DNA of 49,629 nucleotides from a virus, in the IMG/VR virus record IMGVR_UViG_3300035698_001683, positions 1 through 49,629 of that record; one strand, written 5' to 3'. Each line of letters begins with the position of its first letter. Position 1 is the first letter of the stretch. Positions 1 to 49,629 of this stretch are shown piece after piece. The position numbers and the translations under genes are program-made. The notes below the pieces were generated by a model, which saw only the letters and a list, made by a program, of their open reading frames with translations, did not search any database and had not been told where the DNA came from.

Positions 1-230
1 GCAACAGGATTCAATACAACGACTCCACTAAACGCAGCAGGCATCAGGTCCGCAATAGGCCTAGCTTCCGCCAATATTGACACACAGCTAGCAGGATGTG
101 TCACAGCTACTGGCTTTAATACAGTGGCTCCTCTGTCTGCCGCAGGTACACGTTCAGCTATAGGGTTGGCTTCGGCTAACATGGATACACAGTTCACAGC
201 CAGTGCTACGGCTACTGGTTTCAACGTTGG
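1..230 (+). repeat. 105-bp in-frame tandem repeats in the fibre gene
   Basis: Repeat units start at 1, 106 and 211. The first two are complete and differ at several codons; the third stops after ATGFN. Phase is kept, so the repeat is coding. More copies may lie before the window. Such repeats lengthen a fibre shaft and are a common cause of assembly breaks. Confidence 0.8.
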
Positions 231-615
231 GAAAACTGGTTATTCCTTAGCCATTACTCCACCTACAGCAGCAGAGAACCGTATTGAGATGGATAGTAAT
301 AGTGTAGGATTTAGTGCACTTGTCTCTGGGCAAAGCGTGATAAACGACAACGTGGTTGTTAACGGTAACGCAATAGGAAGTCTGCAAGACTTATCCTTTA
401 GTGATATCTGGACAGGCGTGTTGACAGAAAGCTACGCAGCAGACGGAGCAGCAATGACTCCAGCACAGGCATTCTACATGATGTGGTCAGATCTTAGAAG
501 TCCTTCTCAACAAGGGACTACATGGTCGGATTACAAAATTGATGGAACAACTGTGTCAATGACGTTCGGACTAGATGATGCATTAGCACCAACTAAGAAG
601 ACAAGAGCTACATGA
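1..615 (+). CDS. Tail fibre / appendage protein, C-terminal part (5' end outside window)
   Basis: The frame is open from base 1, so the true start lies outside the window. It begins with two full copies and the start of a third copy of a 35-residue (105-bp) repeat of the form ATGFN..PL.AAG.RSAIGLASAN.DTQ. This repeat style (AAG-R-A-GLASAN-DTQ) recurs in phage tail-fibre-type virion proteins. A non-repeated part of about 130 residues follows, including VLTESYAADGAAMTPAQA, a sequence typical of phage structural proteins. It probably forms part of a trimeric fibre or its tip. The next gene overlaps its stop by four bases, suggesting translational coupling. The internal ATG at 124 is not a credible start because it lies inside a repeat. 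Host target unknown. Confidence 0.75.
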   Translation, partial: ATGFNTTTPLNAAGIRSAIGLASANIDTQLAGCVTATGFNTVAPLSAAGTRSAIGLASANMDTQFTASATATGFNVGKTGYSLAITPPTAAENRIEMDSNSVGFSALVSGQSVINDNVVVNGNAIGSLQDLSFSDIWTGVLTESYAADGAAMTPAQAFYMMWSDLRSPSQQGTTWSDYKIDGTTVSMTFGLDDALAPTKKTRAT

Positions 616-833
616 GTACCTTAGTCTCAAGAGGCTTTGGGGCGCTAGCACGATTAGTGACGAGGGGATTCTTCTCCTCTCTAGCGCCTCTAGTCCCAAC
701 CCCTGATTGTTATCTAGGGTTCGATGGGAAGATAAGTGGTACTGATTACGAAGGTAACATTCATTTATACAAAGGATTTCAAGGTGTGGTAACACCAATC
801 TTTGGATTCGAAGGCAACATTTGTGAGGACTAG
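612..833 (+). CDS. Small phage protein of unknown function
   Basis: This is a 73-residue protein whose ATG overlaps the fibre stop (ATGA arrangement). The N-terminus is basic (SRGFGALARLVTRGF) and the remainder is short and glycine- and aromatic-rich. I do not recognise a family. Position after a fibre gene and before another virion-like gene suggests a small structural or fibre-associated protein. Confidence 0.6.
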   Translation: MSTLVSRGFGALARLVTRGFFSSLAPLVPTPDCYLGFDGKISGTDYEGNIHLYKGFQGVVTPIFGFEGNICED

Positions 834-835
834 CT

Positions 836-1192
836 ATGTCAACGACATGCACAGAAACAGTAAAGAAAGACAGTGTTGGTGTAGTATTTGTAATAAACGC
901 AGATTTTGACCTATCAGGTTACTCTGAATTAAAGATGGTATTCAAGAAGCCTGACGGAACACTTATTACAAAACTGACCTCCGATGGGGTTACAGCCCCA
1001 GCAACAGACCTAACTATAACTAAAGATGGAGTAGATAAGGTCTATTTAGCAAACATGTATTGGCGTTACGCCAGTGAAGTAGGTTTGTTAGATACCAAAA
1101 GCACTTGGGGTCTCCATGGTGAATATGTAGACGGAACACCTAAAGACCTTCCAGGTGATAAAATTAAATTTAAAGTAGTAGAACGTACGTAA
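836..1192 (+). CDS. Putative virion accessory protein, Ig-like beta fold
   Basis: This 118-residue protein has alternating short strands and a DLSGY..LKMVFKKPDGT section that resembles the N-terminal domain of BppU-type baseplate/appendage proteins. That resemblance is by eye and weak. It follows the previous gene by two bases and is followed by 250 gene-free bases, so it likely ends the fibre operon. It has the same size and general look as the protein at 47872-48228, and the two may be related small virion proteins. Confidence 0.55.
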   Translation: MSTTCTETVKKDSVGVVFVINADFDLSGYSELKMVFKKPDGTLITKLTSDGVTAPATDLTITKDGVDKVYLANMYWRYASEVGLLDTKSTWGLHGEYVDGTPKDLPGDKIKFKVVERT

Positions 1193-1442
1193 AGTGCGAG
1201 TGGTGTACAAAGACAGTGGAAGTCCCGATAAGTATCTTATTCTCAGATAAGACCTTATGCAATAATATGGTAAGTATTCAGTCGACCTCGTCAGAGGAAG
1301 ATTAATAATACACCTATCCTACACAGGAAAAGTTACTAGGTGAGTGGCTTTATTAGGTAACAATGGGTGCGCGAAGCACAAATATTGTTCGGGACGAACT
1401 ACTTAGAGCCGAAGGCTCGTACAGTTAACAAGGAGTGACCCA
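1193..1442 (+). ncRNA. Gene-free region A: tandem short hairpins
   Basis: No convincing ORF lies here. On the + strand I see these stems: TCTTAT/ATAAGA (1235-1252); CCTC/GAGG with a GTCA loop (1286-1297); GTTAC/GTAAC (1332-1361), extendable by two pairs past a bulged G; GTGC/GCAC (1367-1379); GTTCG-GGA-CGAAC (1387-1399); and GAGCC-GAA-GGCTC (1406-1418). The last three are tandem. The region ends with a good ribosome-binding site (AAGGAGTG) for the gene at 1443. It is a structured leader, an RNA element or a hairpin promoter region. Typing it as RNA is an inference. Confidence 0.45.
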
Positions 1443-1583
1443 ATGACGGAAATAGAATTCGTAACAGTACTGGCGTTTATCGCCAAAGGTTTTATACTAA
1501 CATGGTGCACTTTTTGTGTATGGATGCTAGTAAGATACATACAATGCACCAGAGAAATAAGTGGGAAATTTCCCAACAAATGA
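1443..1583 (+). CDS. Small single-pass membrane protein
   Basis: This is a 46-residue ORF starting at ATG 1443, with AAGGAGTGACCC just upstream as ribosome-binding site. It is largely hydrophobic (EFVTVLAFIAKGFILTWC then CVWMLVRYI), consistent with one membrane helix, with a short basic tail. Function unknown. It is the first of several tiny genes before the RNA polymerase, a place where phages often carry host-takeover proteins. Confidence 0.6.
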   Translation: MTEIEFVTVLAFIAKGFILTWCTFCVWMLVRYIQCTREISGKFPNK

Positions 1584-1596
1584 GTAGCAAAGCTAC
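1584..1596 (+). other. Hairpin with AAA triloop
   Basis: GTAGC-AAA-GCTAC is a perfect 5-bp stem with a 3-nt purine loop. It starts directly after the stop of the 46-residue gene and precedes the ribosome-binding site of the next. It is the same shape as hairpins at 1387 and 1406. Confidence 0.5.
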
Positions 1597-1613
1597 AATA
1601 ATGGAGAGAAACT

Positions 1614-1799
1614 ATGAACAGATGTTGGCATAAGTGGTTGGAGTGGTCTACACCCTTCACAACCAAGACAGAAAGAAGCGGGGATTTCGGAGTACCTTAT
1701 AACTACTCAGCAACCCTACAAGTTAAAGCTTGCGGGAAATGCGGGAAAACGAAAAGCAGACTTATACACCTCGGTATTGGAGAACCAAAACATGAATAA
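1614..1799 (+). CDS. Small protein with CxxC zinc-knuckle-like motif
   Basis: This is a 61-residue protein with start ATG 1614 after GGAGAG. It contains an N-terminal Cys-Trp-His stretch and ACGKCGKTKSR near the C-terminus, which looks like half of a zinc ribbon; the partner ligands could be Cys4 and His6. The style (CGKCGKTK) is common in small phage proteins. Function unknown. Its last codons overlap the start of the next gene. Confidence 0.55.
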   Translation: MNRCWHKWLEWSTPFTTKTERSGDFGVPYNYSATLQVKACGKCGKTKSRLIHLGIGEPKHE

Positions 1800-1986
1800 T
1801 TTAGACGCAGAAGACAAAGAAATACTAGCAAATTTAGACCGAGAACGTAGAAAAATGACCACTTTTGATGCAGTTATTGTGCTAATTGTTGTAATTATCG
1901 CGCAGTTTTGGACACTTTTGTTACAGAATGGCACGATTATTGCGCAAAATGAGCAAATTATAACTCTTTTAGAAAAGGGAAAATAA
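1792..1986 (+). CDS. Small membrane protein with acidic N-terminus
   Basis: This is a 64-residue protein. I chose ATG 1792 over the upstream TTG at 1777 because TTGGAGAACC sits at proper spacing before 1792. Residues 1-22 are highly charged; then a hydrophobic stretch (FDAVIVLIVVIIAQFWTLLL) predicts one transmembrane helix, followed by a short polar tail. It overlaps the end of the preceding gene. Function unknown. Confidence 0.6.
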   Translation: MNNLDAEDKEILANLDRERRKMTTFDAVIVLIVVIIAQFWTLLLQNGTIIAQNEQIITLLEKGK

Positions 1987-1987
1987 C

Positions 1988-2059
1988 ATGTCAGTTTTAG
2001 ACGAGGTGCTTGAAAGATTCACACCACCACGGAGGGACAACCAATGCAAGATTGGGTAG
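1988..2059 (+). CDS. Tiny ORF, 23 residues
   Basis: The ATG is at 1988 with AAGGGA upstream, and the ORF ends inside the next gene. The product (MSVLDEVLERFTPPRR...) is amphipathic and charged. It could be a genuine micro-gene or a leader coupling translation to the gene at 2044, whose GGAGGG site lies within it. Evidence is limited to start context. Confidence 0.35.
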   Translation: MSVLDEVLERFTPPRRDNQCKIG

Positions 2060-2229
2060 CAGCACAAGTAATTCGGGCTCAGGCAGTTGTAGTTGAAGTG
2101 GAAGGGATGAAAGCCACTAATAAACGGGATGAGCTAGAAGAACGCCTCAACTCGTATCACGAAGCCCAGTTCCAAGTTAAGGCAGAAGAGCTACAATCAA
2201 TAGCAAATTATATAATAGAGTATGGGTGA
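2044..2229 (+). CDS. Small hypothetical protein, helical
   Basis: This 61-residue protein starts at ATG 2044 after a strong CGGAGGGAC site. It is rich in Ala, Glu, Lys and Gln and likely all-helical (ELEERLNSYHEAQFQVKAEELQ). No family recognised. It lies in the run of tiny genes upstream of the RNA polymerase. Confidence 0.55.
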   Translation: MQDWVAAQVIRAQAVVVEVEGMKATNKRDELEERLNSYHEAQFQVKAEELQSIANYIIEYG

Positions 2230-2243
2230 CTTAAGGAGATGAC

Positions 2244-2366
2244 ATGAAAGGATTTACGAAGACAAAGGTGGCACTGGCTGTCGCTAGTGTTATTTACGCT
2301 AAGCTTATAACCAACAGTTACAAGATAGTTGAAGAGCCAAGAAAGGATGGCTACGAACCAATTTAG
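2244..2366 (+). CDS. Small membrane-associated protein, 40 residues
   Basis: ATG 2244 follows TTAAGGAGATG. The product begins with a basic MKGFTKTK stretch followed by a hydrophobic segment (VALAVASVIYAKLI), resembling a signal anchor, then a polar C-terminus. Its stop lies in the first copy of the ATTTAGTAAC repeats. Function unknown. Confidence 0.55.
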   Translation: MKGFTKTKVALAVASVIYAKLITNSYKIVEEPRKDGYEPI

Positions 2367-2403
2367 TAACCCCGAATTTAGTAACACGTCTCCATTTAGT
2401 TAC
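2361..2403 (+). repeat. Three ATTTAGTAAC-type direct repeats
   Basis: ATTTAGTAAC occurs at 2361-2370 and 2376-2385, and ATTTAGTTAC at 2394-2403, giving start-to-start spacings of 15 and 18 bp. They lie just before the terminator hairpin. They could be protein-binding sites (operator or iteron-like) or short transcript repeats. Confidence 0.55.
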
Positions 2404-2439
2404 AAAGGGTACTCCCGTACCTTTTTTTTTTTTTTTTTT
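2404..2439 (+). terminator. Intrinsic terminator with an 18-T tract
   Basis: GGTAC-TCCC-GTACC forms a 5-bp stem (2408-2421), extendable by G.T and A-T pairs into AAAG/TTT, and is followed by 18 consecutive T (2422-2439). It ends the tiny-gene cluster. The homopolymer is unusually long, and its length could vary between genomes or reads. Confidence 0.8.
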
Positions 2440-2547
2440 AGGTGCTTAAGTAGGGTGTGTGTCAGGCTGTGGATGTTGAGGATAATAAGGTTCATTATAC
2501 CTTTTGTTTCATCATGACCACACTATACACTAACCAATGGAGATACC
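2440..2547 (+). promoter_or_regulatory. Probable promoter-bearing gap upstream of the RNA-polymerase operon
   Basis: This is the only space between the T18 terminator and the operon that includes the RNA polymerase, so an early promoter read by host RNA polymerase should lie here. TTGAGG and a TATACC hexamer near 2480-2505 are weak candidates, but their spacing is short for sigma-70. The assignment rests mostly on position. Confidence 0.3.
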
Positions 2548-2664
2548 ATGAACACATTAACAACTAAGATAATACAATTAGCAATAGACATTGTTAATAC
2601 ATTCTATAACAACATGTTATTGATAGCAGTATCAGTAACTCTAATCACTACCATAGGAGCATAA
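2548..2664 (+). CDS. Small single-pass membrane protein, 38 residues
   Basis: ATG 2548 follows AATGGAGATACC. The product has a short amphipathic N-terminus and a hydrophobic C-terminal segment (NMLLIAVSVTLITTIGA), so it is a tail-anchored or holin-like mini protein. It precedes the 337-residue gene by four bases. Confidence 0.5.
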   Translation: MNTLTTKIIQLAIDIVNTFYNNMLLIAVSVTLITTIGA

Positions 2665-2668
2665 GAAT

Positions 2669-3682
2669 ATGCCTAACATTACACTAACAACTATATTCAT
2701 TACTAATAACGTTATCAAGAGACAATTAGATGACACCACATGGGCATTAAGAGATGAGTTAATAGTAACATGGTTATCTGACAGGGCTAATGGAGAGATA
2801 TTATGCACTGTTAAACCACAGGACATGTGGTTAGCTAATGATTACCTAGATGATGGAGCTATTAAGGTCTTTGATAGAGTGCCTACTAATCGAGGCATCA
2901 CAACAGAGCAACATGTGCAAGTGATGCAACAGGCCGAATGGTGCCCTGATGAGAATGTGTACATGCCAGTTGATGATGACTTTGAAGAGCATCTAATACA
3001 ACAAACAGAAGGCTATTACGAGACACCTCAAGATATGTCAACTGAGCTACAACTAGAGTTCGTTAATCGTTGTTATGCTGCTAACCTCACAAGGAATGGA
3101 GAAACAGGAGCAAACACTGAATATCGTCAGCATCTGATTGATGTATGTAGTGAAGCAATACGTGATGACTTTAACAATTGGGCAGCGTTTGAATGCGAAG
3201 AAGATAGTCATTGTAAGGGAGTTGATACTAGCTACCTAACAGATAAAGAAGTAGAGAATCTTTACCTCGGATTCGGGGTAACACAAGAGGAGTTCTTAGA
3301 CAAGTACTGCTCATCATTAGCACCAATGGAGAAGACCATGATAGAATACAAAGAACTGTTTGATGATACAACAATGTCAATAATCAAGGAGGGGCTTACG
3401 GAGTTCATGCCACCTAATGGGAAGATGCTGTTTAAGTGGCATATGCTAGAAGGTAGTGAATGGCTTGATGAAGATACAACTAGAACGCCAACTGGGATAT
3501 TAGTTGAGCGAGTATACGGTAATGAGACCATAACCTTGGTACAGGAGAAGATAATGACAGAAGAAGAGCTGCTTGATGCACAGAATAAGCTGATACAGGA
3601 CTTAGACGCTGGGGTAGTAGAACATACTCCTGAGCTACAAGCTGAGTTCGATCGTATCGATAACCTTTTAAATAACCTATAA
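2669..3682 (+). CDS. Acidic protein of unknown function upstream of the RNA polymerase
   Basis: This 337-residue protein is strongly acidic, with many Glu/Asp-rich helices (PVDDDFEEHL, ECEEDSH, KIMTEEELLDAQ). I see no catalytic motif. It sits 13 bases before the RNA polymerase in the same operon and is translated from its own AGGAGC site. Possible roles are a partner of the phage RNA polymerase (that enzyme is short at its N-terminus), a host RNA-polymerase inhibitor, or a DNA mimic. None is shown by the sequence. Confidence 0.6.
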   Translation: MPNITLTTIFITNNVIKRQLDDTTWALRDELIVTWLSDRANGEILCTVKPQDMWLANDYLDDGAIKVFDRVPTNRGITTEQHVQVMQQAEWCPDENVYMPVDDDFEEHLIQQTEGYYETPQDMSTELQLEFVNRCYAANLTRNGETGANTEYRQHLIDVCSEAIRDDFNNWAAFECEEDSHCKGVDTSYLTDKEVENLYLGFGVTQEEFLDKYCSSLAPMEKTMIEYKELFDDTTMSIIKEGLTEFMPPNGKMLFKWHMLEGSEWLDEDTTRTPTGILVERVYGNETITLVQEKIMTEEELLDAQNKLIQDLDAGVVEHTPELQAEFDRIDNLLNNL

Positions 3683-3695
3683 TTGGAGAATCACC

Positions 3696-5855
3696 ATGAC
3701 AAACCAACCAACACAGACTGCAATGGCAGTAAGTAAGTCGTTCCGCTTCAAGGCTGAACAAACGATTGACGAGAGTCAAATCATTCTAGATAACATACAA
3801 CACAAGTCCAGTGGCTTTATCGCTACAAGACTGTTACGTGCTCTAGAGAAGCAAGAGATCATCTATCAAGATCTGTTCATTGATGAAGGGGGAGTGCCTG
3901 CTAAGGACTATCACTTTGTTCATGAAGGCTTTGATATGAGGGAAGTGGCTATGATAGGAGTACAATTAGCAGGATTGATTGTATACCTAGACGTACCTAT
4001 GGTGTTAGAAGATGTAGCGAATGCTACTTATACTTACAAGAGCTTCAGGACAATAGCGAGAAGCAATGCTAGTATAATACCTAATGTCTTCGATAAGGGT
4101 ACAGACAATAAAGCCCATTGGGTGATGAAGGTTAAGAAGGCTATACACCTTGCTATTGCAGCAGGACTTATAGACTACGATGCTACAGATGAGACAATCA
4201 AGAGATCTAAGGCTTACATCAGTACTTGCATTAGTAGAGCAGGAGTTGCTCATCAGACACAGAAGATCACTCTAGAGAACAGAAGGAAGGAGAGAGTTAA
4301 GACTCGCTTCAATCCTCATAAAGATGGTACAAGTGGTAGGGTAAGGTCAGCTATGGAGTTCATAGAAGATCAAGCTCAGGTTATCAACGTAGAACTACTG
4401 GAGGTGATCAACGAGTACATGGAAGAGATAGCGAAGACCAACAAGGACTTACCTGAGATCTTACGAGATAGCAGTCATGTTATAAAGGGCTGTAACGCTC
4501 TAGTTGGTAAGGGGGATCTACACTCTGAATACTTCGCTGATCTCAGAGGTAGACTATATCAGTTTGCACACGCTGGACCTAACCCACAATCTAGTGACCT
4601 AGCTAGAGCATTGTGTTATCACAACGTTGAGAATGTGACTAATAAGTATATAATGGTAGCTGACGCTGATAACCTAGTGCCTACTGATACTTACGAGATA
4701 TTCATCAGCGAGTTAGAGAATGAGGTATGTGAAGGTAAAGCTGAACTATATAGTGAGAAAATGCTAAGGAGTGTAGCTGCTAGACCACTGGAGTGTTTGA
4801 CACACTTCTTGTCAACAGGCTTACCAATTAAGAAGTTCTTCACCTATATGGCATTGGCTAAAGATTGGGTATCGTTCGAAGATAACAATCAAGCTGATTG
4901 TAGAATAGGCTTTGGACCTGATGCTAAATGTAGTGGAGCACAGTTACTAGCTATCCTAGCTGGTTGCGAGGACTTAGGAGCTGCTTGTGGATTGACCACA
5001 GCGGAAGAAAGACCTAAAGACCCTTATGTTAGATCAACGGATGAGATTGAGAAGTTGACACCTAACAGTCCTTACTTACCACTAACTAGGCCAGAGATTA
5101 AGACTCCCTTCATGGCTATACAATACGGTGGAGGAGTGCCTGCTCTAAGATATAAGAAGTTCGAGCCTAGCCTAGATAGAATAGGTGTACCAGCAGGTCA
5201 AAGAGATAAGTTCTGTAAAGATGTGGTGATTAGAGGTATATTGAACTCCCTCGGACCGAAGGTAACAGCTCTTATAGATGGTCTACAACAAGCAGCATCT
5301 GCTGTGATTAGTGAGAGTGGTAAGCCATACTTTGAATATCGTCACATTGATGGGTTCAAATGTACTAAGAAGGGTGAGGCTAAAGTTGCATTAACAGCTG
5401 AGCCGTTTAGAATAAATTACGGTGATGTTGATACTGATGCTGTAATCTTTGGTTCATTCGAGGAGAGTAAGGGTGGTAAGCGTGGTTGGTCAATAGATAG
5501 TAATACTACTGGACCACTACAAAGACAGAACTTTACTCACTACTTCCCTGTTCACTTCATACAAGGGCTAGATGCTGTAATAGCTAGAGAGATAGCTAAT
5601 CAAGCGAAGGCTATGGGCTTAGAAGGATACACGTCAATACATGATCAGTTTAGAGTATGCTTAAGGGATGCTCCTAAGATGAAAGAAGTGGTTGCACTTG
5701 CTTACGAAGAAGTGTTTATTAATAACAACCCACTCTTTGCATTACAGTCTCAACTGAAAGGTGTGATGATTAAGACACTTAACCCACTAGAAGGAATAAA
5801 GCAAATTGTTACACCAGAGGTATTACGTTCTCAGAACGCTTTCTACTTCGAGTAA
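3696..5855 (+). CDS. T7-like single-subunit DNA-dependent RNA polymerase
   Basis: This 719-residue enzyme transcribes phage genes from its own promoters. All core motifs of the T7 RNAP family are visible: DLRGRLY at about residue 282 (T7 has WRGRVYA), motif A with PDAKCSGAQ giving catalytic Asp409, motif B K469...YG with Tyr477 eight residues on exactly as in T7 (K631/Y639), and motif C IHDQF with catalytic Asp650. At 719 residues it is shorter than T7 RNAP (883), mainly on the N-terminal side that handles promoter binding and RNA exit, so promoter recognition may differ. The start ATG follows TTGGAGAATC. It is followed by a 1.1-kb untranslated region. Single-subunit RNAP in a contractile-tailed phage is the hallmark of Chaseviridae. 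Confidence 0.95.
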   Translation: MTNQPTQTAMAVSKSFRFKAEQTIDESQIILDNIQHKSSGFIATRLLRALEKQEIIYQDLFIDEGGVPAKDYHFVHEGFDMREVAMIGVQLAGLIVYLDVPMVLEDVANATYTYKSFRTIARSNASIIPNVFDKGTDNKAHWVMKVKKAIHLAIAAGLIDYDATDETIKRSKAYISTCISRAGVAHQTQKITLENRRKERVKTRFNPHKDGTSGRVRSAMEFIEDQAQVINVELLEVINEYMEEIAKTNKDLPEILRDSSHVIKGCNALVGKGDLHSEYFADLRGRLYQFAHAGPNPQSSDLARALCYHNVENVTNKYIMVADADNLVPTDTYEIFISELENEVCEGKAELYSEKMLRSVAARPLECLTHFLSTGLPIKKFFTYMALAKDWVSFEDNNQADCRIGFGPDAKCSGAQLLAILAGCEDLGAACGLTTAEERPKDPYVRSTDEIEKLTPNSPYLPLTRPEIKTPFMAIQYGGGVPALRYKKFEPSLDRIGVPAGQRDKFCKDVVIRGILNSLGPKVTALIDGLQQAASAVISESGKPYFEYRHIDGFKCTKKGEAKVALTAEPFRINYGDVDTDAVIFGSFEESKGGKRGWSIDSNTTGPLQRQNFTHYFPVHFIQGLDAVIAREIANQAKAMGLEGYTSIHDQFRVCLRDAPKMKEVVALAYEEVFINNNPLFALQSQLKGVMIKTLNPLEGIKQIVTPEVLRSQNAFYFE

Positions 5856-5948
5856 CACATTCCGTAGCCTCTTAGTTCGTTAGGAGGCTATAGAATAGGT
5901 TGCCTACGCCTAGAGATAACCCTGCGGGGTGGTCTGTCTTCACTTACA

Positions 5949-5971
5949 GGTCAAGAAACTTGCCCAAAAGG
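5949..5971 (+). other. GGTC-hairpin motif, copy 1
   Basis: GGT-CAAG-AAA-CTTG-CCC followed by AAAAGG. The stem has four inner pairs, a T x C mismatch and two outer G-C pairs. The same architecture with different inner pairs recurs at 6093 and 8187. Confidence 0.55.
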
Positions 5972-6092
5972 AAACAGCGAGTGACAAGAGACTTGTCCAC
6001 AAGGACACAGTAGTCTCCCACAGTCACCAATGCACGAATTCGTGATCTCTTTAGTATAGGAGGTTATAACACCCACGGTTACATAACGAGGA

Positions 6093-6116
6093 GGTCAGCT
6101 GGCGCTGCCCAAAAGA
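6093..6116 (+). other. GGTC-hairpin motif, copy 2
   Basis: GGT-CAGC-TGGC-GCTG-CCC followed by AAAAGA. The inner pairs AGC/GCT replace AAG/CTT of copy 1, so pairing is kept while sequence changes. The T x C mismatch is conserved. Confidence 0.55.
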
Positions 6117-6566
6117 GCTTGGTAGGTACACCACTTACTAAGAACCACGGTAGGGTACTCGGTAAGAGTCATACCACGATGTTTCTGTTTGCATCACAGG
6201 TTCTTCGCACTCATAATGTAACGATAAGTCCGTCTTAGGTAGGATTACTAGGGTAGGATGTCTGTCACAACTCCTCACTAATCCTAATACGTGAGTGATA
6301 CTGTAACGACACCTAGTAACTAAGATGGGCTGTACAAGAGTGATATGTTGTAACCTTGCACTACTGTAGTGGAGCTGGTTACTCCCTTACTTGCACTATA
6401 TATCAGGTTGGCTTGTAATTAGACGACCGCTAGTAGATTGAACTCCGCTAGTAACAATTTGGTATAGTGCCAAGTATGTCATGGGGTAGCTGTGAGGTTA
6501 CAAGATATTATTCAACTGAAGCATAAAGACGATGAGGTTAGCGCAGCTAAACCGATTCCCAAGTAT

Positions 6567-6579
6567 AACTAAAATAAGT
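6567..6579 (+). promoter_or_regulatory. Repeated AACTAAAATAAGT element, copy 1
   Basis: This 13-mer is identical to one at 8354-8366. Both lie outside annotated coding sequence, both follow a hairpin by 8-14 bases (GGTTAGC/GCTAAACC here, GTGAC/GTCAC there), and both precede a gene or RBS-like site. Candidate phage promoter or processing signal; two copies are thin evidence. Confidence 0.25.
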
Positions 6580-6986
6580 CAATCAAAGGAGGGTAAATAC
6601 TATTCACCTACACGGTGTGTGACTCTACGAGTATGTCAAGCGGTAACTTCTTGGTGTCGTAGACACAATATGATGATGTCTGTGTTAGCGTGTGGTTACG
6701 ATTGTTAACGGCAAAGTAGAGCCAAGGCGACTGCCCTTCATCGACCACAAAGCTATACCACCCATGGTCTCCAGACCGTATGTCCCATTGAATTGTAAAC
6801 AAGTTTATCATATGGTATGTTCCATACAGGCTCTCAATTCCCTGTTGTTACCCATATTGTATGTACGTCTTGTTAACCCTATTGAATGTCCCATTCCCTG
6901 AAGTAACTGTATCGTGCAGTTGCACAATGGGTTGTAATACAATAATAAGTTAATGCTGGTTAGATTTACTCAACAGGAGAACCTAT

Positions 6987-7178
6987 ATGAAAAGACTAAG
7001 AGAGTTAGTTCACCACCGAGAACTAAAACGTAGAAAATTAGAACAGGTGAAACACGAGTTCCAGAACATACAGTATGATGTTGTACAGGAATTAATTACC
7101 ACAGGCAGAGTTGACATGTTCAATGTAAATTGGGCGAGACTCAACAAAGAATGTGAAATGCCTAAACAGAAAAGATAA
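6987..7178 (+). CDS. Small basic hypothetical protein
   Basis: This is a 63-residue protein with a highly basic N-terminal helix (MKRLRELVHHRELKRRKLEQVK), suggesting nucleic-acid binding or a coiled coil. The start follows CAGGAGAACC, the ribosome-binding site used repeatedly by this phage. It is the first gene after region B. No family recognised. Confidence 0.6.
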   Translation: MKRLRELVHHRELKRRKLEQVKHEFQNIQYDVVQELITTGRVDMFNVNWARLNKECEMPKQKR

Positions 7179-7190
7179 CAGGAGAACCTT

Positions 7191-7532
7191 GTGGCATTTA
7201 TAAAAGAATCAATACAAGTAACAGACTTAACAGTAACCCTTAAAGTAGGTTACATTGAGATGTTTATCGAACGCGGTTACATCAATCAAATAATATCTAA
7301 CGCGGGGTCAACTGATCCTAGAAGAGTTACTCTGGTGATGTCAGTATTTAATAAGCATTTAGACCAAGTGCAACGGTACGCTACCCACGTTGGTAGTGGA
7401 GTGCCTATAGTAAAGCACGAAAAGCCAGAACTGGTAATAACATACAAGAAGCCAGAATTATGCAGTATATGTGGACACGAACCTGTGTCTGAATTTGAAC
7501 CAGATGTAGAAATTATGCATCACCCAGTGTAA
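7191..7532 (+). CDS. Hypothetical protein with C-terminal zinc-finger-like motif
   Basis: This 113-residue protein uses a GTG start at 7191 preceded by CAGGAGAACC. The first two thirds look alpha/beta (VTLKVGYIEMFIERGYINQII). The C-terminus contains LCSICGHEP and later HH, which could coordinate zinc. No family recognised. Confidence 0.6.
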   Translation: MAFIKESIQVTDLTVTLKVGYIEMFIERGYINQIISNAGSTDPRRVTLVMSVFNKHLDQVQRYATHVGSGVPIVKHEKPELVITYKKPELCSICGHEPVSEFEPDVEIMHHPV

Positions 7533-7543
7533 GAGAGAATCTT

Positions 7544-7675
7544 ATGAGTTACTTTACACCACGCGATATAGAAAAGATATGTGACATAGGGAAGTATCTA
7601 TGTGACATAGGAATATTCTGTTGCGCACTTGCTGCATTGTACCTGATAGTTTACGGAGAATGTTATGGAGTTTGA
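7544..7675 (+). CDS. Small membrane protein, 43 residues
   Basis: ATG 7544 follows AGAGAGAATCTT. The product has a polar N-terminus and a hydrophobic Cys-rich segment (IGIFCCALAALYLIVYG), so it is probably single-pass. It overlaps the start of the next gene by 11 bases, suggesting coupled translation. Confidence 0.5.
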   Translation: MSYFTPRDIEKICDIGKYLCDIGIFCCALAALYLIVYGECYGV

Positions 7676-8000
7676 TTTAAACACCTTAGATGTAGTGGTA
7701 TCAATACTAGTTGTGGGCTTATTAATATGGCTAGTAACGTGGGCAGAGGAAGACGCAGAGCAGAAGCATAAGAAGCTGAATCCTAAACTGTTAACATTCA
7801 CCTGCTTTATGGATAATGAAAAAGAACCACCATGCCCTGTTACAGGGAAGTTGTGCGGATTTTACGCATATCAAAAAGATAGGAACGATGAAGTAGTACT
7901 AGAGTTTTGTAACCATTACCAGAATCCTTGTGACGAGGAAGGTAATTGTGAAGACTACCTATGCCCACTATTAATTGGGCGTCCATTAAATAAGCTATAA
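7665..8000 (+). CDS. Membrane-anchored cysteine-rich protein
   Basis: This is a 111-residue protein. The N-terminus is a transmembrane helix (VVSILVVGLLIWLVTWA) followed by a charged linker. The soluble part holds several Cys residues (FTCFMD, PPCPVTGKLCGFYAY, EFCNHYQNPC, NCEDYLC), suggesting zinc binding or disulphides. RBS ACGGAGAATGTT. Function unknown. Confidence 0.6.
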   Translation: MEFDLNTLDVVVSILVVGLLIWLVTWAEEDAEQKHKKLNPKLLTFTCFMDNEKEPPCPVTGKLCGFYAYQKDRNDEVVLEFCNHYQNPCDEEGNCEDYLCPLLIGRPLNKL

Positions 8001-8008
8001 GGAACGAT

Positions 8009-8185
8009 ATGTGTTCAATATTACCAATAGACTTTGATAGTAAGTCATACGAGAGTGACCAACAAATAAGAAAGGCTCGTATGTCTGTACCAAGAATAAC
8101 ACAGCATTGCGGGAATTGGCGATGCATAGAAACACCACAGCTCAGCGCAAGGAAGTGCCCTGTGTGCGGTTGGCACCAGAAATAA
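8009..8185 (+). CDS. Small zinc-ribbon-like protein
   Basis: This is a 58-residue ORF starting at ATG 8009 with AAGGAACG upstream. It contains HCGNWRC and CPVCGWH at the C-terminus, giving four potential zinc ligands. The next frame is open across its stop and continues to 8303; see the ORF at 8223. Confidence 0.5.
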   Translation: MCSILPIDFDSKSYESDQQIRKARMSVPRITQHCGNWRCIETPQLSARKCPVCGWHQK

Positions 8186-8186
8186 C

Positions 8187-8208
8187 GGTCAGCAAAGCTG
8201 CCCCAAAG
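8187..8208 (+). other. GGTC-hairpin motif, copy 3
   Basis: GGT-CAGC-AAA-GCTG-CCC followed by CAAAG. It has the inner pairs of copy 2 and the AAA loop of copy 1. It lies between two small genes, which shows the motif is not confined to region B. Confidence 0.55.
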
Positions 8209-8222
8209 AAATTCAAGATGCT

Positions 8223-8303
8223 ATGCCTGATCTAACCCCAGATGAAAGAGAATTTATGATGACTGGTATTATGCCCGATTCTTGGGAGGAACATATCAGT
8301 TAG
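8223..8303 (+). CDS. Possible small ORF, 26 residues
   Basis: The reading MPDLTPDEREFMMTGIMPDS... looks protein-like. There is no good ribosome-binding site. The same frame is open well upstream and overlaps the end of the 8009 gene, so the segment may be translated by a frameshift from that gene or be the remnant of a longer gene. Confidence 0.3.
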   Translation: MPDLTPDEREFMMTGIMPDSWEEHIS

Positions 8304-8331
8304 TAAATGAAGTGAAAGAAGCGAAAGAAAC

Positions 8332-8366
8332 GTGACGTTTAGTCACATAATTAAACTAAAATAAGT
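8332..8366 (+). promoter_or_regulatory. Hairpin plus AACTAAAATAAGT element, copy 2
   Basis: GTGAC-GTTTA-GTCAC (8332-8346) is followed eight bases later by the 13-mer at 8354-8366, directly ahead of the SSB-like gene. The arrangement parallels 6536-6579. Candidate promoter or regulatory site. Confidence 0.3.
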
Positions 8367-8376
8367 GAGAATTACA

Positions 8377-8823
8377 ATGAAAACACCTACAATTGCAGCA
8401 CCTACAATCACGCCAGTTACAATGGCAAATGCTAATCGTATAGAAAACGTTTATATGAACCAGCTAACAGCTTTAAACCGTCGCAACGAACGCGATGCAC
8501 ATTTCTTTGGATCTGTGAAGCTCGAAGGTATCTGGTATCAAGCGTCTACATGGATTAACGTTAATAACAACGTTCAGAATTTAAGTACATCTTTCACTAA
8601 GATGAATGAAGCTCAGGCAGTACTTGCTGAAGAGCGTCAGGCTAAATTCGAAGCGGAACGGGCATTACGAGCTAACCCTCTGACAGCTCCTGCAGTTGCA
8701 GCTCCTGAGAAAGCAGCAACTCCAGTACAAGCAAAATTAACTTTGGAACAGTGTGGACTAGTTAAAATGCCAGCTACTAACCCTATGCACCCTGAATATG
8801 TTGGGGATGACATTCCATTCTAG
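8377..8823 (+). CDS. Putative small ssDNA-binding protein with SSB-type DDIPF tail
   Basis: This protein has 148 residues from ATG 8377; I prefer this over the GTG at 8365 because of its MKTPTIAAP start and spacing. The middle (HFFGSVKLEGIWYQASTWINVNNNVQNLSTSF) looks like the short beta strands of an OB fold. A charged helix and an Ala/Pro-rich linker follow. The protein ends GDDIPF, the tip of bacterial SSB (DDDIPF), which binds host repair and replication proteins. It may coat ssDNA or present an SSB-like peptide to host proteins. A separate replisome SSB exists at 17184. OB-fold assignment is by eye. Confidence 0.55.
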   Translation: MKTPTIAAPTITPVTMANANRIENVYMNQLTALNRRNERDAHFFGSVKLEGIWYQASTWINVNNNVQNLSTSFTKMNEAQAVLAEERQAKFEAERALRANPLTAPAVAAPEKAATPVQAKLTLEQCGLVKMPATNPMHPEYVGDDIPF

Positions 8824-8835
8824 ATAAAATGTTGC

Positions 8836-8867
8836 GAATAGGCTCTTGTTAACGCTTGAGTCTATTC
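8836..8867 (+). terminator. 10-bp hairpin downstream of the SSB-like gene (no T-tract)
   Basis: GAATAGGCTC (8836-8845) pairs with GAGTCTATTC (8858-8867) over ten pairs including one G.T, with a 12-base loop. A 12-base palindrome GACAATATTGTC follows at 8870-8881. With no T run it may act as a transcript-end stabiliser or processing site rather than a classical terminator. Confidence 0.45.
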
Positions 8868-8903
8868 TCGACAATATTGTCTTAACAGCCAAAGGAGAAA
8901 CTA

Positions 8904-9161
8904 ATGGCTATAAAACACATAATGATGAATAACAGGAGAGTACAGGTAGATAAGAAGGGTACATTAAAATTCTTACCCAACGGTACTATAAACCCTGATT
9001 GCTTATGCGGTGAAAACAATCCACTAAGTAAGCTGAACCAGTTTCAAGCAAGACTCAGTATAGGCTATGGCATAGCCATTTCTTTCCTCCACCGAGGGTA
9101 CGCAGTCCAGAAGAAACATATAACGAGACCATCCAAAATACTGGATGAAATCACAATATAA
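8904..9161 (+). CDS. Hypothetical protein
   Basis: This 85-residue protein starts at ATG 8904 after AAAGGAGAAAC. Mixed basic sequence, with two Cys in DCLCGENNP. No family recognised. It opens a run of closely spaced small genes. Confidence 0.5.
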   Translation: MAIKHIMMNNRRVQVDKKGTLKFLPNGTINPDCLCGENNPLSKLNQFQARLSIGYGIAISFLHRGYAVQKKHITRPSKILDEITI

Positions 9162-9182
9162 ATATAAAAGAGAGGCAAGCAA

Positions 9183-9341
9183 ATGTGTGAACAAACACAG
9201 ATTAAAGCTTCTCAAGTGCAACGAGAGCCTTGGGAAGTATTAACCACCGAGGTGACCGACCCCAAAGACACCGTAAAATGCGTTGAATGCGGGGTGCACA
9301 TCCGTATAGATGAAATATCATGTCCTCATTGTGGAGAATAA
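9183..9341 (+). CDS. Small zinc-ribbon protein
   Basis: This 52-residue protein starts at ATG 9183 after AGAGGCAAGC. It ends with KCVECGVHI...SCPHCGE, two CxxC pairs spaced as in a classical zinc ribbon. Such proteins often bind nucleic acid or other proteins. Its stop lies two bases before the next ATG. Confidence 0.6.
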   Translation: MCEQTQIKASQVQREPWEVLTTEVTDPKDTVKCVECGVHIRIDEISCPHCGE

Positions 9342-9343
9342 TA

Positions 9344-9490
9344 ATGAAGAGAAAGACCAAAGCAAAGAAAAGATTTGAATTATTTAAACACGGGAAACTT
9401 TTGTTCTCGTCCCTTAGGAAGCTTGATACAATATTTGAGCATAATAAATATAAGAGACGTGACAAGGTGACCTACCGAGAAACTGGATAG
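9344..9490 (+). CDS. Small highly basic protein
   Basis: This 48-residue product is dominated by Lys/Arg (MKRKTKAKKRF..., NKYKRRDKVTYR), suggesting nucleic-acid binding. The GTGGAGAATA upstream is a plausible ribosome-binding site. Function unknown. Confidence 0.5.
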   Translation: MKRKTKAKKRFELFKHGKLLFSSLRKLDTIFEHNKYKRRDKVTYRETG

Positions 9491-9500
9491 GAGAAAACCC

Positions 9501-9635
9501 ATGTCAGACAATGGATTTATAGGAAATTTAGACTGTGGTAAAGAAAACATAGACCCGAAAGACAGCTTCGTTTCGAAGTGTGTAACGGTAATAACACTCA
9601 TAGCAATAGTAGTATTTATTGCAACGTGGAATTAG
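9501..9635 (+). CDS. Small tail-anchored membrane protein
   Basis: This 44-residue ORF starts at ATG 9501 after ATAGGAGAAAACCC. It has a polar N-terminus and a C-terminal hydrophobic helix (CVTVITLIAIVVFIATW). Function unknown. Confidence 0.55.
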   Translation: MSDNGFIGNLDCGKENIDPKDSFVSKCVTVITLIAIVVFIATWN

Positions 9636-9644
9636 GAGAACTTA

Positions 9645-10394
9645 ATGAACTTAACAAGATTCATAGAATTTATAAATAGGAATGCCGTAACCAAAGTAGA
9701 AAACCTTAACTCTGGGGTAGCAGCAGACCTCACTGGAGTTGACTACGCACGCGGTGTAGTAGTCCTCGACAAAGGGCAGAGCAATTCAGTAGTAAAAATC
9801 CAGACACTATTAAATCAATACCGATTGATAATCGGAGACACAGGTCACTACCGAAAAGCTAATAACGAGAGTTTTAGAAACAATGTGTTAGTAAAGTACG
9901 AGAACCAGAACTCTGGGTTCAATGGTGTGATAGGCAAAATTGACGTTGTCAACCCCACAATGAAAGTAACTTGGGCAAACGGGAGTCAGAACTCTTACCA
10001 TGATATAAACTGGGCGAGAGACCATATATTCCCCATTTACCAAGAGAGCGTTGAAGACAAATATGAAGACCTACAAGAAGTAGTACGCTTAACAGCGTTC
10101 ACTCAGGCTCATAAAGATGCCTCTCACGCTTGTGCTCTACGTGCTGCCGCCAAGGAGTTACTAGCCGCGGCACAAGATTTATTGCCGATGCCAGACCTAA
10201 CAGGAGTTGCTACTAAGCCGGTAGGCGGAGAAAATGAGTACATGGTGCTAATACGAGGATCGAATACTGCACGTGGTACTGGAGGGTACTGGCGTGTACA
10301 CCAAATAATCCACGCTCTTGGATACCAAGCAGCCTTCGATGAAGTACGCCTAGACCCAAGTATTAGATTCAAACTAGTGTTGGTCGTAGGGTAA
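9645..10394 (+). CDS. Hypothetical protein, 249 residues
   Basis: It starts at ATG 9645 after TTAGGAGAAC. The N-terminal half is beta-rich with YENQNSGFNGVIGKIDVVNP, which could be a small SH3-like barrel. The centre is an Ala-rich helix (HACALRAAAKELLAAAQDLL), and the C-terminus contains ENEYMVLIRGSN. No enzymatic motif recognised. The next gene's ATG shares its last base. Early or middle phage protein by position. Confidence 0.55.
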   Translation: MNLTRFIEFINRNAVTKVENLNSGVAADLTGVDYARGVVVLDKGQSNSVVKIQTLLNQYRLIIGDTGHYRKANNESFRNNVLVKYENQNSGFNGVIGKIDVVNPTMKVTWANGSQNSYHDINWARDHIFPIYQESVEDKYEDLQEVVRLTAFTQAHKDASHACALRAAAKELLAAAQDLLPMPDLTGVATKPVGGENEYMVLIRGSNTARGTGGYWRVHQIIHALGYQAAFDEVRLDPSIRFKLVLVVG

Positions 10395-11092
10395 TGGAAC
10401 AATTCTCAGAAGATCAGGAAATTGCGCTAGAGATAGTAAAGTCTTGGTTAGACGAGAAGGACGCTGCTTATCTAGCGAAAGAAGACATAGTCGTTGTTTG
10501 GGGTCACCCAGATGGTGACATACAAAAGACGGGTTGGATAAAATATAAAGCCAGTGAGCTGGTCAATATTATTCGGTCTACTAAAGTCCCTGTCGGTATT
10601 ATGAAATACTGTACTACTGATATATTGCGCGCGGCATGTCAGGAAGAAGGACGGACTTATATATGCGGAGTTGATGTGGGTTCAGAAGTGAAACCAGAGT
10701 ACTTTAATTACCGTAAATATAAGGGGTCGATATGTGAGACACCCGAGCACCATATAGCAATATATCTGCTCGCTGAATTGCAAGCCCAAAGTGAGAATAT
10801 TATCTGGAGTGATCTAGCATACTTATTTGAGCAAGCGCTTAAACACTGTAAAATATCTAAACCTAATGTAAGAAATAGAAACTCTTTTCTCCGCTATGCA
10901 ATAGCCAAGACAGATTTTGTTGAGAGACGAGCGACTAAAGATTACAATGGTAGATATGTGCAGAGAGAAGACGGGAAGATAAAGCAATACACTTGCATTA
11001 AATTACCGTACAGATCTGGTCTAAAGAAAGACTGGTCTAAACCCAAAATGAGAAGCATCATATTACGTGCAGTAGCAGGTCTTACGAAGTAA
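10394..11092 (+). CDS. Hypothetical protein, 232 residues
   Basis: It overlaps the previous gene by one base (TAATG), implying coupling. It contains VVVWGHPDGD and a basic C-terminus (LPYRSGLKKDWSKPKMRSIILR). The middle (NIIWSDLAYLFEQALKHCKI) appears helical. No family recognised. Position before the replication genes suggests a regulatory or nucleic-acid role, which is inference only. Confidence 0.55.
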   Translation: MEQFSEDQEIALEIVKSWLDEKDAAYLAKEDIVVVWGHPDGDIQKTGWIKYKASELVNIIRSTKVPVGIMKYCTTDILRAACQEEGRTYICGVDVGSEVKPEYFNYRKYKGSICETPEHHIAIYLLAELQAQSENIIWSDLAYLFEQALKHCKISKPNVRNRNSFLRYAIAKTDFVERRATKDYNGRYVQREDGKIKQYTCIKLPYRSGLKKDWSKPKMRSIILRAVAGLTK

Positions 11093-11116
11093 CTCTCAAG
11101 AATGATAGGAATAAAA

Positions 11117-11557
11117 ATGTCTAAAATTACGCAACAAGAAGTATTTGTAACAACTGATGGTGGTCAACACTCTTCAATGGAAGCAGCTGAAGGTCACCAA
11201 TTTACATTAGATAACGCTGAAGTAATCGAAATGATTTCAGAATCTTATGTAAACATTGCAGTAGCTCCCGGAGCTAAAGTAGCTGGTCTTGCTGGTCGCA
11301 CACGTGCGTTCAATAAGAACGTAGCAGCTTCAGTAATCGCGTTCATCTTATCTCAAGGTGGCGAATTACCTGAAGGCTTTAGAGCTATCGAAGCAAGCGA
11401 AGAATTACAAGTTCGTCTAGACGCAGAAGAAGCAAAAGTTGCTGCTGCTAAAGCCGCTAAAGCTGAGAAAGCTGGTGATGACTCTGCTCCTGCAGGTGAA
11501 GACACTGACGCTGAAGCTGACGGTGATGATTTATTTAATGAATCTGAAACGGTTTAA
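11117..11557 (+). CDS. Acidic-tailed hypothetical protein
   Basis: This protein has 146 residues from ATG 11117; TAGGAATAAAA fits this start better than the ATG at 11102. It has an alpha/beta body up to about residue 95, an Ala/Lys/Glu helix, and then an extreme acidic tail (AGEDTDAEADGDDLFNESE). Such tails mimic DNA or bind replication proteins. A strong terminator follows directly, so it ends its operon and is possibly abundant. Confidence 0.6.
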   Translation: MSKITQQEVFVTTDGGQHSSMEAAEGHQFTLDNAEVIEMISESYVNIAVAPGAKVAGLAGRTRAFNKNVAASVIAFILSQGGELPEGFRAIEASEELQVRLDAEEAKVAAAKAAKAEKAGDDSAPAGEDTDAEADGDDLFNESETV

Positions 11558-11581
11558 ATAAATTAGAGATAGAAAGAAATC

Positions 11582-11614
11582 AAAAAGGCGTGACTTAATT
11601 GTTGCGCCTTTTTT
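11582..11614 (+). terminator. Strong intrinsic terminator
   Basis: AAAAAGGCG (11582-11590) pairs with CGCCTTTTT (11605-11613) with a 14-base loop, and the T run continues one base further. The A/T flanks make it potentially bidirectional. It separates the early/middle block from the replication operon. Confidence 0.9.
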
Positions 11615-11800
11615 ATTAGTGTATTTAGTACGGGTAGAGCTGCAGTGAGGTATGCCCCATCAGGAATAGTGGACAACCTATATGGTCATCCGAGATTGAT
11701 GGACTCATTGTATGTCTCGGCATGTTGGACGCGCTCACATGTCCCTCTTCGCAGAGAGGTGCACGTACTAAATGCATTAAAATCACCACAGGAGATTACC
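11615..11800 (+). ncRNA. Region C: structured leader closed by a 12-bp stem
   Basis: Bases 11621-11632 (GTATTTAGTACG) pair with 11764-11775 (CGTACTAAATGC) over 12 consecutive pairs including one G.T. This encloses about 130 bases with inner stems CCGAG/CTCGG, GGAC/GTCC and CCTCT/AGAGG. It lies between a terminator and the gene at 11801, whose AGGAGATTACC follows 15 bases after the stem. It is likely a 5' leader or small RNA. The frame of the next gene is open through here by chance. Confidence 0.5.
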
Positions 11801-12190
11801 GTGGAAATCAAAAAAGAAAACATTGCTATACTACTAGCTAGCGTAGACGCGTCAATACAAAAAATGTTCCCCGTAACAGATGATACGGAAGGCACATTCA
11901 ATCAGATGCTAGAGAGTGTCCCAGAGGAAGCTAGAAGTGCATTAGCTACATCCTACATGGGATTACAGAATGCCATAATGGTAAAACACGCGAAAATGAT
12001 AAGAGACATATTAGAACTGGATATAAATGATGAAATGTTTAGACCTGACTCCTACGCGGGAAGAATGCTAGCCGAGGAAAAGTGGGTAGCTGAAGGACTT
12101 ATAGAAAAGAGAGAAGAAAATCCCTGTGTAGAAGTTGAAAAGCTTCTTGAAAGCAGTGGTAACCCCTACGCAAATATTGAGGAAGAATAA
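11801..12190 (+). CDS. Hypothetical protein preceding primase-helicase
   Basis: This 129-residue protein uses GTG at 11801, preceded by ACAGGAGATTACC. The open frame reaches back to 11645, but that part runs through the structured leader and has no ribosome-binding site. The product is acidic and helical (MEIKKENIAILLASVDASIQ, EEARSALATSYMGLQNAIM). It ends two bases before the primase-helicase. No family recognised. Confidence 0.6.
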   Translation: MEIKKENIAILLASVDASIQKMFPVTDDTEGTFNQMLESVPEEARSALATSYMGLQNAIMVKHAKMIRDILELDINDEMFRPDSYAGRMLAEEKWVAEGLIEKREENPCVEVEKLLESSGNPYANIEEE

Positions 12191-12192
12191 TT

Positions 12193-13938
12193 ATGGCAGG
12201 CCAATGTGTCGAGAAACTCGTCCATGATGCCTGTAATAGTCCTTCTAAATCATTACAAATATTTCTAAATGACGATGACACTTTCAGTGGATGGTGCTTC
12301 TCTTGTAACAAGAGAGTACACAACCCTTACGGGGATAACCCACCAAAGGTCTCTGAGATTCATAGGAAAACTCCTGAAGAAATAGCAGAAGAAATAGCGG
12401 AAGTCCGCGGTTGCCCAAAAATGAATATGAAGCATCGAGATATTGACCCTGAAGACTGGGCTTACTTCGGTGTACGACTAGTACTTTCAGCATTTGATGG
12501 AATAACCCCTTACGGAGTAGCACACCCGTACACTTTACTTGGCAAGATAGTAGGCTTCAAAATAAAACTACTAAACTCCAAGACAATGTGGAACATAGGT
12601 GACGTAAGAGGAGCTGACCTTTACGGTTGGGAAAGAGCTAAACGAATCGGTGGTTCAACTCTCTGGATAACAGAGGGAGAAGAGGACGCAATTGCTTTAC
12701 GCAAGATTATGCGACTTCTAAATAAAGGCACTAAATATGCTGATATGGACTACGCTGTAGTTAGCTTACCTGCAGGGACGAACAATGCCTCTGAAGTAAT
12801 ATCCCGTATGTCAGAAAGAATACAAGCAAGATTTAAGAAAGTTGTACTCGTGTTTGATAACGATGTACATGGAGAAACAGCAGCCAAAGCAGTTAGAAAG
12901 GTTATGCCTGACGCTGAAGTTGCAAAACTCCCTGAAAAGGATGCCAACGCATGCCTCTCAAGTGGACGCTTAAAGGCGGCTAGAGATGCTGTATTATTCA
13001 ATAGTTCTAAACCCATCGCATCACAGACTCTCACCGTAGACGACGTAATGGATGACATTCTAAGTGACCCTGAATGGGGTGTACCATATCCATGGTCATC
13101 AATGACAAAATTAACCTATGGTCAGCGTAAAGGTGAATTGATATCTATTGGTGGCGGAACTGGTTGTGGAAAAACCTTAATCGGGCATGAGCTTGCTGCA
13201 TTCAACGCAAAACAAAACGCGTGGACCAGTTTGTGTATAATGATGGAAGAGACTCCAGCTGAGACTTACAAGGCTATTGCAGGCAAGATTGACAATGTAC
13301 CATACCACGTGCCGATTGAAGAAGGAGCTGACCCCTACGACAAAGAGCAACTGAAAAAGACTGTTATATACCTACGGGATTATATCAAGACATGGGACAT
13401 TACCTCAATCGAAGACCCTGAAACCACTTGGGCGCAAATAAAGCAGGTAATAAGAACTCAAGGTGAAAACTTTGATGAGATTATGATTGATAATGTTACG
13501 ACATTGTCAGAAGGTTTAAGTACTACAGAGAAGAACGAATTCATTGGCACTGTTGCTGACGAGTTTGTGAAACTAGCAAAGAAGTTTGACTTCCAAGCTA
13601 TCTTATTTAGTCACTTAAACGCACCTGATAGAAAGGCGAAATCACATGAGAACGGTGGTAAAGTGTTAGAGAATCAGTTTACTGGTTCTAGAGCATTGCA
13701 ACGCTATTCACATATGATGGTAGGTTTCGAGAGGAATAAGATAGGGGTTGACCCTGATTGTTCCTTAATAAGGTTGCTAAAGAACCGAAAGTTCGGAAAG
13801 ACTGGTATGTTTAAAACACACTACGAACAACGAACTGGACGTTTGCTAGAAAGATCTTGGGACGACGAGCTGTATAAAGATAAATCTATTGGTGCTAAAG
13901 GCACTGAGGGTAAAACCTTTATACCCGTTCGTCCTTAA
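12193..13938 (+). CDS. DNA primase-helicase (T7 gp4-like)
   Basis: This 581-residue replication enzyme unwinds DNA and makes primers; T7 gp4 is 566 residues. Domains in order: an N-terminal zinc-binding module with C5/H11/C14 and WCFSC (about 34-38); a TOPRIM fold with LWITEGEEDAIAL (Glu near 160) and VLVFDNDVHG (Asp pair); and a RecA-like helicase with Walker A GGGTGCGKT (about 318-326) and Walker B EIMIDNVT (about 430). It ends TFIPVRP with no sign of interruption. It is followed by 660 untranslated bases. Confidence 0.95.
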   Translation: MAGQCVEKLVHDACNSPSKSLQIFLNDDDTFSGWCFSCNKRVHNPYGDNPPKVSEIHRKTPEEIAEEIAEVRGCPKMNMKHRDIDPEDWAYFGVRLVLSAFDGITPYGVAHPYTLLGKIVGFKIKLLNSKTMWNIGDVRGADLYGWERAKRIGGSTLWITEGEEDAIALRKIMRLLNKGTKYADMDYAVVSLPAGTNNASEVISRMSERIQARFKKVVLVFDNDVHGETAAKAVRKVMPDAEVAKLPEKDANACLSSGRLKAARDAVLFNSSKPIASQTLTVDDVMDDILSDPEWGVPYPWSSMTKLTYGQRKGELISIGGGTGCGKTLIGHELAAFNAKQNAWTSLCIMMEETPAETYKAIAGKIDNVPYHVPIEEGADPYDKEQLKKTVIYLRDYIKTWDITSIEDPETTWAQIKQVIRTQGENFDEIMIDNVTTLSEGLSTTEKNEFIGTVADEFVKLAKKFDFQAILFSHLNAPDRKAKSHENGGKVLENQFTGSRALQRYSHMMVGFERNKIGVDPDCSLIRLLKNRKFGKTGMFKTHYEQRTGRLLERSWDDELYKDKSIGAKGTEGKTFIPVRP

Positions 13939-14571
13939 TGAATTTGCAAGTACATTTATATCCAAAATATATGGTTACTAATTGCAATAAAACCTCTGGA
14001 AAAGTCACTGACGCAACCAAGCGAGGATACGTGGGTTTGAATACCTACAACTAATTATGTGAAGTCCCGGCATCAGGTCGCTCCTGATGAGGTTGCAGCA
14101 GGGCTGTACAGACTAGAATATACGCTGTATAGGTAGGTCGCCAGCCTACAACTTCGCACCATATTCACTCTAGGACACCTAGATGTTTAGACCGAACGTA
14201 CACGTCTTTAAACTGTGCAAGACTGAGGACGTCTAAACCCTCCATCAGCAAGTAGTCAAGACTCGGATGTAAAATGGTTGACTCACTTAGTATCTGAGTG
14301 TAATAAAGGATAGAACCATCGTTACAGCCGCGATGTGAAATAAGGAATCAAACAGTGGTGGCAAAAGCCTAGCTGATTAGACACAACCCCTTTGTTATCG
14401 TTACAATGTTTTCGAATGTTACAATGTATAACACCTTTTTTGTGTCGACCGTAGAAGATATCTACATTGGACAGGCAACAGATGGATGAGTTCCGTTGAG
14501 TCGCTTCAGTGTATAATCTTCCACAACGGAGACAACCGGAAACCGACCTTGCCCTCGTTAAAGGGCTTTTT
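13939..14571 (+). ncRNA. Region D: about 630-nt untranslated structured transcript
   Basis: No gene is visible. Stems: GCAACC (14013-14018) with GGTTGC (14091-14096), enclosing GTGGG/CCTAC (14031-14048) and CATCAGG/CCTGATG (14071-14089); TATAC-GCT-GTATA (14119-14131); GTAGG/CCTAC with a 7-base loop (14133-14149); TCTAGG-ACA-CCTAGA (14169-14183); GTTTAGAC/GTCTAAAC (14185-14238) enclosing GTCTT/AAGAC; CACTTAG-TAT-CTGAGTG (14284-14300); CATCG/CGATG (14317-14335); GTAGA/TCTAC (14451-14465); TCCGTTG/CAACGGA (14492-14530). It ends in an intrinsic terminator, which fits a discrete RNA. It is not coding and not an obvious intron. Identity unknown; a large phage RNA of GOLLD/ROOL type is possible. Confidence 0.55.
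14551..14571 (+). terminator. Intrinsic terminator at the end of region D
   Basis: GCCCT (14551-14555) pairs with AGGGC (14562-14566), followed by five T. It precedes the gene at 14602, so that gene needs a promoter nearby or read-through. Confidence 0.75.
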
Positions 14572-14601
14572 AATCAACGCATTAACTAACAGGAGAACCC
14601 T

Positions 14602-14823
14602 ATGCCAAAAAAGTACGAGAAACACTATTTTTATGCTGCTGAAGTAAGCACCATGGAAACACCAAACACATTCGTCTCAGGTGAGTACGTATGCTATAAC
14701 CAAGAACTGTCTCTAGAAGGCAGAATGGAAGAAATAAAAGAAGCCTTGAGAGTAGAACACATAGTAAAAGAACACATAGTTTACGCTGTGGATTTAATCA
14801 CATTCAACAACATATACCTTTAG
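14602..14823 (+). CDS. Hypothetical protein, 73 residues
   Basis: ATG 14602 follows ACAGGAGAACCCT. Short acidic alpha/beta protein (YFYAAEVSTMETPN, RMEEIKEALRVEHIV). No family recognised. First gene after the region D terminator. Confidence 0.55.
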   Translation: MPKKYEKHYFYAAEVSTMETPNTFVSGEYVCYNQELSLEGRMEEIKEALRVEHIVKEHIVYAVDLITFNNIYL

Positions 14824-14832
14824 GAGTTACAG

Positions 14833-15051
14833 ATGATAGCTACTAGAGATTTGTACGATGTGGAAGTAACAGACGCAAAAGGGGTAATCAAGAATATGGG
14901 CTGCGAGAAATTTTTCGTTGTGGCTATCCGAAGGAACTCTAAAGCAATACATATCCCAACATTGATGGTAGCTATGCAAAATCTTAGAGATGGCTTACCT
15001 GTAAATGGAGATAACATTCATCTAAAAGGGATGACAATTAGGAGAATCTAA
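14833..15051 (+). CDS. Hypothetical protein, 72 residues
   Basis: ATG 14833 follows TAGGAGTTACAG. It looks like a small beta-rich domain (LYDVEVTDAKGVIKNMGCEKFFVVAIRR). The last base of its stop is shared with the next ATG. No family recognised. Confidence 0.55.
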   Translation: MIATRDLYDVEVTDAKGVIKNMGCEKFFVVAIRRNSKAIHIPTLMVAMQNLRDGLPVNGDNIHLKGMTIRRI

Positions 15052-15197
15052 TGCTAGTAAAATATATAGTAGAAATCGAATCTGAAATAGAAGATTTAGA
15101 TTACTTCCATAAGGAGATGCAGTTAGCGATAGACTCTGTATCGAGAGAGGGTGAGCTAAATATAATACAGATAGAGAAGGGACAAGAAGATGATTAA
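15051..15197 (+). CDS. Small acidic hypothetical protein, 48 residues
   Basis: It starts at ATG 15051, overlapping the previous stop, with TTAGGAGAATC upstream. Highly acidic (VEIESEIEDLDYFH). It overlaps the DNA-polymerase start by eight bases, so translation is probably coupled. Confidence 0.55.
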   Translation: MLVKYIVEIESEIEDLDYFHKEMQLAIDSVSREGELNIIQIEKGQEDD

Positions 15198-17172
15198 AAT
15201 GTTCCCAACACGAATCAGAACAAGTTGCTGGTCTTGCGACTTAGAATCAACAGGGTTGCTAGAAGATTTAAAGACCCAGGAAGAGCCAAAGTTACATAAC
15301 TTCGGAGCGAAGAAGGGCAAAGAAGAGATATTATTCTCTCAAGGCCATAACGCTCTAAGTAGACGAGAATGCCAAGACATTAGACCGATAGAAGAGTTAC
15401 AAGAGTGGTTACACTTAGGTAATACTTTGATAATGCATAATGGTATGAACTACGATGGGGAAGCACTGAGATTCTTTGGGTACGATATATCTAAGAACTA
15501 TATAGTGGATACATTATTCTTATCATGGTACTTAGAGCCGAGACGAATGCGTCACGGACTGGGTGACTATGGCGAAGAATTTGGAGTGCCTAAGCCAGTA
15601 ATACTGGATTGGGAAAGTCAGACTCAAGAGGATTATAATCACCGTGTTATGCAAGATTGCAGAATACAAGAAAACTTATGGTTCAAACAGAAGAAATTCT
15701 TATCGCTGATGTATGGTAACGAGGCTGAGTATTGGAGACTGATAGACTACCTGATGATTAAGTCTAAGCATCTAGTCAACGCTCAAAGAACAAAATGGAA
15801 ACTAGACATTCCAGGCTGTGAAGCTCTATCAAAAAAGCTTCATATAGATAAAGACATTAGACACAAAGAACTTTCAGCAGTAATGCCGGAAGTGCCAGTG
15901 TACAAAGACAAGAAGCGTTGCCAAAAACCTTTCAAAGGGGACGGGACACTCTCCGCGTACGGAGTTAAGTGGATTACATTCTGCTTAGAGTACAATATAG
16001 ATTTCAACTCTCGAGAAGAGTACAAATACATAGGAGGCTACGCAGTAGGCAACCCGAATGCTCATGGACAAGTCAAAGACTGGTTATTTAGCATGGGTTG
16101 GAAACCTGAGACCTTTGTGTATAAAAGAAATGAAGACCGAACCGAAAGGAAAATACCTCAGATTAATGTTAAAGATAGTGGTGGTAAGCTGGACCCAGGT
16201 ATTATGTGCCTACTGGATGATCACCCTGGCCTCAAGCATTTGGAAGGGTTGGGAATCATTAACCACCGTATCAGTATTGCTGACGGTTGGCTACGTGATC
16301 ATGTTGATGGTTATCTTATGGCAGAATGTGGTGGACTTACAAACACCCTTAGACTCAAGCATAGACAAGTTGTAAATGTACCATCGGACAGAGTGCCGTA
16401 TGGTAAAGAGTTAAGGTCACTATTAATAGCAGAGGAAGGGTACGAGTCATTAGGCTCAGACTTAGCCTCACTAGAAGATAGATGTAAACACCATTACCAA
16501 TTGCCATTAGACCCAGAGTATGTCGCTGAGCAGAGTGCTCCAGACTTTGACCCACACTTATTAGTCGCTGGTTTAGCGGGCTTAATAACAGACAGTCAAA
16601 TAGCAGGATACAAAGCAGGTACACTAGACGAAGCCATGATGAAGCACGTGAAGAAAGAAGTTAGACCGAAAGGTAAAGCTACTAACTACGGTGCACAATA
16701 TGGTCAAGGTGCTAGAGGTATAGCTCGCGCAGCAAAAGTTCCCTTAGGTGTAGCTGAATTATTACATCAAGCCTACTGGGATGCAAATTGGTCTATCAAA
16801 GAGGTAGCAGCCAACACTGAAGTACGAGTAATCAACGGTGAGAAATGGCAAAGAAATCCAGTAAGTGATTTATGGTACTGGTTAAAGACAGAAAAAGACA
16901 GGTTCTCAACACTATGTCAAGGGACAGGTTCCTTTGTATTTGATATGTGGTTAGAACAGGTATTTCAAATTTGTCAAGAGAGATGGAACCGAGACCCAGA
17001 AGTCCACGGTCAATTTCACGACGAATTTATATTACGCACTAAGATAGGTTTCCAAGACTTATGGAGAGGTGTCGTAGCAGAAGCAATTATTAGAGTGAAT
17101 GAATTACTAGGCATGAATCGCGAAATGGGTTGCGATGTTCAGTTTGGTACTAAGTACTCAGATATCCATTAA
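15190..17172 (+). CDS. Family A DNA polymerase with 3'-5' exonuclease (T7 gp5-like)
   Basis: This 660-residue replicative polymerase compares with 704 in T7. Proofreading motifs: Exo I CDLES (Asp17, Glu19), Exo II HNGMNYDG, Exo III YNHRVMQDC. Polymerase motifs: A in GSDLASLEDR, B as K...NYGAQYGQG with the conserved Lys and Tyr-Gly, and C in QFHDEF. All catalytic residues are present, so it should be active in both functions. Start at ATG 15190 after GAAGGGACAAG; ATG 15199 is an alternative. It lies just before SSB and exonuclease, a T7-like replisome cluster. Confidence 0.95.
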   Translation: MIKMFPTRIRTSCWSCDLESTGLLEDLKTQEEPKLHNFGAKKGKEEILFSQGHNALSRRECQDIRPIEELQEWLHLGNTLIMHNGMNYDGEALRFFGYDISKNYIVDTLFLSWYLEPRRMRHGLGDYGEEFGVPKPVILDWESQTQEDYNHRVMQDCRIQENLWFKQKKFLSLMYGNEAEYWRLIDYLMIKSKHLVNAQRTKWKLDIPGCEALSKKLHIDKDIRHKELSAVMPEVPVYKDKKRCQKPFKGDGTLSAYGVKWITFCLEYNIDFNSREEYKYIGGYAVGNPNAHGQVKDWLFSMGWKPETFVYKRNEDRTERKIPQINVKDSGGKLDPGIMCLLDDHPGLKHLEGLGIINHRISIADGWLRDHVDGYLMAECGGLTNTLRLKHRQVVNVPSDRVPYGKELRSLLIAEEGYESLGSDLASLEDRCKHHYQLPLDPEYVAEQSAPDFDPHLLVAGLAGLITDSQIAGYKAGTLDEAMMKHVKKEVRPKGKATNYGAQYGQGARGIARAAKVPLGVAELLHQAYWDANWSIKEVAANTEVRVINGEKWQRNPVSDLWYWLKTEKDRFSTLCQGTGSFVFDMWLEQVFQICQERWNRDPEVHGQFHDEFILRTKIGFQDLWRGVVAEAIIRVNELLGMNREMGCDVQFGTKYSDIH

Positions 17173-17183
17173 CGGAGAAGAAA

Positions 17184-17930
17184 ATGTTCAAGAAAGCAAC
17201 GAAACAATCAGCAGGCGGGACTGGCGTTGAAATGTCAGCACCTATACTAACACCAGGTTCTTATCCTGCACGTGTTGTACAAATAGTAGACCTCGGAATG
17301 CAACCAGGATCAACAATGTATCCTGAGCCTAAGCTCAAAATGGAATTCAGATTCGAATTACTAGATGAGTTCATGGTTGATGCAGAAGGTGAAGAGTTAG
17401 AAAACAAACCTCGATGGTTTAGCTACGAGCTAACTTACAATGAAGACGGCTACATGGGCGAACGCTCAAATATCTATAAAGTGTTTGATGCTTTAGACGG
17501 ATTTGAGAAAGAAATAATTGAATTACTTGATGTCCCTTGTATGCTAGCAATTGCCAAATCTTTAAAAGCAGATGGTAAGACTGAAAAGAATAAGATCACT
17601 GGTGTAGCAGCGATGAGGGAAAAAGATGTAGCAACTGCAGCTAAGCTCCAGAACCCTACTCTATATTTCTCTTTGAATGACCCGAACATGGAAGCATGGG
17701 CTAAGCTATCAAGCAAAGGTCAGTACTCACAACAGAACAAAATCAAGACAAGTTTAGAGTTACACTTAACGCCCCTAGCAAAGCTACTTAACCCTGAAGG
17801 CACTCCTGCTCCAGCAGCCGTTACCCCTACTAAAGCAGTAGCTGCCCCTGTTAAGACGGCTGAAGCTGAGCCTGAACCTGCGGGATCTATAGAGCCAGCA
17901 GCAGCAGACGAAACAGACCCTTTCGCGTAG
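17184..17930 (+). CDS. Phage single-stranded DNA-binding protein
   Basis: This 248-residue protein has an OB-fold-like N-terminal two thirds (SYPARVVQIVDLG..., PKLKMEFRFELLDEF) and a Pro/Ala/Lys linker from about residue 205. The acidic tail ends DETDPFA, matching the acidic C-termini of phage SSBs such as T7 gp2.5. It coats ssDNA and recruits polymerase and helicase through the tail. Located between DNA polymerase and exonuclease with a CGGAGAAG site. Confidence 0.85.
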   Translation: MFKKATKQSAGGTGVEMSAPILTPGSYPARVVQIVDLGMQPGSTMYPEPKLKMEFRFELLDEFMVDAEGEELENKPRWFSYELTYNEDGYMGERSNIYKVFDALDGFEKEIIELLDVPCMLAIAKSLKADGKTEKNKITGVAAMREKDVATAAKLQNPTLYFSLNDPNMEAWAKLSSKGQYSQQNKIKTSLELHLTPLAKLLNPEGTPAPAAVTPTKAVAAPVKTAEAEPEPAGSIEPAAADETDPFA

Positions 17931-17939
17931 GAGAACCTC

Positions 17940-18965
17940 ATGACTGAAGAATTAGAAACCCCAAAAGTATTTGAAGAGTTGCTAATAGATGGAGACTTAT
18001 TAATATTCTCGAGCTGTGCAGCCATTGAATACGGGAAGGAGGCGAAGGATATAAACTTCTCACAGATAGCAAACAATATAGACGCTCGGATTATGAACAT
18101 GAAGCGTAGACTTGGTGCTAAACGAGTGAGAGTGTTTCTATCTGGTGCTGACAACTTTAGATTTGTTGTTCAGCCTGATTACAAGGCTAACAGAAAAGAC
18201 GCATGGAAACCCTACAACCTACCGAATGCTCAAGCATATGTAACAACTATGTATGACGCTGAGTTGAAAGACGGCTTAGAGGCAGATGACCTACTATGCA
18301 TGGCTCAAAAAGACGATGATTCCACTGTGATAGCGACTATCGATAAAGATATTCCGCAGTATCACGGGTGGCATTACAGTTGGGAGACCCAACATAGAGG
18401 CGAGAGACTCTACAAAGTCGTAGGTGAAGGGGAACTAAACATAGAACTCCGTGGGAAGCAAAAGAAGAAAGAAGTTAAAGGCAACGGTCAACGCTTCTTC
18501 TTCTGGCAGCTACTAACAGGAGATCCAACAGACGGCATCATGGGCTGTGGGAAGAGGGCAACTAAAGTATTCAAATCAGGTAAGAACATAGGCAAGCAGT
18601 ACCAGTCCAGAGATGGAGTAGGCGCTATTGCAGCATATGACTTGTTAAAGTTTGCTATTACCCCTGCCAAATGCCTTAAGATTGTTATGGCACAATATAG
18701 GAAGCGATTCGGAGATGAGTGGGAGACCCAGTTATTAATGAATGGACGCTGTCTATACATGGTCAACGAGCAGCAAGGTGATCAAGTTCAACTATGGCAT
18801 TGGATGAGTGTGTTACGCACTTTAGATGACGCAGCAGAGTTTGCAAATCTAAGAAACATCACTATAACAGCTGAAAAGATGCTTAAAGTTCGAGACAATA
18901 AGATGAATGGTTCATGGTTTGGTCTTACAAGTCAAACAATAGAGCCACTAAAGATGGAAGGTTAA
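17940..18965 (+). CDS. 5'-3' exonuclease (FEN/T7 gp6-type)
   Basis: This 341-residue protein is a FEN-family nuclease that removes RNA primers and degrades DNA from 5' ends. Visible are the N-terminal metal site LLIDGDLL, the helical-arch segment with PDYKANRKD, GLEADDLL, IATIDKDIPQ, and the helix-hairpin-helix-like LLTGDPTDGIMG. The order and acidic residues fit phage exonucleases close to T7 gp6. Start after TAGGAGAACC. Confidence 0.9.
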   Translation: MTEELETPKVFEELLIDGDLLIFSSCAAIEYGKEAKDINFSQIANNIDARIMNMKRRLGAKRVRVFLSGADNFRFVVQPDYKANRKDAWKPYNLPNAQAYVTTMYDAELKDGLEADDLLCMAQKDDDSTVIATIDKDIPQYHGWHYSWETQHRGERLYKVVGEGELNIELRGKQKKKEVKGNGQRFFFWQLLTGDPTDGIMGCGKRATKVFKSGKNIGKQYQSRDGVGAIAAYDLLKFAITPAKCLKIVMAQYRKRFGDEWETQLLMNGRCLYMVNEQQGDQVQLWHWMSVLRTLDDAAEFANLRNITITAEKMLKVRDNKMNGSWFGLTSQTIEPLKMEG

Positions 18966-18966
18966 T

Positions 18967-19182
18967 ATGGATTTCATATTCAACATTGTAGAGAGATACA
19001 CGCCCCGTGAGTTCCTAGCTAAAAGATACAGAGTCGAAATAGTCAAGAATAGGCAGACTAAAATGATAATTGATCAAGATAGTGGGAAGGATTCTTACGG
19101 ATTTCATCTTGGAGAGGCTGAAGCTGAAGTTAAAAGATGGCAAAAGTTCTTGAAGGGGGAAATAAATGTACGGCTGGTGTAA
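18967..19182 (+). CDS. Hypothetical protein, 71 residues
   Basis: ATG 18967 lies one base after the exonuclease stop. Short basic alpha/beta protein (FLAKRYRVEIVKNRQTKMIID). Its end overlaps the HNH gene by 17 bases. No family recognised. Confidence 0.55.
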   Translation: MDFIFNIVERYTPREFLAKRYRVEIVKNRQTKMIIDQDSGKDSYGFHLGEAEAEVKRWQKFLKGEINVRLV

Positions 19183-19690
19183 AACTGACAAAGCGTTTGC
19201 TAAATGGCTTCAATCCGCTGTGAGGAAAACGTTTACGAAACACCCAGCCCGTCTGGCTTTAATAGAGAAACAAAGATACCAAAGAGTCAATAAGAACACT
19301 GGACGTAGGTGTTTCCATATTGATTGCGAGAAATGCAAAAAGCCGATACCTCAAGGTAAAGGCGGTGGTAAGATAGAGTGTAACCATAAAGGCACGGTTG
19401 GCGGATTTAATGAATTAGACGTTGAAAAGTTTAAGACATTCGTAGTCAACCTGTTAATGGTTGGAGAAGATGAGCTGGAATTATTATGCACGAAGTGCCA
19501 TGCTGTAGTAACATACAGTGAACGTAGTGGCATGTCGATGGAAGATGCTGAGATTGAGAAGAGGATAATTAAGTTTACCCTACAGCCAGCAGCAGTACAA
19601 AGAGCGAAGATGATAAAAGGTGGATTAATACCTGAATCAACAGTAGCTAAACGAAGGAAACAGTTACGGCTGTACCTTAAAAATAAATAA
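19166..19690 (+). CDS. HNH-type nuclease-like protein
   Basis: This 174-residue protein has CEKCKKPI, then ECNHKGTVGGF, then LLCTKCHAVVTYSE: two CxxC zinc pairs flanking an H-containing beta-beta-alpha element, as in HNH endonucleases with a structural zinc. It could be a replisome-associated nuclease, a junction or recombination nuclease, or a free-standing homing endonuclease. Location between exonuclease and HD nucleotidase suggests a metabolic role. RBS GAAGGGGGAA. Confidence 0.75.
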   Translation: MYGWCKTDKAFAKWLQSAVRKTFTKHPARLALIEKQRYQRVNKNTGRRCFHIDCEKCKKPIPQGKGGGKIECNHKGTVGGFNELDVEKFKTFVVNLLMVGEDELELLCTKCHAVVTYSERSGMSMEDAEIEKRIIKFTLQPAAVQRAKMIKGGLIPESTVAKRRKQLRLYLKNK

Positions 19691-19707
19691 ACCGTTAGGA
19701 GAAACCA

Positions 19708-20211
19708 ATGGAAATTAATACAATACTAAGAAGTGGCGAAATCCGTAGATACCATGCAACGCCAGGAGTGCCAACACAAAGTCTATCTACCCACCAATGG
19801 GGAGTAGCAATGCTGTTGCAGAAGTTTTACCCTCACGAAAGTAAGGAAGTGCTACTATACGCACTCACACATGATGTGGCGGAATCTGCTACAGGAGATA
19901 TGCCTGCCCCAGTGAAAAGAGCGAACCCTAGACTCAAAACTATCTTAGAAGTAATGGAAGAACGAGTGGAAGAAGAATTAGGGATAGCCTCAAGCCTAAC
20001 ACTAGAGCAGTACCAGAAAGTTAAAGTGTGTGACATCATAGAAAGCATGTGGTACTGCTACCTTCTTATAAGAAGAGGTAACCAAGACGCGGTAGAACCT
20101 TTTAGGAACACCGTAGAATACTACGATCTCATGCCAGAAACAAATATAGTAAGTGGAAATTTCGTAGCAAATATGATTACAGAGGTGGACGCACATGCAC
20201 GACTTTGGTAA
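19708..20211 (+). CDS. HD-domain 5'-nucleotidase (YfbR-like)
   Basis: This 167-residue protein has the HD-superfamily signature: STHQWGVA (His29), ALTHDVAESATGD (His55-Asp56) and a later KVCDIIE Asp, with the RRYHATP start seen in YfbR-like deoxynucleotidases. It probably dephosphorylates dNMPs and balances the dNTP pool with the kinase and RNR nearby. Start after TAGGAGAAACC. Overlaps the ligase gene by 17 bases. Confidence 0.8.
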   Translation: MEINTILRSGEIRRYHATPGVPTQSLSTHQWGVAMLLQKFYPHESKEVLLYALTHDVAESATGDMPAPVKRANPRLKTILEVMEERVEEELGIASSLTLEQYQKVKVCDIIESMWYCYLLIRRGNQDAVEPFRNTVEYYDLMPETNIVSGNFVANMITEVDAHARLW

Positions 20212-21088
20212 GCCTCAAAAGGCACTGCACTTACATCTAGATGAAGCATTAAAGACCCCGAAGCACCAAGGCAGAACATATGGGGTTATGGAAAAATTTG
20301 ACGGCTGGTTTATGTATGTGGATATCCTAGGTGGTGAGTACCAAGGTATAAGGTCAAAGACTGGTAGAAGATTAATTTCTATGGGTAAATACGACAATAT
20401 ACTATTTAACCGCAAGATGCCAAACATAGACCTTAGACTAATCTTTGAAGCAGTGATACCTCAAGAAAGTGGACCAAGAGGTTACATGGAGTTTAAAGAT
20501 TGCAACGGCAAATTTAATCAAACTAACCACCAGCTACAAGATGTAGTATTTAAGTGCCACGACTTGTTAACTATAAAGCCGAAGACATTTGAGAGAAGGT
20601 ACGCAGACTTAGCAAAATTGCTAAACGTGTGGGGCTTGAATCAGTTGCACCAAGTGCCAATACTGGTAAGATCAGAGCTGAAAAGCTACTGGCTAGAATG
20701 CTACAACAGCATAGTAGATTGCGGAGGGGAAGGAGTAATTCTTAAAGACCTAGCAGCCCACTACAGCCCCAACAAACGGAACGCGGAAATACTAAAAATA
20801 AAGTGTGAAGTAACACTTGAAGCATTAGTAGTTGGAACTAAGGAAGGAAAGCCAGGTGGTAAGTACGTAGGAACTATAGGCACTCTAGTTGTAAGAACTA
20901 AGAATGGAGTCTTGAACAATGTGTCAGGAATGTCTGACAAACAAAGAGCTTTATGGTGGACAAACCCTGACCTGATACTAGGCAAGGTAGTAGAATGTAG
21001 TGCTATGAAGATTTTAGAAGACGGTCGCTTCCGTGAAGGAAGATTCAAGGCAGTACGATTTGACAAAACAGAGAAGGATATTGACTAA
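20195..21088 (+). CDS. ATP-dependent DNA ligase
   Basis: This 297-residue protein has the nucleotidyl-transfer motif MEKFDGW with Lys34 as the AMP-accepting residue, downstream GIRSKTGRR, the EGVILKD motif and the EILKIK motif V, followed by an OB-like C-terminal part. It is smaller than T7 ligase (359) but carries the core motifs. Seals Okazaki nicks. It starts inside the HD gene with AGAGGTGG upstream. Confidence 0.9.
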   Translation: MHDFGKPQKALHLHLDEALKTPKHQGRTYGVMEKFDGWFMYVDILGGEYQGIRSKTGRRLISMGKYDNILFNRKMPNIDLRLIFEAVIPQESGPRGYMEFKDCNGKFNQTNHQLQDVVFKCHDLLTIKPKTFERRYADLAKLLNVWGLNQLHQVPILVRSELKSYWLECYNSIVDCGGEGVILKDLAAHYSPNKRNAEILKIKCEVTLEALVVGTKEGKPGGKYVGTIGTLVVRTKNGVLNNVSGMSDKQRALWWTNPDLILGKVVECSAMKILEDGRFREGRFKAVRFDKTEKDID

Positions 21089-21324
21089 TGAGAATATTAC
21101 CAGTAAAAATGCAACTAAGAAAACTAAGGAAATTCACTAAATTCCCCTGTAGCATGGATATTAAGGTGTGGTCTTTTAACGAGAAAATACTGACGCAGCC
21201 AAAATTCGAAGTAGACTATTGTGCCTACATAGCTTCTGACCCCTGTATATTCGGAAGAGGGAAGACACCCACTATTGCCAGAGTAAACGCTGAGAAAGGC
21301 TTCGTAAAGGCGGGGCTGAAATGA
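21088..21324 (+). CDS. Small hypothetical protein, 78 residues
   Basis: ATG 21088 overlaps the ligase stop (TAATG). Basic N-terminus (MQLRKLRKFTKFP). The C-terminus overlaps the kinase gene by four bases. No family recognised. Confidence 0.55.
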   Translation: MRILPVKMQLRKLRKFTKFPCSMDIKVWSFNEKILTQPKFEVDYCAYIASDPCIFGRGKTPTIARVNAEKGFVKAGLK

Positions 21325-21914
21325 AGACACCTACCGTAGCAGTACTACTTAATGGACCTCCAGGAATAGGTAAAGACACCCTAGCAGATAGGATAGCAGA
21401 AGTAACCAAGATCAAGAAGATGGAATACAAAGAAGGACTACGGATAGCCACTGCAAAATACTTCGGAGTTGAACAAGCTGTAGCAGATATGCTGTTCGCA
21501 GACAGGGGAAAGAAAGAAATTAAGAATATTGCCTTCGATGGGCTAACGCCTCGAGAAGCCTTGATACATGTAAACTCCCATCTGATTAAAGAACATGGCG
21601 TATCCATGGTAGGTGTGTGGGCAGCAGAAAAAGTACAAAAGTATGTAGAAGAGGGCGAGAAAGCCTTCATATTCTCTGACTCTGGGTTTCAACCAGAAGC
21701 GGAAATGGTAGCAGAAAAAGTGGATATCCTAATAATTGTTCAACTATGGCATCCCGACTACAACTTCGACAATGACTCAAGAGATTATATCAATGTTGAT
21801 TTACACAATTCTGAAACTATAAAATTTCGTCGTCAAGACGAAGAGATCAACTCAGACGCAAGTAGATTAATTGGTCTGATAACCGACATCCTTTGGGAGC
21901 GTCGATTTAAATAA
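21321..21914 (+). CDS. Deoxynucleoside monophosphate kinase
   Basis: This 197-residue protein has P-loop GPPGIGKDT (residues 12-20) and a C-terminal nucleotide-kinase-like region, resembling phage dNMP kinases (T4 gene 1, T5 dnk). Converts dNMPs to dNDPs; located directly before ribonucleotide reductase. Start overlaps the preceding gene by four bases. Confidence 0.85.
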   Translation: MKTPTVAVLLNGPPGIGKDTLADRIAEVTKIKKMEYKEGLRIATAKYFGVEQAVADMLFADRGKKEIKNIAFDGLTPREALIHVNSHLIKEHGVSMVGVWAAEKVQKYVEEGEKAFIFSDSGFQPEAEMVAEKVDILIIVQLWHPDYNFDNDSRDYINVDLHNSETIKFRRQDEEINSDASRLIGLITDILWERRFK

Positions 21915-21925
21915 CGGAGATACAA

Positions 21926-23926
21926 ATGGCAGTCAAAGAAGTTAGTGATTGCGTAAGTATACTTAGCGAAATTACCATATATAACAAGTATGCTAAGTAC
22001 TTACCCCTGATAGGTAGAAGAGAGACATGGCGAGAGCTAGTCGGCAGAAACATGACGATGCACATAAAGATGTATCCTTCCCTAGAAGGCAAGATTCGAG
22101 AAGTGTACAAGGAATTTGTACTCCCGAAGAAAGTGTTACCCTCTATGAGATCATTGCAGTTTGGTGGAACACCAATAGATAACTCTCATAACAAGATATT
22201 TAATTGTGCGTACCTCCCAGCAGACCACGTAGACTCATTCAGTGAAATGATGTTTCTATTATTAGGTGGAACTGGTGGTGGGTACTCAGTACAGAAACGT
22301 CACGTAAATAAATTACCTGCTATAAAAGCCCGTAGAGGGAATAGAAGGTTCTTAGTAAGTGACACCATAGAAGGATGGGCAGACACTATCAAAGTAGTAG
22401 TGGAGTCATATTTCTACGGGAAGCACGAACCCAAATTTAACTTTAAAGATGTACGACCTAAAGGAGCAGCACTGATAACATCAGGTGGCAAAGCTCCAGG
22501 ACCAGAACCTTTAAAGAATTGTGTCATACAGTTGACCGAGTTATTCGATGAAGCTGTAGGAAACAAATTAACAACAGTACAAGTACACGATGCAATGTGC
22601 ATTATAGCAGATGCTGTACTAGCTGGCGGGATTAGAAGAGCTGCATTGATTTGTCTATTTGACAGAGACGATGAAGCGATGCTACTTTGCAAGAGTGCCC
22701 ATAAATTCTATGCTAAAGGTAGCATAAAGTTAATGGAAGGCTTATACCAAATATATGGATATTACCTTGATACACATGGGGAAATACGCATACGAGAGTT
22801 TTACAGAGATACACCTGCAGTAGGGGAGATTGATGTACAATGGTGGGAAGTAGAACCGCAGCGAGGAAGAGCCAACAACTCTGCCATGCTACCAAGAGGC
22901 AAAGTCGGAAAAGAAGAATTCAAAGCACTTTGGAAGAAGGTGGAAAACAGCGGCTCAGGCGAGCCAGGAATCTACTGGACTAACGATCTAGATTGGGGTA
23001 CAAACCCTTGTTGTGAGATCTCTCTAAAGCCTTTTCAATTCTGTAATCTAATAGACGTTAATGCTAGTGACATAGAATCACAGAAAGACTTAAACGATCG
23101 TGCTAGAGCAGGAGCATTCATAGCTACACTGCAAGCAGGATACACAGACTTCCACTACTTACGCCCAATATGGCGTGAGACTACTGAATCGGAAGCTCTA
23201 ATTGGAGTTGGTTTAACAGGCATAGGCTCAGGAAGATTAGTCGGATTGAACCTAAAGCTAGCAGCTGAAGTTGTAATAGCAGAAAATGCTGCTACAGCAA
23301 AATTGATTGGTATCAGTTCAGCAGCCAGAACCACCACCGTAAAGCCAGCAGGGTCTACCTCTCTGGTCGTAGGGAGCAGTTCCGGCATACACGCATGGCA
23401 CAATGACTATTATATCAGACGCATGAGAGTGGGCAAGGATGAAGCCCTCTACACGTATGTCCGTGATAATATCCCAGAGTTGCTCGAAGATGATGTGATG
23501 AACCCCAAGGGCGCTATCTTCTGTTTCCCTCAAAAAGCTCCAGTAGGCGCTATGCTGAGGACAGAGAGTTATAGAACGCTACTTGAAAGAGTGAAACAAG
23601 TAAACACTCAATGGGTACACTCAGGTCATGTTTCAGGAATAAACACGCACAATGTATCTTGTACCATCTCACTAAGAGATGATGAATGGTGGGACTGCGG
23701 TGAGTGGATGTGGGAAAATAAAGAATTTTACAATGGTATATCCGTATTAAATTACGATGGTGGCTCGTATATTCAAGCCCCATTTGAAGACTGTTCTAAA
23801 GAAACTTATGAAGAAATGGTAACACACTTAAAAGCAGTTGACCTAACTCAAGTGAGAGAGGAAGACGATAACACAGACCTTAAGGGCGAAGCAGCTTGTG
23901 CCGGCGGTGCTTGCGAAGTAATATAG
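21926..23926 (+). CDS. nrdJ: Class II (adenosylcobalamin-dependent) ribonucleotide reductase
   Basis: This 666-residue protein reduces ribonucleotides to deoxyribonucleotides using a B12-generated radical and needs no small subunit or oxygen. Visible are GGTGGGYSVQKRH (about 115), ANNSAMLPRG, the active-site NPCCEIS (about 360-367), TVKPAGSTS and the C-terminal redox pair CAGGAC (about 660-665). No nrdB-like gene accompanies it, and the fold pattern matches monomeric RTPR-type NrdJ. It depends on host B12 supply, as in many aquatic phages. Start after AACGGAGATAC. Confidence 0.9.
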   Translation: MAVKEVSDCVSILSEITIYNKYAKYLPLIGRRETWRELVGRNMTMHIKMYPSLEGKIREVYKEFVLPKKVLPSMRSLQFGGTPIDNSHNKIFNCAYLPADHVDSFSEMMFLLLGGTGGGYSVQKRHVNKLPAIKARRGNRRFLVSDTIEGWADTIKVVVESYFYGKHEPKFNFKDVRPKGAALITSGGKAPGPEPLKNCVIQLTELFDEAVGNKLTTVQVHDAMCIIADAVLAGGIRRAALICLFDRDDEAMLLCKSAHKFYAKGSIKLMEGLYQIYGYYLDTHGEIRIREFYRDTPAVGEIDVQWWEVEPQRGRANNSAMLPRGKVGKEEFKALWKKVENSGSGEPGIYWTNDLDWGTNPCCEISLKPFQFCNLIDVNASDIESQKDLNDRARAGAFIATLQAGYTDFHYLRPIWRETTESEALIGVGLTGIGSGRLVGLNLKLAAEVVIAENAATAKLIGISSAARTTTVKPAGSTSLVVGSSSGIHAWHNDYYIRRMRVGKDEALYTYVRDNIPELLEDDVMNPKGAIFCFPQKAPVGAMLRTESYRTLLERVKQVNTQWVHSGHVSGINTHNVSCTISLRDDEWWDCGEWMWENKEFYNGISVLNYDGGSYIQAPFEDCSKETYEEMVTHLKAVDLTQVREEDDNTDLKGEAACAGGACEVI

Positions 23927-23935
23927 GAGAACCTA

Positions 23936-25951
23936 ATGGCTACAGAACCACAAGATGAACAATACGATGCGTTCTTAGTAAACTCCCTAATCAAAAACTA
24001 CGGGGACTTACTTAAAGTGTCTCGTAGCAGAGGAATCAATAAGACTTTACCTATTCTCAGGACTTACCTAGTAGGTAACGAATGGGTTAGGAGAGAGTAC
24101 TATAGGTTGATTAAATCTGAACAAGAAGGTCAGAATATACTTGATCACAAAGTACTAAACGCTATTGTCTACGCACAGTTAAAATCTTTTGCCAAAGGGG
24201 AAAAGAAAAACAATAAGATGTACTCCGATGAAATTAAGAAAATCATCACTGAAGGAGACTCTGAGAAGAACGCGGATGGTAGTGTTAGGGTAGCAAATAG
24301 TGACAATAAAGCACCGTCACTTGTAGAAGAGATACTAGCTAACCCACTGAAAATAGATTATACGAAAGTAACAACCGAAGATGCAAATGCAGTGAGAGCA
24401 GTATTAATGAACCCTGTGGACGGTTTTGAACAGTTCAGTAAATGGTGTTTCCAAATACAGATGGGATTCAAATTCCAACATCAAGACTTTCACTCAATCA
24501 TGTTCGACTTTTGTCAGAAAGTAATAGGTGGCGAGATAGATAGAGGTATCGTAGTGATACCGCCAAGGCATAGTAAGACGCAGATACTATCCATCTTCCT
24601 CCCATTATATTCATTCTGTTGTAATCCCACAAGTCACAATATCATCACATCTTATGCTGATGACGTTGTCTCTGAGTCCAGCGGTTACATTAGGCAGATT
24701 ATGACCGATAATCTTTTTCAAAAAGTGTTTACAACTGTAAAGATAGACCCGAGCAAACGTTCTTTGGAGCGTTGGGGTACTACTAAAGCAGGTGTAATGC
24801 ACGCTGTGCCCACTGGTGGTAAGATGACCGGTAAGGGTGCAGGTCTATTATCGTTAGAGTACGCAGGGGTGTTTGTAGTTGATGACGCCATTAAACCAAA
24901 AGACGCATACTCTAATACAATCCGAGGGGAAATAAATGACCGCTTCGATAACACCTTCATGTCACGATTGGCAAACGATGGGGTTATACAAGACGATGAT
25001 GGTAATTTAGTTGACTGTCATAGAACACCTATGATACTCATTATGCAGAGAGTGCATGACGAAGACTTGGTAGGGCATATCCTTAGAGGAGGTTCATCAG
25101 ATGAATATATCTGGTTGAGCATTCCAGGAATTGTCACACCTGATTGTGGAAGTGAGGAGTGGTACGCTACTCTTATAAAGAAACAAGCATACACTCATGC
25201 AGTACCCTTTTTATACGATCTAAAGAGAGGTAAAGAAACAACAGCCTTGTGGCCATCAAGAAAGAATTTGGTCACACTATTAAAGATGCAAAAAGCAACA
25301 CCGTATACATTTGGCTCTCAATACATGGGAGACCCAACAGCTAAGGGTGTAGGTTTAGTAGATGAAGGTTGGTGGATTGAATACTCGGACTTAGACAAAT
25401 CAACGATACGAAGAACATTCATGACTGCAGATACCGCCTCTACCAGTAAGGACTACTCAGATTACTCTGTGCTAGTATACTGGGGAATTACTAGATTACA
25501 CCAGTTAATTCTATTAGATGTGGAACTCGGCAAATGGGAAACCCCAGAATTAAAAGAGGAACTAATAAAGTTCTGGAAGAAGCATACTGGTAACTTCGAT
25601 TTCAAGTTCCCGTTAATGTTACCATTAGCGTTATACATGGAAGACAAATCTTCAGGGCAATTCCTCAACCAACAGTTCGCTAGAGATGGGTCAATACCAA
25701 TATTACCAGTACCAAAAGATAAGTCATCAGGCGACAAGGTAGCAAGGTTTATGAACACGTTACCTTATTGGGCGCAAGAAAGAATTCTGATGCCAGAAGA
25801 ACACAAACATAAAGCGCATATACAGCGAGAAGTTATGGGAATGACAGGGCTAGGCAGTGGTACAGGAAACGACGACTTCGTTGACAATGTATCAGATGCA
25901 GTAGTAGTCGGACTTGAGACAGCGGGCGCTAACTATGAGAATTGGGTATAG
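23936..25951 (+). CDS. terL: Terminase large subunit
   Basis: This 671-residue packaging motor has Walker A VIPPRHSKTQ (about 207-216), Walker B VFVVDDA (about 312-318), a C-terminal RNase H-like nuclease with MTADTAS (about 497) and EDKSSGQF, and final metal ligands in DNVSDAV. About 150 residues precede the usual ATPase start, rich in charged helices; this extension is long for the family. No small terminase subunit is recognisable next to it. Start after TAGGAGAACC. Confidence 0.92.
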   Translation: MATEPQDEQYDAFLVNSLIKNYGDLLKVSRSRGINKTLPILRTYLVGNEWVRREYYRLIKSEQEGQNILDHKVLNAIVYAQLKSFAKGEKKNNKMYSDEIKKIITEGDSEKNADGSVRVANSDNKAPSLVEEILANPLKIDYTKVTTEDANAVRAVLMNPVDGFEQFSKWCFQIQMGFKFQHQDFHSIMFDFCQKVIGGEIDRGIVVIPPRHSKTQILSIFLPLYSFCCNPTSHNIITSYADDVVSESSGYIRQIMTDNLFQKVFTTVKIDPSKRSLERWGTTKAGVMHAVPTGGKMTGKGAGLLSLEYAGVFVVDDAIKPKDAYSNTIRGEINDRFDNTFMSRLANDGVIQDDDGNLVDCHRTPMILIMQRVHDEDLVGHILRGGSSDEYIWLSIPGIVTPDCGSEEWYATLIKKQAYTHAVPFLYDLKRGKETTALWPSRKNLVTLLKMQKATPYTFGSQYMGDPTAKGVGLVDEGWWIEYSDLDKSTIRRTFMTADTASTSKDYSDYSVLVYWGITRLHQLILLDVELGKWETPELKEELIKFWKKHTGNFDFKFPLMLPLALYMEDKSSGQFLNQQFARDGSIPILPVPKDKSSGDKVARFMNTLPYWAQERILMPEEHKHKAHIQREVMGMTGLGSGTGNDDFVDNVSDAVVVGLETAGANYENWV

Positions 25952-25961
25952 AGATATAACA

Positions 25962-26144
25962 ATGAGTATTAAAACAAGACTAGATAAACGTTCCGAAGGG
26001 AACCACCAGTTGGCAATCGTAGAAAGCGATACTGGAAGAATACTTGCTACAGTAGAAGCTGTAAGTAATAAGATTGAACTTGAGATCAACACAATAGATG
26101 GATTCCACATTGAGAAACCAAGTGGGTGGTCAAGTAAACGTTAG
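25962..26144 (+). CDS. Small hypothetical protein between terminase and portal
   Basis: This protein has 60 residues from ATG 25962; the open frame extends to TTG 25914 inside terL, but GAGATATAAC favours 25962. Small beta-rich protein (HQLAIVESDTGRILATVEAVSN). Position suggests a head-related role; no family recognised. Confidence 0.55.
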   Translation: MSIKTRLDKRSEGNHQLAIVESDTGRILATVEAVSNKIELEINTIDGFHIEKPSGWSSKR

Positions 26145-26155
26145 GAGATTTTTAG

Positions 26156-27490
26156 ATGAAGAAATACAAATCCTACAAAGCCCGAACAGAAGAATTTACC
26201 AAAGAAATTGCAACGGCACAAGGGTTCAAAGACGGATTAGAAAATCTAGTAACGGGATTAGGCACTGAAGGAGACAAGACCGCTCATAATAAGTGGACTA
26301 ACTCTGGTAGAAATGCCGACCACCCTGAGTTGACTGCAAGATACAGAGAAGATTGGATAGCCCAGAAAGTTTGTAATATTTTACCACAAGATATGACAAG
26401 AGAATGGCGAATGATTAGTACCCCAGAAGGGGTGAAAGCTGACAAAGAGCTGCAACTCCGTGGAAAAGTTAGAGAGGCTTATAAGTGGGCTAGAGTCTAC
26501 GGGACTTCCTGCATACTACTAGATCTTAAAGGAACTGGTGCAATAAACAAACCATTAAATTTGAAACGTCTAAAGCCAAACTGCATTAGATCATTACAAG
26601 TTATAGACAGAACAAGGCTATTCCCTGTTGGTGAAGTAGATTACAACCCTATGAGTCCCAACTACGGGAACCCAGAGCAGTACATCTTAGGTGGTAGTAC
26701 ACAACGAATTCATGCAAGTAGAATACTACGATTCGAAGCAACTGAACTACCTAGATATGAGCATTGGCGTAACCAATGGTACTCAGATTCCACATTGATC
26801 CCACTGTTTAACACTATGGATAACTTCCATACAGCTGCACAATCAGCAGCAGCACTGACTATGGAAGCAAACGCAGACGTAGTTACGGTAGAAGGGTTAC
26901 AGAACATTCTGACAAACCCTGCTGGTGAAGCTATCATAATGAAACGTTTCAGAATGATGAAACAAATGAAATCAAACCATAATATCATATTGTTAGACAA
27001 CACGGAATCGTATGACACGAAGACGATGTCTCTAGCAGGTGTGAAAGATTTAATTTGGGAATACCTCAGGGTAGTAGCAGCAGCATGTGGAATACCAGCA
27101 ACACGATTCCTATCTGCAAGCCCAGATGGTATGAACGCGACTGGAGAATCGGACTTAAACAACTATGTAGACTTCTTAAGAGGTCAACAGGTTGCGCAAT
27201 TTGATCCAAGAGTAGAAGTGCTAGATACTATAGCACAAGCCCATTACGGGATAGCTCCTTGGGAGTACGAATGGAATTCAATATTCCCCGAGTCCTCAAC
27301 TCAGAAAGCAGAAAGAGAGAAAACTCAATCAGAGTCTTTACAGATAATGGTTGATTCATTTATTATAAGTCCGGAAGAAGCCCGACAAATTATAGAAAGT
27401 AGACAAACTTATAAGGGTGTGGATTTAAAGGGCGCGGCTCCTACTCCACCACCAGAACCAAAGCCGAACGGAGATTCAAATGCAAAGTAA
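26156..27490 (+). CDS. Portal protein (DUF1073 type)
   Basis: This 444-residue protein forms the dodecameric DNA channel at the capsid vertex. The sequence matches the DUF1073 portal family: LTARYREDWIAQKVCNILPQDMTREWR near the N-terminus, a VYGTSCILLDL stretch, RIHASRILRF, and CGIPATRFLSASPDGMNATGE with a helical DLNNYVDFLRGQQ stem. The tail is Pro-rich. Follows terminase as expected. RBS AGGAGATTTTT. Confidence 0.9.
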   Translation: MKKYKSYKARTEEFTKEIATAQGFKDGLENLVTGLGTEGDKTAHNKWTNSGRNADHPELTARYREDWIAQKVCNILPQDMTREWRMISTPEGVKADKELQLRGKVREAYKWARVYGTSCILLDLKGTGAINKPLNLKRLKPNCIRSLQVIDRTRLFPVGEVDYNPMSPNYGNPEQYILGGSTQRIHASRILRFEATELPRYEHWRNQWYSDSTLIPLFNTMDNFHTAAQSAAALTMEANADVVTVEGLQNILTNPAGEAIIMKRFRMMKQMKSNHNIILLDNTESYDTKTMSLAGVKDLIWEYLRVVAAACGIPATRFLSASPDGMNATGESDLNNYVDFLRGQQVAQFDPRVEVLDTIAQAHYGIAPWEYEWNSIFPESSTQKAEREKTQSESLQIMVDSFIISPEEARQIIESRQTYKGVDLKGAAPTPPPEPKPNGDSNAK

Positions 27491-28559
27491 AGCATTAGGG
27501 AATAAAGTAACCTTTCGTGACGAAGCTGAAACAGTGATGTTAAATGACTTTCTTTTAGAGTTGCCTACCAAGCGCAAGTTTAAAGATTCAGGTCAGATGA
27601 TAGCACCAGCTACAATAGCAAAAGTTGGTATTATGGAATACCGCGCAAGAGAGTGTGGTGCATTATTTGCAGACAGAGAACCCGATTCTATTGTCAAGAT
27701 AATGACTTCCGCTGCTGCCTTGTACGACAAAGAAGCAATAGAGTCTTATCGCTCAACGCCTATAACAATAGGACATCCGAAAGAAAACGTAACTGTAGAG
27801 AACTCGAAAGAACTGCAGATGGGTCATCTAGAAGGTATACCATTCCAAGACGCTGATGGGGAACATCTGTCTGGAACAATTGTTCTAACGGATATCGATG
27901 CGATAGACGCAGTGGAAACAGGGAAACAACAACTCTCTTCTGGTCACACTTGTATGCTAGTAATGGCAGACGCAGAAAGTGATTGGGACGCTGAGAAGAC
28001 TGAAATCCGAGCAAACCACATTGCTATCGTTAGTTCTGGACGTGCAGCATCTGCAGCTATCGCTGACGAAGCTAAAAAGAAAGAAGCAAAGAAAGTAGAA
28101 GTAAAAGTATTTGACCAAGCATTTGTAGATACTATGCAAGCGAAGTTGGACACTGCTGCTGAAACAATTATAACTAAAGATGCAGAAATAGCTACTTTAA
28201 ATGATAAGACTAGTGATGCAAGTATCGCCACACTAGTAGCAAGTAGAGTTGCATTCTTAACAAGTGCAGCAACATTGATAGACACTGATCTGGTAAACAT
28301 GTCAGAGAAAGAAGCTAAACTTTTAATTCTGAAAGATAGCTTAGGAAAAGACTTTAATGACAAGTCAGACGCGTATATTAATGCACGTTTTGATGTTCTC
28401 CTAGAGGACGGGTTAGAGGACGATGGAAATAGTATTGCAGCAGCTTTGGTAGATCATGCGAAACATGACGGCAAAGTAGAAGTGAAGCAATCAGCAGACG
28501 TTAAGGCTCGCAAGAATATGATAGCCCGAAACAATAAATCTCTAAAGGGAAATGAATAA
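27480..28559 (+). CDS. Prohead protease / scaffold fusion (DUF2213 type)
   Basis: This 359-residue protein has an N-terminal protease-like part (about 1-195) with ITIGHP and NHIAIVSSGRA, as in DUF2213 proteins related to prohead serine proteases. The C-terminal part is Lys/Glu/Ala-rich and coiled-coil-like (KKKEAKKVEVK, DTAAETIITKDAEIATLND), as in scaffolds. It likely scaffolds the capsid and then cleaves itself and capsid proteins. Overlaps portal by 11 bases. Confidence 0.8.
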   Translation: MQSKALGNKVTFRDEAETVMLNDFLLELPTKRKFKDSGQMIAPATIAKVGIMEYRARECGALFADREPDSIVKIMTSAAALYDKEAIESYRSTPITIGHPKENVTVENSKELQMGHLEGIPFQDADGEHLSGTIVLTDIDAIDAVETGKQQLSSGHTCMLVMADAESDWDAEKTEIRANHIAIVSSGRAASAAIADEAKKKEAKKVEVKVFDQAFVDTMQAKLDTAAETIITKDAEIATLNDKTSDASIATLVASRVAFLTSAATLIDTDLVNMSEKEAKLLILKDSLGKDFNDKSDAYINARFDVLLEDGLEDDGNSIAAALVDHAKHDGKVEVKQSADVKARKNMIARNNKSLKGNE

Positions 28560-28561
28560 TT

Positions 28562-29104
28562 ATGCCAGCTCAGACTAGCTATACTTTATACACTCGCGAT
28601 GAAATTGTAGGAATGCTTTACGGCATCTCATACACTAACTCAGTGCGACACTCATATGCAAACACAAAAGCAGACGGAACAGCAGGTGCTGACGTAGGCT
28701 TTGGCTTAGCAGTAGAAGTATTACAACTTGCTTCAGACCCATCTCAGCGAATCGCTGGCTTGGGTAATGCAGCAACTCCAGGTGGCGCAGGTACTAACAC
28801 TGCTTTCATCGATGGTATCTCAATCCGTTCAATCAACCGTACAATGAGTACGCTTCCAGGAACAGGCGCAATAGCTTATTCTGGTTTTGAAACAATGGGT
28901 GTACTACGCGAAGGATTTATACATGTACTAGTTACTGCAGGTTCCGCTGTACAAGGCGTGAAAGCCTTTATCAACGCAGCTACGGGCGCATTCCAAGGCG
29001 CAGCCGTTGCAAACGTAACTCTCGAAACGACTAACGTTGTTTGGGATAGAACTAACAGCGTTGGTGAGATCGGATTAGTTCGAATCACTTCAGCCGCAGT
29101 ATAA
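28562..29104 (+). CDS. Capsid decoration / structural cement protein
   Basis: This 180-residue protein is rich in Gly, Ala and Thr, with VEVLQLASDPSQRIAGLG and IDGISIRSINRT. It resembles the Gp24-like head cement proteins found between scaffold/protease and major capsid protein in DUF2184 phages. Binds the mature capsid surface. Two bases after the protease stop. Confidence 0.7.
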   Translation: MPAQTSYTLYTRDEIVGMLYGISYTNSVRHSYANTKADGTAGADVGFGLAVEVLQLASDPSQRIAGLGNAATPGGAGTNTAFIDGISIRSINRTMSTLPGTGAIAYSGFETMGVLREGFIHVLVTAGSAVQGVKAFINAATGAFQGAAVANVTLETTNVVWDRTNSVGEIGLVRITSAAV

Positions 29105-29120
29105 GGGAGCAATAAATATT

Positions 29121-30173
29121 ATGTTACGGAAAGTAAAATTTACAGATGAAAATGGCGTAGAACAAGAAGTTGAATTACGTGCAGACATCGCTCGCTTAGT
29201 AGACGCATCAAAAACAGCAATGACTGACTCAGATGGTTTATTCTTTCAAAGACAGTTGGAAGCTATTGAAGCGACTACCTACGATATACTATACCCTGAC
29301 CTTGAAGCGCGTGAGTGCTTTACTACCAATACATATGGTGGTGCTGGGGCAACTACATTGACTTACCGCTCTTACGATCGTATCGGCAAGGCACAAGTTA
29401 TCAATGCAAGAGCTACTGACTTACCTAAGTCTGATATCTCTGGTAAGGAATATTCAATCGGAGTTGTATCTGTTGGTGTTGCTTACGATTACGATATCGA
29501 TGAAGTAGCAGCTGCTCAAATGAGTGGTATGCCTCTTGAAGCTCGTAAAGCTATGGCAGCACGTCGTGGCTATGAAGAGTTCCTTAATCAGACATCATGG
29601 TTTGGTGACGAAGCAAGTAACCTTAATGGTTTCTTCTCTCCAGCAAACAACGTAGCACGTACAGTAGTAGCGAATGGTGTTAGCACTAACCCACAATGGT
29701 CTACGAAAACGCCTGACGAAATCCTTGCTGACCTCAATCAAGCATGCTCAAACATGTTTGCAGGTACCAAGAAGATTCACCGTCCAGAAGAGTTATGGTT
29801 GCCTGTAGCTCAGTGGAATTACATACGGTCCACTCCACGTAGCAACGTATCTGATACAACTATCCTAAACTATTTCTTACAGAACAATGAGTTTATCACT
29901 GATAAATCCAAAGTTAAAGTATTAAATATCTTGGAAACAGTTGCAGCTGAAACTGCTGGTGATGCCGGTACTACTATTACAGACGATGTGTTTGTAATCG
30001 CTAACCATAAAACTCCTGAAGGAAACGAGACAGTTCGTATTCGTGAGACTCTACCTTTACAGTTCTTGCCAGTCCAGTTACATGGTCTAGTATATGAAGT
30101 GCCAGGTCGTGGTCGTTACGCAGGTGTGGAAGTTACTTATCCACGTGCAATGGATATCTACTTCGGTATCTAA
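29121..30173 (+). CDS. Major capsid protein (DUF2184 type)
   Basis: This 350-residue HK97-fold-type capsid protein of the DUF2184 family has an N-arm with DGLFFQRQLEAIEATTYDILYP, repeated TYRSYDRIGKAQVI and GVAYDYDIDEVAAAQ segments, an ARRGYEEFLNQTSWFG helix and a beta-rich C-terminus. Order protease, cement, capsid is conserved in this head type. Start after AAGGGAGCAATAA. Confidence 0.92.
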   Translation: MLRKVKFTDENGVEQEVELRADIARLVDASKTAMTDSDGLFFQRQLEAIEATTYDILYPDLEARECFTTNTYGGAGATTLTYRSYDRIGKAQVINARATDLPKSDISGKEYSIGVVSVGVAYDYDIDEVAAAQMSGMPLEARKAMAARRGYEEFLNQTSWFGDEASNLNGFFSPANNVARTVVANGVSTNPQWSTKTPDEILADLNQACSNMFAGTKKIHRPEELWLPVAQWNYIRSTPRSNVSDTTILNYFLQNNEFITDKSKVKVLNILETVAAETAGDAGTTITDDVFVIANHKTPEGNETVRIRETLPLQFLPVQLHGLVYEVPGRGRYAGVEVTYPRAMDIYFGI

Positions 30174-30185
30174 TATCACTCGATA

Positions 30186-30205
30186 GGCAGATTAAGCAGT
30201 CTGCC
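30186..30205 (+). terminator. Hairpin downstream of the major capsid gene (no T-tract)
   Basis: GGCAGA (30186-30191) pairs with TCTGCC (30200-30205) across an 8-base loop. No T run follows. Could attenuate transcription or stabilise the abundant capsid transcript. Confidence 0.45.
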
Positions 30206-30235
30206 CATCAAATTTAAAACTAGGAGAGAATCCAA

Positions 30236-30721
30236 ATGCGTTTACGCAATCACACAAAGACCCCACTACGAATAATCATCCGAACTAATGCTGAAACTAT
30301 GGTGGACTACGAAAGAGTAGACGGCACAGCAGCGAAGAAACTAGAGCTACCCAGACTAAAGACAATCCACATTGGTGAAAAGGCTGAAGCTGAGATTGAC
30401 GATGCTGATTGGTATCAAGCTTGGGATGTTCAAGGATACGTGCCTACTGACATTATCTCAGAGGAAGAGGAACATTTGAATCTGATGGGTTCAGACAACA
30501 AGCCTCTAATGCTGATTAAGAAAGTAGCTACAGGGGAAAGAAAGAAGATTTACGTTTACCGGGAGATGGTGAAAGAAGGTCACATTGAGATTACTGAAAA
30601 GCCAAAGCCAAAGCACACCCAGAAACAAATGGTTAAAGCGATTACAGAAGCTCTAGGGACTGAATTTAAACCCAAAGACGAAACGCACCTAATCGAGACA
30701 TTCGAGAAAGTTATAGGCTGA
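30236..30721 (+). CDS. Hypothetical head-region protein
   Basis: This 161-residue protein has a beta-rich N-terminus (TPLRIIIRTNAETMVDYERV) and a C-terminal Lys-rich helical part (KPKPKHTQKQMVKAITEALG). It sits between capsid and neck genes, so a minor head or connector role is likely. No family recognised. RBS TAGGAGAGAA. Confidence 0.6.
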   Translation: MRLRNHTKTPLRIIIRTNAETMVDYERVDGTAAKKLELPRLKTIHIGEKAEAEIDDADWYQAWDVQGYVPTDIISEEEEHLNLMGSDNKPLMLIKKVATGERKKIYVYREMVKEGHIEITEKPKPKHTQKQMVKAITEALGTEFKPKDETHLIETFEKVIG

Positions 30722-30726
30722 GTAAA

Positions 30727-31101
30727 ATGGTAACATACGATCAATGGGGAATAAGATTCCCGCAATTTGCAGCTACAGAAGAAGCAGTATTTGATTTATA
30801 CTTTGGAGACTCCCAGATAGAAATGGGAATTGACGAAACAAGATGGGCAGATAACTACGATGTAGCACAAGCAAACTTGATTTCACACTTTGTTGCCGTA
30901 CGAAAAAGTTATTTAACTGGTGATGATACACCATTACAACCTATCAGAACAAAAGAAGTAGATGACGTTATGGTCGAATTCGCTGTGTCTAGAGATCTTA
31001 GAGACAACTTAGACCCCTACTCATCTACTACATATGGTCAGCAATACGTCAAATGGCGTAGACAATCATTTGCTGGCGCAAGGATTACGGGTGCTACCTA
31101 A
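30727..31101 (+). CDS. Head-tail adaptor (DUF4054 type)
   Basis: This 124-residue protein has the DUF4054 pattern: IRFPQFA at the N-terminus, a short helix pair ending in WADNYDVAQANLISHFVA, and VKWRRQSFAGARI at the C-terminus. Such proteins attach under the portal as the first connector ring. Stop shares a base with the next ATG. Confidence 0.8.
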   Translation: MVTYDQWGIRFPQFAATEEAVFDLYFGDSQIEMGIDETRWADNYDVAQANLISHFVAVRKSYLTGDDTPLQPIRTKEVDDVMVEFAVSRDLRDNLDPYSSTTYGQQYVKWRRQSFAGARITGAT

Positions 31102-31484
31102 TGATAAACATGAGCCAAGCATTCGGAAGCCAGACTACAACAACAGTAATCCTACATAGATTTATACAAGGGTATTGGGACGAGGATAACCAGTGGAATG
31201 ATGGTGGTGGTTACAAATCACCTATAGATATCATAGCCACTCCTATCCCTATTGGCGAGAGACAAACCGGAACACACGGTGAGAATCTACAGCCAGACCA
31301 AACTGGAGAAAGAGTACCTGCCTCAATGAAATTTACTTCTCAGACTCAGTTAGATCTTAAAGACGTAATATCTTACGATGGAATAGATTATAAGATGAGT
31401 AGGAAAGGTAACTTTAGAGCTGCAGGCTTTTGGACTAATGTAGGTATAACACTACAAACATTTAAAGGGGCTGATTATGAGTAG
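31101..31484 (+). CDS. Neck / head-closure protein
   Basis: This 127-residue protein is beta-rich with TVILHRFIQGYWDEDNQW and MKFTSQTQLDLKDVISYDG. Its place between DUF4054 adaptor and tail terminator fits head-closure or stopper proteins. ATG 31110 is an alternative start. Assigned mainly from gene order. Confidence 0.6.
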   Translation: MINMSQAFGSQTTTTVILHRFIQGYWDEDNQWNDGGGYKSPIDIIATPIPIGERQTGTHGENLQPDQTGERVPASMKFTSQTQLDLKDVISYDGIDYKMSRKGNFRAAGFWTNVGITLQTFKGADYE

Positions 31485-32004
31485 CGAAAGCAATAGTAAT
31501 AATGCAGACCCAGATACCACCAAAATGATGGCGTTCGTAGACTTGGCATTGAGAAAGAATAGATATACTTATCCGACTCAATTAAATGCTCCAAAACCTA
31601 CGCCACCCTTTGCAAGTGTTAAAAAGCTCTCTGAAGAGAACCCAGGCTTTGATAAGCTAGAAATCTCAACTATAAATAACAAATGTGTAACGACAACAAC
31701 AGGCGTTAGGATAGTAGTATTTCAAGTGCTCTTCACTGAAGGCGCAGAAGAACAATCTAAATTCATATCGAGTTTTTACAGACAGGATATAAGAGACTTC
31801 ATGGTAAGAGAAGACTTGGCAATACTAGACCACTCAAGTACAACTAATGACACACTGAAATTAGAGACTAATTGGGAAATAAGAGATGGCGTTTTAGTCT
31901 CTTGTATGCTGAGACGACAATATCAACACGAAGAACAGATCATCAGCATAGCAGAAGTTACAGGCTCGGTGGACGACGTAAGCATAATAGCTAACGTACC
32001 TTAA
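31477..32004 (+). CDS. Neck / tail terminator protein
   Basis: This 175-residue protein has RIVVFQVLFTEGAEEQSKFISSFYRQDIRDFM and a C-terminal strand-rich part, matching neck-terminator-type proteins of DUF3383-sheath myophages by position and style. It likely caps the tail tube. Overlaps the previous gene by eight bases. Confidence 0.65.
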   Translation: MSSESNSNNADPDTTKMMAFVDLALRKNRYTYPTQLNAPKPTPPFASVKKLSEENPGFDKLEISTINNKCVTTTTGVRIVVFQVLFTEGAEEQSKFISSFYRQDIRDFMVREDLAILDHSSTTNDTLKLETNWEIRDGVLVSCMLRRQYQHEEQIISIAEVTGSVDDVSIIANVP

Positions 32005-32027
32005 TGATTTAATTAAAAGGAAAGAAT

Positions 32028-33452
32028 ATGACTATCCCTATTTCACATGTTGTAAACGTTAATCTAACGTTAGCAGCGAGTGCTGTTGCCCTAAAAGGCT
32101 TTGGTCAGTTATTAATGTTGACGGATGAAATATCCCCAACAATGCCTCTAAAAGCTAGAAGCCGTAAATACGCGACTTTAGCAGAGGTTGAAGTAGATTG
32201 GGCGATAGGTACAGAAGCGTACAACGCGGCTCTACCCTTCTTCGCACAGAATGCTTCAGAATACAGTGTAGGCTTAGCCTCACCAGCTGCTACTGCTGCT
32301 GAGTTAACAGGGGGCAATGCCCACTCAATCTTAGCAGATATCAAACTTATCACAGCTGGTGGTTTTACTATCTCTGTAGATGGAACCCCAGAAGTACTAG
32401 CAGCTTTAGACTTCAGCTCAGCCGCTGATTTAGCAGCCTGTGCTACAGTAGTTGATACTGCTCTATCCGGAGCAGTGTGTACTTACGATTTAGTTGCAGG
32501 AACATTTGTAATTACCTCTAGTACAACAGGTGCAACTTCAATACTACTCTTCCCAACAGCGGACGTAGGTGGCACAGTAGCCGCCTTAGCATTATCCGTA
32601 GGCGCATCTATCTTCAACGGAGTGGCTATCGAAACTCCTGCAGAAGCCCTAGCTGCAATCAACGCGGATGATGATTCATTTTATGGCGTTGTACTTAATA
32701 AGAAATGGCGAGACGATGCGGTACTCACAATAGCTGTCGCAACATGGGTGGAAGCAAGCCAGAAGATGTTCTTCAACACATCTAACGACCCTGTTTGTAT
32801 CACGAACGGTACAACTGACATCATTACAGCCTTGCAAGCTATGACATTAGATAGAACCTTATCTAGCTATAGCTCAACTGGAGTAGAATACCCTTCTTCC
32901 TCAGTAGCAGGCAGAGCATTTATCGTGAACTTTGAAGGTACTAATACTACCATCACTTTGAACCTGAAGCAAGGACCAACTATTACAGTTGAAAGTATGA
33001 CTACAGCAGAAAAGACTATCCTTGAAGGGAAAAGTGGGAACGCGTTTGTTGTAATCGCAGGTTCAAATATGTACTCGGACTCTAGATTAGCAAGTGGCAA
33101 ATGGTTTGACAGCATCCACGGCACAGACTGGCTAAAGAACAGAATTGAGACTGATGTCTTTAATGTCCTGTTCCAAAGCACAACAAAGATCCCTTATACC
33201 GATGCAGGTGTAAGTGTAATTCGTCAAGCAGTAGAAGGCGCCCTAAGACAAGGTGTTACTAACGGCTTAATTGCCCCAGGTAATAACTTACTTGGAGTAT
33301 ATATGCCTCTCGGTTATATCATTACGATTGTACCAGTATCAGATGCTTCTACAGCAGACAAGAATGCGAGATTATATCGTGGTATGAGCTTCGAAGCAGC
33401 AGGTGCTGGCGCGATTCAAAAAGTAATCATCACTGGCGACTTCAACGGGTAA
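32028..33452 (+). CDS. Contractile tail sheath protein (DUF3383 type)
   Basis: This 474-residue sheath subunit has an N-terminal ISHVVNVNLTLAASAVALKGFGQLLML, Ala/Thr-rich middle insertion, YSSTGVEYPSSSVAGRAF, and a conserved C-terminal region IPYTDAGVSVIRQAVEGALRQGVTNGLIAPG with YIITIVPVSD, all typical of DUF3383. This is the clearest evidence that the phage is a myovirus. RBS AAAGGAAAGAA. Confidence 0.92.
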   Translation: MTIPISHVVNVNLTLAASAVALKGFGQLLMLTDEISPTMPLKARSRKYATLAEVEVDWAIGTEAYNAALPFFAQNASEYSVGLASPAATAAELTGGNAHSILADIKLITAGGFTISVDGTPEVLAALDFSSAADLAACATVVDTALSGAVCTYDLVAGTFVITSSTTGATSILLFPTADVGGTVAALALSVGASIFNGVAIETPAEALAAINADDDSFYGVVLNKKWRDDAVLTIAVATWVEASQKMFFNTSNDPVCITNGTTDIITALQAMTLDRTLSSYSSTGVEYPSSSVAGRAFIVNFEGTNTTITLNLKQGPTITVESMTTAEKTILEGKSGNAFVVIAGSNMYSDSRLASGKWFDSIHGTDWLKNRIETDVFNVLFQSTTKIPYTDAGVSVIRQAVEGALRQGVTNGLIAPGNNLLGVYMPLGYIITIVPVSDASTADKNARLYRGMSFEAAGAGAIQKVIITGDFNG

Positions 33453-33461
33453 GGAAGGTAC

Positions 33462-33917
33462 ATGAAACAATATAGTTTTTATAGCGTCGATTTAATAATC
33501 GACGGACTCACTATGGAAGGATTCGCAGATAGCTCGGCTATCATTTCCGCAGGAAGATCAGCTCCTCAACACGGCAAAGTAATGGATGCTCGTGGTAAAA
33601 TGATTTCTATCACATCAGCAGACAAGTCAGGTGCAATGACATTTGACTTACTGCAGACCTCTGATAGTAACGCATTACTACAGTCACTAGCATTGCTTAC
33701 TCATGAAGCTGGTACCTCTGGAAACAGCGATACTTTTATACCCATACAAGCCGCTATCGTGGACAAGATGGGAAAAACAGTTGTGACAGGTGTTAATGGT
33801 TTTATTACTATGCAACCTGGTGTAACTAGAGGAACAGGACTATCTACTAACACTTGGCTCTTAGAGTTCGAACAGTTATGGATTATCCGTGGACAAACAT
33901 CAGACGTTGGTGTTTAA
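33462..33917 (+). CDS. Tail tube protein (DUF3277 type)
   Basis: This 151-residue protein has QYSFYSVDLIIDGLTMEGFADSSAI at the N-terminus and a beta-rich body with MTFDLLQTSDSNALLQSL, the pattern of tube proteins that follow DUF3383 sheaths. Hexameric rings form the inner tube. RBS AAGGAAGG. Confidence 0.85.
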   Translation: MKQYSFYSVDLIIDGLTMEGFADSSAIISAGRSAPQHGKVMDARGKMISITSADKSGAMTFDLLQTSDSNALLQSLALLTHEAGTSGNSDTFIPIQAAIVDKMGKTVVTGVNGFITMQPGVTRGTGLSTNTWLLEFEQLWIIRGQTSDVGV

Positions 33918-33930
33918 ATAGGAGAAGCAA

Positions 33931-34338
33931 ATGGCGTGCACTGACCACCACAGGGAAATCGACGATAAGCCTGTGTATGTAAAACAGTGGGCTGCTTCAA
34001 AGTCTCTAGAGAACCTTGGCAAAGCTTTATCAATATTTGGGGCAAATTTCGCCCCATTTGTTGATGGAGACTTCCATATGGGTGACATAGTAATTTTGTT
34101 AAGTAACGACCCAAAGAAGACAATGGACTTAATTAAAGATTTCAATTGTGCTGCAAGAATAGATGGACACGAAGTCACTCTTGCAACATTCAACAAAGAA
34201 TATAACGGTGAACTACTGTACGTATTCAAGATATTCTCGTTTGTATGCGAGGTACAGTACAAAGATTTTTTCGAGCAAGGGCAAACGTTAAGCCCACAAC
34301 CAATCGAGACCACACCGACGACGACGACGACCCCTTAA
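33931..34338 (+). CDS. Tail assembly chaperone, short form
   Basis: This 135-residue protein sits between tube and tape-measure genes, where phages encode lambda G/GT-type chaperones that coat the tape measure during tail assembly. It carries a slippery heptamer T TTT TTC at 34266-34272; ribosomes slipping -1 continue into the overlapping frame to 34529. Without slipping it ends in an acidic/Thr stretch at 34338. RBS TAGGAGAAGC. Confidence 0.8.
   Translation: MACTDHHREIDDKPVYVKQWAASKSLENLGKALSIFGANFAPFVDGDFHMGDIVILLSNDPKKTMDLIKDFNCAARIDGHEVTLATFNKEYNGELLYVFKIFSFVCEVQYKDFFEQGQTLSPQPIETTPTTTTTP
34266..34272 (+). other. Programmed -1 frameshift site (T TTT TTC)
   Basis: In-frame codons are GAT TTT TTC, giving the canonical X XXY YYZ heptamer. 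After a -1 slip reading resumes at base 34272 with CGA and stays open to 34529. The position before the tape-measure gene is where this signal is conserved in tailed phages. A clear downstream pseudoknot was not identified by eye. Confidence 0.75.
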
Positions 34339-34529
34339 CAGTCAAACCTAAGTCTATATCAGAAGAATACCCTGAAATAGATTTTTATTTGATGAGACCG
34401 TTACTACAGGAGCCACGTCTATGCCACCTAAACGAATTGCAAGACGGTACATATAGTTTATATGACGTCCACGTGATGCATGAGATATTAGATTTCAGAA
34501 GCCAAATGGCGGAAGATACAAAAACATAG
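34272..34529 (+). CDS. Tail assembly chaperone, frameshift extension
   Basis: It is translated only as the C-terminal 85 residues of a fused 199-residue protein after the -1 slip. The sequence contains a DDDDD run and then IDFYLMRPLLQEPRLCHLNEL, a helical style usual for the T domain that contacts the tape measure. It could alternatively start on its own at an internal ATG, but no strong ribosome-binding site is seen. Confidence 0.7.
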   Translation, partial: RARANVKPTTNRDHTDDDDDPLTVKPKSISEEYPEIDFYLMRPLLQEPRLCHLNELQDGTYSLYDVHVMHEILDFRSQMAEDTKT

Positions 34530-34537
34530 GACTACAC

Positions 34538-37500
34538 ATGGCTACTGACAAGGGTAAACTTACACTAGGGAAAGGTGCTGGCTACAGTACTAATCCCGAA
34601 GGTAGAATAAAAAAGAATAGAACAGTAAGTTCCCTAGGAAGTTTCAACGAAGTACCACCTAAGGCAGCGAGAGTTAGGAGAGCGTACTTGCCTAAAGGGC
34701 AGAGTACAAAATACGTAACCACAGGGGCTACAACCACTAGAAAAGCAACACACTATTTTGATAAAGGGCACAAAGATTACCAGAAGATGGTGACGTCAAC
34801 CCCAACAAAATACTCTAGTACACCCTACGGAAAGAAACAAAATTTCAACACAGCGTTCCAATCAACATTATTAGATACCATATTGAGCGATGAAGACAAT
34901 CCGTTCCAATATGAGAAGAGTGTGATAGAGACTGCACAAGAATATACAACTCCAGAGCAAGTGCTCGCAGGGTTTATAAACCAAGCAGGACCAAATGTTG
35001 CACAAGCATTTATACAATCAGCTAAAGAGGCTATAACAAATCCTGATATAACATCAGTTAGCGCAGCCTCTTTCCACAGCAGTACTAACCCTGCGGAAAA
35101 ATTAGCTTACATGAGTAAGTACGCTATTGGTGGAACTTTAGATTTAAGCAAAGTAGCAACAGAAGTTAGTGCTGGACATAGAAGGGAACACCCAGGTTTA
35201 GCCCAAACAAGTTACGACCTTATATCAAGGAAGTTTGACAGAGCAGACCAAGACTATCACGAACTAGTGAAGTCAAAGACTCCGATGGAGAAGATGCTGG
35301 ATGTAATGGGTGCTAGAACAAGGTCAATGCAATCCTCAAAGCAGGATGTACTATCTCCAGACAAACTTGACGTGAGCATGGCACATCCACAAAAGTTTAA
35401 CCTGCACGCTGAAACTACTATGAAGGCTTTCAGAGGCTTGGCTAGTCTTTACCTCCCAAAAGAGATAGAAGGTGACGCAAGAGCACAAGCTAAAGATAGG
35501 ATAGTAACAGGTCTAGCAAAGATGATGCCACGCAAGTTAGCGGATTACGCTACAGTAGCATCAGGACTTAAAATTGGCGAAGTGCCAGACCCATGGAGTG
35601 TCACTCTACCTTCAATGGGCGAGATGTACCCCCATGTCGAGAAATCTACAAGGAATATATTAACAAACCCGATGGTCTCGAAAGAAACCAGACCTCTAGT
35701 AAACCAGTATATTAAGGAAGTAAAAAATACTACAAGCTTTAGGAACGAGCGAGGCTTAGAGAGTACCTTTAACCCTCTATACAAAGAGCCTAAGTACATA
35801 GCTGATGAACTGGCAGCGGCAGGAATGGATCCATCTAACATGGTTCTAAGCCAAGAGGCTGCAAGAGACCAGTTATACGAGTTCAGAACTACTAGAAACC
35901 CTGTTGAAGCATTAAATGCAGGGTTAGGAATCTTAGGATTAAACGCAGTTGACTTACAAGATCCAATGAACGCTATTAGGGTAAGGACAGTTTTACGAGA
36001 TGGGCTAGATAGTGACAAAACTTTTAGGGCTAGTGTACAAGCTACCATAAATCCAGGAGCGGACTTAAACACTGCTATTGACAAAAGAATAGGTGTCCTA
36101 AAACATCAGGGTACCTCTGTCCTTGCTGCAATGGGTCAGGAAAGCATAGCTCAGTCCGCAGCAATCAATGCCGCGATGGGTGGGGAATTAACCAAAAAGA
36201 ATGAAGCGAGGGCTACAGCAATCAAACATGGTTTGCAGAAAGCCCGAGATGGAAGGAACTCTAATATGAAAGTAGTTAAAGATGAAACAACTCTCCAACT
36301 GGAGGCAGAAGCGTTATACGCAGCTTCGTTGTCAGCCCCGTTGATGGAGCCAAGCAACTTTAGCGATGGGAACACCCAACCCGGTCTTAGAGATGGTTGG
36401 AAGGTCTTCCAAAAAGGGATAAGCAACCAGACCCCACAACAGGCTCAAACAGAGTGGCTGAAGAAAAATCCACACTTGAGATTGATGGGTGGCGATGGTA
36501 AAAGATCTGATGGGACTATGGATGAGGAAGTGAACGCGGCTTGGATGAAAGAAAGAGCTGCACGTGCACCATCCTCAATGCTAGCCAAGATGCATGGCGA
36601 AGCCCCTAGTGATACTTCAGGACCAGCTTCAGCAATACTAAAAGCGAACCTTGGTATTGATAGCAGTGGCAATATAGATAATGCCTTTACTAGATCAGGA
36701 GACAAATTAGAAGATGTAGCATTAAATTACTACAGAAAGAATTACGAGTCTTCTGCCTTTGACGTGGGTTTGATCACAAATCGCCTGTACCCTGGACAAT
36801 CCTCAACACCGGATGCTATGGTGAGTAGTGCAAATAAAATTGTAGAAGTCAAGTCACGGCAAGGGCGTGTTATAGACACAAAGAACGCCACAGGCAGTGA
36901 CATGAAAGAGCTGCAAAAGAACTATATGCAAATGCAACATCAGATGATGATGACTGGAGCCTCTTCAGGGGATCTAGTGCAGATAGCTCGTGGAGCAAAT
37001 ACTAACTTACCTGCCTCATTAACTCCGGAAGGAGTAGCAAGTGACTTTGACGTAAGAAATTATGAAAGAGATGACGAGCTAATAAACCGTATGAAGCCTG
37101 TCTGGTCGGCTGTTGCTGGCAATGCAAGTAAGATTTCCAACCTGAACGAAGGGGACAAAAAGATATTAGCTGAGGCAGTTGCTAAAGGCAATGTAGAATC
37201 TTTTGAAATCCTAGCTGAGAAGCACGGTTTAGATACTGCTACAACTGGTTACAGCCTTGGGAAAGGCGGTGGTGGTAGAAAAGGTGGCGGTGGTGGACCT
37301 AAGGATAAGGGATGGTACGACTACATAGCTAGCAATAAAGGTGGAATGTCAGCATCACAACTAACACATTCCAAACTAGCAATGGGCGGTAAATTTGCCA
37401 GAGGGCTCAACGTAGCTGCCACAGTAGCTAGCGCAGCAGTTGATGTCGGCAAGAGCATGAACGATAGTTTCCTAACTAAAGCTTACGGAGCTAGTTCTTC

Positions 37501-38254
37501 AGGCATGTCAGACAGCCTGTACTTAGAAGAGAGATCAGAGCTAAGAAGTGCATTCAATATGAGTGACGAAAGAGCTACTAGCAACCTACAAACATTAGCA
37601 GAAGCCTCTGGCGGTATGCGAATGGGACAGATGGGAGGAATGGTAAATATAGTTCAAGGCTCCCTAGGATTGTTAAGTGCAGACGACGTCTACGGCTACA
37701 GAGGAAAGAAAGGTGAAGCCACTGCCCTCATGCAGAAGATGAGGAAAGCAGGTGAGAACCGTGGCTACGACGAAATGGAGTGGGCTGCTATAGCAAAGAA
37801 GACAGGCTTGACTGCTGCACTAGCAACAGAGAAAGGTTCTAGCTCAGCTGAGAAAGGTATAAACACCGCAGCGGCTGTAACTCAACAAGTGGCATTAGAG
37901 TTAATGGCAGGCGGTGTTCAGAAAACAGCGGATGCCGCTACAAGCATATATGAGTTTATAACAAGTGACCCGAAGGCACGTACCCCAGGAGTCGAAGGTG
38001 GCGCAAGGTCAATGCCGGACTACATGCTGACAACTAAGTCAGGAGGTCTACCTACATTTAATGCAGACGACCTAAAGGAAGACAAAAGAAAGAGTACGAA
38101 GACAGCGCTACCATTTTATCCGGCACACGGGTTCGGTGGCTATGCCGCTGCACTACAAGAAGTTAAAGTAACCGTAGAGGCGAAAGGAGACTTAGCGGCA
38201 ATAGTAGAAGACGCTAAGAACAAAAACCCAGCAGCCGTTGGGACTGACCACTAA
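34538..38254 (+). CDS. Tape-measure protein with embedded lambda-exonuclease-like domain
   Basis: This 1238-residue protein sets tail length and is normally ejected with DNA. Residues 1-640 are helical without enzymatic motifs. Residues about 650-870 match the lambda-exonuclease/YqaJ PD-(D/E)XK pattern: RAARAPSSM...(TAS-like), KLEDVALNYYRK with Glu725, STPDAMV with Asp759, VEVKSRQ with Glu770 and Lys772, YMQMQHQMMMTG with the Gln motif near 798-802, and VRNYERDDELI. Glu725 to Asp759 is 34 residues, as between Glu85 and Asp119 of lambda exonuclease. A Gly-rich linker (GKGGGGRKGGGGG) and a helical C-terminus with a weakly hydrophobic stretch follow. The tape-measure role is from position after the chaperones. 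Confidence 0.85.
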   Translation: MATDKGKLTLGKGAGYSTNPEGRIKKNRTVSSLGSFNEVPPKAARVRRAYLPKGQSTKYVTTGATTTRKATHYFDKGHKDYQKMVTSTPTKYSSTPYGKKQNFNTAFQSTLLDTILSDEDNPFQYEKSVIETAQEYTTPEQVLAGFINQAGPNVAQAFIQSAKEAITNPDITSVSAASFHSSTNPAEKLAYMSKYAIGGTLDLSKVATEVSAGHRREHPGLAQTSYDLISRKFDRADQDYHELVKSKTPMEKMLDVMGARTRSMQSSKQDVLSPDKLDVSMAHPQKFNLHAETTMKAFRGLASLYLPKEIEGDARAQAKDRIVTGLAKMMPRKLADYATVASGLKIGEVPDPWSVTLPSMGEMYPHVEKSTRNILTNPMVSKETRPLVNQYIKEVKNTTSFRNERGLESTFNPLYKEPKYIADELAAAGMDPSNMVLSQEAARDQLYEFRTTRNPVEALNAGLGILGLNAVDLQDPMNAIRVRTVLRDGLDSDKTFRASVQATINPGADLNTAIDKRIGVLKHQGTSVLAAMGQESIAQSAAINAAMGGELTKKNEARATAIKHGLQKARDGRNSNMKVVKDETTLQLEAEALYAASLSAPLMEPSNFSDGNTQPGLRDGWKVFQKGISNQTPQQAQTEWLKKNPHLRLMGGDGKRSDGTMDEEVNAAWMKERAARAPSSMLAKMHGEAPSDTSGPASAILKANLGIDSSGNIDNAFTRSGDKLEDVALNYYRKNYESSAFDVGLITNRLYPGQSSTPDAMVSSANKIVEVKSRQGRVIDTKNATGSDMKELQKNYMQMQHQMMMTGASSGDLVQIARGANTNLPASLTPEGVASDFDVRNYERDDELINRMKPVWSAVAGNASKISNLNEGDKKILAEAVAKGNVESFEILAEKHGLDTATTGYSLGKGGGGRKGGGGGPKDKGWYDYIASNKGGMSASQLTHSKLAMGGKFARGLNVAATVASAAVDVGKSMNDSFLTKAYGASSSGMSDSLYLEERSELRSAFNMSDERATSNLQTLAEASGGMRMGQMGGMVNIVQGSLGLLSADDVYGYRGKKGEATALMQKMRKAGENRGYDEMEWAAIAKKTGLTAALATEKGSSSAEKGINTAAAVTQQVALELMAGGVQKTADAATSIYEFITSDPKARTPGVEGGARSMPDYMLTTKSGGLPTFNADDLKEDKRKSTKTALPFYPAHGFGGYAAALQEVKVTVEAKGDLAAIVEDAKNKNPAAVGTDH

Positions 38255-38269
38255 GATAAAGGAGGTTCT

Positions 38270-39325
38270 ATGTACAAACGAGTAATAAGGCTAGAAGCCA
38301 GTAATTTCAGTGACAACGAGCCTATATTTACTACAGTAGAACATAGAATCTCTTTTGAACTAGAAGTCGGGTTAGCCCAAGGCTTAGCAATGGCTAGAGT
38401 GCAAATTTATAACCTAGCCATAGACCAAATAAAAGCATTAACAAGATCAGACATTGAATCAATAAGTAGTGGTGATGGAAAGAACAACAGGCAACTGGAA
38501 AAAGTTCGCATAAAATTATTTGCAGGCTACGAAGACGAACTGGACGACGAAGGGAAGCCACCTTTAGTAATAGACGGGTTTGTTATGAACTCAGCTAGCC
38601 TAAAGAAACTACCTGAAAACATAACCTTCCTCTACGTAATAGCCTCTGGAAGTAACTTATTAATACAAGATTTCACAACGTTTAGTACCCCAGACAGTAA
38701 AAGTACTCCAATGAAAGTGAAAGATGTTATACTCCGATTATGCGTTGGCGATGAAGGTGCGGGCTACGAGGCTGCCAATATAAATTTTGACTCAGCCCCT
38801 GTGGCGATAATGGAAAAGCCTGTCATAGCTCACACTTACACCAACGGTGAGAAAGGGTTGATAAAAGCCTTAGACGAAGTTGCTGAAGAGTTCCACTTTA
38901 ATTGGGGCACTAGGGCAAACGGGATAGCAATATACCCCCTGCTAGCAGACAGTGCCAAAGACTCCAGCGAGTTTAACGTGCTAATAGCAGGCAAATCTTT
39001 GAAAATAAGCCCTCTAAAAATACGAGGAACCCCACTAACTGGAATGGCTACAATACAGATACCACATAACCTAGATGCTACATTGATTCCAGGTTTGCTG
39101 ATAGACGTAGGAGACCTGAAAGGTCTAATAGACTACACTCATCTTGGAGAGACAGTGTACTTCACAGATGATATATGGAAATACGCGGTGTTCCAGTACT
39201 ACATGGTGAAGAAGATAATTCATAAAGGGGATACCCACGGTAGTGATTGGCAAAGCACTATATCCTGCATGTTCCCTTCCTCTGGAAAAACATCAGACAA
39301 CGAAATAAAACAACCCAAGAAATAG
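38270..39325 (+). CDS. Baseplate hub protein
   Basis: This 351-residue protein has an N-terminal part with RISFELEVGLAQGLAMARVQIYNL and VRIKLFAGYE, typical of hub proteins related to P2 gpD/T4 gp27. The middle holds KGLIKALDEVAEEFHFNWG. It should form the trimeric hub joining tube and spike. Strong AGGAGG site 10 bases before ATG; follows the tape measure as in most myophages. Confidence 0.75.
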   Translation: MYKRVIRLEASNFSDNEPIFTTVEHRISFELEVGLAQGLAMARVQIYNLAIDQIKALTRSDIESISSGDGKNNRQLEKVRIKLFAGYEDELDDEGKPPLVIDGFVMNSASLKKLPENITFLYVIASGSNLLIQDFTTFSTPDSKSTPMKVKDVILRLCVGDEGAGYEAANINFDSAPVAIMEKPVIAHTYTNGEKGLIKALDEVAEEFHFNWGTRANGIAIYPLLADSAKDSSEFNVLIAGKSLKISPLKIRGTPLTGMATIQIPHNLDATLIPGLLIDVGDLKGLIDYTHLGETVYFTDDIWKYAVFQYYMVKKIIHKGDTHGSDWQSTISCMFPSSGKTSDNEIKQPKK

Positions 39326-39334
39326 AGGCATGAA

Positions 39335-39994
39335 ATGGCAAAGTTAAACGAGTGTCTCATTATATGGGAAACAGGAAAGCGAGGCTCAAATAAATGGGCT
39401 GTCCTTGCTTTTGATGCAGTGAGGACAGAATCACATAGCGGGCAAAATACAGTTACTAAATACCCTGTTTCCGCAGGGTTCTTAATAAGTGAACACACGA
39501 TACGAGAGAACGCCAATATCAGATTAGAGGCAGTTGTAAATAGTGTGAGTAACCCCACGTGGACTCCAAGGCAATCTTATGAAGTAGCGTTTGACCACCT
39601 TGTAACAGCAGCAGGTGGCTCTGGTTCGTTATCAGGAGCACAACTGTACGGGCGAGTAGCGTACGACACATTTATAATGCCCGATGGAGACCTAGAGAAG
39701 GTGCAAGAAGCCTTTAGGCAGATACGAACTCTAGTACAGAAAGGCACAGTAATACACGTGCTAACTATGCGAGAAACTTATATAAACTGCGTGATGCGAA
39801 GTTACAGTGTAATGAACGATGTGACTAACGCCTATGCCATACCCCTCTTCTTGGAGATGGAAGAGCTAGTATTAGCGAAAACAATAGACGCAGGGGTAGC
39901 AGCTAGACCCACAAGTGACTCCGATGGGTCTAAAGTAATAGACCAGCAAGTGTGGTGGGATACCAATTCATTCACATATGGTAGAGGGTATTAA
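39335..39994 (+). CDS. Baseplate protein, Dit/LysM-adaptor-like
   Basis: This 219-residue protein has FDAVRTESHSGQNTVTKYPVSAGFLISEHTI at the N-terminus, matching Dit-like N-terminal domains of baseplate proteins in DUF3383 phages, then GRVAYDTFIMPDGDLEKVQEAFRQIR. Likely a ring component around the hub. Confidence 0.7.
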   Translation: MAKLNECLIIWETGKRGSNKWAVLAFDAVRTESHSGQNTVTKYPVSAGFLISEHTIRENANIRLEAVVNSVSNPTWTPRQSYEVAFDHLVTAAGGSGSLSGAQLYGRVAYDTFIMPDGDLEKVQEAFRQIRTLVQKGTVIHVLTMRETYINCVMRSYSVMNDVTNAYAIPLFLEMEELVLAKTIDAGVAARPTSDSDGSKVIDQQVWWDTNSFTYGRGY

Positions 39995-39996
39995 TT

Positions 39997-40344
39997 ATGA
40001 CATCTAGAGCAGAGTTCCTTGAACTAGGACACAAGTTAGTGCCATTCAGCGAGACAGTAGATACCTCCTTCCAATACGAGGAAATCACTTATACCTTAGG
40101 GCAAGTGAGATATAACAAGGCGGCAAATGCTTTATCAACATCCTTGACTTGGAAAGTGGGGGAAGTAACAAGAGTAGCTGATGGTATAATAATACAGAAC
40201 GGAGTAAATATAATCCAGCAGTATAATACCATATTACCCTCGTTAGTGGCAATAAACAAAAACAGCACAGGGAATATAACAGATATATCTGAATTGGAAC
40301 TATATATCATAGTAGACTATGACGAGTACTTCAGAGGGCTATAA
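39997..40344 (+). CDS. Small baseplate protein
   Basis: This 115-residue protein is beta-rich with FQYEEITYTLGQVRYNKAANAL. It lies two bases after the Dit-like gene and one base before the spike gene. Probably a baseplate ring or plug component; assigned by position. Confidence 0.6.
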   Translation: MTSRAEFLELGHKLVPFSETVDTSFQYEEITYTLGQVRYNKAANALSTSLTWKVGEVTRVADGIIIQNGVNIIQQYNTILPSLVAINKNSTGNITDISELELYIIVDYDEYFRGL

Positions 40345-40345
40345 A

Positions 40346-41053
40346 ATGAAAGAAATGAATACCACCTTTATCGGGGAAGTAGTTAGCTTCGACCCTGTAG
40401 ATCAAACGGCAGTCATACAATTACATATGACCGATGTAACATCTACAGAAGAATCCAATTACAATAACAAAACACTAGCGAAGCTAATAGAAGTGCCAGT
40501 TCATTTCCCAAGATTTGGTGGATTCAGGATAACAAGCCCTATAGCTAAAGGGGATAACTGTATAGTGCTTTTTGCGCAATGCGGGATATCCCATTGGTTA
40601 TACGAAGCTAGGAAAGAATATAATTTTGACGAAGGAAGACCAGAGTCAGCCGCTGCTAGGAAGTATAGTAAATCCGACGCGATTGCGATAGTAGGTCTCA
40701 GTAATTTAACAGACCCTATAAAGGTCTTTGAACCTACCTTCTTAGAATTACGGAACGATGACAACACCCAAAGAGTAACAATGAAGCCTGATGGGGAGAT
40801 AGAGATAAATACTAACGGTAATATATTCCAAATGCTAAAAGATGGTACTACGAATATAACTGCCCCAACAGCGATAAATATAAGTACCCCATTAGCTACG
40901 TTTGATACAGATGTTAAAATCGAGGGGAACTTAGTTGTAGACGGAACAAGCACTGCAGAAGACCATTTAAGCGACAACGGAGCTATAAGTGGGAAGAGCC
41001 ACAAGCACGGTGGAGTAATCTCCGGTGGAGCAATTACATTAGTACCACAATAG
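40346..41053 (+). CDS. Baseplate spike protein (phi92 gp138-like)
   Basis: This protein has 235 residues from ATG 40346 (the upstream GTG at 40319 lies in the previous gene). The N-terminal OB-like domain (FIGEVVSFDPVDQTAVIQLH, VPVHFPRFGGFRITSPIAKGDNCIVLF) matches Gp138-type central spikes. The C-terminal half is a repetitive beta-helix (EIEINTNGNIFQML, DVKIEGNLVVDG) ending in SHKHGG, an HxH motif like the iron-binding tip of phage membrane-piercing spikes. Confidence 0.88.
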   Translation: MKEMNTTFIGEVVSFDPVDQTAVIQLHMTDVTSTEESNYNNKTLAKLIEVPVHFPRFGGFRITSPIAKGDNCIVLFAQCGISHWLYEARKEYNFDEGRPESAAARKYSKSDAIAIVGLSNLTDPIKVFEPTFLELRNDDNTQRVTMKPDGEIEINTNGNIFQMLKDGTTNITAPTAINISTPLATFDTDVKIEGNLVVDGTSTAEDHLSDNGAISGKSHKHGGVISGGAITLVPQ

Positions 41054-41060
41054 GAGTATT

Positions 41061-41408
41061 ATGCCAAATTTAAAACTAGACACTAGCCATGATATCATCA
41101 TAGGCCGTGGTACAACCAAGGTAACTGGAGACGACTACGTAGTACAACTAGTCAAGTGTAGATTATTATTTGCACTAGACACTTGGGAATTAGACCCTAA
41201 GTTAGGGCTACCTTGGATCCAAGACATACTAGTAAAAGACGCGGATAGCACCTTAGTTAGAGGGCTAATACGCAACACAATACTAAAAACGGAAGGAGTT
41301 GCCTCAGTGGATTCATTAAGTATGAGCCTAGACACAAACACTAGAGGATTAACTGTATCATTCACAGCAACTACAGACGAAGGAACAGCAATAGCTGCGG
41401 AGGTTTAA
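41061..41408 (+). CDS. Baseplate wedge protein (gpW/gp25-like)
   Basis: This 115-residue protein contains LFALDTWELDPKLGLPWIQDIL and LVRGLIRNTILKTEGVASVDSL, the pattern of W/gp25 and DUF2634 baseplate proteins. It triggers sheath assembly. Followed one base later by baseplate J. Confidence 0.8.
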   Translation: MPNLKLDTSHDIIIGRGTTKVTGDDYVVQLVKCRLLFALDTWELDPKLGLPWIQDILVKDADSTLVRGLIRNTILKTEGVASVDSLSMSLDTNTRGLTVSFTATTDEGTAIAAEV

Positions 41409-41409
41409 A

Positions 41410-42555
41410 ATGGCAGGAGTAACAATTGACGGCTTTGTGTCGAAGACTCGCGACGAAATAGTTGCTGAGTTGAATGCAAGATTCACAAGTCAATTCGGAG
41501 CAACATTTGATGTATCTCCTGAGAGCCCAGATGGGCAAACAATTGGCATAATGGCAGACTTTATGGCTACACAATGGGATATGGGGGAAGACACTTTTAA
41601 CAGTTACAACCCAGCAACAAGCGCAGGAATCCCACTAGACAACGCAGTCAGGATAAATGCTATAGCCCGAATAACAAATCAACCCACTACCGCGAGCGTA
41701 AGCTTGTCTGCCTCTAACCCAATTTACGATGGGACTTTAATACCTGCAGGCTCGGTAGTAGAAACAGCAGATGGAATTCAGTTCACTACAGACGACCCAG
41801 TCAACCTGCCAGGAACCACTATCGCAACTTGTACTACCTTAGGTGCTATAATTATCAACACAGCTGAAATAAACACTATAGTAACCGTAATAACTGGATG
41901 GGATGAAGTAACTAACGCAGTAGCAGGAACTACAGGGATAGTAGAAGAAACAGATCTAGCACTAAGAGCACGAAGAGAAGCGACTGTAGTAAGGACAGGT
42001 ATCACAACTGCAGACGCAGTAGTATCCGCAGTGACCAATGTGGCTGGAGTTACTAATGTCCTAGTAATAGAAAATGATAATAATGTGGCAGTTGGGGTAA
42101 TCCCTGCTAATTCCTTTCACACGATAGTGGACGGAGGAATCCTACAGAGTATCGCAGAAGCAGTATACGTAAACAAACCTATAGGCATATTAGCTTATGG
42201 GAGTAATGTACAAGTAGTAGTAGACTCCCAATTACAGAATCACAATATCGGGGTTTCAAGACCAACCGATGTAGTAATAAAGATAGAAGTGTCTATAACT
42301 AAAGATAACACTGCTCCATCAACAGCAAATGCAGATGTCCAGCAGGCTCTAGTAGACTATATAGACACCTTCAATATGGGTGACGATGTGGTATGGTCAA
42401 GATTATTTGAACCGGCTAACTCTATAACAGGAACAACTGTAACTAATATAAGATCAGCTAAGATAGCCGATGGGTTCACAGAAATAACTATACCTATAGA
42501 GAACGTTGAGAAAGCAAGTCTGATACTAGCAAACGTAACCATAATAGAGGTGTAA
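41410..42555 (+). CDS. Baseplate J protein
   Basis: This 381-residue protein has the J family layout: ARFTSQFGATFDVSPESPDGQTIGIMADF near the N-terminus, PAGSVVETADGIQFTT, a TEIDLALR-like TDLALRARREATVVRTG, and YVNKPIGILAYG. Forms the wedge ring with W and the I-like protein. Confidence 0.9.
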   Translation: MAGVTIDGFVSKTRDEIVAELNARFTSQFGATFDVSPESPDGQTIGIMADFMATQWDMGEDTFNSYNPATSAGIPLDNAVRINAIARITNQPTTASVSLSASNPIYDGTLIPAGSVVETADGIQFTTDDPVNLPGTTIATCTTLGAIIINTAEINTIVTVITGWDEVTNAVAGTTGIVEETDLALRARREATVVRTGITTADAVVSAVTNVAGVTNVLVIENDNNVAVGVIPANSFHTIVDGGILQSIAEAVYVNKPIGILAYGSNVQVVVDSQLQNHNIGVSRPTDVVIKIEVSITKDNTAPSTANADVQQALVDYIDTFNMGDDVVWSRLFEPANSITGTTVTNIRSAKIADGFTEITIPIENVEKASLILANVTIIEV

Positions 42556-42556
42556 A

Positions 42557-43171
42557 ATGATATCAAGACCTCTCGATAAACTACTAGATATCTTAGTCCC
42601 GCAATACCAAGACTCTACGAATTTCATAGAGTACTTAACTATATTCTCTGAGCAAATGCAAGAGATACATATAGCATTAGAAGAAACAAAGACTGAGAGA
42701 TATCTAGAAAACGCTATAGGTGAGCAGTTAGAAACTATAGGCATCATAGTAGGATTGAAAAGAGGGACATTCCTAACAGCAGGGGGAGTCTATTTTGGAT
42801 TCACCACTGTGATAGGGGCATCACCTTTCGGAACTTCAAGTGTAGTTGAAACATCAGGCTTCTTTAAATCTATATCAGATCCTGAGCATACTTCTACATT
42901 GTTAGGAGACGCAGAATACAAAAGCCATATAGAAGCTAAGATAATAAAGAACTTCAAGTCAATAACGGTAGAAACTACTATAGAAGTAGTAAGGGCAGTA
43001 TTAGGAAGTGTAGAAGTACACCTAACTGAGAGCACATTGGCTTTCAACGTAGACTTCCCATTTGCTCTAACCTCTGACCAGAAGCTACTTATATCAACTC
43101 CAGGAGTAGTACCAAAACCTTTAGGTATTAATGTAACATTCTCTGATACTTCAGGTCCATTCGTAAATTAG
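42557..43171 (+). CDS. DUF2612 baseplate protein (gpI-like)
   Basis: This 204-residue protein has RPLDKLLDILVPQYQDS, ENAIGEQLETIGIIVGLKR and AEYKSHIEAKIIKNFKSIT, characteristic of DUF2612/tail-protein-I-type baseplate components. It attaches the baseplate to tail fibres. Confidence 0.85.
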   Translation: MISRPLDKLLDILVPQYQDSTNFIEYLTIFSEQMQEIHIALEETKTERYLENAIGEQLETIGIIVGLKRGTFLTAGGVYFGFTTVIGASPFGTSSVVETSGFFKSISDPEHTSTLLGDAEYKSHIEAKIIKNFKSITVETTIEVVRAVLGSVEVHLTESTLAFNVDFPFALTSDQKLLISTPGVVPKPLGINVTFSDTSGPFVN

Positions 43172-43180
43172 GAAAAGATA

Positions 43181-43675
43181 ATGGCACAAAAACAATTAAC
43201 AGACTGGGCACTTAGTGACATCCCTGATATAGGGAACGGAGACCCGAATAAACAAACTATCAGTGCTACACTAAAGACTGATGGTTGGGGTGCAGTTACC
43301 CCAGACCTGCAAGACATGAATCAAATCCTTCACCTGCTATCCCACTACTCAAGAAAAAATAATGAATTTATCTTAAGAGCTAGTGGCTACGAGGCGGAAG
43401 CAGGGGAGATGGTAGTTGCAGATAACTCCGCAGGAGTACCAACAATAGATTTACCTGCGTCTCCCTTAAATGGGCAGTGGGTAGTTATCACAGGGGCAAC
43501 ATTGTACTCAACAAACTTAGTTATCGTAGATGGGAATGGCAATGATATAATGATCTTAGCAGACCAATCGATAAATTTAAATATAAACAACAGCATATTC
43601 CTGTTCTACTGGGATAACGCCAATTCCATGTGGAAAATAAATCTATATGGAGCAACAGGAAGGGTACAAATATGA
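43181..43675 (+). CDS. Tail appendage adaptor protein
   Basis: This 164-residue protein has an N-terminal LTDWALSDIPDIGNGDPNKQTIS and a beta-rich remainder, like adaptor proteins that link baseplate and fibre. Overlaps the next gene by four bases. Family by position. Confidence 0.65.
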   Translation: MAQKQLTDWALSDIPDIGNGDPNKQTISATLKTDGWGAVTPDLQDMNQILHLLSHYSRKNNEFILRASGYEAEAGEMVVADNSAGVPTIDLPASPLNGQWVVITGATLYSTNLVIVDGNGNDIMILADQSINLNINNSIFLFYWDNANSMWKINLYGATGRVQI

Positions 43676-45870
43676 GTGATGCAAGTGAATTCTTCGCTGG
43701 TACAGGTGGGATGGCAATAGGGGACTACCAAGTTACAGAACGTGTAGACCTAATGCTCCCTGCTTACGGGCAAGATATCAACAACTACGGTTACAACGAA
43801 TTAGAACCAGTAATCCCACTAAGCAATAAAGTTGGAGACGTAAAATCAATCGCAAATTCTTCACTTAGCAGAGCTTTCTGCGTGGTATCCAGTGGGGAAC
43901 TAGGGTATCGAGGTGAAGACGGGCAAGGGACTATTCATAGAGTAGATTTTGTTACAGGTTTAGCCACTACAGTAGAAACAAGTGCAGGGGCTTCAAGCGG
44001 GTTCTTTGACGCGTGTTGCTCTGATATCGGAGACAAGATATTCGTAGTAGGCGCATCAGGGGCTACAACTCTCTCGATGAGTGTATCCGTAGATGGAGGA
44101 GTTACATGGGCAGATGTAACAATATTCAACTCAGGATTCGCGAACCTAGGTTCGCCTTCTGCTGCGAACAAAGTGCCGTTAGTCTCTATAGAATGTAACC
44201 CTCGAGGGGATACAATAAGAGTAACAATGCATGGAACAGATACGAACTCTACAGTGGTATACGAGTCTACAGACTCAGGCGCGACTATGGGAGAAGTACT
44301 AACTCCAAGACAAACTCTAACCGCAGCAAAGACCACTGGGGCATCTGCTGTCTCCAAAAACATGGAAACCACAGTAATCCTAAGTGCAACCCAGCTTTAC
44401 ATAAGTGAGAACGGCACAGGGGTCTTAACGAATACAGCGACAAATTTCCCTACCACGATGTCCTCTAATCTAAGAGTGGCAATATCAGATGACGGGGTAA
44501 CAATATGCGTCTATGATATTACAAGTCCAACTCCCGGACGAGTTACACTATATGTAACTAAGGACGGTGGGACACTATGGAGAGAAGTGAACCTCTCAAT
44601 TGCGAAGATAGGAGTGGGTACTGTCCCCATAGCCGCAAGCTTCGATGCTAACAACAACGACATAGTATTCGTGATTGTAGGGACGACAGGTGAAATTTAT
44701 GAAGTGGACTTAGACTTACTCAGTATAAAGATTATAGGTTCCGCAGAAGTAAATCTAAACCCTGCAATAAGCATACAGTCAGACTTCAAAACAAATGGGG
44801 CAGGTCACGTATTCGGAATAAGTGACCCGATAACCCAAGAGGTAAACATGAACATAGATATAACCAACGGCAAAATCTTATTAAATACCATCGGGGACAC
44901 GAAACCTCTAAAGGTATACGCAGGGGGCCAGTCAAAAGGATTAGGATTTAGTTGGAAGCAAGTTACATCCCCAATAAACACGGACATAAGAAACACTTAT
45001 GTGTCAGATGACAAAACTGTAATTGTTATGTGTGGTTTTGGGGGCGTTGGAGTATACTCTACAGATTCTGGAGTAACATTCAACAAGAGCGCGGACACCG
45101 CAGGTTCATTCTCTGCAGATGGAGCATCAGATTCCTCAGTAATCTTAACCTCAAGCCAAGGCAAAGTCTACAGGTCTGTGAATGATGGAGTGAACTGGGC
45201 AGCAGTCGCAGGGCTAAGTGACACTGGAGTGACAACAGCAGATAATTACCATGCTTGTTCTTGTATCCTAAGTGGCGGCACCTTTATCGTAGGCTCAAGA
45301 AACGGAAACCTAGATATCTCCACAGACTCTGGAGCCAACTTCACATTACTGACTACCCCATTCAGCCTATCTACTGACACCCAGATACGTTCAGCAATTA
45401 TCGCGAAAGGCGATGATCAGATAATGTTTGTAGGCAACATGGGTGGGAAGATAAAGCGGACTATAAACGGGGGAACCACCTTTGTAGACCCTACAACGCC
45501 TCCTGTGGTAAGCGTAAGCAACGACATAGTGTATGATCTGGCATGCTCCTCCAATGGGGCAACAGTCCTAGCTATAATAGATAGCCAAGTATTCAGGTCC
45601 TCCGATACTGGAGACACTTGGATAGAAGTGGCTGTAGGGTTTTCAAAATCTCCTTACAGAGAGATAACTATCTCAACAGATGGGTTAACTGTGTTCGTAA
45701 CAAACAACGACGGATTGCTTCTACGCTCTTTCGATGGTGGAGTTACTTTCCAAAAGACGGATGTCCAATGGGAAAACACTAGAAGAAAAGCAAGAGGTAT
45801 TAGACTAGCCCCTGATGGGAGTATCGCATTTAATGCTACTGACGATGGGCTAATATACAAAACAACATAG
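43672..45870 (+). CDS. Asp-box (BNR) beta-propeller tail protein
   Basis: This protein has 732 residues from ATG 43672 after AGGAAGGG (the GTG at 43630 lies in the previous gene). It contains about nine Asp-box repeats of the form SxDxGxTW: SVDGGVTW, STDSGATM, TKDGGTLW, STDSGVTF, SVNDGVNW, STDSGANF, TINGGTTF, SSDTGDTW, SFDGGVTF. This predicts one or two beta-propellers as in sialidases and photosystem-stability-factor-like folds. Likely a receptor-binding or glycan-processing tail component; catalytic sialidase residues were not identified. Confidence 0.8.
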   Translation: MSDASEFFAGTGGMAIGDYQVTERVDLMLPAYGQDINNYGYNELEPVIPLSNKVGDVKSIANSSLSRAFCVVSSGELGYRGEDGQGTIHRVDFVTGLATTVETSAGASSGFFDACCSDIGDKIFVVGASGATTLSMSVSVDGGVTWADVTIFNSGFANLGSPSAANKVPLVSIECNPRGDTIRVTMHGTDTNSTVVYESTDSGATMGEVLTPRQTLTAAKTTGASAVSKNMETTVILSATQLYISENGTGVLTNTATNFPTTMSSNLRVAISDDGVTICVYDITSPTPGRVTLYVTKDGGTLWREVNLSIAKIGVGTVPIAASFDANNNDIVFVIVGTTGEIYEVDLDLLSIKIIGSAEVNLNPAISIQSDFKTNGAGHVFGISDPITQEVNMNIDITNGKILLNTIGDTKPLKVYAGGQSKGLGFSWKQVTSPINTDIRNTYVSDDKTVIVMCGFGGVGVYSTDSGVTFNKSADTAGSFSADGASDSSVILTSSQGKVYRSVNDGVNWAAVAGLSDTGVTTADNYHACSCILSGGTFIVGSRNGNLDISTDSGANFTLLTTPFSLSTDTQIRSAIIAKGDDQIMFVGNMGGKIKRTINGGTTFVDPTTPPVVSVSNDIVYDLACSSNGATVLAIIDSQVFRSSDTGDTWIEVAVGFSKSPYREITISTDGLTVFVTNNDGLLLRSFDGGVTFQKTDVQWENTRRKARGIRLAPDGSIAFNATDDGLIYKTT

Positions 45871-45879
45871 AGAAATGAA

Positions 45880-46755
45880 ATGAGACGAATTGAATATTTA
45901 ATAATAGCAGTACTAATGTTAAGTGGTTGTGGGGGTGGCAATGAAGCCCCACCAGTAACTCCACCACCAGTAGTAATAGTACAACCAGACTTCGTAGAAG
46001 TTTTACCTGAATGGGAATGGCGTACGGATTACTATGGAATACTTACCAGACTAAACGAGAACTCTTGGGATATGCTTTCTCACACCGTTGACAATCCAAC
46101 ATGTGAAAGATCATTGTACCACGGATGCAAGAAAGTAGGAGTGCATTACTTCTATGATGGGAATCACACTCCAGGGAGAGAAAGGAAGACTACTTTTGAA
46201 TTCACTGTAAACAAGTGGAATTACGATGACGCTCCCTACCACGTGATTATATTCCAAAATCACTTTCTTCGAGACCCATTAGACTTGTATGGTCACCCTT
46301 ACACAACTCTAAAGTTGAAAGCGTGGAGAGGTGTTTCTATAGCCGCGTATAACAACAGATGGCAATGGGATTATGATTATAATAACCCCTACAACGATGT
46401 TGACCCTGCCGACAATTTACACCAGCACCCAGAAGACGAGTGGACAGGGCAAAAGCAATTAGAAATAGGGCAAGTTTACCAGATAGAAATTATCATGACA
46501 GACGGGCTAACTCCGGAAACTGGGGAAGTAATTATACACGTAGATGGAGAATTACTCAGTCACGCGAAATACCAAACCAAGCCTGTGGTATCCTTAGGGG
46601 TGAACAGTGATTGGGTCGGGATGTACTCACACAGGGATTACAATCCGGAGGTGAATACTTGCGTTGAAGTAACTGGGCAGATTGAGCAAATATGCAAAGC
46701 TACTGGTGTAACATATGCGAATTACAGAGTATTCGAAAGGGTAGTAACGGAGTAA
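45880..46755 (+). CDS. Phage-encoded lipoprotein
   Basis: This 291-residue protein has a lipoprotein signal (MRRIEYLIIAVLMLSGC, acylated Cys17), a Pro-rich linker (APPVTPPPVV) and an aromatic-rich beta domain with IIFQNHF, TTLKLKAWRG and YQIEIIMTDG that looks like a concanavalin/jelly-roll fold related to polysaccharide lyases. Residue +2 is Gly, so outer-membrane sorting is expected in Gram-negatives. It could block receptors or modify surface glycans of infected cells; binding and catalysis are unproven. It sits between tail and lysis genes. Confidence 0.7.
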   Translation: MRRIEYLIIAVLMLSGCGGGNEAPPVTPPPVVIVQPDFVEVLPEWEWRTDYYGILTRLNENSWDMLSHTVDNPTCERSLYHGCKKVGVHYFYDGNHTPGRERKTTFEFTVNKWNYDDAPYHVIIFQNHFLRDPLDLYGHPYTTLKLKAWRGVSIAAYNNRWQWDYDYNNPYNDVDPADNLHQHPEDEWTGQKQLEIGQVYQIEIIMTDGLTPETGEVIIHVDGELLSHAKYQTKPVVSLGVNSDWVGMYSHRDYNPEVNTCVEVTGQIEQICKATGVTYANYRVFERVVTE

Positions 46756-46757
46756 AT

Positions 46758-47204
46758 ATGTTTAGATTGTCCGAGAAATCAAAGGAAAGGAGGGAAGGCG
46801 TCGACCCACGTCTAATTGAAATAGACGATTTGGCAATACAACTCACTCTAATAGACTATGGGCACCCCGCAGATGCAGGTGTAAGGACAGCAAGTCGACA
46901 ATACGAATTATACGAAGATAAGAAATCTAAATGCGATGGCTATATCAAAAGAAGTAACCATCAACCTAGTGACGATGGCTACGGCAAAGCACTAGATTTC
47001 TACGCGTTTGTAAACGGCAAGGCTAGCTGGGAGTTAGATCACCTAACAATAGTAGCCTGTGCCTATTTACAAGCCGCAGGACTCTTGGAGTATAAAATAA
47101 AATGGGGTGGATTCTGGCAACGGAAAACCCCGAGATATATAAACGGAATACCCTATGGGTGGGATGCTCCGCATATAGAACTTACAGAAGACACTTACAT
47201 TTAA
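46758..47204 (+). CDS. Endolysin, M15-type peptidase (VanY/L-Ala-D-Glu peptidase-like)
   Basis: This protein has 148 residues from ATG 46758; the frame reaches back to 46692 inside the lipoprotein gene without a ribosome-binding site. Zinc-peptidase motifs: GVRTASRQYELY, SNHQPSDDGYGKALDF (SxHxxGxAxD-like) and DAPHIEL with the last His. Cuts peptidoglycan peptides to release phage. The SNHQP...GKALD spacing is longer than in the standard motif. No signal peptide, so it depends on the adjacent holin. Confidence 0.85.
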   Translation: MFRLSEKSKERREGVDPRLIEIDDLAIQLTLIDYGHPADAGVRTASRQYELYEDKKSKCDGYIKRSNHQPSDDGYGKALDFYAFVNGKASWELDHLTIVACAYLQAAGLLEYKIKWGGFWQRKTPRYINGIPYGWDAPHIELTEDTYI

Positions 47205-47213
47205 GGAAATAAT

Positions 47214-47576
47214 ATGAGTTGGTTGGCAAGTTTATTTAGTAGCGGTCTAGTTAAGTCCGTGGAAACCATAGCGTCTGAATGGATTGAGACAGATATGGAA
47301 TCGGCAGAAGCCAAAGTCCTTATGGTTAAAACACTAGACCCTAATGGGTTGATGCGAAGAGACTTATCCAACAGAGTTACTAATCTCTATACATTATACA
47401 TAGGAGTCACCCTAGTACTGTTAATTTGCGAAAGCTTCGGCATAGGAGACCCTGCAGGGATAGCCGTTGCCACCAGTAAGGTGAGTGAATTATTCTTACC
47501 TATTACAACTCTCTTTGGTGTGATTGTTAGCGCAAGCTTTGGTGTCAACTACGCCAATGTGGCAAAGGGTAAATAA
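47214..47576 (+). CDS. Holin
   Basis: This 120-residue protein has an N-terminal amphipathic part, two hydrophobic segments (LYTLYIGVTLVLLICESF and LFLPITTLFGVIVSASFGV) and a basic end. It is similar to 3TM-type phage holins in length and location. Next to the endolysin, so it likely forms the inner-membrane lesion. Confidence 0.75.
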   Translation: MSWLASLFSSGLVKSVETIASEWIETDMESAEAKVLMVKTLDPNGLMRRDLSNRVTNLYTLYIGVTLVLLICESFGIGDPAGIAVATSKVSELFLPITTLFGVIVSASFGVNYANVAKGK

Positions 47577-47601
47577 TTTCAATTACAATTAAGGAAACAA
47601 A

Positions 47602-47862
47602 ATGACATTATCACAATGGAAAGCAGAATTTATACTAGCCCTACAGCAGAAGAAACTATGGGTAGCCCCAGCAGCAGCAAGGTATATCTCTAATCCCAAA
47701 CTAGCAGGGACTAAAAAGAAATATATTATAGGAGTTAAGGCTTTTTTACTAGGGCATGACTTACCTGAAGAACTAGCTAAGTTCACTGAAGCAGCTGAAG
47801 ATGCCCCTAAGGTAGCAGCTAAGAAAGATACCAAAAGCGCAAAGGCAAAGAAAGATAAATAA
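47602..47862 (+). CDS. Lysine-rich small protein
   Basis: This 86-residue protein has a helical N-terminal domain and a Lys/Ala-rich tail (KVAAKKDTKSAKAKKDK), similar to histone-like or DNA-binding tails. RBS AAGGAAAC. Function unknown. Confidence 0.55.
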   Translation: MTLSQWKAEFILALQQKKLWVAPAAARYISNPKLAGTKKKYIIGVKAFLLGHDLPEELAKFTEAAEDAPKVAAKKDTKSAKAKKDK

Positions 47863-47871
47863 GGAATAATT

Positions 47872-48228
47872 ATGTCCCATGATACAGGCAAGAGAACATT
47901 TCTACAACTAGAGAGTGTTCAAGGCGAAAGGTTAGAAGTAATATTTGATATCTTAGAAGCTGATGGAGTTACACAATTACCATTAGACGAGTATAACTTC
48001 TTAGGAAGTGTGATGGAAGATTTCAATGATGTCCCTGTCGTCCAGTTCGCTTTTAGAGAGAATGAAGACTGTGGTGTAGTGTGGGAAGCTTATATTACTG
48101 GTGCACAATCAGGTGCGCTAAGTGCCAAAGAGTACAAATATGAAATTAGAATGACTCACAAGTCCGATGGAGAACCAGAGACACTGTTCTACGGAACTTG
48201 GGAACTATTAAAGACTAGACTGGGATAA
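47872..48228 (+). CDS. Hypothetical virion-type protein
   Basis: This 118-residue beta-rich protein (LEVIFDILEADGVTQLPLDEYNFLG) has the same length and general layout as the protein at 836-1192 and may be a fibre- or baseplate-associated Ig-like domain. RBS AAGGAATAATT. Confidence 0.55.
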   Translation: MSHDTGKRTFLQLESVQGERLEVIFDILEADGVTQLPLDEYNFLGSVMEDFNDVPVVQFAFRENEDCGVVWEAYITGAQSGALSAKEYKYEIRMTHKSDGEPETLFYGTWELLKTRLG

Positions 48229-48230
48229 AT

Positions 48231-48338
48231 ATGAACGTACAAGTAGCAGAATCGATAAGGGTTAAAAGATTCCCTCATCCACAGTTTACTGTAAGATTAC
48301 ATATCAAGGTAAGAAAGTTCACAATAATAAATGCCTAA
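48231..48338 (+). CDS. Tiny ORF, 35 residues
   Basis: ATG 48231 lies two bases after the preceding stop. Basic, strand-rich product (SIRVKRFPHPQFTVRLHIKVRKF). Fills the gap between two genes. No family recognised. Confidence 0.4.
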   Translation: MNVQVAESIRVKRFPHPQFTVRLHIKVRKFTIINA

Positions 48339-48355
48339 AGGGAACAATATACGTG

Positions 48356-48706
48356 ATGAGCGAAGTATCAGTAGAACAATGGTTCGGGATGGCAGGAGCG
48401 ATAGTAATAATTGTAACAGCAATTGTAGCAGTACCCGTCTGGATTAACAACAAGCTAACTAAGACAAGAGATCACTTCTTCTCGCAGCTAGCCAAAACCA
48501 CGGCAACTCATAGCGAGACGTCAGGGAGGGTAGGTATCTTGGAAGTACAGCAGGTCGCAGGAAGTAAAAGACTAGATGAAATAGGCAGAGAGGTTAGCTC
48601 AGTAAAAGAGAGTTTAGCTGAAATGAAACTTAAAAATCAAGAGAATCACCTGACAATAATCGGAGCTATCACAAGTATCAAAGTAAGCCGCGAAACTGGC
48701 GACTAA
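48356..48706 (+). CDS. Membrane-anchored coiled-coil protein (possible spanin-like)
   Basis: This 116-residue protein has an N-terminal membrane helix (WFGMAGAIVIIVTAIVAVPVW) followed by a charged coiled coil (VGILEVQQVAGSKRLDEIGREVSSVKESLAEMK). This fits an inner-membrane i-spanin or a holin/antiholin accessory; no matching outer spanin lipoprotein was found overlapping it. ATG 48356 after AAAGGGAACA; GTG 48353 is an alternative. Confidence 0.6.
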   Translation: MSEVSVEQWFGMAGAIVIIVTAIVAVPVWINNKLTKTRDHFFSQLAKTTATHSETSGRVGILEVQQVAGSKRLDEIGREVSSVKESLAEMKLKNQENHLTIIGAITSIKVSRETGD

Positions 48707-48888
48707 CATACTAAACTGGCAACAGGGGCGAAACGCGCCTCACACCGATAATCTCGGGAGCTTGAAAAATAACGCCTCAGAGAGCGACACTCTGACACAC
48801 ACAGACACGGCTCAGAGAGCCATACAGCGCATAGGGTGTAGACGATGTCCTACAACAGCGACTAGCAAACAAAAAAGAGATAAGTAAT
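48707..48888 (+). ncRNA. Region E: hairpin-rich leader before the PKD/beta-helix gene
   Basis: No ORF. Stems: GGGGCG/CGCCTC (48725-48741, one G.T), TCAGAG/CTCTGA (48777-48795), GGCTC-AGA-GAGCC (48809-48821) and TGTAGAC-GAT-GTC-C-TACA (48837-48854). Four stems in 180 bases directly upstream of a gene suggest a structured 5' leader or a small RNA. No T-tract is seen. Confidence 0.45.
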
Positions 48889-49629
48889 ATGAAATTTTTA
48901 AGATATATACTGCTGTTAATTTCGTGTACAATCATGCATGGCGACGGAACAGTCACTATAACGGGAGGCGCAAGTTGCCAGCCTAATCAAATAGGTCCAA
49001 CTCTGATAGAAGTGCCACTGGGATGTACAGTAGTCTTAGGTGGAGCAAACTTCAATGTAGCCCCAGTTGCTGGAGTAGCTGCAGACTTCTCCGCAGTAGA
49101 AGGTACTACAGTGTCCTTAGTAGGAACTACTAGTACTGACTCAGATGGGACAATAGACTCCTATATATGGGAACAGGGGGGTGGGACTCCCGCAATAGCA
49201 CTAACTAATGCCAATACTGCGACAGCAACCTTTACAGCGCCTGCTGCAGGCGCGACCTTAACCTTCTTCCTAATAGTAGTAGATAATGATGGAGTTGGTA
49301 ACTTAGGAGAAATAACAGTAACAACAGTAGCAACCACTAGTCAAACTGTATTCACCTACTACGTGGCAGATTGCCAAGCTGGAAATGATGCTGATTGTGT
49401 AGCTGGGGATGATTCGAATGATGGGCTATCTAAAGCAAATGCATGGAAAACATACGATAAAGCCCGCTTACAATTCTCTAGCTTGGCTGATGGGGAATCC
49501 ATTGGTTTCGCCAAAGGCGGCTCCTTCCTAGTTGACGGTTCTGATGATAGATGGACAAACCAAAACTCTACAGCTGGAACTGGGGTGACTATCGGGAGCT
49601 ACACCCCAACTTGGGCTAGTGGTGATGAA
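48889..49629 (+). CDS. Secreted PKD / beta-helix protein, N-terminal part (3' end outside window)
   Basis: 247 codons are visible and the frame is open at the window end. An N-terminal signal with a lipobox-like LISC (Cys13) is followed by a PKD/Ig-like domain (ADFSAVEGTTVSLVG, DSDGTIDSYIWEQ, AAGATLTFFLIVVDNDG) and then YYVADCQAGNDADC and DDSNDGLSKANAWKT, the usual start of a right-handed beta-helix as in pectate-lyase-like depolymerases. The reading frame is in phase with that at window base 1. It could be a surface depolymerase or a fibre with unusual export signal. Confidence 0.65.
   Translation, partial: MKFLRYILLLISCTIMHGDGTVTITGGASCQPNQIGPTLIEVPLGCTVVLGGANFNVAPVAGVAADFSAVEGTTVSLVGTTSTDSDGTIDSYIWEQGGGTPAIALTNANTATATFTAPAAGATLTFFLIVVDNDGVGNLGEITVTTVATTSQTVFTYYVADCQAGNDADCVAGDDSNDGLSKANAWKTYDKARLQFSSLADGESIGFAKGGSFLVDGSDDRWTNQNSTAGTGVTIGSYTPTWASGDE

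Follow-up and report, generated by a model that had tools for sequence, protein, structure and literature searches.

A predicted lambda-exonuclease-type domain in the tape-measure protein of a Chaseviridae-like myovirus

The window, by which we mean the whole 49.6 kb stretch of viral DNA analyzed here, is the record of a myovirus related to Chaseviridae. Its gene content includes a phage RNA polymerase, a DNA polymerase, a primase/helicase, a terminase, and sheath, tube, and baseplate proteins. No terminal repeats were seen in the window at 15-30 bases, so the record is probably incomplete. The largest open reading frame (ORF) encodes a protein of 1238 amino acids and is flanked by genes for a tail assembly chaperone and the baseplate hub (Table 1). 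In a gene-order comparison, the position after the chaperone is the tape-measure slot in all annotated relatives. This ORF encodes the tape measure of the phage, and the identity given to it in a first-pass annotation of the same DNA is thereby upheld. Ahead of the tape measure, the two tail chaperone frames overlap (33931-34529), an arrangement that suggests a programmed frameshift. The replication block encodes a separate PolA-type 5'-3' exonuclease, which is unrelated to the tape-measure domain described below. Between the DNA polymerase gene and this exonuclease gene, positions 17184-17930 encode a conserved protein that scores 71.2 bits against the NGO0469 phage replication-initiation family, narrowly below the cut-off of 75 bits.

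Table 1. Coordinates of the tape-measure gene, its domain and predicted active-site residues, and the neighboring and replication genes discussed in the text
Feature	Coordinates	Strand	Basis
Separate PolA-type 5'-3' exonuclease, replication block	17940..18965	+	phrog_107; PF02739 below cut-off
Tail sheath protein	32028..33452	+	phrog_205, E 2.5e-101
Tail tube protein (virion structural)	33462..33917	+	phrog_280; position
Tail assembly chaperone	33931..34338	+	phrog_11820
Second chaperone frame	34245..34529	+	ORF overlapping first chaperone; frameshift access possible
Tape-measure protein, 1238 aa	34538..38254	+	Largest ORF of window; position as in annotated Chaseviridae
Predicted lambda-exonuclease/YqaJ (PD-(D/E)XK) domain, residues ~657-870	36506..37147	+	Pfam PF09588, AlphaFold2, Foldseek
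R673, lambda R28 equivalent, predicted 5'-phosphate binding	36554..36556	+	Alignment; invariant in both subfamilies
E725, lambda E85 equivalent	36710..36712	+	Alignment
D759, lambda D119 equivalent	36812..36814	+	Alignment
E770-V-K772, lambda E129-x-K131 equivalent	36845..36853	+	Alignment
Q798-M-Q800, lambda Q157 motif equivalent	36929..36937	+	Alignment
Glycine-rich linker, residues 907-921, after domain	37256..37300	+	Same place in most relatives
C-terminal region homologous between both subfamilies' tape measures	37325..37843	+	hhalign
Baseplate hub	38270..39325	+	phrog_196

The first-pass annotation had placed a lambda-exonuclease/YqaJ-like nuclease domain inside this tape measure, and independent profile and structural comparisons agree. 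Pfam YqaJ (PF09588) matches residues 669-808 with 36.1-40.8 bits (E 1e-8 to 1e-11), above the curated cut-off of 22 bits, and PHROG families of exonucleases (E 3e-60) and RecE-like exonucleases (E 1e-11) match the same stretch. The NCBIfam lambda-exonuclease family TIGR03033 gives a significant score of 46.9 bits (E 3e-12), yet one under its curated cut-off of 68.05. A profile built from 18 viral sequences, comprising the segment and its relatives, retrieves LHK-Exo (6e-39) and lambda exonuclease (4e-19) from the PDB. The AlphaFold2 model of the segment has a pLDDT of 88.8 and a pTM of 0.87, and it adopts the expected PD-(D/E)XK fold; its best solved structures in Foldseek are LHK-Exo (E 9.6e-8) and lambda exonuclease (3e-6). 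In the other subfamily, the corresponding segment of Erwinia phage Y2 is modeled less confidently (pLDDT 78.3, pTM 0.78), with lambda exonuclease (6.8e-11) and then LHK-Exo as its best structural matches, and the Y2 domain also finds lambda exonuclease (E 2e-3) and the exonuclease of Arthrobacter phage Isolde (5e-9) by direct tblastn. A chance motif as the explanation of the domain is ruled out by the Pfam, profile, and fold matches. The sequence and model comparisons thus describe a tape measure in which a predicted lambda-exonuclease-type domain is flanked on one side by the N-terminal part and on the other by a C-terminal part attached through a glycine-rich linker. As a helix, the 1238 residues are computed to span 186 nm, or 146 nm without a 266-amino-acid segment; tails reported in the family measure 116-166 nm (PMC12842549). 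In a scan for membrane-spanning segments, the most hydrophobic stretch of 19 residues averages only 1.1 on the Kyte-Doolittle scale.

Within the domain, lambda exonuclease residues R28, S35, E85, D119, E129, K131, and Q157 align with R673, S680, E725, D759, E770, K772, and Q798. All of the latter, together with W669, Q800, R844, and D845, were verified at their coordinates. The spacing of 34 residues between E725 and D759 is, as first noted, that of lambda exonuclease. In an alignment of 8 full-length Nefertitivirinae-type tape measures with 3 from Cleopatravirinae, the residues that never vary within the domain include W669, R673, G721, E725, D759, E770, K772, Q798, and Q800, so that the active-site residues are conserved in both subfamilies of Chaseviridae. 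Two observations go beyond the first-pass annotation: R673 matches the 5'-phosphate-binding R28 of lambda exonuclease, and the domain is present family-wide. The lambda enzyme uses D119 as a bridge between its two Mg ions, coordinates Mg A through E129 and D119, and activates the water with K131 (PMC6199318). By sequence, the active site of the tape-measure domain is intact, and the domain is predicted to be catalytically competent.

The YqaJ domain occurs exactly once in each of 13 other Chaseviridae-type records (13/13), always inside the tape measure, ruling out that it is peculiar to the window genome. The frames that bear it have ~1207-1290 codons, and 12 of the 13 matches exceed the curated cut-off. 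A free-standing YqaJ copy was found neither in these 13 records nor elsewhere in the window. The public records of pAh6-C (4608-8202) and Spp001 (2624-6084) show the tape-measure reading frame broken up into two or three ORFs. Several more distant matches were rejected as tape measures. Those in IMG/VR (L038-L043) are free-standing exonucleases of ~200-290 amino acids, and the two neighborhoods that were read, those of L040 and L043, resemble recombination gene blocks. The P19250A match is a free-standing gene adjoining a recombinase. In bacterial genomes, tblastn found no relative. A combined alignment is too divergent for a further scan of the collection.

The tape measures of the two subfamilies differ in domain content: in Cleopatravirinae (6/6), a C-terminal SLT transglycosylase domain accompanies the nuclease, and this domain is absent in Nefertitivirinae and the window. 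A glycine-rich linker directly behind the nuclease domain is present in most tape measures of both subfamilies and absent in those of Shewanella phages. The regions after the linker are homologous between the subfamilies (hhalign probability 98.0%, E 2e-13; controls 0.2-2%), and for this reason the tape measures of both are orthologous. In the domain tree each subfamily is monophyletic, which fits either one or two entries of the domain into the tape measure. The shared place in an orthologous protein and the homologous C-terminal region favor a single entry.

The nuclease domain is under purifying selection, with a pairwise omega of 0.02-0.17 in pairs with estimable dS. Residues 721-920 of the window tape measure are about twice as conserved as the remainder of the protein. 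In one pair of near-identical tape measures from each subfamily, Y2/Fougasse and ZPAH14/LA93P1, the domain forms an island of raised synonymous divergence whose edges are sharp and lie near the domain borders in both pairs. Domain dS is 0.65 versus 0.11/0.20 in one pair, and 0.44 versus 0.10/0.02 in the other. This sequence pattern suggests cassette exchange by recombination. In a third pair, Y2/SSEM1, the main divergence island lies further downstream in the tape measure, indicating that the protein is mosaic in general.

Together with its own DNA, the phage probably delivers into the host an exonuclease whose activity is predicted. By LC-MS, the tape measure of phage 4HA13 ranks with the most abundant proteins of the virion (PMC9699118), and that of lambda is ejected and contacts inner-membrane proteins (PMC13190303). 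Members of the family have linear, non-permuted genomes bounded by terminal repeats of ~3 kb (PMC12842549), and every infection therefore brings in fixed duplex ends. Our leading reading, a tentative one to which we give a little under an even chance, is that the tape-measure nuclease is delivered with the DNA and resects the repeat-bearing ends of its own genome for circularization or RecBCD avoidance. The domain would exit the tail with the DNA or just ahead of it, fold or assemble inside the cell, and load onto the first duplex ends that it would meet, those of the linear phage genome entering the cell. Within the direct terminal repeats of ~3 kb, resection of the 5' strands would expose complementary 3' strands, and these overhangs could anneal to give a circular genome. 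The same 3' overhangs would be poor RecBCD substrates; long overhangs block RecBCD loading.

A more specific form of this proposal, which we regard as slightly more doubtful, is that the ejected tape measure itself constitutes a lambda-type exonuclease ring on the incoming genome ends, coupling injection to resection and circularization. One virion could supply one such ring, because resolved tape measures are mostly trimers, as in diffocin and phage phiCD508 (PMC11329794, PMC11948020), and lambda exonuclease resects 5' strands as a toroidal homotrimer (PMC9512822). Hexamers may also occur among tape measures (PMC11329794), which counts against the one-ring proposal. One trimer, moreover, can serve only one genome end at a time, which weighs against end resection more generally. 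The assembled lambda-type trimer is wider than the tail tube lumen, and its passage would therefore require an unfolded or staggered state. Lambda exonuclease is also processive, and an unrestrained processive enzyme could destroy the genome that it is proposed to prepare. Finally, no recognizable RecT, Erf, or Rad52-type annealase was matched in 12-13 Chaseviridae records, the RecT search covering the 13 relatives only; the usual exonuclease-annealase pair is therefore missing, a further point against end resection, although an annealase of a new type may be encoded.

The missing annealing partner also speaks against an alternative, in our view unlikely, in which the nuclease acts late in the producing cell as a recombination or concatemer-processing exonuclease and is packaged into virions only incidentally. 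No second YqaJ exonuclease is encoded by these phages, and the tape measure, as a phage late gene product, is made when concatemers are abundant, both of which suit such a role. Yet the replication block already holds its own PolA-type 5'-3' exonuclease, and a low-copy carrier sequestered in the tail lumen would be a poor supply route for a replication enzyme. Rather improbable is the idea that the domain is a weapon of competition or take-over, which at entry destroys other linear DNA such as co-infecting phage genomes or host ends, its cassette-like exchange reflecting an arms race. The sharp-edged divergence islands in two independent near-identical pairs look as if the domain had been cassette-swapped, and Tme, a tape-measure-like effector of a contractile injection system, bears a nuclease domain (PMC11126660); however, the third pair has its island elsewhere in the tape measure, and the few molecules carried by each virion would not clear a cell. 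Lambda-type exonucleases require a duplex end, which removes intact host DNA and circular plasmids from the list of substrates. Among the functions that the first-pass annotation had offered, cutting of intact host DNA is disfavored as the least likely on account of this end dependence.

Slightly less probable again is a role without cleavage, in which the domain clamps the leading genome end in the tail and guides its exit. The fold binds duplex ends, and the tape measure sits immediately in front of the DNA. The metal ligands and the catalytic lysine are nevertheless fully conserved even though the domains of the two subfamilies are only ~20% identical, which points to catalysis rather than to binding alone. 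It is very improbable that the protein is not a tape measure at all, being either misannotated or a separate enzyme of recombination, an exonuclease joined to tail-like sequence. Several records do name the gene exonuclease or tail fiber, but every relative has it in the post-chaperone tape-measure position, it is the largest ORF, and its orthologue in 4HA13 is a major virion protein annotated as the tape measure. Resection of the phage's own genome ends, for all the points raised against it, remains the reading that we prefer.

In the literature searched, with most subscription journals and all preprints outside its scope, there is no description of a nuclease in a phage tape measure. The first-pass statement that no tape measure with such a fold had been described holds to that extent, but in databases some of these genes are already labeled 'exonuclease' or 'YqaJ'. 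Tape measure, tail fiber, and virion protein are the labels in other records, so that the two parts of the annotation have yet to be joined. The components are known, and their combination in a phage tape measure appears to be undescribed. Little is known about what becomes of the ends of phage DNA within seconds of entry. SNIPE-type defense systems act at entry through the tape measure. A nuclease found family-wide in tape measures, including those of the laboratory-accessible E. coli phages 4HA13, GJ1, and ST32, makes virion-delivered DNA processing directly testable, and would bring DNA nucleases into the set of enzyme domains that phage tape measures are known to carry.

Compared with lambda exonuclease, LHK-Exo, and YqaJ, the predicted domain shares the fold, the PD-(D/E)XK site, the 5'-phosphate-binding arginine, the Q-x-Q motif, and a C-terminal RDD/RDE motif. 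The known members, however, are free-standing proteins of ~200-230 amino acids, usually encoded beside an annealing protein, whereas here the domain is buried in a 1238-amino-acid virion protein and no such partner was found. Tape measures with peptidoglycan hydrolase domains, such as those of TM4 and phiIPLA35 and the SLT-bearing ones of Cleopatravirinae, likewise carry an enzyme domain for entry, but their substrate is the cell wall, while here it would be DNA. Pne1 of MAC contractile structures, as cited in PMC11126660, also ties a nuclease to a contractile tail-like particle; according to that citation, it is a separate effector and a non-specific DNA/RNA nuclease. The closest published precedent is Tme of the Streptomyces davawensis contractile injection system, a tape-measure relative with a nuclease domain (PMC11126660). 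Its nuclease is a C-terminal EndA-like endonuclease rather than a lambda-exonuclease fold, and it belongs to a bacterial injection system rather than to a DNA-delivering phage.
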